In this document: piece after piece, positions 1-57,199 of the stretch
How positions within the stretch are numbered: position 1 is the first letter of the stretch
Layout of the letters: each line of letters starts with the position of its first letter
Notes under the pieces: model-generated
Told to the model about the DNA's origin: nothing
What the model saw: only the letters and a program-made list of their open reading frames with translations
Database searches by the model: none
Position numbers and translations under genes: made by a program
Source: an uncultured delta proteobacterium
GTDB taxonomy: Bacteria; Myxococcota_A; Polyangia; Haliangiales; Haliangiaceae
Direction of reading: 5' to 3'
Assembly (NCBI GenBank): GCA_900696455.1
Contig: CAADGB010000505.1
Location: forward strand, 1-57,199
Length of the DNA: 57,199 nucleotides

Positions 1-110
1 CCGGTCGGCCTGAGCCGCCCGAGCGACAGCGAGGGCGTGTCGAAGGCCGACAAGCCGCGGCTGCGTGCCGTTCGGTTTCCCGCGAGCTCCGACCGCGGTC
101 GGTGAAGGGC
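1..110. repeat. REP-like element plus inverted copy of the 68-bp repeat
   Basis: Bases 1-52 match 47567-47618 with a single mismatch at base 26. They have the REP-like layout CCTGAGC, a CGCCC/GGGCG stem, then GTCGAAGG (39-46). Bases 67-110 match the reverse complement of the 68-bp tandem unit found at 47323-47594, centred on the perfect palindrome CCGACCGCGGTCGG at 89-102. The two parts are therefore in opposite relative orientation compared with the array at 47.3-47.6 kb. The element probably continues off the left edge. Confidence 0.75.
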
Positions 111-160
111 TCAGGGTGAGCGGGGCATTCAGCTCCGAGCCCGAACCCGAGCGAGAACGA

Positions 161-189
161 TTGAGTTCCTCGGTCGCGGGCCCTAATGT
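161..189 (+). promoter_or_regulatory. Promoter of the tyrosine-degradation operon
   Basis: TTGAGT (161-166), a 17-bp spacer and TAATGT (184-189) form a housekeeping-type promoter. The ATG of fahA is 7 nt after the -10 box, so transcription would start at or next to the start codon and the mRNA would be leaderless. This supports ATG 197 over upstream in-frame GTG codons. Confidence 0.6.
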
Positions 190-196
190 GCCGGCG

Positions 197-1182
<986 letters not shown>

Positions 1183-1186
<4 letters not shown>

Positions 1187-1866
1187 GGCTGCGCCTCCAC
1201 AACTACTGGCGCAGCTCGGCCAGCTACCGCGTGCGCATCGCGCTGGGCTGGAAGCAGGTGCCGTGGGAGTACGTCGCGGTCGACATCGTCAAGGGCGGCG
1301 CCGCCGGCGGCGGCGGCCAGCACGACGACGCCTACCGGGCGCGCAACCCGATGGCGCAGGTGCCGACGCTGGAGGTGATCGAGGACGACGGTCGCGTCCA
1401 CCACCTCACCCAGTCGCTGCCGATCATCGAGTACCTCGAGGAGCGCTTCGGCGAGCCGCCGCTCTTGCCGCGGGGGCCGGGCGCGCTCGAGGCCCGCGCC
1501 CACGCCCGCGCCCTGGCCGAGCTGGTCAACTCCGGCATCCAGCCGCTGCAGAACCTGTCGACGACGCGGCAGGTCGCGGCGCTGGGCGGCGACGACCGGG
1601 CCTGGGTCCAGGGCTTCGTGGCGTCGGGGCTGGCCGCGCTCGAGCGCGCGGTCGCCGCCACCGCCGGCCGCTTCTGCGTCGGCGACGCGCCGTCGCTGGC
1701 CGACTGCTGCCTGGTGCCGCAGCTCTACAGCGCCCGCCGCTTCGGCGTCGACCCCGCCGCCTTCCCGCGGCTGGTCGCGATCGGCCTGGCCTGCGACGAG
1801 CTGCCGGCCTTCGCCGCCGCTCACCCCGATCGCCAGCCCGACGCCGTGCCGTTGCCGGTCGGCTAG
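1183..1866 (+). CDS. maiA: Maleylacetoacetate isomerase (zeta-class glutathione transferase)
   Basis: It converts 4-maleylacetoacetate to 4-fumarylacetoacetate with glutathione as cofactor. The 227-aa protein begins LRLHNYWRSSASYRVRIAL, the zeta-GST active-site stretch (SSxSxR). It continues with the thioredoxin-fold NPMAQVPTLEV cis-Pro loop and QSLPIIEYLEE. The C-terminal helical domain has the GST-typical VGDAPSLADCCLVPQLY. The start is GTG 1183, which overlaps the fahA stop by 4 bp. The gap to hppD is 19 nt with a GAGG ribosome-binding site. A Gly-rich insertion near residues 37-43 sits between the first strand-helix unit and the glutathione site, and is a lineage-level oddity. Confidence 0.93.
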
Positions 1867-1885
1867 CCCCCGCCACGAGGTCCCC

Positions 1886-3049
1886 ATGGCCAAGCTCGCC
1901 TCCCTCGGCATCAAGCGCATCGAAGGCATCCACTGGTACGTCCACGACCTGGCCCGCAGCCGCGCCTTCTACGTCGATCGCCTCGACCTCGCCGAGCGCT
2001 GGCGGTCGACGCCGGCGCTCGAGGCCGCGGGCCGGCAGCGCTCGGTGGCGTTCGCCGCCGGCGACTTCCACGTCGTGTGCTCGACGCCGCTGGCGCCGAC
2101 CAGCCGGGCCGGCCGCTTCCTGGCCAGGCACCCCGACGGCGTCGGCACGCTCATCTTCGAGGTCGAGGACGCGGCCCGCGCCTTCGCCCTGCTCGAGGAG
2201 CGCGGCGGCACGCCCATCGACGAGATCCAGACCTACACCGACGACGGCGGCACGCTGCGCCAGTTCTCGATCACGACCCCGTTCGGCGACTGCACCTTCC
2301 GCTTCCGCGAGCGGCGCGGCTTCACCGCGCTCTATCCGGGGGCGGAGGCGGTGCCGGCGCCGGCCCGCTCCAACCGCTACGGCTTCGCCGCCATCGACCA
2401 CGTCACCTCCAACTTCCAGACCATGAAGCCGGCGCTCCTGTGGATGGAGCACGTGCTCGGCCTCGAGCAGCTCTGGCAGGTCGCGTTCCACACCGTCGAC
2501 GTCGATCCCGACCGCCAGACCGGCTCCGGGCTCAAGTCGATCGTGATGTGGGACCCCGAGAGCGGGGTCAAGTTCGCCAACAACGAGCCGGCGCGGCCGT
2601 TCTTCAAGCAGTCCCAGATCAACATCTTCAACGAGGAGCTGCGCGGCGACGGCGTGCAGCACGTGGCGCTCACGATCGCCGACATCGTCGCCGGCGTGCG
2701 CGGGCTGCGCGAGGCCGGCGTCACGTTCATGCCGACGCCCGGCACCTACTACGAGCTCTTGCCGGCGCGGCTCGAGGCGACCGGCATCGGCACGATCGAC
2801 GAGGACATCGCCACCCTGCGCGACCTCGGCATCCTGGTCGACGGCGATCACCACCACGCCTACATGCTGCAGATCTTCCTCAAGGAGGCCGCCGGCCTCT
2901 ACGGCGACGCCCAGGCCGGCCCGTTCTTCTACGAGATCATCCAGCGCAAGGGCGATCGCGGCTTCGGCGCCGGCAACTTCCGCGCGCTGTTCGAGAGCAT
3001 CGAGCGCGAGCAGCGCGGCGGCCCGGGCGGCGGCCCGAAGGAGCCCTGA
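1886..3049 (+). CDS. hppD: 4-hydroxyphenylpyruvate dioxygenase
   Basis: A non-heme Fe(II) enzyme that converts 4-hydroxyphenylpyruvate to homogentisate with O2. The 387-aa protein has two vicinal-oxygen-chelate halves. Iron ligands expected from the family are visible: His in GFAAIDHVTSNF, His in GVQHVALTIADI and Glu in FFYEIIQRKG. The family C-terminal GFGAGNFRALFESIE is present. Length matches the bacterial family. The start ATG 1886 has GAGGT about 6 nt upstream. The stop is 2 nt before the hmgA GTG. It is the pathway entry enzyme, yet sits third in the operon. Confidence 0.97.
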   Translation: MAKLASLGIKRIEGIHWYVHDLARSRAFYVDRLDLAERWRSTPALEAAGRQRSVAFAAGDFHVVCSTPLAPTSRAGRFLARHPDGVGTLIFEVEDAARAFALLEERGGTPIDEIQTYTDDGGTLRQFSITTPFGDCTFRFRERRGFTALYPGAEAVPAPARSNRYGFAAIDHVTSNFQTMKPALLWMEHVLGLEQLWQVAFHTVDVDPDRQTGSGLKSIVMWDPESGVKFANNEPARPFFKQSQINIFNEELRGDGVQHVALTIADIVAGVRGLREAGVTFMPTPGTYYELLPARLEATGIGTIDEDIATLRDLGILVDGDHHHAYMLQIFLKEAAGLYGDAQAGPFFYEIIQRKGDRGFGAGNFRALFESIEREQRGGPGGGPKEP

Positions 3050-3051
3050 CC

Positions 3052-4209
3052 GTGCTCGATCGCGTCGCCGCCGGCGACCTGCCGCGCAAGCACCACACCC
3101 AGCTCCACGGCCCGGGGGGCGAGCTGCGCTTCGAGGAGTGCTTCACCCGCGACGGCTTCGACGGGCCGTTCACGATCCTCTACCACCTGCGCCGGCCGCA
3201 CCTGCAGCGCCCGGCGGCGGTGACCCACGGCTGGAGCGCGCCCGGGCCGGGGCCGGCCGACGACGGGCGGGCGCTGGCCAAGCGCCACTACCGGAGCGGC
3301 GAGGTCGGCCGTGGCGGCGCGCCGGTCGACGCCTTCGTGCCGCTGCTGTGGAACGCCGACCTGTGCGCCGGGGTCGCGTTCCCCGACCGCGCCGATCCGG
3401 TCTACGTCGCCAACGGCGACGGCGACACGCTGATCTACGTCCACGAGGGCGGCGGCCTCCTGCGCAGCGCGCTCGGCGACCTGCGCTTCGGCCAGGGCGA
3501 CTACGTGTGCGTGCCGCGGGCGATGCTCCACCGCTTCCTGCCCGACGCCGGGCCCCAGCATTGGTTCTGGCTCGAGGTCGACGATCTCCACCTGCTCCGG
3601 CAGTGGCGCAACCCGGTCGGCCAGCTCCGCATGGACGCGCCGTATTGCCACCGCGACTTCCGCCGCCCCGAGGTCGTGGGCCCGCTCGACGAGGGCGTGC
3701 GCGAGCTCGCGGTCAAGCGCGGCGGCCGCTGGCACGGCTTCGCCGTCGACGCCTCGCCGCTCGACGTCGTGGGCTGGGACGGCACGGTCTACCCGTGGGC
3801 GTTCCCGATCCTCGCCTTCCAGCCGCGGGTGTCGTCGGTGCACCTGCCGCCGACCTGGCACGGGACCTTCGGCGCGCGCGGCGCGCTGGTCTGCAGCTTC
3901 GTGCCGCGGCTGGTCGACTTCGCGCCCGACGCCATCCCCTGTCCGTACCCGCACAGCTCGCCGTCGTGCGACGAGATCATCTTCTACGGCGCCGGCAACT
4001 TCACCTCGCGCCGCGGCGTCGCCCCCGGCAGCATCTCGCACCACCCCGCCGGCATCCCGCCCGGCCCCCACCCCGGGAGCTACGAGCGGTCGATCGGCAC
4101 GACCCGCACCGACGAGCTCGCGGTCATGGTCGACACCTACCGGCCGCTGGCGGCGACCCGGGCGGCGATCGCCGTCGAGGACGCGGGCTACATGACCTCG
4201 TTCCTGTGA
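3052..4209 (+). CDS. hmgA: Homogentisate 1,2-dioxygenase (short bacterial form)
   Basis: It opens the homogentisate ring to maleylacetoacetate using Fe(II) and O2. The 385-aa cupin-type protein keeps the C-terminal iron-site region: PYPHSSPSCDE followed by SHHPAGIPPGPHPG, where His, Glu and a second His are the likely ligands. The His-to-Glu spacing is one residue longer than in the human enzyme, as I recall for the short bacterial HmgA group. The start GTG 3052 is 2 nt after the hppD stop, giving strong coupling. Only one base in frame lies between the genes, so there is no room for a promoter. It closes the operon that degrades tyrosine to fumarate and acetoacetate. Confidence 0.92.
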   Translation: MLDRVAAGDLPRKHHTQLHGPGGELRFEECFTRDGFDGPFTILYHLRRPHLQRPAAVTHGWSAPGPGPADDGRALAKRHYRSGEVGRGGAPVDAFVPLLWNADLCAGVAFPDRADPVYVANGDGDTLIYVHEGGGLLRSALGDLRFGQGDYVCVPRAMLHRFLPDAGPQHWFWLEVDDLHLLRQWRNPVGQLRMDAPYCHRDFRRPEVVGPLDEGVRELAVKRGGRWHGFAVDASPLDVVGWDGTVYPWAFPILAFQPRVSSVHLPPTWHGTFGARGALVCSFVPRLVDFAPDAIPCPYPHSSPSCDEIIFYGAGNFTSRRGVAPGSISHHPAGIPPGPHPGSYERSIGTTRTDELAVMVDTYRPLAATRAAIAVEDAGYMTSFL

Positions 4210-4265
4210 CCCGGGCGGCGGGCGCGGTCGGACCACCGGGCGACGCACGCCCGCCGGGGCGTCGC

Positions 4266-4295
4266 TTGACACGCCGCGACGGCGAGTGAAACGCT
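4266..4295 (+). promoter_or_regulatory. Promoter of the first Ser/Thr kinase gene
   Basis: A perfect -35 TTGACA (4266-4271), an 18-bp spacer and AACGCT (4290-4295) lie 8 nt before ATG 4304. This gives a leaderless or nearly leaderless transcript and favours ATG 4304 over the in-frame GTG 4286, which would lie inside the promoter. Confidence 0.5.
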
Positions 4296-4303
4296 CCCGG
4301 ACG

Positions 4304-5762
<1,459 letters not shown>

Positions 5763-5770
<8 letters not shown>

Positions 5771-6311
5771 AGCGCTCGATCCAGGCGACGAGCGCCACGC
5801 CGAAGCGCGCCAGCAGCTCGCGGGTGCTGTCGTCGGTCAGCCGGCCGTCGGCGTCGAAGCGCTCCTGCGCGCGCGGGATGATGACCTCGGGCTGGAGCAT
5901 GGCCGGCGAGTCGGTGAAGACCAGGATCTGGCGCAGGTGGTACTGCGCGCGCATGCCGCCGCTGATGCCGGTGGCGGCGCTCATGATGCCCACCGGCTTG
6001 CCGCGCAGGGGCGAGGTCGGCGGCGGCCGCGACGCCCAGTCGATCGCGTTCTTGAGCACGCCGGTGATCGAGTAGTTGTACTCGGGGGTGGCGATGACCA
6101 CGCCGTCGGCGGCGGCCAGCGCCTGCTTCCAGGCCACGACCGGCGGCGGCTCGTGGCGCTGGTCGGGATCGAAGGTGGGCAGGGCGGCGAGGCCGTCGAA
6201 GAGCTCCAGGGTGGCGGTCGCGGGCAGGACCTCGGCCAGGGCGCGCAGGAGGGCGCGGTTGTAGGAGGCCTTGCGCACGCTGCCGGCGACGCCGAGGAGA
6301 CGGACGGTCAT
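5763..6311 (-). CDS. NADPH-dependent FMN reductase (flavodoxin-like quinone/azo reductase)
   Basis: A 182-aa flavodoxin-fold reductase. The N-terminus VRLLGVAGSVRKASYNRALLR carries the FMN phosphate loop (GSxRxxSxN). TPEYNYSITGVLKNAIDW is the classic second FMN-binding motif, and GIMSAATGISGGMRAQYHLRQIL completes the core. Such enzymes use NAD(P)H to reduce FMN, quinones, chromate or azo dyes; the substrate cannot be told. It is transcribed opposite to the kinase and ends inside the kinase's last codons. The start is ATG 6311. Confidence 0.92.
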
Positions 6312-6370
6312 GGGACGACCATACGGCAGGGCCCGCGGATGGGGAACGCCTCGGCGCTGCCGCTCGCTCC

Positions 6371-7903
6371 TCACGCGGTCGAGGCGCGGCTCCCGGCGTC
6401 CGCGATGGCGGGGAGGCCGCCGCTGGCCTCGATCTCGGCGACGCGCTGGCCGTCGGCGATGCGCTGGGGCAGGAGGCGGAAGTGCTCGGGCACCGCGATC
6501 CCGACCAGGCCGAGGGCGCTCCGGGCCTCGGGGTCGGCGTAGAACTGCCGGCGCGCGCCCTGGTGGAAGTTGCCCTGCGACCCCAGCTTCATCGCGATCG
6601 AGTTGAGGCCGAACGTGATGCGGAGGAAGAACAGGAGGTCGGGCGGCAGGTTCATGTCCTTCGTGTTCTCGGGGCCGGCGTAGTGGCGGGCGCGGGCCAC
6701 GTACTCGGGCGTGAACGCGAAGCTCTCGCTGAGGTAGGGCTCGAGGTGGTAGCGCCAGGTCTCCCACATGACGTCGCGGTCCCAGGCGCGGCCGGCGCGG
6801 ACCAGGCCGAGCTTGAGGACGTACTCGTCGTGGGTGGCGCGGTCGCCCTCGATGACGGCGCGGAAGAAGCGCTTGAGGTCGCGCATCGAGTCGGGCGTGA
6901 AGCGCTTGACGCAGCCGAAGTCGACGAAGGTGACCGCGCCGTCGTCGTGGAACAGGTAGTTGCCGGGGTGCGGATCGCCGTTGTAGACGAGGTGGACGAA
7001 CATCGAGTCGAAGACGAAGTCGGCGATCGTGGCCGACGCCACCCGGCGCTCGCGGGCGTCGGCGAGCTGGTTGAACTCGTAGAAGGTGAAGCCGCGGACG
7101 TAGGCGCTGGTCAGGATGCGGCGGCGGCTGTGGCTGGCGAAGACCCGCGGCACGCGGATCATCGGGTGGCCCTCCCACAGGTGGCGGAACAGCTCCTGGT
7201 TGCGGGCCTCGCACCGGTAGTCGAGCTCCTCGAGCAGGCGGCCGCGCAGCTCGGCGAGGAGCGCCGGGAAGTCGACGGCCTTGTTGACCATGGCCGCCAT
7301 GCCGCCCAGGCGGTCGATCGAGGCCAGGTCGGCGGCGATCGCGGCGTCGACGCCGGGGTACTGGACCTTGACCACGACCTCGGCCCCGTCGAGGAGGCGG
7401 GCGCGGTGGACCTGGCCGATCGAGGCGGCGGCCAGCGGCACCTCGTCGAAGCTCCGGAAGAAGCGGCCGAGGTCGCCGCCGAGCTCGGCCTCGACCACGC
7501 CCCGGGTCAGCGCGAAGTCCATGGGCGGCGCGTCCTGCTGCAGCGTGGCCAGCGCCTGCTGGGCGGCCGGCGGCAGCGCGTCGTGGGTGAAGCTGACGAT
7601 CTGGCCGAGCTTCATGAAGACGCCCTTCATGTTGCCCATGAGCGCCGCCGCCTCGGCGGCGGTCTTGACCCGGACCTTGTCGTCCATCGCCTTGCGGCGC
7701 TCGCGGCCGGCGAAGATCATGCGGAGCCGGAGCCAGGCCCGGCGCAGGGTCCGGCGGACCAGCAGGGCGCCGAAGAGCAGGCCGCGACCGTCGGTGATGA
7801 TGCCGGCCTGGTTGCGGCGGCGGGCGAGGCGGGCGAGGTGGAGACGCCAGGCGACGACGGCGGCCACGGCGAGCGCGGCGGCGGCGGCGAGGACGACCCA
7901 CAT
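6371..7903 (-). CDS. ABC1/UbiB (ADCK-like) family atypical kinase/ATPase
   Basis: A 510-aa member of the UbiB/ADCK/ABC1 family, which supports ubiquinone biosynthesis or other lipid metabolism. It has an N-terminal hydrophobic helix (residues 2-20), a KxGQ motif in FMKLGQIVSF, an Ala-rich loop AAASIGQVHRA replacing the usual glycine loop, VVVKVQYPG with the ATP-binding Lys, GDPHPGNYLF as catalytic loop and FVDFGC as the DFG equivalent. The C-terminal end (about 60 aa after position 450) is not conserved. On the minus strand TAGCGT lies 7 nt before ATG 7903, suggesting leaderless transcription. Which quinone or lipid step it serves cannot be told. Confidence 0.9.
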   Translation of the reverse strand: MWVVLAAAAALAVAAVVAWRLHLARLARRRNQAGIITDGRGLLFGALLVRRTLRRAWLRLRMIFAGRERRKAMDDKVRVKTAAEAAALMGNMKGVFMKLGQIVSFTHDALPPAAQQALATLQQDAPPMDFALTRGVVEAELGGDLGRFFRSFDEVPLAAASIGQVHRARLLDGAEVVVKVQYPGVDAAIAADLASIDRLGGMAAMVNKAVDFPALLAELRGRLLEELDYRCEARNQELFRHLWEGHPMIRVPRVFASHSRRRILTSAYVRGFTFYEFNQLADARERRVASATIADFVFDSMFVHLVYNGDPHPGNYLFHDDGAVTFVDFGCVKRFTPDSMRDLKRFFRAVIEGDRATHDEYVLKLGLVRAGRAWDRDVMWETWRYHLEPYLSESFAFTPEYVARARHYAGPENTKDMNLPPDLLFFLRITFGLNSIAMKLGSQGNFHQGARRQFYADPEARSALGLVGIAVPEHFRLLPQRIADGQRVAEIEASGGLPAIADAGSRASTA

Positions 7904-7957
7904 CGGGCGTACGCTAGCAGATCGGCCGCGCTGCCAGCAGCGGTGACCTGAACGACG

Positions 7958-7987
7958 TTTACAGGCGCCGGGCGGGCGCGGTAGGGA
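7958..7987 (+). promoter_or_regulatory. Probable promoter of the ceramidase-like gene
   Basis: TTTACA (7958-7963), an 18-bp spacer and TAGGGA (7982-7987). It is followed by a clear Shine-Dalgarno AGGGAG a few nt before ATG 8005. Confidence 0.4.
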
Positions 7988-8004
7988 TCGCGGCAGGGAG
8001 GCCC

Positions 8005-9738
8005 ATGCGCTCGATCACGTCCCAGCCCGTGTCCATCCTCGCCGCGCTCGCCCTCGCCGCCGCCCTCGGCGGCTGCGGCGACGACGGCGGCAACGTCGGG
8101 GCCGACGCCGGCGTCGACGCCCGGCTCGAGGGCTTCGACCAGCCCGACGACATCTGTCCGGGCGCGGCCCACTGCGCCAGCGCCGGTGACGGTGTCCTCC
8201 ACGTCGGCGGCGGCGTGCGGGTCTTCACGCCGACCCTGACCGAGACCTTCACCGACGTGAACGGCGACGGCGAGTGGCAGTCGAGCGAGCCCTACGTCGA
8301 CGCCAACGGCAACGGCAAGTTCGACGCCTACTGGCTGTTCGGCGGCGGGCGCGCGGCCAACGCGATCGAGAGCGACCTCGAGGCGCGAGCGGTGGCGTTC
8401 CGCCAGGGCGACACCCTGGCGGCGATCGTCTACTGCGACGCCATCGGCCTCCTGCTCGGCGACATCGAGCAGATCCAGCAGGACCCGCGCCTGGCGGCGC
8501 TGGGCGTCGATCACGTCATCGTCGGCGCGACCCACGGCCACGACTCGGTCGACACCGTCGGCCTGTGGGGACCGCAGCCCCTGGTGTCCGGCTACAACCC
8601 GGCGTTCAACGCCAGCCTGCGCGAGGCGGCGGTCGGCGCGGTGAGCGACGCGGTGGCGGCCCTCGAGCCGGCGCACCTGGTGATCGCGAAGACGCTCATC
8701 CTCAACGACCCGGCGGACCCGCAGAGCCGCACCGATCGCTGGAACCAGGACATCCGCGACCCCCGGATCTTCGATCCGACGCTGACGATCGCGCGCTTCG
8801 TGCGCGCCGGCGCGCCGGCGACCACGATCGCCACCGTCATCAACTGGGCCAACCACCCCGAGGTGTCGACGTTCGGCGACGACAACCTCAAGATCTCGGC
8901 GCACTTCATCCACTGGCTGCGGCGGGCGATCGAGGACGGGATCCCCGCCGGCACCTACACCAACCCGCCCAACGAGGCGATCCCCGGCCTGGGGGGCGTC
9001 ACGGTCTACGTCCAGGGCGCGCTCGGCGGTCAGGTCGGGTCGCTGCGGACGACGGCGCCGCTCGGCTTCGACGGCGCGCCGGTCGACAACGACGACGGGC
9101 ACCGCTTCGAGCAGGTGCTGGGCACCAACCTGGCGCGGCGGGCGCTCGAGGTGCTGGCGGCCGAGGGCGAGACCGTGAGCGAGCTGCCGCTGTCGTACCG
9201 GACCGCGCGCTTCCACGCCGTGGTCCAGAACGTCGGCTTCCAGGTCGCGTTCATCGTCGGCCTGCTCGCGCCCCACCCGCTGGCCGGCTACGACCCCGAG
9301 CAGGTGGTGGCGCCGGGCAACGAGCCGTGGGTGCCGCTGCGCGCCACCTACCTGCAGGTGGGGCCGCTCGGGCTCATCACCTCGCCGGGCGAGCTCCACC
9401 CCGAGCTGTGGGTGGGCGGCTACGACGGCTCGTGGAGCTGGGGCTGGCCGATGCTCGACCGCGATCTGCCCAACGCGCCCGACCTGAGCGAGGCGCCGGC
9501 GCCGCCGTACCTGCGCGATCTCGTCCTCGCCAACCCCGGCGTCGCGTACCCGGTGCTGGCCGGCCTGGCCCAGGACTACGTCGGCTACATCGTGCCGGCG
9601 TACAACTACGTGCTCCACCCGTCGAGCCCGTACCTCGACGAGGCCGACGGCGACCACTACGAGGAGACGTACTCCCTGGGCCCGCTGGTCGAGCGCCACG
9701 CCCACCACCCGCTGCTCGAGCTGGCGGCCTGGCGCTGA
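8005..9738 (+). CDS. Secreted lipoprotein, neutral/alkaline ceramidase-like
   Basis: The 577-aa protein has a signal peptide ending in a lipobox (ALGGC, Cys24) and an Asp/Gly-rich linker, so it is a surface or periplasmic lipoprotein. The body resembles the N-terminal domain of neutral/alkaline non-lysosomal ceramidases: RAVAFRQGDTLAAIVYCD, then VIVGATHGHDSVDTVGLWGP with metal-binding His residues, and INWANHPEVSTFGDDNLKIS. A calcium-binding-like DVNGDGEW..DANGNGKFD segment lies near residues 89-109. The C-terminal ceramidase domain is not obvious, so activity on ceramides is unproven. The strong SD AGGGAG supports ATG 8005. Confidence 0.75.
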   Translation: MRSITSQPVSILAALALAAALGGCGDDGGNVGADAGVDARLEGFDQPDDICPGAAHCASAGDGVLHVGGGVRVFTPTLTETFTDVNGDGEWQSSEPYVDANGNGKFDAYWLFGGGRAANAIESDLEARAVAFRQGDTLAAIVYCDAIGLLLGDIEQIQQDPRLAALGVDHVIVGATHGHDSVDTVGLWGPQPLVSGYNPAFNASLREAAVGAVSDAVAALEPAHLVIAKTLILNDPADPQSRTDRWNQDIRDPRIFDPTLTIARFVRAGAPATTIATVINWANHPEVSTFGDDNLKISAHFIHWLRRAIEDGIPAGTYTNPPNEAIPGLGGVTVYVQGALGGQVGSLRTTAPLGFDGAPVDNDDGHRFEQVLGTNLARRALEVLAAEGETVSELPLSYRTARFHAVVQNVGFQVAFIVGLLAPHPLAGYDPEQVVAPGNEPWVPLRATYLQVGPLGLITSPGELHPELWVGGYDGSWSWGWPMLDRDLPNAPDLSEAPAPPYLRDLVLANPGVAYPVLAGLAQDYVGYIVPAYNYVLHPSSPYLDEADGDHYEETYSLGPLVERHAHHPLLELAAWR

Positions 9739-9740
9739 CG

Positions 9741-9757
9741 GCCCGGCGCGGCCGGGC
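9741..9757. terminator. Hairpin between convergent genes
   Basis: GCCCGG (9741-9746), a 5-nt loop and CCGGGC (9752-9757) form a strong stem immediately after the ceramidase-like stop codon. It sits in the 40-bp gap to the convergent gene and could act in both directions. There is no T tract. Confidence 0.35.
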
Positions 9758-9778
9758 GCGAGGCGGCGCGCGGCGCGG

Positions 9779-12559
9779 TCAGGGCTCGTCCTCGGCGGGC
9801 AGGGCCACCATCGACGGCATGCTGAGCGAGGTCTCCTGGGTCGCCGGGCTCGGCCGCACGGTCACCGGGCGGCAGAAGACCTCGAGCTTGTCGAGGTTAC
9901 GGAAGATGCGGGCCATGAGCTGCTCGTCCATGAAGTTGCCGGTGATGGGGATGCCGCACGCGCTGTAGTCGCCGGGCAGGAGCTCGGTGAACGACAGCGG
10001 GCTGCCGCCCAGCCAGATCAGCCTGCCGGCGGCGCCGCCCACGGCCAGGGTGGTGTCGCCGCGCCCGCCCTCGACGCCGCCCGACGCCAGGTAGGCGTCC
10101 ATGATCTGCTCGCCGTTCTGGGCGGCCACGACGCCGCGGAACAGGAACACCTGCGCCAGGTTGATGGTGGCGCCCGGTCGCGGCTCGATCTTGACCGTGA
10201 GCGTGAGGTCGCCGGCGGGCAGGACGATCGTGCCGTCGACCTGCTGCCCGGCGACGACCGCGACCGTGCGCGAGCCGCCCTGGCCGCCGCCGAAGCCCTG
10301 GGTCTTCATCGCCGACAGGGCGGTCGGCCCCGCCGGCAGGCGGTCGAACACGAACGAGCCGTCGGCGCCGGCCTGCACGAACACCGCCTGGCCGCTGGAG
10401 CCGACCGGCGCGGCGTTGACCGTGGCCCCGGCCACCGGCTCGCCCTTGCGCATCACCTTGCCGGCGATCGAGCCGTAGCCGCGCAGGGCCACGGTCAGGC
10501 CGCGCACGTCGTCCTTGCCGGCGGCGATCTTCTGCGCGACCGAGCGGCCGAGCGTGGGGTGCTCGGCGAGCAGCGCGCCCGAGGTGCGGGGCGCGCCGCG
10601 GATGACGAACTCGCCGGCGGCGTTGCTGGTGGCGATGCGCTGGCCCAGCTGGGCCGCGGTGTCGGCGTCGGTGGCGCCGGTCCGCTTGCCGTCGCCGAAC
10701 AGCATCTTGCCGTACAGCACCCGCGCGCCCTCGACCGGCTGGCCCTGGTCGTCGACCACCTTGCCCGCCAGCGTGCGGCCGGCGCGCACGGTGATCGTGC
10801 CGGCGTCGGTGACCTTGCCGGCGGTGACCTCGACGTCGCCCTTGATCCGCTCGGCGAAGTCGAGCCCGGTCACCCGCACGTCGTAGCGGCCGGGCGCGAG
10901 GTCGGCCAGCGCGAACGCGCCGTCCTTCACGGTGACCCGCTCCTGCCAGCCGACCGAGACGATGGCCAGGGCCGGCGCGCCGCCGTCCTCGAGCGCGATC
11001 TTGCCCTTGATGCCGCCCGGCGCCGGCAGCACCAGGCGGACGTCGCGATCGCCGGTGCGGGCGGCCACGCCCTCGCGGGTGCTGGCGCGCCGGCCGCCGC
11101 CGCCCTCGCGCGTCGCCCACACCCGGTAGGCGCCGTCGTCGAGGCCCTTGAGCGTGAACCGGCCGCCGCCGTCGGTCGCGGCGCTCGCGGTCGACGCCAT
11201 GACCCAGTCGACCTCGACGGTGGTGAAGTCGGGGTAGGCCGAGACCGTGGCCTCGGCCACCGGCTCGCCGTCGCCGTCGACGACCACGCCCGCGATCTGC
11301 GCGCTGCGATCGAGCACCAGCCGGAGGTCCCGCTGCTCGGCGATCGCGGCCAGGTCGAGGTCGATCGCGGCCGACGACGCCTCCTCGCCCTCGGCGCGGG
11401 CGCGCAGCGCCGCCCGCGGCAGGCCGCGGACCTCGAAGCGGCCCTGGTCGTCGGCGGCGGCCTGGCGGTAGACCATGCTCGCCGACCACACCCGCGACGA
11501 CACGCGCACGGTCGCGTACGGGACCGGCGCGCCGCCCGGGTCGACCACGACGCCGGCCACGACCGCCGCCGCCTGCATGACGATCTCGACGCCGGTGGTC
11601 GGCACCTCGCCGGCGATGGTCACGGGCGCGGTCGCCGCCGGCGCGTGGACCTCGTCCTTGGCGAACAGGATGTACGAGCCCGCCGACAGCGCCGGGATCG
11701 TGAACGCGCCGGCCTTGTCCGAGCGCACCGCGGCCCGCTCGCCGGCGCCGCCCTCCCACGCGCTCGACGCGTCCTGGGCCCAGACCTGGGCCCCGGCGAT
11801 CGGCTGGCCGCGCTCGTCGACGACCCGGCCGCTGACCGGCGCGCCCTCGGCCAGCGCGACCTCGAGCTCGACCTGGCGCTCGCTGGCGCCGATGCTCCGG
11901 CTCGCGGTGGCCGGGCCGTAGCCGGGGGCGCTGGCGCTGACCTGGACCCAGCCGTCGTCGACGCCGCGCAGCACCGCCTTGCCGTCGCCGCCGGGGGTGG
12001 CCTCGCCGTGGTCGTCGTCGCCCAGGCGCAGCACGGTGGCTCCGGCGATCGGCTTGCGCGTGGTCCCGTCGACGACCAGCACGGTCAGGGTCGCGCCCTG
12101 CCGCAGCCGGATGACGACCGGGTCGCTCTGGGCCGTGACCTTGGCGCTGGCGTTGCCGGCGCGGTCGCCGGCGCGGGCCCGCAGGTAGTACGTGCGCCCC
12201 AGCAGCTTGTCGAAGCTGAACGAGCCGTCGGTGTCGGTCCTGGTGGTGCGCGGCGGGCTCGACGAGATCCGGACCTCGGCGCCCGCCACCGGCTGGTCGT
12301 GCTCGTCGAGGACCTGGCCCTCGAGCAGCAGGCGACCCTCCGGATCGGTCTCGAACGACAGCGGCGGCAGTTGCCCCGCCGGGCCGTCGTCGCCGCCGGC
12401 ACGGGCCCTGGCCGGCGCGGCCGGGCCCGAGCTCGAGCCGGCGCTCGCCCCGGCCGGGGCCGGGGCGCCGCCCTCGCCGCGGTCCCGGAACCCGAACCAG
12501 TAGACCAGGCCCGCGACCAGCGCGAGCACGACGGGGACGATCGCCAGCTTCCTGTTCAT
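9779..12559 (-). CDS. Membrane-anchored protein with about eight carboxypeptidase-regulatory-like domains
   Basis: The 926-aa protein has a single N-terminal helix (residues 4-24), a Gly/Ala/Ser linker (30-60), then a string of beta-sandwich domains of the carboxypeptidase-regulatory (CarboxypepD_reg/CNA-B-like) type. Repeated starts are seen in GQVLDEHDQPVAGAEV, SGRVVDERGQPIAGAQV, AGVVVDPGGAPVPYATV, AGVVVDGDGEPVAEATV, AGKVVDDQGQPVEGARV and GKVMRKGEPVAGATV. No catalytic domain is visible. It is probably an extracytoplasmic scaffold or adhesion-type protein. The domains are divergent in sequence, so this is an old duplication rather than a fresh repeat. Confidence 0.85.
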   Translation of the reverse strand: MNRKLAIVPVVLALVAGLVYWFGFRDRGEGGAPAPAGASAGSSSGPAAPARARAGGDDGPAGQLPPLSFETDPEGRLLLEGQVLDEHDQPVAGAEVRISSSPPRTTRTDTDGSFSFDKLLGRTYYLRARAGDRAGNASAKVTAQSDPVVIRLRQGATLTVLVVDGTTRKPIAGATVLRLGDDDHGEATPGGDGKAVLRGVDDGWVQVSASAPGYGPATASRSIGASERQVELEVALAEGAPVSGRVVDERGQPIAGAQVWAQDASSAWEGGAGERAAVRSDKAGAFTIPALSAGSYILFAKDEVHAPAATAPVTIAGEVPTTGVEIVMQAAAVVAGVVVDPGGAPVPYATVRVSSRVWSASMVYRQAAADDQGRFEVRGLPRAALRARAEGEEASSAAIDLDLAAIAEQRDLRLVLDRSAQIAGVVVDGDGEPVAEATVSAYPDFTTVEVDWVMASTASAATDGGGRFTLKGLDDGAYRVWATREGGGGRRASTREGVAARTGDRDVRLVLPAPGGIKGKIALEDGGAPALAIVSVGWQERVTVKDGAFALADLAPGRYDVRVTGLDFAERIKGDVEVTAGKVTDAGTITVRAGRTLAGKVVDDQGQPVEGARVLYGKMLFGDGKRTGATDADTAAQLGQRIATSNAAGEFVIRGAPRTSGALLAEHPTLGRSVAQKIAAGKDDVRGLTVALRGYGSIAGKVMRKGEPVAGATVNAAPVGSSGQAVFVQAGADGSFVFDRLPAGPTALSAMKTQGFGGGQGGSRTVAVVAGQQVDGTIVLPAGDLTLTVKIEPRPGATINLAQVFLFRGVVAAQNGEQIMDAYLASGGVEGGRGDTTLAVGGAAGRLIWLGGSPLSFTELLPGDYSACGIPITGNFMDEQLMARIFRNLDKLEVFCRPVTVRPSPATQETSLSMPSMVALPAEDEP

Positions 12560-12753
12560 CGCGGCAGCGCCTCACTCAAGAACCGGACCAACCGCGGAGC
12601 GGTCATCGTTCGCCCGCAAGGCCGCGTTCCGGGACGGCTCCGCGGGGCCGCGCCGGCGGCGGCGGGGTCAGAATCTACACCGTCCCCCGGGGTGCGACGT
12701 CGCGCGACCGTGACGCGCGACAGGGGGTGCGACAGGGCAGGGCCGCGATGGGA
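12560..12753. other. Intergenic region between two minus-strand genes
   Basis: This 194-bp gap separates pruA from the carboxypeptidase-repeat gene. A minus-strand TAGATT (12672-12677) could be a -10 box, giving a leader of about 105 nt. No convincing -35 box, RNA or open frame was seen. Confidence 0.3.
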
Positions 12754-14379
12754 TCAGCCCTGGTACGGGTAGCGCCAGTCGGTGGCGGGGACGAAGGTCT
12801 CCTTGATCGTGCGGGCGGCGACGAAGCGCAGGAGGTTGAGGGCCGAGCCGGCCTTGTCGTCGGTGCCCGAGGCCCGGGCGCCGCCGAAGGGCTGCTGGCC
12901 GACGACGGCGCCGGTCGGCTTGTCGTTGAGGTAGAAGTTGCCGGCGGCGTGGCGCAGGCGGGTGGTGGCCTCGACCAGGGCCGTGCGCTCGCGGGCGAAG
13001 ACCGCGCCGGTGAGCGCGTACGGCGAGGTCCGGTCGACGAGGTCGAGGACCTCGCCCCAGGCGTGATCGGGGAAGACGTGGGCGGTGACGATCGGCCCGA
13101 ACAGCTCGTCGCGCATGAGCCGCACCGACGGATCCTCGGTGGTGATGAAGGTCGGCCGCACGAACCAGCCGTCCCGCGCGTCGCAGGTGCCGCCGGCCAG
13201 GACCTTCATGCCGCCGGTCTCGCGGGCCTCGGCGATGGCCGCGGCGTGGCGGTCGAACGCCGACTGCTTGATCACGCCGCCGCAGAAGTTGGAGAAGTCG
13301 CGGACGTCGCCCACGCCCAGCTCGTCGATGGTCGCGACCAGCTCGGCCTCGAGCTGCTTCCACACGCTGGCGGCGAGGTAGACCCGCGACGACGCCGAGC
13401 ACTTCTGGCCCTGGTACTCGTAGCCGCCGCGCACGATCGCCGTCGCCACCGCCCGCGGGTCGGCCGACGGGTGGGCGACGATGAAGTCCTTGCCGCCGGT
13501 CTCGCCCACCAGGCGCGGGTAGCTGCGGTAGCCGGCGATGTTCTCGCCCCCCTGCCGCCACAGCGCGCGGAAGACCTCGGTCGAGCCGGTGAAGTGGATC
13601 GCGCCGAGGTCGCGGTGGCCGACCGCCACCGGCGCCAGCTCGTGGCCGAAGCCGGGGAGCATGTTGATGACGCCGGGTGGCAGCCCGGCCTCCTCGAGCA
13701 GGAGCAACGTGTGCCACGCCGCCAGCATCTGCGACTCCGACGGCTTCCACACCACGGTGTTGCCCATCAGCGCCGGCGCCGTCGGCAGGTTGAGCGCGAT
13801 CGCCGTGAAGTTGAACGGCGTGAGCGCGAAGGTGAAGCCCTCGAGCGGCCGCAGCTCCATCATGTTCCACATGCCGGGCGCCGACGCCGGCTGCTCGGCG
13901 TAGAGCCGCGCCGCGTAGGCGACGTTCCAGCGCAGGAAGTCGACCAGCTCGCAGGCGGCGTCGATCTCGGCCTGGTGCACGGTCTTGGACTGCCCGAGCA
14001 TCGTGGCGGCGATGATGCGCTCGCGCCACGGCCCGGCCAGGAGCTCGGCGGCGCGCAGGAACACCGCGGCCCGCGCCTCCCACCGCATCGTCTCCCACTC
14101 GCGGCGGGCGTCGGCGGCGGCACGGATCGCCTGCTCGACGTGGGCGGGCTCGGCGGCGTGGAAGTGGGCCACGACGTGGCGGTGGGCGTGGGGCATCACC
14201 ACCGGGACCAGGCGGCCGGTGGTGAGGCGCTGGCCGCCGATCACCAGCGGGATCTCGGGGCACTCGCCGGCCAGGCGCGCCAGCTCGACCTCGAGGCGGG
14301 CGCGCTCGGGGCTGCCGGGAGCGTAGCCGAGCACCGGGTCGTTGCCGGGCGGGGGGACCGCGACGATGGCGTCGTGCAT
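12754..14379 (-). CDS. pruA: L-glutamate gamma-semialdehyde dehydrogenase (1-pyrroline-5-carboxylate dehydrogenase)
   Basis: It oxidises glutamate semialdehyde/P5C to glutamate with NAD+, the second step of proline catabolism. The 541-aa protein is the stand-alone group 2 type, not fused to proline dehydrogenase. Visible motifs are the N-terminal PVVIGGQ equivalent (IPLVIGGQRLTTG), GFTFALTPFNFTAIALNLP, ELVGETGGKDF-type glutamate loop (RLVGETGGKDFIV), the catalytic Cys in YEYQGQKCSASSRVYL, and GNFYLNDKPTGAVVGQQPFGG near the C-terminus. No putA is present in the window. The start is ATG 14379. Confidence 0.95.
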   Translation of the reverse strand: MHDAIVAVPPPGNDPVLGYAPGSPERARLEVELARLAGECPEIPLVIGGQRLTTGRLVPVVMPHAHRHVVAHFHAAEPAHVEQAIRAAADARREWETMRWEARAAVFLRAAELLAGPWRERIIAATMLGQSKTVHQAEIDAACELVDFLRWNVAYAARLYAEQPASAPGMWNMMELRPLEGFTFALTPFNFTAIALNLPTAPALMGNTVVWKPSESQMLAAWHTLLLLEEAGLPPGVINMLPGFGHELAPVAVGHRDLGAIHFTGSTEVFRALWRQGGENIAGYRSYPRLVGETGGKDFIVAHPSADPRAVATAIVRGGYEYQGQKCSASSRVYLAASVWKQLEAELVATIDELGVGDVRDFSNFCGGVIKQSAFDRHAAAIAEARETGGMKVLAGGTCDARDGWFVRPTFITTEDPSVRLMRDELFGPIVTAHVFPDHAWGEVLDLVDRTSPYALTGAVFARERTALVEATTRLRHAAGNFYLNDKPTGAVVGQQPFGGARASGTDDKAGSALNLLRFVAARTIKETFVPATDWRYPYQG

Positions 14380-14429
14380 GAGCGGGCTTTACCACGTCCC
14401 GGCGCGGGCCGCCCGAGCGCCGCGGGCTC

Positions 14430-14460
14430 AGAGCCTGGCATCGAATCGAGGCCAGGCTCT
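14430..14460. terminator. 10-bp perfect inverted repeat upstream of pruA
   Basis: AGAGCCTGGC (14430-14439) and GCCAGGCTCT (14451-14460) form a 10-bp stem with an 11-nt loop. It lies between the lipoprotein gene ending at 14534 and pruA starting at 14379, both on the minus strand. It is probably a terminator for the former or a leader structure for the latter. There is no T tract. Confidence 0.4.
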
Positions 14461-14533
14461 CCCTCGATCGATCTCGCCCGCAGACGGGCTCGTCCGATCT
14501 CGTCCGGACCAGCGCCGCCTCGCTGCGCTCGGC

Positions 14534-15319
14534 TCAGGGCAGGCGCTCGACGACGCGGCGTCCGAGCGCGATGAACCCGTCCTCATCGCAGATCTGGGTC
14601 TCGCGGTCGCCGGTGCTCGCGCCGAGCTGGATGTAGGCCGGGCCCTTGGCGGCGAGGAAGCTCTGGCGCCGGCCGCTGCTGATGCCCGGCTCCTCGAGGT
14701 AGACCGCGGCGTCGCCGGCGGCGATCTTGCGCTCCTTGACGCCGCGCTTGTCGCCGCCGAGGTCGAGCGTCACCATGGAGCGGGCGCCGGCCGGCGAGGT
14801 CGGCTGGAGCTGGAGCTGGAGCTGGTTCCATCCCCCGCCCTCGATCTTGACGCTGCGAGCGCAGGTCGTGATCGCGAACTGCCCCTCGTCCGAGCTGCGG
14901 ACGACGGTGGCGTCCTTGCCGCACAGCTGCTTGATGTCGGCGGCGGTCACCAGCGCCGCGCAGTCGTAGGTCACGGGCTCGGGCGCGACGGACGGCGCGG
15001 CGGCGGGGGCCGGTGTCGGCGCCGGCGCGGCGCGGTCGGGCGCGGGGGCGACGGGCGCGGCGCGGTCGGGCGCGGCGGTGACCGGCGACGCCGGCGGCGC
15101 GGCGGAGGGGGACGGCGTCCCCGCCGCACCGTCACAGCCGGTCGTGACGGCGGCCAGCGCGAGGGCGATGGCGAGGGTCGATCCGAGGGCGCGGCCGCGG
15201 CCGGGGCCCCGCGCGCGCGCGACGTCGGCGGGGGGCGAGACGAGGCGAGCGGCGGGGGGCGAGACGAGGCGAGCGGCGTGGGGCGGGACGAGGTGAGCGG
15301 CGTGGGGCAGGGCGTGCAT
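14534..15319 (-). CDS. Lipoprotein with DUF3558-like C-terminal half, function unknown
   Basis: The 261-aa protein has a long basic N-region, a hydrophobic core (about residues 48-60) and a lipobox-like VTTGC. An Ala/Pro-rich linker contains duplicated APDRAAP units. The globular part (about 115-261) begins YDCAALVTAADIKQLCGKD and contains one more Cys in FAITTCARSV, a pattern seen in small extracellular lipoproteins of the DUF3558 sort (weak resemblance). The N-terminal 45 residues contain tandem AARLVSPP copies, so the true start may be further in. Function is unknown. The next gene upstream on the same strand is the CHAT protein, 95 bp away. Confidence 0.65.
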   Translation of the reverse strand: MHALPHAAHLVPPHAARLVSPPAARLVSPPADVARARGPGRGRALGSTLAIALALAAVTTGCDGAAGTPSPSAAPPASPVTAAPDRAAPVAPAPDRAAPAPTPAPAAAPSVAPEPVTYDCAALVTAADIKQLCGKDATVVRSSDEGQFAITTCARSVKIEGGGWNQLQLQLQPTSPAGARSMVTLDLGGDKRGVKERKIAAGDAAVYLEEPGISSGRRQSFLAAKGPAYIQLGASTGDRETQICDEDGFIALGRRVVERLP

Positions 15320-15414
15320 CGGGGGGCTCCTGAGAGGGTCCGCTCCGTGTACGGCCGCGGCGGCGTCGTGGCCATGGCCCGTGACTGCAACGAGCGGCAA
15401 ACGGTGGTGAGGCG

Positions 15415-18279
15415 CTACTCGAACGCGACCACGTGCGCCGCCCACGAGCCCGGGTCGGCGCGCAGCCGGTCCGCGCGCAGCGCCGCCAGCGCGCGCGCCG
15501 GTGGCTCGCCGGTGGCGACGCGCTCGCGCAGCTCGGCGAAGAAGACCGCCGCCTCGGCGTCGGGGATGTCGACGGTGGGCGCGATCACCGCGCGCGCGCC
15601 GGCGGCGAGGAAGGCGTCGGGCAGGCTCCAGCGCTGCACCAGGTAGGGCGCGACCTCGGCGGCGCGGCAGGCGGCGAGGACCACCACCGGCGCGGCCGGC
15701 AGGCGGGCCCGACGCAGCTCGGCCGCGGTCAGCGCCCAGCGGCCGTCGCCGGCCGCGGTCAGGGCGAGGAACGACTCGTCGGCGACGGCGAGGTCGACCT
15801 GGCCGTGGGCGTGGACCTCGGCGTAGGTGGCGGTGGCCAGCTCGGCCAGCACCCGCGGCGGCGTGGCCTCCGCGCCGCGCAGCGCGGCCACGCCGGCCGG
15901 GACGTCGATCGCGCGCAGCGCGGGCAGGGCGAGCGCGGCGGGCGGCGTCACGTCGCCGACGATCAGCTCGCGGCGCGGCGCGCTCGGCGCCGCCGCCGGC
16001 GCGCGCACGACGAACGCCCACGGCAGCTCCGGCGGCAGCAGGTCGGCGCGGCCGTGCAGCGGCGGACGGGCGTGGACGTCGACGCGGTCGCAGCCGGCCA
16101 GGCGTCCGCGCAGCGCCGGCGGCACCAGCTCGTCGCCGCGCCAGGCGCCCGGCCGCGCGAACGTGCGGCGGGCGCCCGCCAGCGCTCCGGCAGCGTCGAT
16201 GACGACCGCGGTGCTGCGGTCGTCGTCGGCCGAGGCCACCAGGGCGCAGCGCGTGGGCGCGGGCGCGCCCAGCTCGGCGGCCGCGAGCGTCACGACCTCC
16301 GCCCAGGCCTCGCGCCGGCCCGCCTCGTCGATCTGCGTCGAGACGAGCCAGGTGCGCTTGTGGGCGTCGGCGGGGCCGGTGAAGCGGGGCGCCAGCGCCT
16401 GCAGGCGCGCGGCGGCGCCGGGGGCCTCGACCTCGAGGCGCGCGGCGGCGAGCTCGGCGAGGTCGGCGGCGCCGGCGGCGCGGGCGGCGGCGATCCACGC
16501 GCGCGCCCGCTCGCGATCCTCGGCGCGCCCGGTCATGAGCGCGCGGTTGACCATGAACCCCACCTCCTGATCGGCGGGGGCCTCGTCGCAGGCGTCGGGC
16601 GCCGGCGCCGTGAGGCTCGGCGCGCCGTCCTGGATGTCGAGGAGCGCCAGCCCCAGCTCGGCGTAGCGTGCGCGCAGGCAGCCAGCCTGGCCGTCGCCGG
16701 CCCGCGCCCGGATCTCGGCGAAGGTCGCGCGCGCCAGCGCGCCTTGCTGGCGCGCGCGCCGGAGCTCGGCGACCTGGGCGAGCGCGTTGTCCTCGGGACC
16801 GACCGCGCCGTCGGCAGCGAAGCCGCGCTCGGCCGCGCGCGCCCAGCGCTCGGCCTCGGGGTACATGGGCAGGGCGCTGTACAGCTCGGCCAGCGCCTCG
16901 GCGAGCTTGGCGCAGCGGTACGCCCACGCCCGCGGGTCACAGCCGGCGTGGGCCTCGAGCAGGAGCACCTCGGCCCGCGGGCGGTCGCCGGCGTGGAGGA
17001 GCCCGAGCGCGCGCTGTTCGGTGGCGAGGAGCGCGAACCACGGGTCACCGGTGCGCGCCGCGTGGGCGGCCAGCTCGTCGGCGCGCGCCGGGCCCAGGCC
17101 GAGGACGACCAGCGCGCCGACCTTCAGATCGGTGGCGGCCGCGCCGGCGCGCTCGAGGCGCGCGAGCAGCGGCAGGGCGTCGTCGGGGGCGAGCTGCCCC
17201 GTCACGAGCTGGCGGTAGGCGGCGGCCAGCGGGCCGCGCACCCTGAGGTCGAGGGCGGCGGCGCGCGCGACCGCCGCGCGCGCGCCGTCGTGGCCGCTCA
17301 CCTCGTCGAGGGCGGCGGCCAGCGGCGCCAGGGCCAGGACCTCGTCGCGGGTGGTCGCGCCGCGCAGCGCGTCGAGGAAGTAGAGGCGGGCCAGCCCGGG
17401 GCGGGCCCGCGCCTGCTCGGCCGACAGCGGCGGACCGGTGTGCGCGACCATGGCGGCGGCGGCGGCGCTCCACCGCGCGAACGCGTCGAGGCGCTCGCGC
17501 ACCGGCGCGGCCAGGGCCCGGGCGCGCGCGCCCGCCTCCTCGGACCAGCCGGCCTCGCCGGCGGCGGCCACGGCCTCGAGCTCGGCGGCGGCGGTGGCCG
17601 GCAGCCCGAGGTCGCGGAGCGCCAGGGCCCGGTTCCAGCGCGCCGGCGGGGAGGGGGCCGCGGCCAGCGCGCGATCGGCGGCGGCCAGGGCGTCGGCCGG
17701 TCGCCCCGCCAGCAGCGCCAGCGCCGCCAGATCGGCGTCGCGCGCCGGCGACGGTGGCAGCGCGGCCAGGGTCGCCGCCGCGCGCTCGAGATCCCCGCCC
17801 AGGGCCTGGGCCGCGGCCAGCGCGGCCAGCTCGCCGCGCCGCTCCAGCTCGGCCATCGCCGCCAGCGGCACCAGCTCCCTGGCGCCGCCGCTGCGGGCGA
17901 CGTCGTACGGTCGGTGACGATCGAGGGCCGCCGCGCTCCAGCGGACCTCGACCGCGCGGGTGTCGGCGAGGGCCAGCGTCAGCGGCGCGACGTCGCGCTC
18001 GCCGCCGCGCGGCCAGACCCACACCACCGCCGCGGCGGCCGCGGCCAGGGCGCCGACCGCCACCAGCGCCACGAGCGGCGACCGTCCCCGCCGCGGCCGG
18101 GCGGTCGCGGTGGCCGGCGCCTGCCGCAGCGAGACGTCGAGTCCGGCCAGATCGCCCAGCTCGGCCTGGCAGCGCGCGCACCCGGCCAGGTGCGCGAGCA
18201 CGGCGGCCTCGCGCTCGACGGCGACCTCGCCGTCGAAGTAGCGCGCGGTCTCGTCACAGGAAACGGGGGGTTCCGCCAT
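15415..18279 (-). CDS. Anti-sigma-type zinc finger / TM / TPR / CHAT-protease protein
   Basis: A 954-aa protein with an unusual domain order. Residues 8-37 form an anti-sigma zinc-binding domain (C8, H30, C34, C37; HxxxCxxC). Residues 68-91 are one transmembrane helix after a basic stretch. About 100-690 is an Ala-rich helical repeat region with TPR features. The last 250 residues are a CHAT (caspase-like) protease domain with candidate dyad His825 (VHAHG) and Cys871 (VVLAAC), followed by the CHAT signature SLPDAFLAAGARAVIAP and a terminal GSWAAHVV. By the positive-inside rule the zinc finger is cytoplasmic and TPR-CHAT extracytoplasmic (inference). ATG 18279 is chosen because it directly precedes the zinc finger. 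An ECF sigma gene lies 0.7 kb upstream on the same strand. Confidence 0.85.
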   Translation of the reverse strand: MAEPPVSCDETARYFDGEVAVEREAAVLAHLAGCARCQAELGDLAGLDVSLRQAPATATARPRRGRSPLVALVAVGALAAAAAAVVWVWPRGGERDVAPLTLALADTRAVEVRWSAAALDRHRPYDVARSGGARELVPLAAMAELERRGELAALAAAQALGGDLERAAATLAALPPSPARDADLAALALLAGRPADALAAADRALAAAPSPPARWNRALALRDLGLPATAAAELEAVAAAGEAGWSEEAGARARALAAPVRERLDAFARWSAAAAAMVAHTGPPLSAEQARARPGLARLYFLDALRGATTRDEVLALAPLAAALDEVSGHDGARAAVARAAALDLRVRGPLAAAYRQLVTGQLAPDDALPLLARLERAGAAATDLKVGALVVLGLGPARADELAAHAARTGDPWFALLATEQRALGLLHAGDRPRAEVLLLEAHAGCDPRAWAYRCAKLAEALAELYSALPMYPEAERWARAAERGFAADGAVGPEDNALAQVAELRRARQQGALARATFAEIRARAGDGQAGCLRARYAELGLALLDIQDGAPSLTAPAPDACDEAPADQEVGFMVNRALMTGRAEDRERARAWIAAARAAGAADLAELAAARLEVEAPGAAARLQALAPRFTGPADAHKRTWLVSTQIDEAGRREAWAEVVTLAAAELGAPAPTRCALVASADDDRSTAVVIDAAGALAGARRTFARPGAWRGDELVPPALRGRLAGCDRVDVHARPPLHGRADLLPPELPWAFVVRAPAAAPSAPRRELIVGDVTPPAALALPALRAIDVPAGVAALRGAEATPPRVLAELATATYAEVHAHGQVDLAVADESFLALTAAGDGRWALTAAELRRARLPAAPVVVLAACRAAEVAPYLVQRWSLPDAFLAAGARAVIAPTVDIPDAEAAVFFAELRERVATGEPPARALAALRADRLRADPGSWAAHVVAFE

Positions 18280-18305
18280 GGGGGCTCGTGGGGGTTCGGT
18301 TCGAC

Positions 18306-18318
18306 CACACAAGGTGTG
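18306..18318. promoter_or_regulatory. Small inverted repeat upstream of the CHAT gene
   Basis: CACAC-AAG-GTGTG is a perfect 5-bp inverted repeat, 27 nt upstream of the CHAT start codon. It is a possible operator or leader hairpin. Confidence 0.25.
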
Positions 18319-18347
18319 CAGGATCGACGCACGGGGGCCGGGTTCTT

Positions 18348-18359
18348 CCCGGCGAACAT
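18348..18359 (-). promoter_or_regulatory. Motif ATGTTCGCCGGG upstream of the CHAT gene
   Basis: On the minus strand ATGTTCGCCGGG lies about 68 nt before the CHAT start. A near-identical ATGTTCGGCGGG lies about 36 nt before the ECF sigma start (19656-19667). The GTTCG core could be an ECF-type -10 element, suggesting both genes belong to one regulon (inference). Confidence 0.3.
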
Positions 18360-18511
18360 TCGCATTCACACCGGGGCCGGAGCGCTCTCGATGGAGCGCC
18401 CCGCTCGGTTCGCAAACCTGCCGCAGCCTGCCAGCGCCGCCCGCCCCTCGGTCGGGGAAGATGTCCTGGCATCCGCGTCGTACAAGGTACCAACCCCGTC
18501 AGGAGCTCGCC

Positions 18512-18979
18512 GTGATCCGCACCCTCCGCAACCGCATCGCCCTCTCGCTCGTCGCCGCCTCGCTCGCGTTCGGCGCGGCCTGCGTCGACGACGCCACCAC
18601 CACCAGCGCGGAGCAGGCGCTCCAGGCGTGCGAGACCGTCTGGTTCGACGGCAAGTGGCCGCAGACGACCACCTGGAACGGGTACGCGCCCCAGGCGATC
18701 TCGGCCAACCAGCTCTTCGTGATCCTGCCCGGCGATCCCAACCGCTCCCACTACCTCATCGCCCAGGTCGACTGGGAGCAGGGCCGGGTGGCCACGCTCA
18801 CCAAGTTCGCGCCGACCAAGATGAACGCCGTCCTGAGGACCCTCGCGGTCGAGCCCGGCGGCATCAACCTGCTCGGCGGCACCCGCCCGCCCATCAAGTA
18901 CCCGCCGGGCACCGACTGGGGCCAGGGGCTGGTCCAGATCCACGCCAACCTCGACGCCGTCCCGGTGATCGGGAAGTGA
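18512..18979 (+). CDS. Small secreted (lipo)protein of unknown function
   Basis: The 155-aa protein has a signal peptide (about residues 1-22) ending SLAFGAAC, a plausible lipobox. A threonine/serine stretch follows, then a compact domain with ACETVWFDGKWPQTTTWNGYA and LVQIHANLDAVPVIGK at the end. GTG 18512 is preceded by AGGAG with ideal spacing, which decides the start. It lies on the plus strand between the CHAT gene and the ECF sigma gene, divergent from the former and convergent with the latter. No family is recognised. Because of its place in the sigma/CHAT locus it is a candidate regulon member or protease substrate, but that is speculation. Confidence 0.75.
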   Translation: MIRTLRNRIALSLVAASLAFGAACVDDATTTSAEQALQACETVWFDGKWPQTTTWNGYAPQAISANQLFVILPGDPNRSHYLIAQVDWEQGRVATLTKFAPTKMNAVLRTLAVEPGGINLLGGTRPPIKYPPGTDWGQGLVQIHANLDAVPVIGK

Positions 18980-19001
18980 CCCCGGCGGGCTCGCCGCCGC
19001 G

Positions 19002-19619
19002 TCACGCACGGCGGGTCCCTCCCGTGCCGCGCGGCGCGGCGCGGTCGTCGTCCTCGTCGCCCTCGCGCGCCGGTCCGCCCAGCGCCACCCGCAGGCGGCG
19101 GCGCGCCCGCAGCACCCGCGTGCCGACGGTCGCCACCGGCACGCCGAGGCGCGCGGCGATGTCCTTGTAGGACAGCCCGTCGAACGCGAACAGCTCGAAC
19201 GCCGCGCGCAGCTCGTCGGGCAGGCGGGGTAGCGCGGCGCGGATGTCCTCGGCGTCGAGGGCCTCCCACCAGGCGCGATCCTCGGGGAGCGGCGCCGCCA
19301 CCTGCGCCTCGTCGATGGGCTGGTCCGGACGCGCGCTCCGCCGCCGCACCTGGTCGATGAACAGGTTGTGCATGACCCGGGTCATCCACGCCACGTGGTT
19401 GACGTCGGCGGGCAGGCGATCGAAGTGGGCGACCGTCTTCAGGAGCACGTCCTGGACCAGGTCGTCCGGGTCGAAGCTCGACCGGCAGAGCTTGCGGGCC
19501 ACGGCGAGGAGCGTGGCGTGGTGGGCGCGGGTCAGCTCGTCGAGCCGACGCCGGTCGCGGACCTCGGCCAGCGAGACCACCTGTTCGCCCGAGGCTCCTT
19601 CCCTGGCTACCTTCGACAT
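19002..19619 (-). CDS. ECF-family RNA polymerase sigma factor
   Basis: A 205-aa sigma-70 family factor with region 2 (ARKLCRSSFDPDDLVQDVLLKTVAHFDRL, keeping the acidic DPDD patch and VQD) and region 4 (LPRLPDELRAAFELFAFDGLSYKDIAARLGVPVATVGTRVLRARRRL, a helix-turn-helix for the -35 box). The C-terminal tail is acidic then basic. ATG 19619 is the first Met before conserved sequence; longer in-frame starts add Arg/Pro-rich filler. A GC-rich hairpin (19636-19657) sits in its leader. The only anti-sigma-like domain in the window is the zinc finger of the CHAT protein 0.7 kb downstream, its likely partner. Confidence 0.93.
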   Translation of the reverse strand: MSKVAREGASGEQVVSLAEVRDRRRLDELTRAHHATLLAVARKLCRSSFDPDDLVQDVLLKTVAHFDRLPADVNHVAWMTRVMHNLFIDQVRRRSARPDQPIDEAQVAAPLPEDRAWWEALDAEDIRAALPRLPDELRAAFELFAFDGLSYKDIAARLGVPVATVGTRVLRARRRLRVALGGPAREGDEDDDRAAPRGTGGTRRA

Positions 19620-19635
19620 GCGCGCGACCGAGACC

Positions 19636-19657
19636 GGGTGCGGTCCGTGCCGCACCC
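19636..19657 (-). promoter_or_regulatory. Hairpin in the ECF sigma leader
   Basis: GGGTGCGG (19636-19643) and CCGCACCC (19650-19657) form a perfect 8-bp stem with a 6-nt loop, 17 nt upstream of the sigma start codon. It could limit translation or be an operator. It directly abuts the ATGTTCGGCGGG motif. Confidence 0.35.
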
Positions 19658-19789
19658 CGCCGAACATACCCGACCTTGGACACCCGCTGCCGGGTCGGGT
19701 GTGGATCGGATCCGGACGCGCCTCGGTGCGCGCCCGCGCGCGCCGTGGGGCCGGCGGGGCCGGCTCGATCGCGCAGCGCGGGCGCAGGG

Positions 19790-19999
19790 TCAGGCGACCA
19801 TGGCCAGGGACGGGCGGGCGATCGTGCGCTCGCGCTCGGCGCGCAGCCAGGCCTCGAGGTCCTTCACCTCGAGCCGGACGAGGCCCCCGAGGCGGTAGAC
19901 GGGCAGGGGGGCGACCTCGCGCCGGGCCATGTTGCGGCACCAGCGCTCCGAGCGGTGAACGAGGGCGGCGATCTGCTTCCAGGTCTCGACGTAGGTCAT
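19790..19999 (-). CDS. Excisionase/AlpA-like helix-turn-helix DNA-binding protein
   Basis: A 69-aa protein with the compact winged-helix layout of MerR/excisionase-like proteins: TWKQIAALVHRSERWCRNMARR as the HTH, PLPVYRLGGLVRLEVKDLEAWLRAERER as wing and closing helix. The start ATG 19999 has GGAG about 8 nt upstream. No integrase, phage or plasmid gene lies nearby, so it is an orphan. It may be a remnant of an element or a small local regulator. It sits 170 bp upstream of the ECF sigma gene on the same strand. Confidence 0.75.
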   Translation of the reverse strand: MTYVETWKQIAALVHRSERWCRNMARREVAPLPVYRLGGLVRLEVKDLEAWLRAERERTIARPSLAMVA

Positions 20000-20294
20000 G
20001 GCTCAGGCTCCGGGTTGGTCCGTGGTTCGGTCACCCCTTGCGAGGGGCTCGCCGGGATGACGGGCCGGGTCCGGCTTCTTCCCGCAGGAGATGATCGCCG
20101 GCGTGCGATTCGTGCCGCTGGCGGCCGAGGCCGGCCGGCGATGACCGGAACCGGCGCCCGACGGCGCTTGCGGCGCGCGCGGATCCCCCGCCCCGACGTC
20201 GCAGCGTGCCGTCCCCGGCGGCAAGCGCTGGCAAAGGTCGCTACCCCCGCGAGGCCGCGGTCGCGGCCCGCCGCCCCGGGCGTACAACGAGCAC
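20000..20294. other. Intergenic region, no gene seen
   Basis: This 295-bp divergent region lies between the HTH gene and the next plus-strand gene. It is somewhat less GC-rich in its first half. TACAAC (20283-20288) lies 6 nt before ATG 20295, a weak -10 box in the leaderless position. No RNA gene or repeat was recognised. Open minus-strand frames here lack homology-like features. Confidence 0.3.
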
Positions 20295-20954
20295 ATGATC
20301 GCCGTGCCCCATCGGCCCCCGCCGCGCGAGCGGATCCGCACCGTGCGCGAGCTGATCGCGCACGTCGAGCACGCGGCGCGCAGGACCGAGCGCCCGCTGC
20401 CCGAGTACCTGCGCGCGCTGTGGCACCTGGGCGCCGAGCGTCACCGCGCCGGGCGCGCGTACCTGACCCCGGCCGAGCTCGGCGACCTCCTGGTCGCCGC
20501 CTTCGAGGCGCCGGCGCCGCCCTTCGATCCGTCGTGGCGGCTCCTGCGCGACCAGACCGTCGACACCATGGTCGACGGCTTCACCACCTGGGAGGCCACC
20601 GTCCGCGATCAGATCCTCGATCTCGACGAGCTGGTCCTGGCCGGCCTCGCCGACGCCTCGGGCAGCTTCTTCGCGGTCGACGCCGACGAGGTCGACGCGC
20701 CCGGCGGCGGGCGCTGGGGCAACCTGGCGCCCGGCGACTTCCTGGCCGCGGCGTTCGTCGCCACCTTCGGCGCCGAGCCGGCGGGCGCGGCCGGTGGCGA
20801 GGCCGTGGATCCCGGCGCCGGCGCCGCCGACGAGCAGCCGCTCGGCGTCATCGACTGGGACCGCTTCGCCGCGTTCCTGGCCCAGGGCCAGCGGCCGCGG
20901 GTCCGGGCGCGCGAAGCGCTCAGCGCTCGCCGGCCCGCGCCGGCAGGTTCGTGA
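20295..20954 (+). CDS. Hypothetical protein
   Basis: The 219-aa cytoplasmic-looking protein has no signal peptide or transmembrane helix. The N-terminal 110 residues are helical and charged (ERIRTVRELIAHVEHAAR, YLTPAELGDLLVAAFEA); the C-terminal half contains GSFFAVDADEVDAPGGGRWGNL and a second short motif IDWDRFAAFLAQGQRP. I do not recognise a family. Its last 35 bp overlap the convergent lipoprotein gene. The overlapped tail (ALSARRPAPAGS) looks unconserved, so the real function ends earlier. Confidence 0.6.
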   Translation: MIAVPHRPPPRERIRTVRELIAHVEHAARRTERPLPEYLRALWHLGAERHRAGRAYLTPAELGDLLVAAFEAPAPPFDPSWRLLRDQTVDTMVDGFTTWEATVRDQILDLDELVLAGLADASGSFFAVDADEVDAPGGGRWGNLAPGDFLAAAFVATFGAEPAGAAGGEAVDPGAGAADEQPLGVIDWDRFAAFLAQGQRPRVRAREALSARRPAPAGS

Positions 20955-21444
20955 CCACCCCGGCCAGGCCGATCATGGCCGCGCGCCGCGCCGCCGGCGG
21001 GCCCTCGTAGCGGAGGCGGGCGCCGTCGACCCGCAGCCGCGGGTGATCCATGGTCGCGAGCAGCGGCCCGGTGACCGCGCCGTCGTCGCCGATCTCGAGC
21101 TCGACCGCGCCGTCGAGGACGAAGGCGGCGTCGTCGCGGACCACGGCGTTGGTGCGGACGCTGTGCACCGAGATCGCGCCGTCGCGCTCGACCCGGGCCA
21201 CCGCCTGGCCGCCGACCACGATGTGGCCGTCGGGGCGGAGCGTGAACTGGGTGGTGCCGTCGAGGGCGATCTCGCCGGCGGCGCTCACGGTCAGGACGTG
21301 GCGCGGGCCGTCGTCGCCGGTCACCACCAGCCGGGCGTCGGCGAGGACGAGGCGCGCGCCGGTGGGGTCGCCCTTGGCGCACGCCGCCAGGCCGGCGGCC
21401 GCCAGGGCCACGGTCAGGACGACGCGTCCGGCGCCCGGCCGCAC
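20920..21444 (-). CDS. Small lipoprotein, unknown function
   Basis: The 174-aa protein has a clear signal peptide and lipobox (LAAAGLAAC, Cys22). The mature part is mostly beta-strand, with alternating short strands such as LVLADARLVVTGDD, GEIALDGTTQFTLRPDGHIVVGG and AAFVLDGAVELEIGDDG, suggesting a small beta-sandwich or beta-helix. The start is ATG 21444, immediately beside the speA stop (21449) on the same strand, so it could be read through from speA. No family is recognised. Confidence 0.65.
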   Translation of the reverse strand: MRPGAGRVVLTVALAAAGLAACAKGDPTGARLVLADARLVVTGDDGPRHVLTVSAAGEIALDGTTQFTLRPDGHIVVGGQAVARVERDGAISVHSVRTNAVVRDDAAFVLDGAVELEIGDDGAVTGPLLATMDHPRLRVDGARLRYEGPPAARRAAMIGLAGVVTNLPARAGER

Positions 21445-21448
21445 CCGG

Positions 21449-23509
<2,061 letters not shown>

Positions 23510-23649
23510 GATGGTTCGATCCGTTACGGCCTTTTGGCCGCGGGTGCAATGGGAATCTCGTGGGATCTCGACCATCTCGGCCGCCGCCGGCGCGCCCGCC
23601 GTCACCGGGCCGTCACCGTCGGCCGGGCGCGCGAGCGCGGCCGCGGGCC

Positions 23650-23677
23650 TTGTCACGCCGGCGGTTTTGGATAGAGT
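23650..23677 (+). promoter_or_regulatory. Promoter of the HelD-like helicase gene
   Basis: TTGTCA (23650-23655), a 16-bp spacer and TAGAGT (23672-23677) lie 12 nt before ATG 23690. The predicted leader is about 5 nt. Confidence 0.5.
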
Positions 23678-23689
23678 CGCCAGCTTCCC

Positions 23690-26077
<2,388 letters not shown>

Positions 26078-26203
26078 GCCGGCGGGGCGGGCGGGCGGGC
26101 CGCGACCGCGGGCGGTGGCGGAGCGGGGCGGGGCGGCTGCGGCGGTTGGCCGGACGGGCTGGAGCCCGCTGTAACATCGTCCGGTGGCGCGCCCGACCGG
26201 ATC

Positions 26204-26893
26204 ATGACTCACCCGGGACCGACGTGGGCGATCGCCGCCGCCCTCCTGCTCTCTCCGGGCTGCGGCGCCGTCGAGCAGGAGCTCGTGGCCCAGGTCGACG
26301 CCGCGGCGGACGGGCCGGCGCAGGAGGTCGACGCCCCGGTCGTCGACGCGGCGCCCGACGACGGCGCGATCGACGCCCCGGTCGCCGACGCGGCGATCGA
26401 CGCCCCCGCGATCGACGCTCCCGCGATCGACGCCGCGCCCGTTCCCCACCTGGTCTTCGTGACCAGCACCACGACCACCGGCGCGCTCGGTGGGCTGGCA
26501 GGCGCCGATGCCCGGTGCCAGACCCTCGCCGCGTCGGTCGGCCTCGGGGGCACGTATCGCGCCATCCTGGCCGACGAGAACCAGAGCGTCTTCCAGCGCA
26601 TCACGATCGGTGGGCCGGTCCGCAACCTCCAGGGGACGGTCCTCGCCGCCGACGCCGCGACGTTCTTCGCCGGCACCGACCTGCTGCCCAACTCGGTCAC
26701 CGAGCGCGGCGAGCAGCTCACCGAGCCGACGGTCGCCTGGATCGGCGGCGGCACGCTGTCGTGCGCCGGCTGGACGAGCGACTCGGCGTCGGTCTCGGGC
26801 GGGCTGACCTTCGTGACCGCCAACCAGTGGAGTCGGTTGACCGCCAACACCAGCTGCATCGCCTCGGTGCGGCTGCAGTGCGTCTCGCAGTAG
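26204..26893 (+). CDS. Lipoprotein with DUF1554-like domain
   Basis: The 229-aa protein has a signal peptide with lipobox LLLSPGC (Cys20), then a repetitive Asp/Ala/Pro linker (residues 30-80, several DAPAI/DAPV units). The globular domain starts HLVFVTSTTTTGALGGLAGADARCQTLA and ends with paired Cys, matching the DUF1554/C-type-lectin-like surface protein pattern (family recalled, not searched). It is likely exposed on the outer membrane. The linker DNA is a degenerate 12-15 bp repeat that could vary in length. Confidence 0.75.
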   Translation: MTHPGPTWAIAAALLLSPGCGAVEQELVAQVDAAADGPAQEVDAPVVDAAPDDGAIDAPVADAAIDAPAIDAPAIDAAPVPHLVFVTSTTTTGALGGLAGADARCQTLAASVGLGGTYRAILADENQSVFQRITIGGPVRNLQGTVLAADAATFFAGTDLLPNSVTERGEQLTEPTVAWIGGGTLSCAGWTSDSASVSGGLTFVTANQWSRLTANTSCIASVRLQCVSQ

Positions 26894-26974
26894 CCGGCGC
26901 GCGCCCCCCGGCGCACCGTGAAGGCTGGCGCGGCGTGAGCGAGATCGAAGCGAACGGACCGGGCGATCCGCCGC

Positions 26975-27322
26975 TCAGGGCGCGTCGACGCCGGCGTCGG
27001 TGCATGGCGGGCACAGCGTCTCGACCGAACCCCAGAAGCCGCGCTCGTCGCAGTAGCAGCACTCGTGCCCGGCGTTGCAGACGTTCGCGCACAGCGACTC
27101 GACGCTGGGGCACTCGGCGCGGTCCTGGACGACGAGGTCGCAGCCGCCCGACGGGGCCCCCGGGCCCTCGGTCGGGCACGACGCGCCGTCGTCGCTCGCG
27201 CAGGCGGCGAGGGCGAGGGCGAGGGCGAGGGCGGGGATCGCGAGCCTGGCGGCGGGGCCGCGGCGGCGAGGGGCGAGGCGAGTCGAGACGGCGGTGGCGG
27301 GGGCGGGGGCGGGGGCGGGCAT
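26975..27322 (-). CDS. Small Cys-rich lipoprotein
   Basis: The 115-aa protein has a basic/Ala-Pro N-region, a hydrophobic core (ALALALALAAC) and a lipobox with Cys at about residue 41. The mature part carries ten further Cys, including CANVCNAGHECCYCDERGFW and LCPPC, suggesting a disulfide-rich knot on the cell surface. On the minus strand TAGCCT lies 7 nt before ATG 27322, suggesting leaderless transcription. The upstream GGGGGC run encodes the PAPAPAP start. No family is recognised. Confidence 0.7.
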   Translation of the reverse strand: MPAPAPAPATAVSTRLAPRRRGPAARLAIPALALALALAACASDDGASCPTEGPGAPSGGCDLVVQDRAECPSVESLCANVCNAGHECCYCDERGFWGSVETLCPPCTDAGVDAP

Positions 27323-27451
27323 ACGTCCGAGGCTAGGCGACGCCGCGGCTCGCGCGCGTCGGCGCCGGTCACGCGAGCTGGCAAGCTCTGGAACGCGGCC
27401 ACGACCGCGCCAGCAGCGCGCGCCGCGCGGACGCGGTCGGGCGTGTCCTCG

Positions 27452-28117
27452 TCATCTCTGCGTCCTGGATCGGTGCAGCAGGACCTTCCGGCCCTCGAGG
27501 GACTCGAGGGTGTCGCTCATCGTCTCCATGTCGACGACGATCGCGACCGTGTACTTGCCCTTGCGGTCGATCGACGTAGTGGCGCTGAGCGGGAGCTCGA
27601 AGGCGGGGCGCCAGGCGTGGAACTTGCCGAAGTATCGAACGAGCGCCGCGACGCGGATCGAGCGCCGAAGCGTCAGCTCGACCTCGACGATCGTCCTGCC
27701 TCGATCATCGAGAAGGATGCTCGCTCGCGCGACGTGGGCCGACGTGGAAGCGATCTCGAGCTCGTCATCTGCGCGGTGGGTAACGTCCCCCGCAAGGTGT
27801 CGGCGCACCGCCTCGGCATCGACCTCGCGAGTCAGGAGAGTCACCAGCTCGTCGAGTGCTCGTGCGACGGCGTCCTCGTCGCCACGGTCTGGCGGCGCGG
27901 TGGGTTCGGTCGTCACGACGGTCTCGGCGAGGCCGGGCGGTGCTTCATCGGGATCCGCGGGGGCGACGGGCGTGGCGGGGATCGGGGGGGCCTCCGGCTC
28001 GCCGGCTCGCGGGTGGGGCAGGCACGAGCGTACCACGGCGGGAGGGGCGGGGGCGGATTGCCTCGCGCACGCCGCGGCGACGAGCGCGCACATGACGGCG
28101 CGAGCCGCGCGCGTCAC
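27452..28117 (-). CDS. Lipoprotein, unknown function
   Basis: The 221-aa protein starts with GTG 28117, which overlaps the TGA of the upstream small gene (GTGA), showing translational coupling. A short signal peptide ends VMCALVAAAC (lipobox). A Pro/Ala-rich linker (25-75) is followed by an alpha/beta domain with DEDAVARALDELVTLLTREVDAEAVRRHLAGD and a C-terminal strand-rich part. Base composition is a little lower in GC than the neighbours, with more T-ending codons, so it may be a recent arrival or weakly selected. No family is recognised. Confidence 0.7.
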   Translation of the reverse strand: MTRAARAVMCALVAAACARQSAPAPPAVVRSCLPHPRAGEPEAPPIPATPVAPADPDEAPPGLAETVVTTEPTAPPDRGDEDAVARALDELVTLLTREVDAEAVRRHLAGDVTHRADDELEIASTSAHVARASILLDDRGRTIVEVELTLRRSIRVAALVRYFGKFHAWRPAFELPLSATTSIDRKGKYTVAIVVDMETMSDTLESLEGRKVLLHRSRTQR

Positions 28118-28437
28118 GAGCCATCCTCGTCGAAGGCCAGGGCGGCCGCGGCGCCGACCTCGCCGGCGTCTGCCTCGTGCGGCATCGCGCGGTAGGCGTG
28201 GTACTTCTCCTCGACGTCGATCATCTGCGCGCGGAGCGCCTGGCAGGCGCGGCGCGCGGCGGCGAGCGCGTCGGGGCTGGGCGTCCCCCGCAGGCCTTCG
28301 AGCGCGGCCTGGGCCTCGCTTCGGCGCGCCGCCAGGTCCGCGTAGCCGGTCTGCCGGTTGGTCTGCTTGTGCTGTTCGCGATCGGTCACGGTGGCCTGAT
28401 ACATCTTGCGCGCGAGATCCCGCTCGTGTGCTGACAC
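28114..28437 (-). CDS. Small charged helical protein, unknown function
   Basis: The 107-aa protein is predicted to be mainly helical and charged: ARKMYQATVTDREQHKQTNRQ, ADLAARRSEAQAALEGL and AARRACQALRAQMIDVEEKYHAYRAMP. There is no signal peptide. It may be a coiled-coil accessory protein. GTG 28437 is the most likely start; ATG 28404 would shorten it by 11 residues. It begins 12 nt after the aminotransferase stop and ends overlapping the lipoprotein start, so the three may be one transcript. Confidence 0.6.
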   Translation of the reverse strand: MSAHERDLARKMYQATVTDREQHKQTNRQTGYADLAARRSEAQAALEGLRGTPSPDALAAARRACQALRAQMIDVEEKYHAYRAMPHEADAGEVGAAAALAFDEDGS

Positions 28438-28448
28438 GCCACGCAGCT

Positions 28449-29555
28449 TCAGGCCAGGAGGTCGCGCAGCGCGCCGGTGACGGCGTCGACGGCCTCGGCG
28501 GTGGCGCCGTGGCCCATCAGGCCGATGCGCCAGGCCCGGCCCTTGAAGGCGCCGAGGCCGCCGCCGATCTCGATGCCGCGCTCGTCGAGGAGCCGGCGGC
28601 GCACCGCGGCCTCGTCGACGCCGGCCGGCGCCGCCACCGCGTTGAGCATGGGCAGGCGGTGGCCGGCCGCCGACACGAACGGCAGCCCCAGGTCGTCGAG
28701 CGCCGCGGTCAGGCGATCGTGGGCGGCGCGGTGACGCTCGAAGCGCGCCGCCAGGCCCTCCTCGCCCACGATCGCCAGCGCCTCGTGCAGCGCGTACAGC
28801 ATGTTGATGGGCGCGGTGTGGTGGTAGGCGCGCTCGTCGCCCCAGTACGAGCGGAGCAGGGTGAGGTCGAGGTACCAGGACGGGACCGGCCGGGTGCGGC
28901 GCTCGAGGCGCGCGACCGCGCGCGGCGACAGCGTCAGCGGCGCCAGGCCGGGCGGGCACGACAGGCACTTCTGCGTGCCGCTGTAGGCGGCGTCGATGCC
29001 CCAGGCGTCGACCTCGACCGCCATGCCGGCGAGGCTGGTCACGCAGTCGACCACCAGCAGGCCATCGTGGGCGCGCACCGCCTCGGCCAGCCCCGCCACC
29101 GGGTTGACGACGCCGGTCGAGGTCTCGGCGTGGACCACCGCGACGACGTGCGGCGCGTGGCGGGCGATCGCGCGCTCGAGCTCCTCGCGATCGAGCGGCT
29201 GGCCCCACGGCGCGTCGACCGTCGTCACCGCGGCGCCGGCGCGGCGGGCGACCTCGGCCAGGCGGCCGCCGAAGACGCCGTTGACGCCCACCAGCACGCG
29301 GTCGCCGGGCTCGACCAGGTTGACGATCGCCGCCTCCATGCCCGCCGAGCCGGTGCCGCTCACCGCCAGGGTCATGGGGTTGGTGGTGGCGAAGACGTGG
29401 CGCAGCCCGGCGCGCACGTCGTCCATGAGGGCGAGGAACGCGGGGTCGAGGTGGCCGACCGTCGGGTGGGCGAGGGCGGCCAGCACCCGCGGCGGCACCG
29501 GCGACGGGCCGGGACCGAGGCACAGGCGGCGCGGGAGGTCCGAGACCGAGGGCAT
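28449..29555 (-). CDS. Class V aminotransferase (alanine/serine/ureidoglycine-glyoxylate type)
   Basis: The 368-aa PLP enzyme of the alanine-glyoxylate/serine-pyruvate/PucG group begins [14 protein letters not shown], the family N-terminal motif. It has [36 protein letters not shown] and the PLP-Lys in [13 protein letters not shown]. These enzymes transfer an amino group to glyoxylate. The urate cluster next door releases glyoxylate after allantoicase action, so detoxifying glyoxylate to glycine is a natural role; ureidoglycine-glyoxylate transaminase (PucG) is the alternative but needs an allantoate amidohydrolase, not seen here. ATG 29555 is only 23 bp from the divergent gene. Confidence 0.9.
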
Positions 29556-29560
29556 CGCCG

Positions 29561-29569
29561 TGATATACA
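29561..29569. promoter_or_regulatory. Candidate bidirectional -10 element
   Basis: The whole spacer between two divergent start codons is 23 bp (29556-29578) and holds GATATACAC. Read rightward, TATACA ends 9 nt before ATG 29579. Read leftward, TATATC ends 6 nt before ATG 29555. One symmetrical AT patch in a very GC-rich region could serve both genes, each leaderless. Confidence 0.5.
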
Positions 29570-29578
29570 CCCGGGCCC

Positions 29579-30943
29579 ATGGCGACACGAACCACCCTGT
29601 CGGCGAAGCGGACGGCGAAGGCCCTGGCCCGCATCCACGCGGCCCAGATCGAGGTGGCGGCCCGCTACGTCGGTGACTCCGGCGCCCGCCAGCCGGTGCA
29701 CACCGTCTACGGCGGCGCCCACCTCTTCACCCGCGACACCGCGCGCAAGCTCGGCGAGCTGGCGCTGCGCGCCCTCGACACCTACGCCCCCGATCCGGCC
29801 ACCTTCGCCGAGATCGTGGGCGCGCCGGCGGCGCTGGCGACGACGGTGCACGAGCGGGTCCGCGCCAAGCTGGTGCGCGAGGCGGTCGAGGACTTCCGCA
29901 TCGACTTCGAGGACGGCTACGGCAACCGGCCCGACGACGAGGAGGACGGCCACGCCGCCGCCGCCGCCGCCGAGGTCGCCGCCGGGCTCGACGCCGGCAC
30001 CCTGCCGCCGTTCCTCGGCATCCGCATCAAGCCGTTCTCGCGCGAGCTGGCGGCGCGCTCGATCCGCACCCTCGACGTCTTCCTCACCGAGCTGTGCGCG
30101 GCCACCGAGGGCCGGCTGCCCGAGAACTTCGTCGTCACCCTGCCCAAGATCACCAGCGTCGCCGACGTCGAGACCCTGGTCTGGATCCTGGGCGCCCTCG
30201 AGGAGCGCCTCGAGCTCGACGCCGGCGCGCTCAAGCTCGAGATCATGGTCGAGACCACCCACTGCATCCTCGACCCCCGCGGCCGCTCGATGCTGCCGCG
30301 GCTGCTCGACGCCGCCGCCGGCCGCATGGTGGCGGCGCACTTCGGCACCTACGACTACACCGCCAACTGCGACATCACCGCCGCCCACCAGCGCATGGGC
30401 CACCCGGCGTGCGACTTCGCCAAGCACCTGATGAAGGTGGCGTTCGCCCAGACCGGCGTGATGCTGTCCGACGGCGCGACCAACATCATGCCGGTGGCGC
30501 CCCACCGGGGCGCGCTCACCGACGACCAGCAGCGCGCCAACCGCGACGCGGTGTTCTCGGCCTGGCGCCTGCACGCCGCCGACGTCCGCCACTCGCTGGT
30601 CAACGGCTTCTACCAGGGCTGGGATCTGCACCCGGCCCAGCTCCCCACCCGGTACGGCGCGGTCTACGGCTTCTTCCTCGAGGGCCTGGCCGCGGCGTCA
30701 TCGCGGCTCAAGAACTTCGTCGACAAGGCCGCCCAGGCCACGCTCATCGGCGACGTCTTCGACGACGCCGCCACCGGCCAGGGCCTCCTCAACTACTTCC
30801 TGCGCGGCATCTCGTGCGGGGCCGTGCGCGAGGAGGAGGCGCTGGCCACCGGGCTGTCGCTGGAGGAGATCCGCGGCCGCTCGTTCGTGAAGATCCTCGA
30901 CGGCCGGCGGGCCGCCGCCGCGCCGGCGACGCCGGGCGCCTGA
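29579..30943 (+). CDS. DUF6986-type protein (HpcH/HpaI aldolase / citrate lyase superfamily)
   Basis: The 454-aa protein resembles the DUF6986 group within the PEP/pyruvate-dependent TIM-barrel superfamily. Motifs: [19 protein letters not shown] (acidic metal-site segment), [49 protein letters not shown] with the metal-binding Glu, and [13 protein letters not shown]. The actinobacterial homologues I recall are linked to allantoin/urate genes, matching this context. A role in handling glyoxylate or ureidoglycolate is an inference. The start ATG 29579 gives a 23-bp divergent spacer. Its end is 20 bp from the convergent uraH. Confidence 0.8.
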
Positions 30944-30959
30944 TCGCCTCGGCGGCGCC
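30935..30959. terminator. Inverted repeat between DUF6986 gene and uraH
   Basis: GGCGCC (30935-30940) and GGCGCC (30954-30959) pair across a 13-nt loop spanning the DUF6986 stop codon and the 20-bp convergent gap. It is a weak candidate for a bidirectional terminator. Confidence 0.2.
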
Positions 30960-30963
30960 TCGG

Positions 30964-31296
30964 CTAGCTGCCGCGGTAGGTCGAGTAGCCGAACGGCGCC
31001 AGCAGGAGCGGCACGTGGTAGTGGGCGGCGCCGTCGGTGACCACGAACTGGATCTCGGCCACCGGGAAGAAGCCGTCGGAGTCGGTGGCGTCGAAGTAGG
31101 CGTCGGTGTCGAAGCTGATGCGGTAGCGGCCGGGCTCGACCGGGCCCGGCGGCGTCAGCGTGCGCAGGCGTCCGTCGTCGTCGGTGGCGCCGGCGCCGAG
31201 CTCGCGCCAGGTGCCGTCGTCGAGGATGGCGAGGCGGACCGGCACCCCGCGGGCGGGCTGGCCGCGGGCGGTGTCGAGGACGTGGGTGGTGATCAT
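30964..31296 (-). CDS. uraH: 5-hydroxyisourate hydrolase (transthyretin-like)
   Basis: It hydrolyses 5-hydroxyisourate, the product of urate oxidation, to OHCU. The 110-aa protein has the transthyretin-related protein signature: TTHVLDTARGQPARGVPVRL at the N-terminus with the catalytic His, ELGAGATDDDGR, and the C-terminal YHVPLLLAPFGYSTYRGS, the diagnostic terminal YRGS. ATG 31296 overlaps the stop of the alc-uraD fusion (ATGA). There is no signal peptide, so it is cytoplasmic. Confidence 0.96.
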   Translation of the reverse strand: MITTHVLDTARGQPARGVPVRLAILDDGTWRELGAGATDDDGRLRTLTPPGPVEPGRYRISFDTDAYFDATDSDGFFPVAEIQFVVTDGAAHYHVPLLLAPFGYSTYRGS

Positions 31297-32801
31297 GGGG
31301 CGAGCTCCTCCAGCAGCTTGTCCAGGCGCAGGCGGGTGATCCGGGCCTGCTCCTCGGCGGCGGTGCGGACCTCGGTGGCGCGGTCGTGGCCGAGGCGGGC
31401 CTCGAGGTCGGCCAGCATCTCGGCGGCGCCGCGGCCGGTCGCGCACACGATGTAGATGAAGCCGTGGCGGTCGGCGTACTCGGCGTTGGCGGCCGCCAGG
31501 CGGGCGCGGAGGTCGTCGTCGGCGGCGGCGGTGGAGGCCTGCTCGCCGCCGGCCCAGGCACCGTGTCCGGCGGCCGGACGATCGCCGATGCGGGGGTGGG
31601 CGGCGAAGGCCTCGAGCCAGGCCGCCTCGTCGAGCGACCACCACAGGGCCTCGCCGGCGCGCGCCAGCGCGGCCCGATCCTCGAACGGCCGCCGCGCCGC
31701 CATCGCCGCCGCCCAGGCCGCGCTGCCGCAGCAGCGCAGGAACGCGGCGGTGGCGGCCGCGAGGTCGAGGCCGTCGAGCGCGATCAGCCCGGGCGGGCGC
31801 GGGCGGTGGGGGCGGCCCCACAGCCGCAGGCGGGCGACCCCGCCGTCGGGGAAGACCGACAGCCGCACCCGGCCGACCGGACCGATCCGGCGCAGCTCGC
31901 CGGCGAAGACGTGGCGGGTGTGGGGCTGCACCGGCGTGGCCAGGAGCGGGCGCCAGGCGCCGCCGACCTCGCCCTCGAGGGTCGCCGTGCCCGGCGCGTT
32001 GCCCTTGAAGTGCGAGGTGTCGAGCTCGACGCGCTCGATCGTCCCGGTGGTGGCCAGGCGCACGATCGCCCAGTCGTTGCCGGGGCCCCGCCGGCGCCGG
32101 GTCTCCCAGCCGTCGGCCATCGACCGCGACGGGCCGGGCTTGATCAGGTTGTTGCGCGAGCCGAAGAACATGTCGCTGCACGCCTCGACCCAGCCGCCGT
32201 GCTCGAGAGCGGCGAGGTCGAGCTCGGCCGGGGCCTCGCCGGCGCCGGCGGCCCAGCGCGGCACGACCTCGCCGTGGACGCGGAGGCGGGCGACGCCGCC
32301 GTCGGGGAAGATGGTGAGGCGGAGGTGGGTGACGCGGCGGGCGCCGGCGACGGCGAAGGTGTTGCGGTGGTCGCCGCGCAGCGCGCTCCGCGGCAGGAGC
32401 TCGAACCACGGCGCGTCCCCGAGCGCGGCCAGATCCAGCGGGGTGTCGAGCTCGCAGGCCTCGATCGCGCACTCGGCCGGGTAGTTGCCGCGGAAGTACG
32501 CGGTGTCGACGCCGACCCCGCGCACCACGCCGGGCAGGCCGAGGCGGACGACGCACCAGTCGGCTCCGGGCTCGCGCCGGCGCCGGGTCTCCCAGCCGTC
32601 CATCCACTTGCCGCGATCGGTGTAGGCGTGCTCCTTCCACACCGCGGCGTGGGCGCGCAGGAGGTTCTCCTTCTCGGCGAAGAACTCGTCGTTGCACAGG
32701 AGCGCGGCGCCGCCCACGTCCTCGCCCGCGAGGTCGGGCAGGTCGAGGAAGGCGGCGGGCCGGGTGTCGGGGGCGTCGGGGGTGTCGGGGGCGTGGGTCA
32801 T
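31293..32801 (-). CDS. Allantoicase fused to OHCU decarboxylase (Alc-UraD)
   Basis: The 502-aa bifunctional protein. Residues about 1-335 are allantoicase, with its two internal repeats each carrying a KWMDGWETRRRR- or SMADGWETRRRR-type segment, a DWxxVRL strand and a DTAYFRGN/DTSHFKGN loop; it splits allantoate to ureidoglycolate and urea. Residues about 340-502 are UraD (OHCU decarboxylase): AHPRIGDRP with the catalytic His, EQAST, RHGFIYIVCATGRG and a final helix EEQARITRLRLDKLLEEL. The two act at different steps of one pathway. No stop or frameshift separates them. It starts at ATG 32801, 57 bp after the allB stop, and overlaps uraH by 4 bp. Confidence 0.92.
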   Translation of the reverse strand: MTHAPDTPDAPDTRPAAFLDLPDLAGEDVGGAALLCNDEFFAEKENLLRAHAAVWKEHAYTDRGKWMDGWETRRRREPGADWCVVRLGLPGVVRGVGVDTAYFRGNYPAECAIEACELDTPLDLAALGDAPWFELLPRSALRGDHRNTFAVAGARRVTHLRLTIFPDGGVARLRVHGEVVPRWAAGAGEAPAELDLAALEHGGWVEACSDMFFGSRNNLIKPGPSRSMADGWETRRRRGPGNDWAIVRLATTGTIERVELDTSHFKGNAPGTATLEGEVGGAWRPLLATPVQPHTRHVFAGELRRIGPVGRVRLSVFPDGGVARLRLWGRPHRPRPPGLIALDGLDLAAATAAFLRCCGSAAWAAAMAARRPFEDRAALARAGEALWWSLDEAAWLEAFAAHPRIGDRPAAGHGAWAGGEQASTAAADDDLRARLAAANAEYADRHGFIYIVCATGRGAAEMLADLEARLGHDRATEVRTAAEEQARITRLRLDKLLEELAP

Positions 32802-32858
32802 CGCGCGAGCTCGTCCGATCTCGTCGCGGCGGTGGCCGCGGGCGGTGGGGTGGCGGGA

Positions 32859-34208
32859 TCAGATCAGGGCGCCGAGGCCGTCGGCGGGGTCGGCGCCGTC
32901 GAAGACGAGCTGGCCGCGCAGGTAGGTGGCGTGGACGCGGCCGACCAGCTCGGCGCCGGCGTACGGCGTGACGGCGTGGCGGTGGCGGACCAGCGCCGGG
33001 GTCACGGTCACCGCCTCGTCGTCGCCGAGCACGCACAGGTCGGCGTCGGCGCCCGCCGCGATCGCGCCCTTCGTGCCGGTGAGCCCCGCCAGCCGCGCCG
33101 GCGCCGCGCACATCCAGCGCGCGACGTCGACCAGGGTGTGGCCGCGGCGGCGGGCCTCGGTCCACACCACGGGCAGGGCGAGCTGGAGCCCGGCGATGCC
33201 GCCCCACGCCGCCACGAAATCGCCGGCCTCGAGCCGCTTGAGGCCGGGCGCGCACGGCGAGTGATCCGAGGCCACCAGATCGAGGACGCCCTCGGCCAGC
33301 GCCTGCCACAGCGCCTCGCGGTTGGCCTCCTCGCGGATCGGCGGCGCGCACTTGAAGGCGGTGGCGCCGTCGGGGATGGTCTCGGCGGCGAAGCGCAGGT
33401 AGTGGGGACAGGTCTCGACGGTGAGCGGCAGGCCCTCGCCGCGGGCCGCGCGCAGGAGCGGCAGCGCGCTGGCCGCCGAGTGATGGACGACGTGGGTGCG
33501 GGCGCCGGTGTCGCGACACAGCCGGGTGACCAGCGCGATCGCCTCCTCCTCGGCCGCCGGCGGGCGGCTGGCCAGGTAGGTGGCGTAGCGGCGCGGGTCG
33601 GCGCCGGCGAGGGCCGCGGCGGCGCGCTCGATGGGCCCGGCGACCTCGGCGTGGACCAGGAGCGGCGCACCCAGCGCGGCCAGCCGCGCCATCGCCGGGC
33701 GCAGCTCGGGCTCGCCGACCCAGCCGAACTCGTCGACGCCGGACTCGACCAGGAAGCACTTGAAGCCGCGCACCCCGTCCGCGACCATGCCGGCGAGCTC
33801 GTCGAGGTTGCCGGGCACCACGCCGCCCCAGAAGCCGACGTCGACCGAGACCTGACCGCGCGCGGCGGCGCGCTTGGCGGCCAGCGCCTCGCGGGTGGTG
33901 GTGGCCGGGATCGAGTTGAGGGGCATGTCGACCAGCGTGGTCGTGCCGCCGGCGGCGGCGGCGCGGGTCGCGGTGGCGAAGCCCTCCCACTCGGTGCGGC
34001 CGGGCTCGTCGACGTGGACGTGGGTGTCGCCGACGCCGGGCAGGATCGCGAGGGCGTCGCGATCGTCGAGGCGGGCGCCGGCCGGGACCTCGTCCCACGC
34101 CGCCACCCGCGCGATCGTGCCGCCGGCGACGTGGATCGCGGCCGGGACGACCCCGGCGGGGGTGACCACCCGCCGCGAGCGCACGACCAGCTCGACGGCG
34201 GCGGTCAT
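32859..34208 (-). CDS. allB: Allantoinase
   Basis: It opens the hydantoin ring of allantoin to allantoate. The 449-aa cyclic amidohydrolase has the binuclear metal site: PGVGDTHVHVDEPGRTEWEGF, the carboxylated Lys in VRGFKCFL, HAE, VHHSAASA and ASDHSPCAP. TTTLVDMPLNSIPATT is allantoinase-like rather than hydantoinase-like. ATG 34208 overlaps the puuD stop (ATGA). In the hydantoinase/dihydroorotase superfamily the context (PuuD, Alc, UraH) settles the substrate. Confidence 0.95.
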   Translation of the reverse strand: MTAAVELVVRSRRVVTPAGVVPAAIHVAGGTIARVAAWDEVPAGARLDDRDALAILPGVGDTHVHVDEPGRTEWEGFATATRAAAAGGTTTLVDMPLNSIPATTTREALAAKRAAARGQVSVDVGFWGGVVPGNLDELAGMVADGVRGFKCFLVESGVDEFGWVGEPELRPAMARLAALGAPLLVHAEVAGPIERAAAALAGADPRRYATYLASRPPAAEEEAIALVTRLCRDTGARTHVVHHSAASALPLLRAARGEGLPLTVETCPHYLRFAAETIPDGATAFKCAPPIREEANREALWQALAEGVLDLVASDHSPCAPGLKRLEAGDFVAAWGGIAGLQLALPVVWTEARRRGHTLVDVARWMCAAPARLAGLTGTKGAIAAGADADLCVLGDDEAVTVTPALVRHRHAVTPYAGAELVGRVHATYLRGQLVFDGADPADGLGALI

Positions 34209-35395
34209 CGCAGCTTCGCTCCGCCGTCGACCCACTTGCCGAGCTCGGCCCGCTCGGCGTCGGTCATCTGGGTGCGGTTGAGGAACGGCATCGTCTTGTT
34301 GACCACCGCCCGGTCCTTGATGCGCGCCGCCATCGCCCCGATGCGCTCGGGGGTGTCGAAGACGATGTTGCCGGGCGCCACCGGGAACTGCGGGTCGCTG
34401 TTCTGCGCGCTGTGGCACGCCGCGCAGCGGGCCTGGATGATCTCGGACGCCCGCGCGAAGCCGACCTCGCCCTCGATCGTCACCGCCGGGGCCTCGCGGA
34501 TGCGGGTGACGATCATCGTGCCGGCCAGGCCGATCACCGCCATGGCCAGGGCCGGGAACAGCCACGCCTTGCCGGCGTAGCGCACGTTCATGAAGTGGCG
34601 CACGCCGGCGCCGCCGATCATCAGGGCCGCCAGCACCAGCCAGTTGAGGTGGTGGCCGTAGGTCGACGGGAAGTGGTTCGAGATCATGATGAAGAGCAGC
34701 GGGAAGGTCAGGTAGTTGTTGTGGATCGAGCGCTGCTTGGCGCGCAGCGACAGGGTCGCGTCCTGCTCCTGGCCGGCCCGGGTGGCGGCGATCAGCTCCT
34801 TCTGCGACGGCAGGATCCGCATCCAGACGTTGCCGGTCATGAGGGTGCCGATCATGACGCCGGTCTGGACGTAGGCGGCGCGGCCCGAGAACAGGAGCGT
34901 GAAGCCGTAGGCGGCGCCGAACAGGAGCGCGAACGACAGCGCCGTCGCCAGCGCCGGCGTCCGCCGCCCGACCGTCGTCCACACGAGGTCGTAGGCGAGC
35001 CACGCCGCCACCAGCGTGCCGACCGACAGGCCGATGGCCTCGGCCTGCGACATCGCCCGCACCGACGGGTCGATGAGGAAGGCGGCGTCGTTCAGGTAGT
35101 AGACGACGACCAGCAGGCAGATGCCGGTGAGCCAGGTCAGGAAGTTCTGCCACTTGAACCAGTGGAGCTGGTCGGGGAGCTGGCCGGGCTCGAGGAGCTT
35201 CTTCTCGACCTCGTAGAACGCCCCCGAGTGGACCATGAAGACCTTGCCCTGCGACAGCCGGTGGGCGGGGTCGGCGGGCGGCGCGATCAGGTTGCGATCG
35301 AGCCAGTTGAACAGCATCGAGTTGCCGATCCACATGATCCCCGCGATCAGGTGGGCCCAGCGGAAGACGACGTCCAGCAGCTCGTTGGCCTGCAT
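34205..35395 (-). CDS. puuD: Membrane urate oxidase (urate hydroxylase) with cytochrome c domain
   Basis: It oxidises urate to 5-hydroxyisourate, passing electrons to the respiratory chain instead of making H2O2 as cofactor-free uricase does. The 396-aa protein has about eight transmembrane helices in the urate hydroxylase domain (WAHLIAGIMWIGNSMLFNWLDR, FKWQNFLTWLTGICLLVVVYYL, SIHNNYLTFPLLFIMISNHFP) and a C-terminal class I cytochrome c domain with the haem motif CAACH and a later Met (TMPFLNRTQMT). TATACT lies 6 nt before ATG 35395, so the mRNA of this operon is probably leaderless. It heads the puuD-allB-alc/uraD-uraH operon. Confidence 0.94.
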   Translation of the reverse strand: MQANELLDVVFRWAHLIAGIMWIGNSMLFNWLDRNLIAPPADPAHRLSQGKVFMVHSGAFYEVEKKLLEPGQLPDQLHWFKWQNFLTWLTGICLLVVVYYLNDAAFLIDPSVRAMSQAEAIGLSVGTLVAAWLAYDLVWTTVGRRTPALATALSFALLFGAAYGFTLLFSGRAAYVQTGVMIGTLMTGNVWMRILPSQKELIAATRAGQEQDATLSLRAKQRSIHNNYLTFPLLFIMISNHFPSTYGHHLNWLVLAALMIGGAGVRHFMNVRYAGKAWLFPALAMAVIGLAGTMIVTRIREAPAVTIEGEVGFARASEIIQARCAACHSAQNSDPQFPVAPGNIVFDTPERIGAMAARIKDRAVVNKTMPFLNRTQMTDAERAELGKWVDGGAKLR

Positions 35396-35401
35396 CGGCG
35401 C

Positions 35402-35407
35402 AGTATA
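35402..35407 (-). promoter_or_regulatory. -10 box of the urate operon
   Basis: TATACT on the minus strand, 6 nt before the puuD ATG, in a 28-bp gap after the preceding gene's stop. The expected start point falls on the ATG, giving a leaderless transcript. No good -35 was found, since it would lie in the coding tail upstream. Confidence 0.5.
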
Positions 35408-35423
35408 GGGAAGGCCGCGCGGG

Positions 35424-35930
35424 TCAGGCGCCGCCGCCGCAGGGATCGTCGGGCGGCGGCGGGGCCGGCGACCGCGGCGCGCCGGCCGGGGGCGGAGGCG
35501 CGGCGGTCGGCGCCGCGTCGTCGGCCTCGCCGCCGCGCATCATGCGCTCGAGCACGCGATCGATCTCGGCCTCCACCGCCGCGCGCTGGGCGGCGGTGAG
35601 CGTCGACTCGCACGCGGTCAGGCCGGCCTCGTCGCCCGCGTCGCTGAAGCACGCGAGCGCGTCGGCGGGCCAGCCGTCGGCGTCGCAGCGGGTGACGAGG
35701 AGCTGGCGCAGCTCGGCGTCGGCGCCCGCCACCGGCGCCTCGGTGGCGGCGAGCACGGTCAGCACGTGCTCGGTCATCGACGCGCAGGTGGGCGGACCGG
35801 AGGCCGCCGCGGTCGGCGCGGTCGCACCACCGCGGGAGGTCGCGCCGCCGCCGCAGGCGACGAGCGCGGTGGCGAGGCCGGCGACGAGGCCGGCGGCCAG
35901 GGAGGCGGGCGAGGCGGCGTGGTGGCTCAC
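35424..35930 (-). CDS. Small lipoprotein, unknown function
   Basis: The 168-aa protein begins VSHHAASPASLAAGLVAGLATALVACGGG, a signal peptide with lipobox. The mature part has four Cys (PTCASM, VTRCD, LACFSDAG, LTACEST), spaced as in small TPR-like or calmodulin-like domains, and a Pro-rich C-terminal tail ending DDPCGGGA. GTG 35930 is the most sensible start; earlier in-frame starts add non-signal sequence. Similar lipoproteins with LACFxxAxD-type Cys pairs are frequent in myxobacteria (recalled). Its promoter faces that of the arsR gene. Confidence 0.65.
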   Translation of the reverse strand: MSHHAASPASLAAGLVAGLATALVACGGGATSRGGATAPTAAASGPPTCASMTEHVLTVLAATEAPVAGADAELRQLLVTRCDADGWPADALACFSDAGDEAGLTACESTLTAAQRAAVEAEIDRVLERMMRGGEADDAAPTAAPPPPAGAPRSPAPPPPDDPCGGGA

Positions 35931-35992
35931 GGCGGCGAGCTTCGCACGAGCCCGGCGCGGGCACGGCCCTGGCGCCGGCCCCGCGTCGCCGC

Positions 35993-36021
35993 TTGACATA
36001 GTTCGATAACTGTCGTACTGA
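35993..36021 (+). promoter_or_regulatory. arsR promoter with embedded operator
   Basis: Perfect -35 TTGACA (35993-35998), 17-bp spacer and TACTGA (36016-36021), 8 nt before ATG 36030 (leaderless). The spacer contains the inverted repeat AGTT-CGAT-AACT (36000-36011), placed to block RNA polymerase, as expected for an autoregulated ArsR-family repressor. Confidence 0.65.
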
Positions 36022-36029
36022 GTCCCGGC

Positions 36030-36347
36030 ATGGGTCAGCCGGACGTCAAGCGCCTCGCCCGCGTGTTCCACGCGCTGTCGAACCCCAACCGGCTCCAGCT
36101 CTTCCTCAACCTGCTGGAGGAGAGCCGCCTCGACCTGGCCAAGGGTCGGGTCCACGACTGCTTCCTGGCCCAGCTCCTCGGCAACCTCAACATCGGCGCT
36201 CCGACGGTGTCGCACCACGTCAAGGAGCTGGCCGACGCCGGCCTCATCGACACCCAGCGGGATGGCAAGCAGCTCGTCTGCTCGGTCAAGCCCGAGGTGA
36301 TCGACGAGATGCGGGCGCTGTTCGCCACCGCCAGCCGCTCGACCTGA
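36030..36347 (+). CDS. ArsR/SmtB-family winged-helix repressor
   Basis: A 105-aa regulator with the ArsR fold: VFHALSNPNRLQLFLNLLEE as the first helices, VHDCFLAQLLGNLNIGAPTVSHHVKELADAGLIDTQRDGKQLVCSVKP as HTH and wing. It has only one Cys (VHDC), so it lacks the classical ELCVCDL metal site and probably senses something else, such as an organic or redox signal. It is followed by a quinone oxidoreductase and a hydrolase, its likely targets. The promoter carries a palindrome in the spacer. Confidence 0.93.
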   Translation: MGQPDVKRLARVFHALSNPNRLQLFLNLLEESRLDLAKGRVHDCFLAQLLGNLNIGAPTVSHHVKELADAGLIDTQRDGKQLVCSVKPEVIDEMRALFATASRST

Positions 36348-36392
36348 GCGCGCGCCCGCCACGCGCCCAGGTCCTCGCCCACGTCCTGATTC

Positions 36393-36416
36393 TTCGACAC
36401 TCATCACATCATCGAA
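36393..36416. promoter_or_regulatory. Candidate second ArsR operator
   Basis: TTCGA (36393-36397) and TCGAA (36412-36416) form an inverted repeat across 14 nt, 17 nt upstream of the oxidoreductase start. The TTCGA half also occurs in the arsR promoter palindrome (36002-36006). Confidence 0.3.
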
Positions 36417-36433
36417 CGAGAGCAAGGCCCACC

Positions 36434-37441
36434 ATGACCACCACCCACCACGAGATCGCGATCGAGAAGTTCGGCGCCGCCCACACCCTCAGCTTCCGCG
36501 ATCGCGCGGCCACCGCGCCCGGCCCGGGCGAGGTCGCCGTCGACGTGAAGTACTCGGGCGTCAACTTCGCCGACGTGCAGATGCGGCTCGGCTTCTACCC
36601 CGACGCGCCGAAGAAGCCGTTCGTGCCCGGCTACGAGATCTCGGGCGTGGTGGCCGAGGTCGGCGCCGGCGTGACCGCGGTCAAGCCCGGCGACGCCGTG
36701 GTCGCCGGCACCTACTTCGGCGGCTACGCCTCGCGTGTCACCGTGCCCGCGACCCAGGTCTTCCCGCTGCCGCGGAACGCCACCCTCGAGACCGGCGCCG
36801 CGCTGCCGGTCAACTACTTCACCGCCCAGCTCGCGCTCCACGACATGGCGCGGGTCCGCGCCGGCGACAAGGTGCTCATCGAGTGCGCCACCGGCGGCGT
36901 CGGCGTGCTCGCCACCCAGATGGCCCGCCACGCCGGCTGCGAGGTCGTGGGCCTCACCACCAGCCCGCACAAGAAGCCGTTCATCGAGGCGCTGGGCGCG
37001 ATCGCCTACACCCGCGACGAGCTCTACGCCGACGAGTCGGTGCGCGGCTTCGACCTCATCATCAACTCGTCGGGCGGCGTCCACATCAACCGGCAGCGGG
37101 CGCGCCTGGGGCTGACCGGGCGCATGGTGTGCCTGGGCATGAGCTCGGGCGTGAAGGACGGCCGCCGCAACTTCGCCCGCATCGCGATCGCCGCGCTGCG
37201 TACGCCGCGCATCTCGGTCCTCAAGCTGTTCGACGCCAACACCGGGATCTACGCGCTCAACGCGCTCCACGTCCTGCGCGATCCGGTCTGGGTCGAGCGC
37301 ATGACCCGCTCCCTGGTCGCCGTCGACGAGCTCGATCTGCGGCCGCACGTCGGCAAGGTCTTCGACGCCCGCGAGGCCGGCGCCGCCCACGCCTTCCTCG
37401 AGACCAAGCAGGCGACCGGCAAGGTGCTGCTGGCGTGGTGA
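36434..37441 (+). CDS. Zinc-independent alcohol dehydrogenase / NADPH:quinone oxidoreductase (MDR family)
   Basis: The 335-aa medium-chain reductase of the quinone oxidoreductase/VAT1-like branch has YSGVNFADVQMRLGFYP and PFVPGYEISGVV at the N-terminus, LPVNYFTAQLALHDMARV, the nucleotide loop CATGGVGVLATQMARHAG, and FDLIINSSGGVHINRQRARLG. The zinc-binding residues of classical ADH are missing. It likely reduces quinones or alpha,beta-unsaturated carbonyls with NADPH. Its stop overlaps the GTG of the hydrolase gene (GTGA). The ArsR gene precedes it. Confidence 0.9.
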   Translation: MTTTHHEIAIEKFGAAHTLSFRDRAATAPGPGEVAVDVKYSGVNFADVQMRLGFYPDAPKKPFVPGYEISGVVAEVGAGVTAVKPGDAVVAGTYFGGYASRVTVPATQVFPLPRNATLETGAALPVNYFTAQLALHDMARVRAGDKVLIECATGGVGVLATQMARHAGCEVVGLTTSPHKKPFIEALGAIAYTRDELYADESVRGFDLIINSSGGVHINRQRARLGLTGRMVCLGMSSGVKDGRRNFARIAIAALRTPRISVLKLFDANTGIYALNALHVLRDPVWVERMTRSLVAVDELDLRPHVGKVFDAREAGAAHAFLETKQATGKVLLAW

Positions 37442-38436
37442 CCAGGGCGTCCACCACGTCGCCCACTGCGCCGCCCGCCGGCGGGCGCCCGGCGCACCTC
37501 GGCCCGCTGCGCCCGTTCACCCGCGGTCGCTTCGCGGAGCTGCCGGAGACGCCGTGGCGTCCCCACCCGTTCGTGGCCGCGCGCCTCGAGCGGGTGCCGG
37601 TGACCACCGCCGAGCTCGGCACGTGCACCGCGGGCGTCCGCACCTACGGCCAGGGCCCGCCGCTCCTGCTGGTCCACGGCCTCATGACCACGAGCTACTC
37701 GTGGCGCTACATGCTCGAGCCGCTGGGCGCGCGCTTCACGCTCTACTTGCCCGACCTGCCCGGCAACGGCGACAGCGATCGGCCGCTCGATCGAGCGTAC
37801 CACCCCGAGGCGCTGGCGGCGTGGCTGGGCGCGCTCATGTCCGAGCTCGGCATCCGCGGCGCGCCGGTCATCGGCAACTCGATGGGCGGCTACCTGTGCA
37901 TGCGCCTGGCGCTGCGCGATCCGGGCGCGATGTCGCGGCTGGTCAACGAGCACTCGCCGGGGGTGCCCGAGGCCCGGCTGTGGGCGCTGGGCGCCGCGCT
38001 GGCGGTGCCGGGCGCGAAGGCGCTCCTGGCGCGGCTGGCTCGCCGCGCGCCCGAGCGCTGGGTCCACCGCAACGTCCACTACTGGGACGAGACGCTCAAG
38101 TCGCGCGAGGAGGCCCGCGTCTACGGCGGCCAGCTCGCCAGCGCGGAGGGCAGCCGGGCCTTCGTCAAGCACCTGGCCGAGACCATGGCGCCCGGCCCGG
38201 TCCGCGGCTTCCACCGCGCGCTGGCGGCGCGCAAGCGGGCCGGCGCGCGCTTCCCGGTGCCCCTGCTCCTGGTCTACGCCGCGCGCGATCCGATGGTGCC
38301 GCCGCGGTTCGGTGACGTCTTCGCCGACCTCGTCCCCGACGCGCGGCTGGTGCGCCTGGACGAGGGCTCGCACTTCGCGCACGTCGACGCGCCCGAGGCC
38401 TTCCTCCCGCCCGTGCTCGAGTTCCTCGCGGCCTGA
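37438..38436 (+). CDS. Alpha/beta hydrolase
   Basis: A 332-aa hydrolase. After about 70 unconserved residues comes the alpha/beta core: PPLLLVHGLMTTSYSWRYML (oxyanion HG), LYLPDLPGNGDSDRP, nucleophile elbow GNSMGG, acid in YAARDPMVPP and catalytic His in DEGSHFAHVDAPEAFL. It is closest in style to haloalkane dehalogenase/epoxide hydrolase or esterase-type enzymes; the substrate is unknown. GTG 37438 overlaps the previous gene by 4 bp, so it forms a coupled pair with the oxidoreductase, probably under ArsR control. Confidence 0.9.
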   Translation: MTRASTTSPTAPPAGGRPAHLGPLRPFTRGRFAELPETPWRPHPFVAARLERVPVTTAELGTCTAGVRTYGQGPPLLLVHGLMTTSYSWRYMLEPLGARFTLYLPDLPGNGDSDRPLDRAYHPEALAAWLGALMSELGIRGAPVIGNSMGGYLCMRLALRDPGAMSRLVNEHSPGVPEARLWALGAALAVPGAKALLARLARRAPERWVHRNVHYWDETLKSREEARVYGGQLASAEGSRAFVKHLAETMAPGPVRGFHRALAARKRAGARFPVPLLLVYAARDPMVPPRFGDVFADLVPDARLVRLDEGSHFAHVDAPEAFLPPVLEFLAA

Positions 38437-38449
38437 GCTCGCCACCTGG

Positions 38450-38455
38450 TAGGGT
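38450..38455 (+). promoter_or_regulatory. -10 box of the kinase-TPR gene
   Basis: TAGGGT lies 6 nt before ATG 38462 in the 25-bp gap after the hydrolase stop. This again is the leaderless arrangement; no clear -35 is seen. Confidence 0.35.
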
Positions 38456-38461
38456 GGGGGC

Positions 38462-41443
<2,982 letters not shown>

Positions 41444-41487
41444 TGGGGTCGGGGAGGAGGTCGACGCCGGCGAGGCCCCGCGCGGTG

Positions 41488-41493
41488 TACGAT
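41488..41493 (+). promoter_or_regulatory. -10 box of the second ECF sigma gene
   Basis: TACGAT lies 6 nt before GTG 41500. This supports GTG 41500 as a leaderless start even though the kinase stop and an ATG (41443) overlap further upstream. Confidence 0.4.
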
Positions 41494-41499
41494 CCGGGC

Positions 41500-42108
41500 G
41501 TGGACGCCGCTGATCGCGCCGAGCTCGAGCGCCTCATCCGCGAGCGGTTCGACGCCGGCGACTTCGCGGCCGCGGCGACCGCCGCCATCCGGGGCTACGG
41601 CCCCGAGCTGTTCGGCTTCCTGATCGGCCTGGCCGGGGACGAGCAGATCGCCTCCGACGCCTTCGCCGCCTTCTGCGCCGATCTGTGGCGCGATCTGCCG
41701 CGCTTCCGCTGGGAGAGCACGTTCCGGACCTGGGCCTACATGATCGCGCGCCACCAGCTCTACCGGGCGTCGCGCGAGCGCGGCCGGCGGCGGCGCGAGG
41801 TGACGCCGTCGGAGTCGCCGGAGGTCGCGGCGCTGGCGGTGCAGATCCGCACCGCCACCCTCGAGCACCTGCGCACCGAGACCAAGGACGCCTTCGCCGA
41901 GCTGCGGGCGCGCCTCGATCCGGACGACCAGATGCTCCTGGTCCTCCGCGTCGACAAGGACCTGGAGTGGCGCGACGTCGCCCGCATCCTCAACGGCGAC
42001 AAGGCGCCGGCCGCGCTCGATCGCGACGCCGCGGCCCTGCGCAAGCGCTTCGAGCGCGTGAAGGGGCGCCTGCGCGATCTGGCCCGCGAGGCCGGGCTGA
42101 TGGAGTAG
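41500..42108 (+). CDS. ECF-type sigma factor lacking the region 2.2 acidic patch
   Basis: The 202-aa sigma-70-like factor. Region 2: YGPELFGFLIGLAGDEQIASDAFAAFCADLWRDLPRFRWESTFRTWAYMIAR. Region 4: LDPDDQMLLVLRVDKDLEWRDVARILNGDK with a following Arg/Lys-rich helix. Aligning on the FRWESTF anchor, the usual DAED of region 2.2 is IASD (residues 50-53) and VQET is FAAF, so most of the acidic RNA-polymerase-binding surface is gone and Ser52 stands in for the Glu. It follows a Ser/Thr kinase directly. An in-frame ATG 41443 that overlaps the kinase stop would add 19 residues and is the alternative start. Confidence 0.85.
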   Translation: MDAADRAELERLIRERFDAGDFAAAATAAIRGYGPELFGFLIGLAGDEQIASDAFAAFCADLWRDLPRFRWESTFRTWAYMIARHQLYRASRERGRRRREVTPSESPEVAALAVQIRTATLEHLRTETKDAFAELRARLDPDDQMLLVLRVDKDLEWRDVARILNGDKAPAALDRDAAALRKRFERVKGRLRDLAREAGLME

Positions 42109-42236
42109 CGCGGGCAGGGCGCGGACGGTCGACCTCCTGGCGAGCACCCCGGGCGCACCGGGTGTGAGCTCGAGCGTGAAACTCGGACTTGTCTGACCGG
42201 CCGGGTTGGTGGACCATTCGCGGCAGGGGAGCCTCC

Positions 42237-45200
42237 ATGACGTTCCGTACTTCCGTCCGCGGGCGCGCCGCGGGCTGGTCTTCGTTCATCTTCTCGCCGG
42301 GCCTCGCGCTGGGCCTCGCGCTCGCCCTCGCCTTCGTCATCGGGGTCGGGGCCGGCTGCGCCTCCAGCCGGCCCGGGACCGGCGACGGCGACGCCGCCGT
42401 CGATCCCATCGACGCCCGAACCGGGGCCGGCTTCGGCGAGCCGTGCGACGAGGACGCCGACTGCGCCACCGCGGTCTGTCACGTCCCGCCCGGGCAGACC
42501 GAGGGCACCTGCTCGCGCGAGTGCATGTTCGACTGCCCCGACGGCTTCGCCTGCCGCACGATCTCGGTCGGCGGCTTCGATCGCCGGATCTGCATCCCGG
42601 CCGAGGACACCTTCTGCGCGACCTGCACCGTCGACGAGGACTGCGGCGACGACAGCGACGCCTGCGTCCAGCTCACCGCCGGGAAGTTCTGCGCCCGCGA
42701 CTGCATGGCCGACGCCACGATCTGCCCGGCCGGCTTCTCGTGCCAGGTGGTGGCCTCGGTCGGCGACACCACCCGCCGCCAGTGCCTGCCCATCAACGGC
42801 CTGTGCTGCATCGACGCCGACGGCGATCGCCGCGGCGTCGGCGGCGGCTGCCTCGCCGCCGACTGCGACGACGACGACCCCGACGTCTACGTCGGCAACG
42901 CCGAGACCTGCGACGGCCGCGACAACGACTGCGCGGGCGGGGTGGACGACAACCCGGTCGACTGCGCCGGCCCCATCTGTCAGCTCGGCCAGCTCGGCTA
43001 CTACCAGCGCGTCGCCGACGTCTGTCCCGGCGCCGCCGGGTGCCAGCAGCAGCCGGCCCAGATGTGCGGGCTCTACACCTGCAGCGACGGCGGCGAGGAC
43101 GGCGACGCCTGCGCCACCGCGTGCGACGGCGAGGACGATCGCAAGTGCGTGCCCAGCGCCCACTGCGACGCGTCGGTGTGCCTGCCCGACCTCGCCAACG
43201 GCCAGGTCTGCGACGAGGCGTCGGACTGCCAGAGCGGCCACTGCCAGAACGGCTTCTGTTGCGCCGACGGCGACTGCTGCAGCGTGGCCATGGACTGCCC
43301 GACCTACGGCACCTTCTCGCCCATCTGCGACACGCCCTCCACCTGCCAGGGCAGCCGCGGCGAGGCGGTGTGCAACGCCAACTTCGAGTGCACCACCCAG
43401 AACGGCGTGCCCGACGACTCGGCCTGCACCCCGAGTGTCGTCGCCAACGAGTGTGGCTGGTGGCGCCCCATCTCGTGCGCCGGCGGCGTCAACCAGACCG
43501 CGCCGGTGTGCCCGACGACCTGCAGCACCCACAACGACTGCGACGCGGGCGGGTGGTGCGACCCGGCGAGCAACACCTGCCGCGAGGATCTCGACGACGG
43601 GCTGGCCTGCGGGACCGACCCCCTGCGCTGCAAGAGCGGGCACTGCCAGAACGGCTTCTGCTGCGCCTCGGGCGACTGCTGCGCCACCGCCGGCAACTGC
43701 CCGGCCGGCTACAGCTCGCCGCCGGTGTGCACCTCGCCCACCGCATGCGACGGCGAGTCCGACGTCGCCACCTGCGTCAACAGCGTCTGCGGCACCGCCT
43801 TCGACGTCGACAACGACTCGGCCTGCACCAGCGGCACCCTGGCCAGCGACTGCGGCACCTACCCGTCGGTGTACTGCTCGGGCGCCGCGACCCAGACCGC
43901 GCCGCCGTGCGCGACCTCGTGCAACGGCGACGCCGGCTGCGACGCCAACGCCTACTGCAACGTCGCCGGCCAGTGCGTGCCCGATCAGCCCGACGGCGGG
44001 GTCTGCACCACCGCCAGCCAGTGCCAGAGCGGGCACTGCCAGAACGGCTTCTGCTGCGCCTCGGGCGACTGCTGCGCCAGCAGCACCGACTGCGACGCCT
44101 ACGATCAGGCCGCGGTGTGCAACACGCCGGGCACCTGCCAGGGCACCCGGGTCGATGGCGTGTGCTCGCCGACCAAGCAGTGCGGCGTGACCACGGTGCA
44201 GGACGACTCGGGGTGCGCCGGCATCGAGGCCAACGCCTGCGGCCCGTACCCGGCCCAGATCTGCACCAGCGCCGTCAACCAGTCGCCGCCGGTGTGCGCC
44301 TCGACCTGCATGAACGACTCGGGTTGCGACGTGTCGGCTCACTGCTCCAACGGCCAGTGCGTGCCGGACCAGGGCCAGGGCGGCGCCTGCACCTTCCAGA
44401 ACGACTGCGCCGCCGGCCTCACCTGCGTCGACGGCGTGTGCTGCAACAGCGCGTGCGGCGGCACCTGCATGGCCTGCGACGTCCCGGGCTCGGTCGGCAC
44501 GTGCACCGCGGTGCCCGCCGGCCAGGACCTCGACAACGAGTGCGGCGGCGTGTCGTGCGTCGGCTACTACCATAGCTGGAGCGGCGACAGTTGCCGGCGC
44601 AAGGCCGACGTCCCGGCCAACGTCGCCTCGTGTAACGGCGCCGGCGCCTGCCGGACCCAGGCCCAGGAGTGCGGCGCGTACACCGGGGTCGGCCCGGTGA
44701 CGACGACCTGCCACGACAACTGCCAGAACCCCAACCTGTCGACCTGCACCGCCACCACCGCCGGCGCCTGCACCAACGTCAACCCCGGCACCCAGACCTG
44801 CGGGGTCGGCGCCTGCACCCGCACGGTCAACCAGTGCGCCAACGGCGCCCCGGTGACGTGCACGCCGGGCTCGCCCACCGCCGAGACCTGCAACGACATC
44901 GACGACAACTGCGACGGCGTCGTCGACAACGGCGTCTTCAGCGATGGGTTCGAGCCCAACGCCGACTGCGCCGCGGCCCGCGCCCTCAACGCGGTCGGCT
45001 CCGACCAGTCGTTCACCTACAGCAGCATGACGATCTACGGGCAGGGCGACTACGACTACTACCGGGTGGCGATGAACGAGACCGACAACAGTTGCGGCTG
45101 CGGCATCCTCTCGACCGACGAGGACTACCAGGTACGGGTGGCGGTCACGCCGCCGGCCGGGGCCGGCTCGTTCGAGGTGTGCATGAACACCAACAGTTGC

Positions 45201-45392
45201 AGCTTCCCGACCGGCTACTGCTTCGTGGTCGAGGAGGGCAACACCCTCAACCTGAGCCAGTGGCTCGACGGCGCCTGCCCGGGCAGCGACAACTACACGC
45301 TCTACCTGCGCATCCGCGGCTACAGCACGCCCGGCTTCGAGTGCCGGCCGTACACGCTGAGCTACACGTTCGACGCCGGCTACTGCCGCTGA
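42237..45392 (+). CDS. Large Cys-rich surface lipoprotein with MopE-like metal-binding motifs
   Basis: The 1051-aa protein. A long signal peptide ends GVGAGC (lipobox Cys41). A short Asp-rich linker is followed by over 100 Cys residues in EGF/dickkopf-like modules. Three near-copies of SGHCQNGFCCASGDCC occur (around 43231, 43636 and 44032), each with a C-rich flank ending about 130 residues later. Two MopE-type putative metal-binding motifs are visible: CDDDDPDVYVGNAETCDGRD and TCNDIDDNCDGVVDNG. The last 150 residues form a non-repetitive domain. AGGGGAG before ATG 42237 fixes the start. It is likely an exposed, calcium- or copper-binding, disulfide-rich protein. Confidence 0.85.
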   Translation: MTFRTSVRGRAAGWSSFIFSPGLALGLALALAFVIGVGAGCASSRPGTGDGDAAVDPIDARTGAGFGEPCDEDADCATAVCHVPPGQTEGTCSRECMFDCPDGFACRTISVGGFDRRICIPAEDTFCATCTVDEDCGDDSDACVQLTAGKFCARDCMADATICPAGFSCQVVASVGDTTRRQCLPINGLCCIDADGDRRGVGGGCLAADCDDDDPDVYVGNAETCDGRDNDCAGGVDDNPVDCAGPICQLGQLGYYQRVADVCPGAAGCQQQPAQMCGLYTCSDGGEDGDACATACDGEDDRKCVPSAHCDASVCLPDLANGQVCDEASDCQSGHCQNGFCCADGDCCSVAMDCPTYGTFSPICDTPSTCQGSRGEAVCNANFECTTQNGVPDDSACTPSVVANECGWWRPISCAGGVNQTAPVCPTTCSTHNDCDAGGWCDPASNTCREDLDDGLACGTDPLRCKSGHCQNGFCCASGDCCATAGNCPAGYSSPPVCTSPTACDGESDVATCVNSVCGTAFDVDNDSACTSGTLASDCGTYPSVYCSGAATQTAPPCATSCNGDAGCDANAYCNVAGQCVPDQPDGGVCTTASQCQSGHCQNGFCCASGDCCASSTDCDAYDQAAVCNTPGTCQGTRVDGVCSPTKQCGVTTVQDDSGCAGIEANACGPYPAQICTSAVNQSPPVCASTCMNDSGCDVSAHCSNGQCVPDQGQGGACTFQNDCAAGLTCVDGVCCNSACGGTCMACDVPGSVGTCTAVPAGQDLDNECGGVSCVGYYHSWSGDSCRRKADVPANVASCNGAGACRTQAQECGAYTGVGPVTTTCHDNCQNPNLSTCTATTAGACTNVNPGTQTCGVGACTRTVNQCANGAPVTCTPGSPTAETCNDIDDNCDGVVDNGVFSDGFEPNADCAAARALNAVGSDQSFTYSSMTIYGQGDYDYYRVAMNETDNSCGCGILSTDEDYQVRVAVTPPAGAGSFEVCMNTNSCSFPTGYCFVVEEGNTLNLSQWLDGACPGSDNYTLYLRIRGYSTPGFECRPYTLSYTFDAGYCR

Positions 45393-45645
45393 GGCGGCGC
45401 GGCGCCGATCCCGCGCGTGGCGGGGCGTCGAGCCGGTCGGGCCGCTGCGCCTCGACGCGCTGCGTGGCGAGCCGAGGCGCCGCCTACTGGAGCTTCCCGG
45501 TGGGGGGAGGGCTCCCTCCAGGCGCCGCGGGGCGCAGGTGCGCATCGCGAATCATCCTCGGTGGATAGGCCTCAGCGCCGACATCTCGCGAGGTTGGAAC
45601 CGTTGTTGCTGTGGGTCTGGCTCGCCACCGATGAGGGAGACCGGA
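45393..45645. other. Intergenic region between two lipoprotein genes
   Basis: This 253-bp gap contains a short perfect hairpin GGAGGG-CT-CCCTCC (45506-45519), a weak terminator candidate, and GGGAGA before the next ATG (45646). No conserved open frame was believed. Confidence 0.3.
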
Positions 45646-47286
45646 ATGCGCCAGCTCACGATCCTCGGACTCGCCACGCTCGCCACGCTCGCCATCGGCT
45701 GCTCGCAGCCCGAGGCGCCGGTCCGGCCGGAGCCGCCGCTGCTCCAGGTGCTGTCGCCCGACCGCGGCACCATGCAGCCCGACCTGGCGACGATCGAGGT
45801 CCGCGGCACCGTGGCGCCGAGCCCCGACAGCGGCGCCGTCATCACCCGGGTCGAGGTCAACGGCACCGCCGCGCGCCTCGACGCGCAGGGCAACTGGAGC
45901 GCCACCGTCACGCTGGCCTCGGGCGCCAACCTCCTCCGCACCACCGCCACCGACGCCCTGGGCCACACGGCCAGCGACACCCGCGGCGTGGTCACCGGCG
46001 ATCTCCGCCCCCTCGACACCGTCATCGAGAACGCGCTGGCGGCCGGGCTCTCGGCGCAGGCGTTCGACAAGCTCGGCGACACCGCCGCGACCCTGGTCGA
46101 GCAGAGCGACCTGGGCGCCTTCGTCGCCCCCTACAACCCGGTCATCGCCAAGGGCCTCACCAACGGCGAGGAGGACTGCCTGTTCGGCAAGGTCAGCGTC
46201 AAGCCCGGCCTCGACGTCGCCGCCGCCTACCTGTCGCTGGTCCCGACCGGCAGCGGCCTCGCCCTCGACGCCGAGCTGGTCGGCCTCGACATCCCGCTCC
46301 ACACCCGCTACGCCGCCGCCTGCATCAACGGCCAGACCGACATCCGGATCACCGCCCAGCGCGCCCGCATCCGCGGCGCCCTGGCCATCACCGTCAAGGC
46401 CGGGCGCTTCGACGTCAAGCTGCTCGACCCGAGCGTCACCTTCACCGGCTTCGACGTGCAGGCCAGCGGCGTCCCCGGCGCCGTGATCGACCTGCTCGAC
46501 CTCGATCAGGAGATCGCGAAGACCCTGGCGTGGGCCGTGGAGCGCTTCCTCGCCCCCATGGTCGACAAGGCGCTGGCCGGCGTCGAGGTCGGCAACCAGG
46601 ACGTCTCGCTCCTGGGCCAGACCCTGCGGGTCGGCGTCACCCCGGCCGGCGTCGCCTTCGACGCGCGCGGCGCCGAGGTCGTGCTCGACGCGGCGCTCAC
46701 GGTGCAGGGCGCGAACGCGCGGTTCGTCTCCACCGAGAACCAGGTGCCGCCGGGGCGCGGCGACGCCGGGGTGGCGCTGGCGGTCGCCGACGACACCCTC
46801 AACCAGCTCCTCGCCGGCTTCTGGGCGCGCGGCGGCTTCGACCGCGTGCTCGAGCAGCACCTCGGCATGTTCGACGCCGTCCGCCTCGACGCCATGCTGC
46901 CGCCGGTGGTCAGCGCCGGCGCCGACGGCGAGCTGCGCCTGGTCCTGCCCGACCTGATGGTCGAGCTGCGGACGCAGGGCCAGATGATGGTGCGGCTGGC
47001 GATGAACGTCGAGGCTCGGCTGAAGGGCGAGCCCGCGGCCAGCACCTACGCCGCCCGCATCACCCTGGAGCTGCCGACGATGAAGGCCGACATCCTCGAG
47101 AACGTCATGGGCATCCCCGACACCGAGCTCGAGAAGCTCTTCCCGGGCGCCATCGCCAGCACGATCGACACCTTCGCGCCGCTGCTCGGCGCCGTGCCCC
47201 TGCCCGCCGTCTACGGCATCGTCGTCAGCGACCTGCGCATGGGCGGCAGCGCCGGCTACGTCACGGTCTCGGCCAGCATCCACTGA
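45646..47286 (+). CDS. Lipoprotein with Ig-like domain and large lipid-binding-like domain
   Basis: The 546-aa protein. The signal peptide ends LATLAIGC (Cys19). Residues about 28-120 form an Ig-like/glucodextranase-B-like domain (VLSPDRGTM, TRVEVNGTAARLDAQGNWSATV, GANLLRTTATDALGH). The remaining 420 residues are two tandem, mutually similar halves with long amphipathic strands and helices (LDTVIENALAAGLSAQAFDKLG; VALAVADDTLNQLLAGFWARGGF; NVEARLKGEP), a layout resembling BPI/TULIP-type lipid-binding folds (inference). It could carry lipids across the periplasm or at the surface. The start ATG has GGGAGA upstream. Confidence 0.75.
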   Translation: MRQLTILGLATLATLAIGCSQPEAPVRPEPPLLQVLSPDRGTMQPDLATIEVRGTVAPSPDSGAVITRVEVNGTAARLDAQGNWSATVTLASGANLLRTTATDALGHTASDTRGVVTGDLRPLDTVIENALAAGLSAQAFDKLGDTAATLVEQSDLGAFVAPYNPVIAKGLTNGEEDCLFGKVSVKPGLDVAAAYLSLVPTGSGLALDAELVGLDIPLHTRYAAACINGQTDIRITAQRARIRGALAITVKAGRFDVKLLDPSVTFTGFDVQASGVPGAVIDLLDLDQEIAKTLAWAVERFLAPMVDKALAGVEVGNQDVSLLGQTLRVGVTPAGVAFDARGAEVVLDAALTVQGANARFVSTENQVPPGRGDAGVALAVADDTLNQLLAGFWARGGFDRVLEQHLGMFDAVRLDAMLPPVVSAGADGELRLVLPDLMVELRTQGQMMVRLAMNVEARLKGEPAASTYAARITLELPTMKADILENVMGIPDTELEKLFPGAIASTIDTFAPLLGAVPLPAVYGIVVSDLRMGGSAGYVTVSASIH

Positions 47287-47322
47287 ATCCACTCGCGCGC
47301 CCGGTCGGTCGGAGCTTGCGCG

Positions 47323-47594
47323 CGGTCGGAGACCGCGGGAAACGAACGGCGAGCCAATCTCTGCGGTCGGCGTGAGCTCTTCACCGACCGCGGTCGGAGA
47401 TTGCGGGCAACGAACGGCGAGCCCATCTCTGCGATCGGCGTGAGCTCCTCGCCGACCGCGGTCGGAGCTTGCGGGCAACGAACGGCGAGCCCATCGCTGC
47501 GGTCGGCGTGAGCTCTTCGCCGACCGCGGTCGGAGCTTGCGGGCAACGAACGGCGAGCCCATCGCTCCGGTCGGCCTGAGCCGCCCGAGCGCCA
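47323..47594. repeat. 68-bp tandem repeat array, four copies
   Basis: Copies begin at 47323, 47391, 47459 and 47527, each exactly 68 bp, with an extra partial copy just upstream (from 47302). Each junction holds the 14-bp palindrome CCGACCGCGGTCGG (47384-47397, 47452-47465, 47520-47533). Copies differ by only a few bases. The reverse complement of one unit is at the left edge of the window. Confidence 0.9.
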
Positions 47595-47618
47595 GCGAGG
47601 GCGTGTCGAAGGCCGACA
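47567..47618. repeat. REP-like element (copy of window bases 1-52)
   Basis: CCTGAGC (47575-47581), stem CGCCC/GGGCG and GTCGAAGG (47605-47612) follow directly on the last tandem unit. The match with bases 1-52 has a single mismatch. Confidence 0.75.
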
Positions 47619-47684
47619 GCCGACAGCCGACACGCCGCGGCCGTCGCGCGCGATGTCAGGCGCTTGCCGGCGCCGGGACGCGAG

Positions 47685-48182
47685 TCAGCGGCCGAGCACG
47701 GCCACCGCGTCGGCCAGCTCGCCCTGGTGCGCGAGCGCGACCTCGAGCGGACCGACGGGCGTGGTGAAGCGCAGGCGCGCCGCGAGCCGGTAGGTGCGAG
47801 CGCCGCGCGCCAGCTCGGTGGCGACCGCCACCGCGTCGCGGGCGTCGATCGCGAGCGAGGTCGTCACCGGGGCCACGCCGCGGGCGGGGATGGTCTGCGA
47901 CAGCTCGACCGAGCCGGTGACCGCGCGGGCCGAGCCGATCGCGAGCTCCCACTCGATGCCGGCCAGCGGCACGCCGAAGCCGTTGGGGTTGCTCACGTCG
48001 AGGCGCAGCTCGCCGGCCACGCCGCTCCAGCCGACCGTCGACACCGCGACGTCGCGCACGTCGGCGGTCGGGCGCTCGATCGAGCGCGTGAAGATCGAGC
48101 AACCCGCGGCGAGGACACAACAGGCGACCAGCGCGGCGAGGGTGGTGGGCGTCGGGCCGGGGCCCGGGGGGATGAGGCGCAT
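47685..48182 (-). CDS. LEA type 2 (WHy-domain) lipoprotein
   Basis: A 165-aa lipoprotein with signal peptide and lipobox VLAAGC (Cys28), then SIFTRSIERPTADVRDVAVSTVGWSG. The domain has the LEA14/WHy pattern: a strand-rich immunoglobulin-like fold with DVSNPNGFGVPLAGIEWELAIGSA, the hallmark NPNxxxxP. The family is linked to desiccation and stress tolerance. ATG 48182 is the start. It is flanked on both sides by repeats. The last residues VAVLGR match the family end. Confidence 0.88.
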   Translation of the reverse strand: MRLIPPGPGPTPTTLAALVACCVLAAGCSIFTRSIERPTADVRDVAVSTVGWSGVAGELRLDVSNPNGFGVPLAGIEWELAIGSARAVTGSVELSQTIPARGVAPVTTSLAIDARDAVAVATELARGARTYRLAARLRFTTPVGPLEVALAHQGELADAVAVLGR

Positions 48183-48281
48183 GGCTCGAGCCACAGCAAG
48201 CCGCGCGCCGCGCGCAAGTCCGCGGACCGCCGTGGCTCGCCGTGAACGCCGCTTGACGGCCGTGGTGGCGGCGCGCCACGC

Positions 48282-48315
48282 CCTGAGCGACGCCCCGAAG
48301 GGGCGGAGTCGAAGG
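48282..48315. repeat. REP-like hairpin element
   Basis: CCTGAGC (48282-48288), perfect stem CGCCCC-GAA-GGGGCG (48291-48305) and GTCGAAGG (48308-48315). It shares the outer CCTGAGC / GTCGAAGG boxes with the elements at 1 and 47567, while the stem differs. Confidence 0.7.
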
Positions 48316-48450
<135 letters not shown>

Positions 48451-48453
48451 GGC

Positions 48454-48600
48454 GTGCGGCGCAGGGGCCCGGTGCTGGCCGACCGCTTCCACCAGGTCAA
48501 GCTGACGACGCCGGCGCAGGTGCGGGCGGCGCTCGGGTACGTGCTGAGCAACTGGCGGCGGCACGGCGAGGACAAGCGGGGGCCGCGCCAGGCCTTCGAC
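48454..48600 (+). pseudogene. Remnant of a Y1/REP-associated tyrosine transposase
   Basis: The plus-strand frame reads RGPVLADRFHQVKLTTPAQV then ALGYVLSNWRRHGEDK, which matches the C-terminal part of IS200-like Y1 (RayT/TnpA_REP) transposases (FADRYH..L.TP.EVR.AL.YVL.N..KHG). The N-terminal HUH and catalytic Tyr region is absent, replaced by satellite DNA, so it is a dead 3' fragment. REP-like elements lie within 200 bp, as expected for this family. Confidence 0.7.
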
Positions 48601-48639
48601 GGTCGAGCGGCCGTTCTCGCCGCGCCCGCGAGATTCTCG

Positions 48640-48667
48640 TTGACCTCGGACGCGATGCGCGTACCTT
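48640..48667 (+). promoter_or_regulatory. Promoter of the RbfA-like gene
   Basis: TTGACC (48640-48645), a 16-bp spacer and TACCTT (48662-48667). It would give a leader of about 190 nt before ATG 48864. Confidence 0.45.
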
Positions 48668-48694
48668 GCACGCACTCCCTCCGGGAGGTGGATC

Positions 48695-48742
48695 GTGGTG
48701 ACCGCCGGCTCGACCCTCGCTGTGACCGTCCGCGCCCGCTAG
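48695..48742 (+). other. Possible leader ORF (15 codons)
   Basis: The strong Shine-Dalgarno GGGAGGTGG (48683-48691) is followed by GTG codons at 48695 and 48698 and a stop TAG at 48740-48742. The short peptide VVTAGSTLAVTVRAR lies in the leader of the RbfA-like gene. It may be a regulatory uORF or chance. Confidence 0.25.
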
Positions 48743-48863
48743 CGTCTGCTGGCCGGGTGCGGTCGCTGGTCATCGAGCGGCCCCGGTGTCTCGCCTGCAG
48801 CGCGCGCCGCGGGTCGTCCCTCCACCTCGTGCCGTGACCGCCTCGGTCACGGACGGAGACGAC

Positions 48864-49196
48864 ATGTCCGCAACATCCCGTGGCCATCGTGGCCACAAGG
48901 ATCGACAGCTCTGCCGTCAGGTCGCCGACGCCGTGGCGTGGTTCCTGGCCGAGACCGACGATCCGTTGCTCGCCCAGCTCCTCGTCGTCCAGGTCGATCC
49001 CGCGCCCACCGCGGCCCGGGTCCTGGTGACGCTGGTGGCGGCGCGCGACGACGTCGACCCGGCCGAGCTCCACGCCCGGCTGCGCGCGGCCGGAGACGAG
49101 CTGCGCGAGGAGGTGACCGCCGAGGTTCACCGCCGTCGCCCGCCCGAGCTGTCGTTCCGCGTCGCCCGCCGGGCCGACTGGTCCGACGTGGTGTGA
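48864..49196 (+). CDS. RbfA-like (ribosome-binding factor A) protein
   Basis: The 110-aa protein. After a short basic start comes a KH-like domain: RQLCRQVADAVAWFLAETDD, PLLAQLLVVQVDPAPTAARVLVTLV, LHARLRAAGDELREEVTAEVHRRRPPELSFRV, matching RbfA, which matures 16S rRNA in the 30S subunit. It lies apart from the usual infB-truB neighbours, so it may be a divergent second copy. GGAGAC before ATG 48864 fixes the start. Upstream is a long leader. Confidence 0.75.
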   Translation: MSATSRGHRGHKDRQLCRQVADAVAWFLAETDDPLLAQLLVVQVDPAPTAARVLVTLVAARDDVDPAELHARLRAAGDELREEVTAEVHRRRPPELSFRVARRADWSDVV

Positions 49197-49302
49197 GGGC
49201 GCGCCGGGCCGACACCCGGCGCGCCGTCGGCGCCGCGCCGGCGCTCGAACTTTGCCGCCGCCCGCCGGGACCGCGCGGGCGCGGTCGCGGTACCACCGGG
49301 GC

Positions 49303-50559
<1,257 letters not shown>

Positions 50560-50614
50560 GCCGATGGGTGGCGGTCGCCGCCCGGGGCCCGGGCCATCGT
50601 GCGATGATGCCGCC

Positions 50615-51073
50615 ATGTGGAAGACGATCCTGGTGCCCCACGACTTCTCGAGCTGCGCCAACCACGCCGCGGCGCTGGCCCGCGACGTCGCCAAGATCCA
50701 CGGCGCGCGGCTGATCCTGCTCCACGTCGCCGAGATCCCGCCCATGCTCGGGCCGTTCGCGTCGGTCGTGCCCGACGAGGGCGGCGCCCCGATCAACGTC
50801 CGCGACTACGCGATGCGCTCGGCGGAGGCCCACCTCGACGATCTCGCCGGGCGCCTGCGCGCCGACGGCATCGAGGTCTCGACGGTGGCCACCACCGGCA
50901 ACACCGCCGGCGAGATCGCGGCCTGCGCCGAGCGCGAGCGGGCCGAGCTGATCGTCATGGGCACCCACGGCCGGACCGGGCTGGCCCACGTCGTCCTCGG
51001 CAGCGTCACCGAGCGGGTGGTCCGCCACAGCGTGGTGCCGGTCCTGACCGTGCGCGTGCCCGACCAGGGCTGA
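50615..51073 (+). CDS. Universal stress protein (UspA family)
   Basis: The 152-aa protein has the Usp fold: MWKTILVPHDFSSCANHAAALARDVA at the N-terminus and the ATP-binding GxxG(9x)GS motif in GTHGRTGLAHVVLGSVTERVV, then HSVVPVLTVRVP. It is probably ATP-binding and cytoplasmic. It follows the antiporter gene by 55 bp on the same strand, so they may be co-expressed. ATG 50615 is preferred; an upstream in-frame start adds 17 Gly/Pro-rich residues. Confidence 0.94.
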   Translation: MWKTILVPHDFSSCANHAAALARDVAKIHGARLILLHVAEIPPMLGPFASVVPDEGGAPINVRDYAMRSAEAHLDDLAGRLRADGIEVSTVATTGNTAGEIAACAERERAELIVMGTHGRTGLAHVVLGSVTERVVRHSVVPVLTVRVPDQG

Positions 51074-51078
51074 CGCGG

Positions 51079-53466
51079 TCAGTCCGGCGGCAGGTACTCG
51101 ACGCCGAGCGCCGGGAAGATGGGCAGGCCGCGGGTGTAGCGGCGCTGACTGAAGTCCTCGTTGTAGGTGACGCCCTCGGGGTTGGCGCGGTGGGTGGCGT
51201 TCTGGACGTCGAGGAAGAGCGCGATCGTGCCCCAGCGCCGGCGCCAGGTGCGGTCGACCCGCACGTCGAGCTGGACGAACGTCGGCAGGCGCTCCGACAG
51301 GATCGGCCCCGAGATCGCGACCCACTCGTCGCGCGCCGGGTCGAAGTAGGCGTCGGCGACCGGCGTGATGGGGTTGCCGCTCGCCACCCGCAGCCGGCCG
51401 CCGAGACGCCAGCGCCCCAGGGGGCGGGTCACCAGCAGCGTGGCGACGTGGGGCTGATCGAGGACGTACGGGTAGGAGGCCGGATCGCGGCGGGGATCGC
51501 CGGTGCGCAGCGATCGCGACCACACGTACGACAGCCAGCCGGTGGTGCGGCCGAGCTCGCGCCGGAGCTGGACCTCGACGCCCCACGCCCGGCCGCGGCC
51601 CACCGCCTCGCGATACGAGTACGAGCCGAACTGCTCGTCGACCAGCTCGCGGCTGACGGCGAGCAGGCCGCCGGCCTGGCCGCTGCCGTTGTCGGCGACG
51701 GGCGTGGCGCCGGTGACGACGTCCACCGGCAGGTCGCGCATCTCCTGGCCGTAGATCGTCACCTGGAGCCGGGCGAGGTCGCCGAGCGGCGCCGCGGCGC
51801 CGACCGCGGCCTGGGCCGCCCAGCTCCCCTCGAGGGTGCGGTTGCCGAACACCGGATCGAGATCGGTGGCCGACGGCGGCTGGTGGTAGAGGCCGAGGGA
51901 CTGGCTGAGGAGGAGGTCGCGGGGCAGCTCCTCGGTGACGGTCAGCCGCGGCCCCAGCGTGAGCTCCCCCGACAGCCCGAAGCGATCGAGGCGGAGCCCG
52001 GGGCGGATCGCGACCCGGTCGTCGGCGAGCGACCAGCGCTGCTCGAGCCACAGCCCGGTGTCGGGAGCCCAGTGCGCGCCCGCGCGGTGGACGACGCCGA
52101 CCGGCGGATCGGGATCTTCGGGCGAGGGCGGCGGCGTGGTGTCGAGGGTGTAGGCGTGGCGGGTGAGCTGGGCGTCGAGGCCGGCGGCGAACGTGCCGCC
52201 GGCCAGCGGGCGCTCGAGCTCGGCGCGCAGGCCGGCGGCGAGGTTCCAGCGGGTCATGCCCTTGTCGACGCCGCGGTGGTTGGCGGCGGCCACGACCTGG
52301 TCGGCGCCGAGCCAGGGCAGGAGCGCGTAGGCGGCCTCGCCGACGCGGCCGCGTCGCCGCGCCGCGAGGCGGGCGAAGCGCGAGCCGTAATCGAGCGAGC
52401 GGACGTGGGTGGTGTCGATCCCGCCGGCGCTGCTCTCGCCGGGGTCGCGCAGCAGGCGAAGCCGGTCGTCGGAGACCAGGCCCAGCACCAGCCAGCGGCG
52501 GTCGGCCGACTCCCAGCGCACCTGACCGTCGAGGTAGCGCGGCGCCAGGGTCAGGTCGACCGGGGCGGCGGCGAGGATGGCGTCGACGTAGGAGCGGCGC
52601 ACCGCGACCAGCAGGCTGCCGCCGCGCGGCCCCGGCCCCTCGCCGAGCGCCGCGGCGTGGAGCAGAGAGAGCTCGCCGGCGGTGCGCCAGCGATCGGCGC
52701 GGGGGCTGCGGGTGGTGGCGATCACGACGCCGCCGGTGGCGCGGCCCCAGCGCGCGCCGAAGCCCGACGGCTCGAGCGTGACGTCGGCGATGACGCCCAC
52801 CGGCACGAAGGAGGCCAGGCCGCCGAAGTGGTAGAGGAGCGGGACCTCGATCCCGTCGAGGAAGACCGACGAGGCGCGCGGCGCCGCGCCGCGGAGGGCG
52901 AGGCCGCCGAGGCCGAACGGGACGCGGGCGACGCCGGGCAGGCTCGACACCGCGCGCAGCGGGTCGTTGCCGCTGGCGGGCAGGGTGCGGAGCTGGTCGG
53001 CGTCGAGGGTGTGCCGGGGCGGCTCGGCGACGAGCGGCGCGCGGCCCTCGAGCTCGATGACCTCGAGGCCGGCGAGGTCGGCGGCGGAGGGGGTGGCGTC
53101 GGGATCGGGGGCGGCGGCGGGGGCGGGATCGGGGGCGGGATCGGGATCGGGGGCGGCGTCGGTCGCGGGATCGGGGTCGGGATCGGGCTCGGGAACGGGG
53201 TCGGGATCGGGAACGGGATCGGGCCCGGGAACGGGATCGGGCTCGGCCTCGGGCGGCGGCGGCGTGTCGGGTGCGGGCGGTGACGGCGGGTCGGGTGCGG
53301 TCGGCGACGGCGCGTCGGGCGGCGGTGGCGCGTCGTCGGCGCGGGCCGGGGCGGCGGCCAGCGCGATGGCCAGGCCGAGGAGGCGCGCCGTCACGGTCCG
53401 CGAGTGTGCCACCGCCGGACACCGGACCTCGGGCGTCGGCGCGCCGGGGGCGTCGTCGCGTGACAT
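51079..53466 (-). CDS. TonB-dependent outer-membrane receptor with Pro/Asp-rich N-terminal extension
   Basis: The 795-aa protein. A signal peptide ends near residue 43 (APARA), followed by about 85 residues of Pro/Asp/Ala repeats (PDPVPDPDPVP), then a TonB-plug domain (VSSLPGVARVPFGLGGLALRGAAPRASSVFLDGIEVPLLYHFGG, about 150-260), then a 22-strand barrel ending RYTRGLPIFPALGVEYLPPD. It probably imports a large ligand. Near residue 175-215 the plug closely matches receptors with RGxxPxxxxVFLDGIEVP. The N-terminal low-complexity stretch is encoded by a CCGATC-type repeat. ATG 53466 is used; GTG 53412 also gives a normal signal peptide. Confidence 0.88.
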   Translation of the reverse strand: MSRDDAPGAPTPEVRCPAVAHSRTVTARLLGLAIALAAAPARADDAPPPPDAPSPTAPDPPSPPAPDTPPPPEAEPDPVPGPDPVPDPDPVPEPDPDPDPATDAAPDPDPAPDPAPAAAPDPDATPSAADLAGLEVIELEGRAPLVAEPPRHTLDADQLRTLPASGNDPLRAVSSLPGVARVPFGLGGLALRGAAPRASSVFLDGIEVPLLYHFGGLASFVPVGVIADVTLEPSGFGARWGRATGGVVIATTRSPRADRWRTAGELSLLHAAALGEGPGPRGGSLLVAVRRSYVDAILAAAPVDLTLAPRYLDGQVRWESADRRWLVLGLVSDDRLRLLRDPGESSAGGIDTTHVRSLDYGSRFARLAARRRGRVGEAAYALLPWLGADQVVAAANHRGVDKGMTRWNLAAGLRAELERPLAGGTFAAGLDAQLTRHAYTLDTTPPPSPEDPDPPVGVVHRAGAHWAPDTGLWLEQRWSLADDRVAIRPGLRLDRFGLSGELTLGPRLTVTEELPRDLLLSQSLGLYHQPPSATDLDPVFGNRTLEGSWAAQAAVGAAAPLGDLARLQVTIYGQEMRDLPVDVVTGATPVADNGSGQAGGLLAVSRELVDEQFGSYSYREAVGRGRAWGVEVQLRRELGRTTGWLSYVWSRSLRTGDPRRDPASYPYVLDQPHVATLLVTRPLGRWRLGGRLRVASGNPITPVADAYFDPARDEWVAISGPILSERLPTFVQLDVRVDRTWRRRWGTIALFLDVQNATHRANPEGVTYNEDFSQRRYTRGLPIFPALGVEYLPPD
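53095..53330. repeat. Degenerate CCGATC/GGGATCGGG repeat within the TonB receptor gene
   Basis: A 6-12 bp degenerate repeat encodes the Asp-Pro linker of the receptor. Length variation would change only the linker. Confidence 0.7.
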
Positions 53467-53508
53467 GCCCCACGCAATAGGCGGCCGGGGTCGCGCGTTG
53501 GGGCGGAC

Positions 53509-54306
53509 ATGGGTCGTGGTCAGCGCCTCGGCGTGGTCGTCCTCGTTTCGTCGGCGCTGGCGGGGGCGGCCTGCTCGAGCGCCCGCTCCGACGCCGGCCA
53601 CGAGCGCCCGCTGGCGGCGCCGCCGGCGACGCGCGAGGCCGCGGCGACGGCGTGGGACGACGCCCGGGACGACGTCGCCGCCGAGCGGGCGCGGCTGGCG
53701 GTGGCGTGGCGCGCCGCCTCGACCCCGGCCGAGCGGGCCGCGGTGCGCGACCAGGCCAGCCGCTTCCTGGTCGCGACCCTCGTCGATCGCCTGGTGCCGC
53801 CCTGGCTCGGGATGCCGTGGGGGCTCGGCCGCGACAGCACCGCCACCCGACCCCACCAGCCGGGCAAGACCATCGCCTGCAGCTACTTCGTCGGCGCGGT
53901 GCTGCAGGGCGCGGGCTTCACCCTGCGCGATCGCTTCCGCCTCGGCCAGGCCGCGGCGCTGGTCATCCAGCGCTCGCTGGTCGGCGGCGCGGGCAAGGTC
54001 CACCGCTTCCTCAGCATCCCGCCCGCCGAGCTGGCGACCCGGCTGGCCGCCCTCGACGACGGCGTCTACATCATCGGCCTCGACGTCCACGTCGGCCTGG
54101 TCGTGGTCCGCGGCGACGAGGTCCGCTTCGTCCACGCCAGCTACACCGGCGACCAGGTCGTCACCGACGAGCCGCTGGCGACCGCCGCCGCGATCGCCCG
54201 CTCGCGGCCCCGGGGCTACTTCGTCTCGCCCCTGGTCACGACCCAGGGCGTCGCCGACGACTGGCTGGTCGAGCGCTGGCTGGAGGGCGATCCGGTCGGG
54301 CCCTGA
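53509..54306 (+). CDS. Lipoprotein with NlpC/P60-like cysteine peptidase fold (predicted)
   Basis: The 265-aa protein has a lipobox signal (SALAGAAC, Cys22) and a helical N-terminal part. Residues about 120-250 resemble a papain-like/NlpC fold: PGKTIACSYFVGAVLQGAGF with the candidate catalytic Cys, DDGVYIIGLDVHVGLVVVRG with the candidate His and RFVHASYTGD. It could be a surface endopeptidase or amidase acting on peptidoglycan. The start ATG 53509 follows GGGGCGG and lies 42 bp from the divergent TonB receptor start. Confidence 0.75.
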   Translation: MGRGQRLGVVVLVSSALAGAACSSARSDAGHERPLAAPPATREAAATAWDDARDDVAAERARLAVAWRAASTPAERAAVRDQASRFLVATLVDRLVPPWLGMPWGLGRDSTATRPHQPGKTIACSYFVGAVLQGAGFTLRDRFRLGQAAALVIQRSLVGGAGKVHRFLSIPPAELATRLAALDDGVYIIGLDVHVGLVVVRGDEVRFVHASYTGDQVVTDEPLATAAAIARSRPRGYFVSPLVTTQGVADDWLVERWLEGDPVGP

Positions 54307-54410
54307 CCCGGGCCCCCGGATGGATCGAGGCGCCGGCGGCGCGCGGGCCGCCGGTCACCTCTGGCCGGGCGGCGGACGCGGGGGGCCGCGAACGACGGCG
54401 CGATCTCGCG

Positions 54411-54416
54411 TATGCT
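54411..54416 (+). promoter_or_regulatory. -10 box of the hybrid sensor kinase gene
   Basis: TATGCT lies 8 nt before GTG 54425, again in the leaderless position. Confidence 0.45.
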
Positions 54417-54424
54417 CCGGCGTC

Positions 54425-56323
54425 GTGGCCGAGCCCCCGCCGCCGCTCCCCATCCGCGCGATCGCGGCGCGCGAGCGGGGGGACCTCATCGAGGTCGTCG
54501 AGGAGGTGGTCGGCCTGGGCACGTACGTCTGGGTGCCGGGCCGCGACCTGGCGTGGTCGCGCGGGGTCTTCCGGCTCCTCGGCCTCGATCCCCAGGTCCC
54601 GGTCACCGCCGACGTCTACTACCGCCACGTCCACCCCGACGACCGGGCGCGGGTGGTGATGGCGGCGAGCACGGTGGTCACCCGGGGCGAGGTCGAGTCG
54701 TTCCCCTACCGCCTGGTCCGGGCCGACGGCTCGTTCGACTGGGTCACCGGCAACGTCACCGTCGAGCGCGACGCCGCCGGCGCGGTCGCGCGCGTGATCG
54801 GGACGATCGTCCGGATCACGGACAGCTACCAGGCCGCCGAGCGCCTGGCCCAGGTCAACGCCCTGCTCGCCGACACCCAGCGCGCCGCCGGCATCGGCAG
54901 CTACGTCTTCGACCTGACGACCGGTCGGCTCGAGTGGTCGGACGAGCTCTACCGCGTGCTCGGGGTCGATCCGGCGACCCCCATCGACGGCGCGCTGGCC
55001 CACCACCTGGTCCACGAGGACGATCGCGCCCGCCAGTACGACTGGGGGCGGCGGGTGGCCCAGGGCGAGCGCCTGCCGCCGCTCCTGGTGCGCATCGTCC
55101 GCCCCAGCGATGGCCGCGTCGTCTACCTGGAGTCGATCTCGCGGCGGGTCGAGCGTCCGGGCGGGCCGTGCGTGGTCGGGGTCAGCAACGACGTGACCGC
55201 GCGGGTCGAGCTGGAGCAGGAGCTCCGCCACGCCGCGCGGGCCGAGGCGGTGGGCGCGCTGGCCGCCGGCATCGCCCACGACTTCAACAACTACCTGACG
55301 GTCCTGGCCGCGCAGCTCGAGCTGCTGCGGCTCGACGGCGGCGCGCCGAGCGCGCGGGATCTCGACGTCATGGGCACCGCGCTCGAGCGCTGCGCCGGGC
55401 TGGTCCGCCAGCTCCTGGCGTTCGCCCGCAAGCTGCCGTACCGACCCGAGCGCCTCGACCTCGCCGGCCACGTCGAGGGCGTGCGCCACCTCTTCGAGCG
55501 GGTCGCCGGCGGCGCGGTGGCGCTCGAGGTCGTGATCACGGCGCGGCCGACCGTCGAGGGCGACGCCACCCAGCTCGACGGCGCGCTCATGAACCTCCTG
55601 GTCAACGCCCGCGACGCCATGCCGGCCGGGGGCACGATCCGGGTCACGCTCGACGAGCTCGAGCTCGCCGCCGGCGATCCGCGGCTCGACGGTCGCCTGG
55701 TGCCCGGCCGCCACGCGCGGCTCGCCGTCCGCGACACCGGCACCGGCATCGCCCCCGAGCTCCTGCCGCGGGTGTTCGAGCCCTACGTCACCACCAAGAG
55801 CGGCGACGGCGGGACCGGGCTGGGGCTGGCCGCGGTGCTCGGCACGGCGCGCCAGCACGGCGGCACCGCCCGCATCGAGAGCGCGCCTGGCCAGGGCACT
55901 ACCGTCGAGCTCCTGCTGCCGGTGATGACCGGCGTCGGCGCGGCGGCGGTGGCCCCGGCTCACGCCCGGGAGGCGCCACGGGCGCTGCGCCTGCTCCTGG
56001 TCGAGGACATGGCGCCGGTGCGCGAGGCCCTGGCCGCGCTCCTGCGCGGCGAGGGGCACGAGGTCACCACCGCGGTCGACGGGCAGGACGCGCTCGATCG
56101 GCTCGCGACGACCGGGGTCGACCTGGTCCTCAGCGACGTCTCGATGCCGCGGCTGTCGGGCGTCGCGCTGGCGCGGGCGCTGCGCGCGCGGGTGCCGCCG
56201 ATCCCGGTCGTGCTCATGACCGGCTACGCCGATCACGGCGAGGCCCACGACGTCGCGCTCACCCTCGACAAGCCGTTCTCGCGCGACGAGCTGGTGGCCG
56301 CGATCGAGCGCGTGCTCGGCTAG
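54425..56323 (+). CDS. Cytoplasmic hybrid PAS sensor histidine kinase with receiver domain
   Basis: A 632-aa soluble hybrid kinase. Two PAS domains (about 20-145 and 150-265), each with a FRLLGLDP/YRVLGVDP segment and PAC motifs, so a cytoplasmic signal is sensed. The dimerisation-phosphorylation helix has GIAHDFNNYLTVLAAQLELL (His in HDFNN), the HATPase has LLVNARDAMPAGG, DTGTGIAPELLPRVFEPY and GTGLGLAAVLGTARQHGG. The C-terminal receiver (about 520-632) has LLLVEDM, the phospho-Asp in LVLSDVSMPRLSG and the Lys in LDKPFSRDE. There is no transmembrane helix. The GTG start follows the -10 box TATGCT by 8 nt. Confidence 0.92.
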   Translation: MAEPPPPLPIRAIAARERGDLIEVVEEVVGLGTYVWVPGRDLAWSRGVFRLLGLDPQVPVTADVYYRHVHPDDRARVVMAASTVVTRGEVESFPYRLVRADGSFDWVTGNVTVERDAAGAVARVIGTIVRITDSYQAAERLAQVNALLADTQRAAGIGSYVFDLTTGRLEWSDELYRVLGVDPATPIDGALAHHLVHEDDRARQYDWGRRVAQGERLPPLLVRIVRPSDGRVVYLESISRRVERPGGPCVVGVSNDVTARVELEQELRHAARAEAVGALAAGIAHDFNNYLTVLAAQLELLRLDGGAPSARDLDVMGTALERCAGLVRQLLAFARKLPYRPERLDLAGHVEGVRHLFERVAGGAVALEVVITARPTVEGDATQLDGALMNLLVNARDAMPAGGTIRVTLDELELAAGDPRLDGRLVPGRHARLAVRDTGTGIAPELLPRVFEPYVTTKSGDGGTGLGLAAVLGTARQHGGTARIESAPGQGTTVELLLPVMTGVGAAAVAPAHAREAPRALRLLLVEDMAPVREALAALLRGEGHEVTTAVDGQDALDRLATTGVDLVLSDVSMPRLSGVALARALRARVPPIPVVLMTGYADHGEAHDVALTLDKPFSRDELVAAIERVLG

Positions 56324-56436
56324 CGCCGCGTTCGGCCGTGGGCTCGGCCCGTACCGCGCGCGACGTGGGCTCGCGCGGCGCGGGCACGGGCGCCGACGCG
56401 GGCGCCGACGCGGGCGCCGCGCGCGGCCGCGCCACG
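56324..56436. repeat. GC-rich convergent gap with 12-bp direct repeats
   Basis: Three head-to-tail copies of GGGCGCCGACGC lie near 56388-56420 between convergent genes. This is a likely termination zone; no simple hairpin with a T tract is seen. Confidence 0.4.
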
Positions 56437-57199
56437 TCAGCGCGGCGGCAGGCCCCAGGCCGCGGCCAGGGCGTCGTGCTCGGCCGCGGTCAGGAGCGCG
56501 AGCACCGGGCGCGCCGCCGGGTCGAGCGCGATCAGCAGCGCGCGCAGGCGCGCCTCGTCCATCGCCGTGCAGCCCACGGTGGGGTCGCCGGGGCCGCCCC
56601 AGACGTGGAGGAAGATGCAGCTCCCGCCGCCGGGGACCGCCGCCGGGTTGTGGCGGACCTCGACCACCCAGGCGTAGAGGGCGTCGGCGCGGCGCATGTC
56701 CTCGGCCGAGCGCCAGTCGGGGCGCACGGCGCGCTCGTCGAGGACGCGGTTGTAGAAGGCGGAGGCCGGGTCGTCGACGCAGCGCCAGCGGTCGTCGACC
56801 GCGGTGTAGGGCAGGCGCGTGGCCGCCGGCGCCGAGCGCGCGTACCCGAAGGCCGGGCCCAGCTCGAACAGCCCGGCCGGGCTCCGGCCGTCGCCCTCAC
56901 GCTTGACCGGTCCGGGGCGCGGGCCGGGGGCGCCGTCGCCGTGCAGGCCCCGACCCCAGGCCACGCCGGCGCGGCCGACCGTGGCCGGCCACGGCGAGCC
57001 CGCCGCCTGCCACGGCGCGCCGGCGGCGGCGCGGGTCCACAGCCGGAGCTCGGCGTCGACGTCGTCCCAGCCGGCGACCACGGCGGTGACGAGCTGGCGG
57101 GTCTCGTCCGGGATCCGGACCGCTGGCCTCGCCGCGCCGGCGGCGTCGGCCCCGGTGGTGGCGTCGGCGTCGGGTGCGCGCGCGGCGTCGGGTGCGCGC
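56437..57199 (-). CDS. L,D-transpeptidase (YkuD family), 5' end missing
   Basis: The minus-strand frame stays open to the window edge, so the start is not seen. Visible residues include an APDAARAPDADA linker, PDETRQLVTAVVAGWDDVDAELRLW, FGYARSAPAATRLPYTAVDDRWRC, and the catalytic segment CIFLHVWGGPGDPTVGCTAMDEARL with the YkuD His and Cys. Such enzymes make 3-3 peptidoglycan crosslinks or anchor proteins. The linker implies an exported lipoprotein whose signal lies beyond 57199. GTG 57081 is inside the conserved region and is not the true start. Confidence 0.88.
   Translation of the reverse strand, partial: RAPDAARAPDADATTGADAAGAARPAVRIPDETRQLVTAVVAGWDDVDAELRLWTRAAAGAPWQAAGSPWPATVGRAGVAWGRGLHGDGAPGPRPGPVKREGDGRSPAGLFELGPAFGYARSAPAATRLPYTAVDDRWRCVDDPASAFYNRVLDERAVRPDWRSAEDMRRADALYAWVVEVRHNPAAVPGGGSCIFLHVWGGPGDPTVGCTAMDEARLRALLIALDPAARPVLALLTAAEHDALAAAWGLPPR

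Follow-up and report, generated by a model that had tools for sequence, protein, structure and literature searches.

The window, a 57,199-nucleotide stretch of DNA from an uncultured soil delta proteobacterium, appears to encode a DdvA-type switch in which an ECF sigma factor induces its own anti-sigma factor together with an envelope lipoprotein, the latter probably acting on the periplasmic TPR-CHAT region of the anti-sigma factor (a reading to which we give a probability of about 0.7). The computed support for this switch model comes from homology and fold, sigma gene synteny, a retained His/Cys pair, linkage of the lipoprotein gene, and a promoter motif.

A DdvA-type anti-sigma factor

The gene at 15415-18279 on the minus strand begins with the ATG at 18279 and encodes a 954-residue protein with a zinc finger (about residues 8-53), a transmembrane (TM) helix (68-91), a TPR-like region (139-670), and a CHAT domain (679-954). 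Judged by its sequence and predicted fold, it is homologous to Myxococcus DdvA along its full length, and its domain order is already known. A reading of the DNA from sequence alone had named a C8/H30/C34/C37 zinc finger, a TM helix at 68-91, TPR-like repeats, and a CHAT domain with His825 and Cys871; the sequence has the finger, the helix, and the His/Cys pair exactly there, with all six residues present. The zinc-finger (ASD) region, residues 1-53 (18121-18279, minus strand), is the predicted sigma binder. It matches 8rlz, the DdvA N-terminus, and its zf-HC2 match falls slightly below the Pfam cut-off (21.8 versus 22.2 bits), while H30, C34, and C37 are kept in 29/29 aligned sequences that cover these positions. 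The caspase-like CHAT domain (15415-16245, minus strand) matches PF12770 at 2.4e-16 and, with its His/Cys dyad, falls within the CHAT cysteine protease family; it belongs to the only CHAT gene found in the 7.98-Mb assembly. No TPRs were detected in the protein by Pfam. The repeats do emerge in the AlphaFold model (mean pLDDT 89.8, pTM 0.82), which has a three-helix N-terminus followed by a TM segment at 68-88, with residues 139-670 wound into a helical TPR-like superhelix and residues 679-953 in an intact CHAT fold.

A phmmer search aligned the protein with DdvA (8rot) over its full length (E 3.3e-64, 37-984 versus 5-991, the query numbering beginning 30 residues upstream of the ATG numbering). 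In structural comparison the TPR-CHAT fold of the model was again closest to DdvA, with 8rot as the best match (Z 38.1 over 837 residues) and both the Craspase TPR-CHAT protein (Z 25.7) and separase (Z 21.4) ranking below it. Full-length homology, a CHCC zinc finger with one TM helix, the TPR-CHAT fold, and a linked ECF sigma gene together place the protein in the DdvA-type class. The two proteins share domain order, fold, zinc finger, an ECF sigma partner, and His/Cys at equivalent places, but they are only about 30% identical, and the HxHG of the window protein is AxHG in DdvA. DdvA reportedly binds and inhibits its sigma factor, is said to be dimeric, and is said to control a CBASS-CRISPR island. 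No CBASS or CRISPR genes were seen adjoining the window locus, and a scan of neighbouring proteins turned up no defence system there, on which basis we rejected the idea that this locus sits in a CRISPR or CBASS island. In the Myxococcus strain searched, the DdvA locus of M. xanthus did not turn up; the nearest paralogues there are L210, which has a lipoprotein gene downstream, and L093. DdvA/DdvS of Myxococcus xanthus is represented by PDB entries 8rot, 8rw5, and 8rlz (Bernal-Bernal et al. 2024 Sci Adv, cited in PMC12288465). DdvA is an anti-sigma factor that spans the membrane, and 8rot and 8rw5 are its cryo-EM structures.

Predicted topology and the candidate CHAT active site

The motif RPRRGR lies N-terminal of the hydrophobic helix at 68-91, and from the positive-inside rule we infer that the zinc finger is cytoplasmic and the TPR-CHAT region periplasmic. 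Four further cysteines of the protein (Cys447, 456, 678, and 730) are invariant in 33/33 sequences, a pattern consistent with predicted disulfides in an oxidising compartment. The earlier proposal, in which an anti-sigma factor bears a caspase-like domain on the other side of the membrane, is partly supported: the architecture stands, as the published DdvA design that the proposal had not named, and proteolysis, sigma release, and the signal are putative.

The candidate catalytic pair is likewise retained, with His825 and Cys871 both kept in 25/25 unbiased homologues from whole-protein searches; loci from the contig search were left out of this count because their search patterns contain those residues. 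The active site of DdvA itself is reported to be incomplete, and protease activity is therefore uncertain. The CHAT domain could then be a scaffold or pseudoprotease that only senses and dimerises with the TPR region, the sigma factor being freed by DegS- and RseP-like proteases. There are two strong M50/site-2-type proteases encoded in the genome, and some other anti-sigma factors are cleaved by DegS and then by RseP (PMC10028731). However, conservation of the His/Cys pair in every unbiased homologue goes beyond what a dead scaffold would need, and the model preserves the whole CHAT fold, so that we regard a pure scaffold as a serious but doubtful alternative.

The sigma factor and its linkage

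The ECF sigma factor (205 residues, 19002-19619, minus strand), recognised by region 2 and region 4 matches, is encoded 722 bp upstream of the anti-sigma gene on the same strand, in agreement with the spacing of about 0.7 kb given by the sequence-only reading. The synteny with which that reading was to be checked holds in most relatives: the sigma gene adjoins the anti-sigma gene in nearly all family loci with both ends present. Among 75 named loci the two genes abut in 35, and a further 13 loci are truncated where their contig stops. In the window the lipoprotein gene sits between the two, unlike in DdvA/DdvS, and in one relative (G023) the sigma gene is on a different contig from the anti-sigma gene; linkage is therefore not absolute. 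Both this unlinked case and the 722-bp gap with its opposite-strand gene would fit an accidental pairing, in which the nearby sigma factor is not the partner of the window anti-sigma factor. This is very improbable, since the closest homologues of the sigma factor (59-77% identity), in G025, G026, G027, and G029, are all encoded beside DdvA genes, those of G025, G026, and G029 directly upstream. The window sigma factor is probably the cognate partner.

Just upstream of the sigma gene, a 70-residue HTH_17-like (excisionase-type) ORF (19793-20002, minus strand; weak Pfam match) is conserved in G023, G027, and G029 and is possibly part of the DdvA-type module. Sigma factors numbering about 25 make up the pool of other possible partners.

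A lipoprotein linked to DdvA-type loci

The small secreted protein gene noticed earlier within the locus encodes a predicted lipoprotein of 155 residues (18512-18979; GTG start, lipobox FGAAC, Cys24) and proves to lie on the opposite, plus strand. By gene neighbourhood it is a conserved partner of DdvA-type loci: strong members of its family over 30 related genomes are at DdvA loci in 14/14 cases, mostly divergent from the sigma gene, and in the Myxococcaceae a diverged lipoprotein gene lies downstream of a DdvA-like gene (14/14 hits over seven Myxococcaceae-type genomes). The 8.7-kb contig that carries one homologue, in G236, is without a DdvA gene, and the lipoprotein was undetected in some relatives. 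No Pfam family was found for the window lipoprotein. Almost always found beside DdvA-type switches, it looks like a new part of them.

An ECF-type promoter motif, GGAAGATGTCCTGGCATCCGCGTC (18456-18479, plus strand), lies 56 bp upstream of the lipoprotein start codon, and the form GGAA-N16/17-CGT[AC] occurs in 11/14 lipoprotein promoters against 0.1 expected. A motif scan located a second copy, GGAAGAACCCGGCCCCCGTGCGTC (18326-18349, minus strand), 70 nt upstream of the anti-sigma ATG; G023 and G027 have the same motif 48 nt upstream of the anti-sigma gene, so that all three rearranged loci carry it there. From these motifs the lipoprotein gene appears to be switched on by the locus's own sigma factor. 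A regulon search with GGGGAAGATN{12,14}CGTC gave few matches, mostly recurring and coding-like, and we draw nothing from it.

Such a promoter is also what one would see if the lipoprotein were mere regulon output, an envelope protein made on demand that sends no signal to the anti-sigma factor. A mirror-tree comparison gave no significant correlation between the divergence of lipoprotein and that of anti-sigma factor (rho 0.17, p 0.14), and there is therefore no sign of their co-evolution. Yet the gene is essentially confined to DdvA neighbourhoods, in two arrangements, divergent and downstream, and we hold the output-only reading possible but short of an even chance. The lipoprotein might instead be the CHAT substrate, as Csx30 is for Csx29, with sigma release following from its cleavage. 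The predicted shared compartment, the near-obligate linkage, and the Craspase-like fold would suit this, but no motif resembling a cleavage site is conserved in the family (its sole invariant residues are M1, W55, and P127, at 16-36% identity to the window protein) and a sigma-induced substrate would be odd wiring; we judge it unlikely. The AF2 model of the lipoprotein has a confident core (51-120) with poorly modelled termini, and that core matched the PDB only at Z <= 6.8, to small ribosomal/SRP-like folds that offer no functional lead.

A model for the switch and its relatives

In the DdvA-type switch that we favour, we infer topology, sigma binding, sigma action at promoters, proteolysis, signal, and contact between lipoprotein and TPR-CHAT as follows. 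The ECF sigma factor would be held at the inner membrane by the cytoplasmic zinc finger, which the single TM helix would join to a separase/Craspase-like TPR-CHAT domain in the periplasm. A signal from the periplasm or envelope would act on TPR-CHAT, probably via or modulated by the conserved lipoprotein, and cause the anti-sigma factor to be cleaved or rearranged, most simply by CHAT-dependent self-cleavage in trans and then a cut by a site-2 protease. The sigma factor so freed would transcribe the lipoprotein and anti-sigma genes from GGAA-N16-CGTC promoters and close a feedback loop. We extend this more tentatively, at slightly under even odds, to a Myxococcota-wide three-part envelope switch in which the dedicated, sigma-induced lipoprotein serves the caspase-like domain in the periplasm as its ligand, its brake, or its substrate.

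RseA lacks zinc-finger and TPR-CHAT domains. Its control by DegS and RseP has in common with the window protein a single-pass anti-sigma factor, an envelope signal, and proposed stepwise proteolysis, but in the window protein the first protease may be part of the anti-sigma factor. RcsF and NlpE are envelope sensor lipoproteins that inform an inner-membrane regulator, and the likeness of the window lipoprotein to them is one of proposed role, not of demonstrated sequence or fold. The analogy to type III-E CRISPR drawn earlier concerns fold rather than membership. Csx29 of Craspase, which works with Csx30 and CASP-sigma, has the TPR-CHAT fold, the His/Cys dyad, and ECF sigma output in common with the window locus (PMC10028731), and the neighbouring genes examined include no evident Cas7-11/gRAMP or Csx30. 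Csx29 cuts a separate inhibitor from within a soluble RNA-guided complex (PMC10028731), whereas the CHAT domain in the window belongs to the same polypeptide as the anti-sigma factor and is predicted to be periplasmic.

For DdvA we know of no demonstration so far of proteolysis, sigma release, or signal. The signal that inactivates it was reported as unknown in 2015 (PMC4374960). The conserved, apparently sigma-controlled lipoprotein gene is a concrete candidate for DdvA's missing envelope component, and its place beside DdvA-type genes makes the signal question testable in laboratory Myxococcus. The switch model would show a separase/caspase-like fold wired to transcription across a membrane.

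An Anti-Sigma Factor of the DdvA Kind

The reverse-strand gene at 15415-18279 (ATG at 18279) encodes a 954-aa protein with all of the features that the sequence-only reading had picked out: C8, H30, C34 and C37 of a zinc finger, a TM helix at 68-91, and a CHAT domain with His825 and Cys871. Pfam recognizes CHAT at 2.4e-16 and places the zf-HC2 match slightly below the cut-off, and a good AlphaFold model (pLDDT 89.8, pTM 0.82) displays a three-helix zinc-finger region, the TM helix, a TPR-like superhelix, and CHAT. When PDB sequences were searched, 8rot/8rw5 matched over the whole length (3e-64), and 8rlz, "Antisigma factor DdvA" (the isolated N-terminus), was a weak match (E 0.06). The model aligns with 8rot over 837 residues (Z 38.1), followed by Craspase TPR-CHAT (Z 25.7) and then separase (Z 21.4). 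This protein is a member of the DdvA kind.

DdvA is a transmembrane anti-sigma factor whose ECF sigma partner, DdvS, controls a CBASS-CRISPR island (PDB titles and review PMC12288465), and it is inactivated by an unknown external signal (PMC4374960). The proposal of an anti-sigma factor with its own protease across the membrane is therefore already in the literature, and the anti-sigma/TPR-CHAT domain order is not new. In a 2024 abstract, the TPR-CHAT domain of DdvA is said to be periplasmic and dimeric with an incomplete His-Cys site, the hypothesis reportedly being self-cleavage in trans and then RseP. His825 and Cys871 are both retained in 25/25 homologues from unbiased whole-protein searches, with the His motif reading HA, not HG, in some. 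Cys447, 456, 678, and 730 are invariant in 33/33 sequences, a pattern consistent with disulfides outside the cytoplasm.

Because the adjacent proteins scanned include no defence genes, weak helicase matches apart, the anti-phage role of Myxococcus DdvS should not be carried over to this locus. The UvrD-like helicase at 23690-26077 (+) weakly matches defence-associated helicase models.

A Probable, Rearranged Sigma/Anti-Sigma Pair

The sigma gene (19619-19002, reverse strand) encodes a standard ECF factor. In genomes of the family, almost all loci that have both ends present place sigma a few tens of bases upstream of the anti-sigma gene. Of the 75 named loci in GTDB genomes, 35 show this arrangement and a further 13 are truncated. 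The usual order is lipoprotein< sigma> anti> (relatives G025, G026, G029, and others). The window and G027 have sigma> lipoprotein< anti>, an unusual order relative to their relatives. G023 carries lipoprotein and anti-sigma together on one contig and the sigma gene, its product 77% identical to that of the window, on another. Since the nearest relatives of the window sigma are all at DdvA loci, G023 excepted, the comparison supports a cognate pair that has since been rearranged. An HTH_17-like (excisionase-like) ORF of 70 aa (19793-20002, reverse strand) precedes sigma in the window, as in G023 and G027, and is also upstream in G029.

A Conserved Lipoprotein Partner

Between the sigma and anti-sigma genes, on the opposite strand, is the small gene for the predicted lipoprotein (18512-18979). 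An HMM built from five seeds picked up relatives outside the seed set at seven more loci (E 1e-16 to 6e-3), all adjoining sigma on the opposite strand. With an 11-sequence profile, 30 whole family genomes gave 14 strong matches in 11 genomes, 14/14 at DdvA loci, and a single weak one (E 3e-4). A class-wide scan of 241 genomes added just one genome, with an orphan in another family (G236:C604:4416-4871) whose 8.7-kb contig has no DdvA gene. A PROSITE-like lipobox rule describes 14/14 sequences, some with start codons picked with the lipobox in view. No Pfam family matched the lipoprotein, and its core (51-120) is predicted to adopt a small beta-alpha fold for which no informative structural relative was found. 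One DdvSA locus (L051:2552-3874) has two tandem copies, one bearing a GGT-rich repeat stretch.

In Myxococcaceae-type genomes, a small secreted protein or lipoprotein gene is usually directly downstream of the DdvA-like gene. A profile of these proteins matched 14 places in 7/10 such genomes, ten agreeing in position with listed DdvA loci and four checked directly. Profile-profile comparison of the downstream and divergent sets gave 78-90% probability; common descent is likely, not proven. Myxococcaceae also have paralogues with TM and TPR-CHAT, lacking the zinc finger and a sigma directly upstream (L098:5773-8565, L101, L106, L083); downstream of one such paralogue in M. xanthus AM003 (L209) are a sigma gene and another DdvA-like gene, which is shortened. 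Myxococcus-like DdvA loci also occur in BNCN01 records (L136, L140) labelled, probably wrongly, Comamonas sp. KCTC 72670.

Promoters and Proposed Mechanism

GGAA-N16/17-CGT[AC], a typical ECF promoter shape, is found within 130 bp upstream of the lipoprotein gene in 11/14 cases, a somewhat optimistic count given that the pattern was derived from those same 14 sequences; dinucleotide shuffles gave a mean of 0.1 and a maximum of 2 occurrences. The window site is at 18456 (+). A GGAA-N16-CGTC site also precedes the anti-sigma ATG, by 48-70 nt, in each of the three rearranged loci. These motifs suggest that sigma may switch on both genes. Another site, GGAAGATGG...CGTT, is ~110 bp before sigma in Myxococcus/Pyxidicoccus-type loci (L076, L077, L079, L080, L115) and L125. 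The literature searched, which excluded the DdvA papers themselves, yielded no description of a conserved lipoprotein partner whose gene has ECF-type promoters.

In the best-supported overall scheme, to which we assign a probability of roughly 0.7, the zinc finger would sequester sigma, the periplasmic TPR-CHAT would receive a signal, the anti-sigma factor would then be cleaved or rearranged, and freed sigma would induce the lipoprotein and anti-sigma genes. Two strong site-2-type proteases are encoded. CHAT as the initiating protease has about even odds or slightly better. The lipoprotein might, at a little under even odds, act on TPR-CHAT instead of being mere output; the main caution is that no lipoprotein/anti-sigma co-evolution signal was found.
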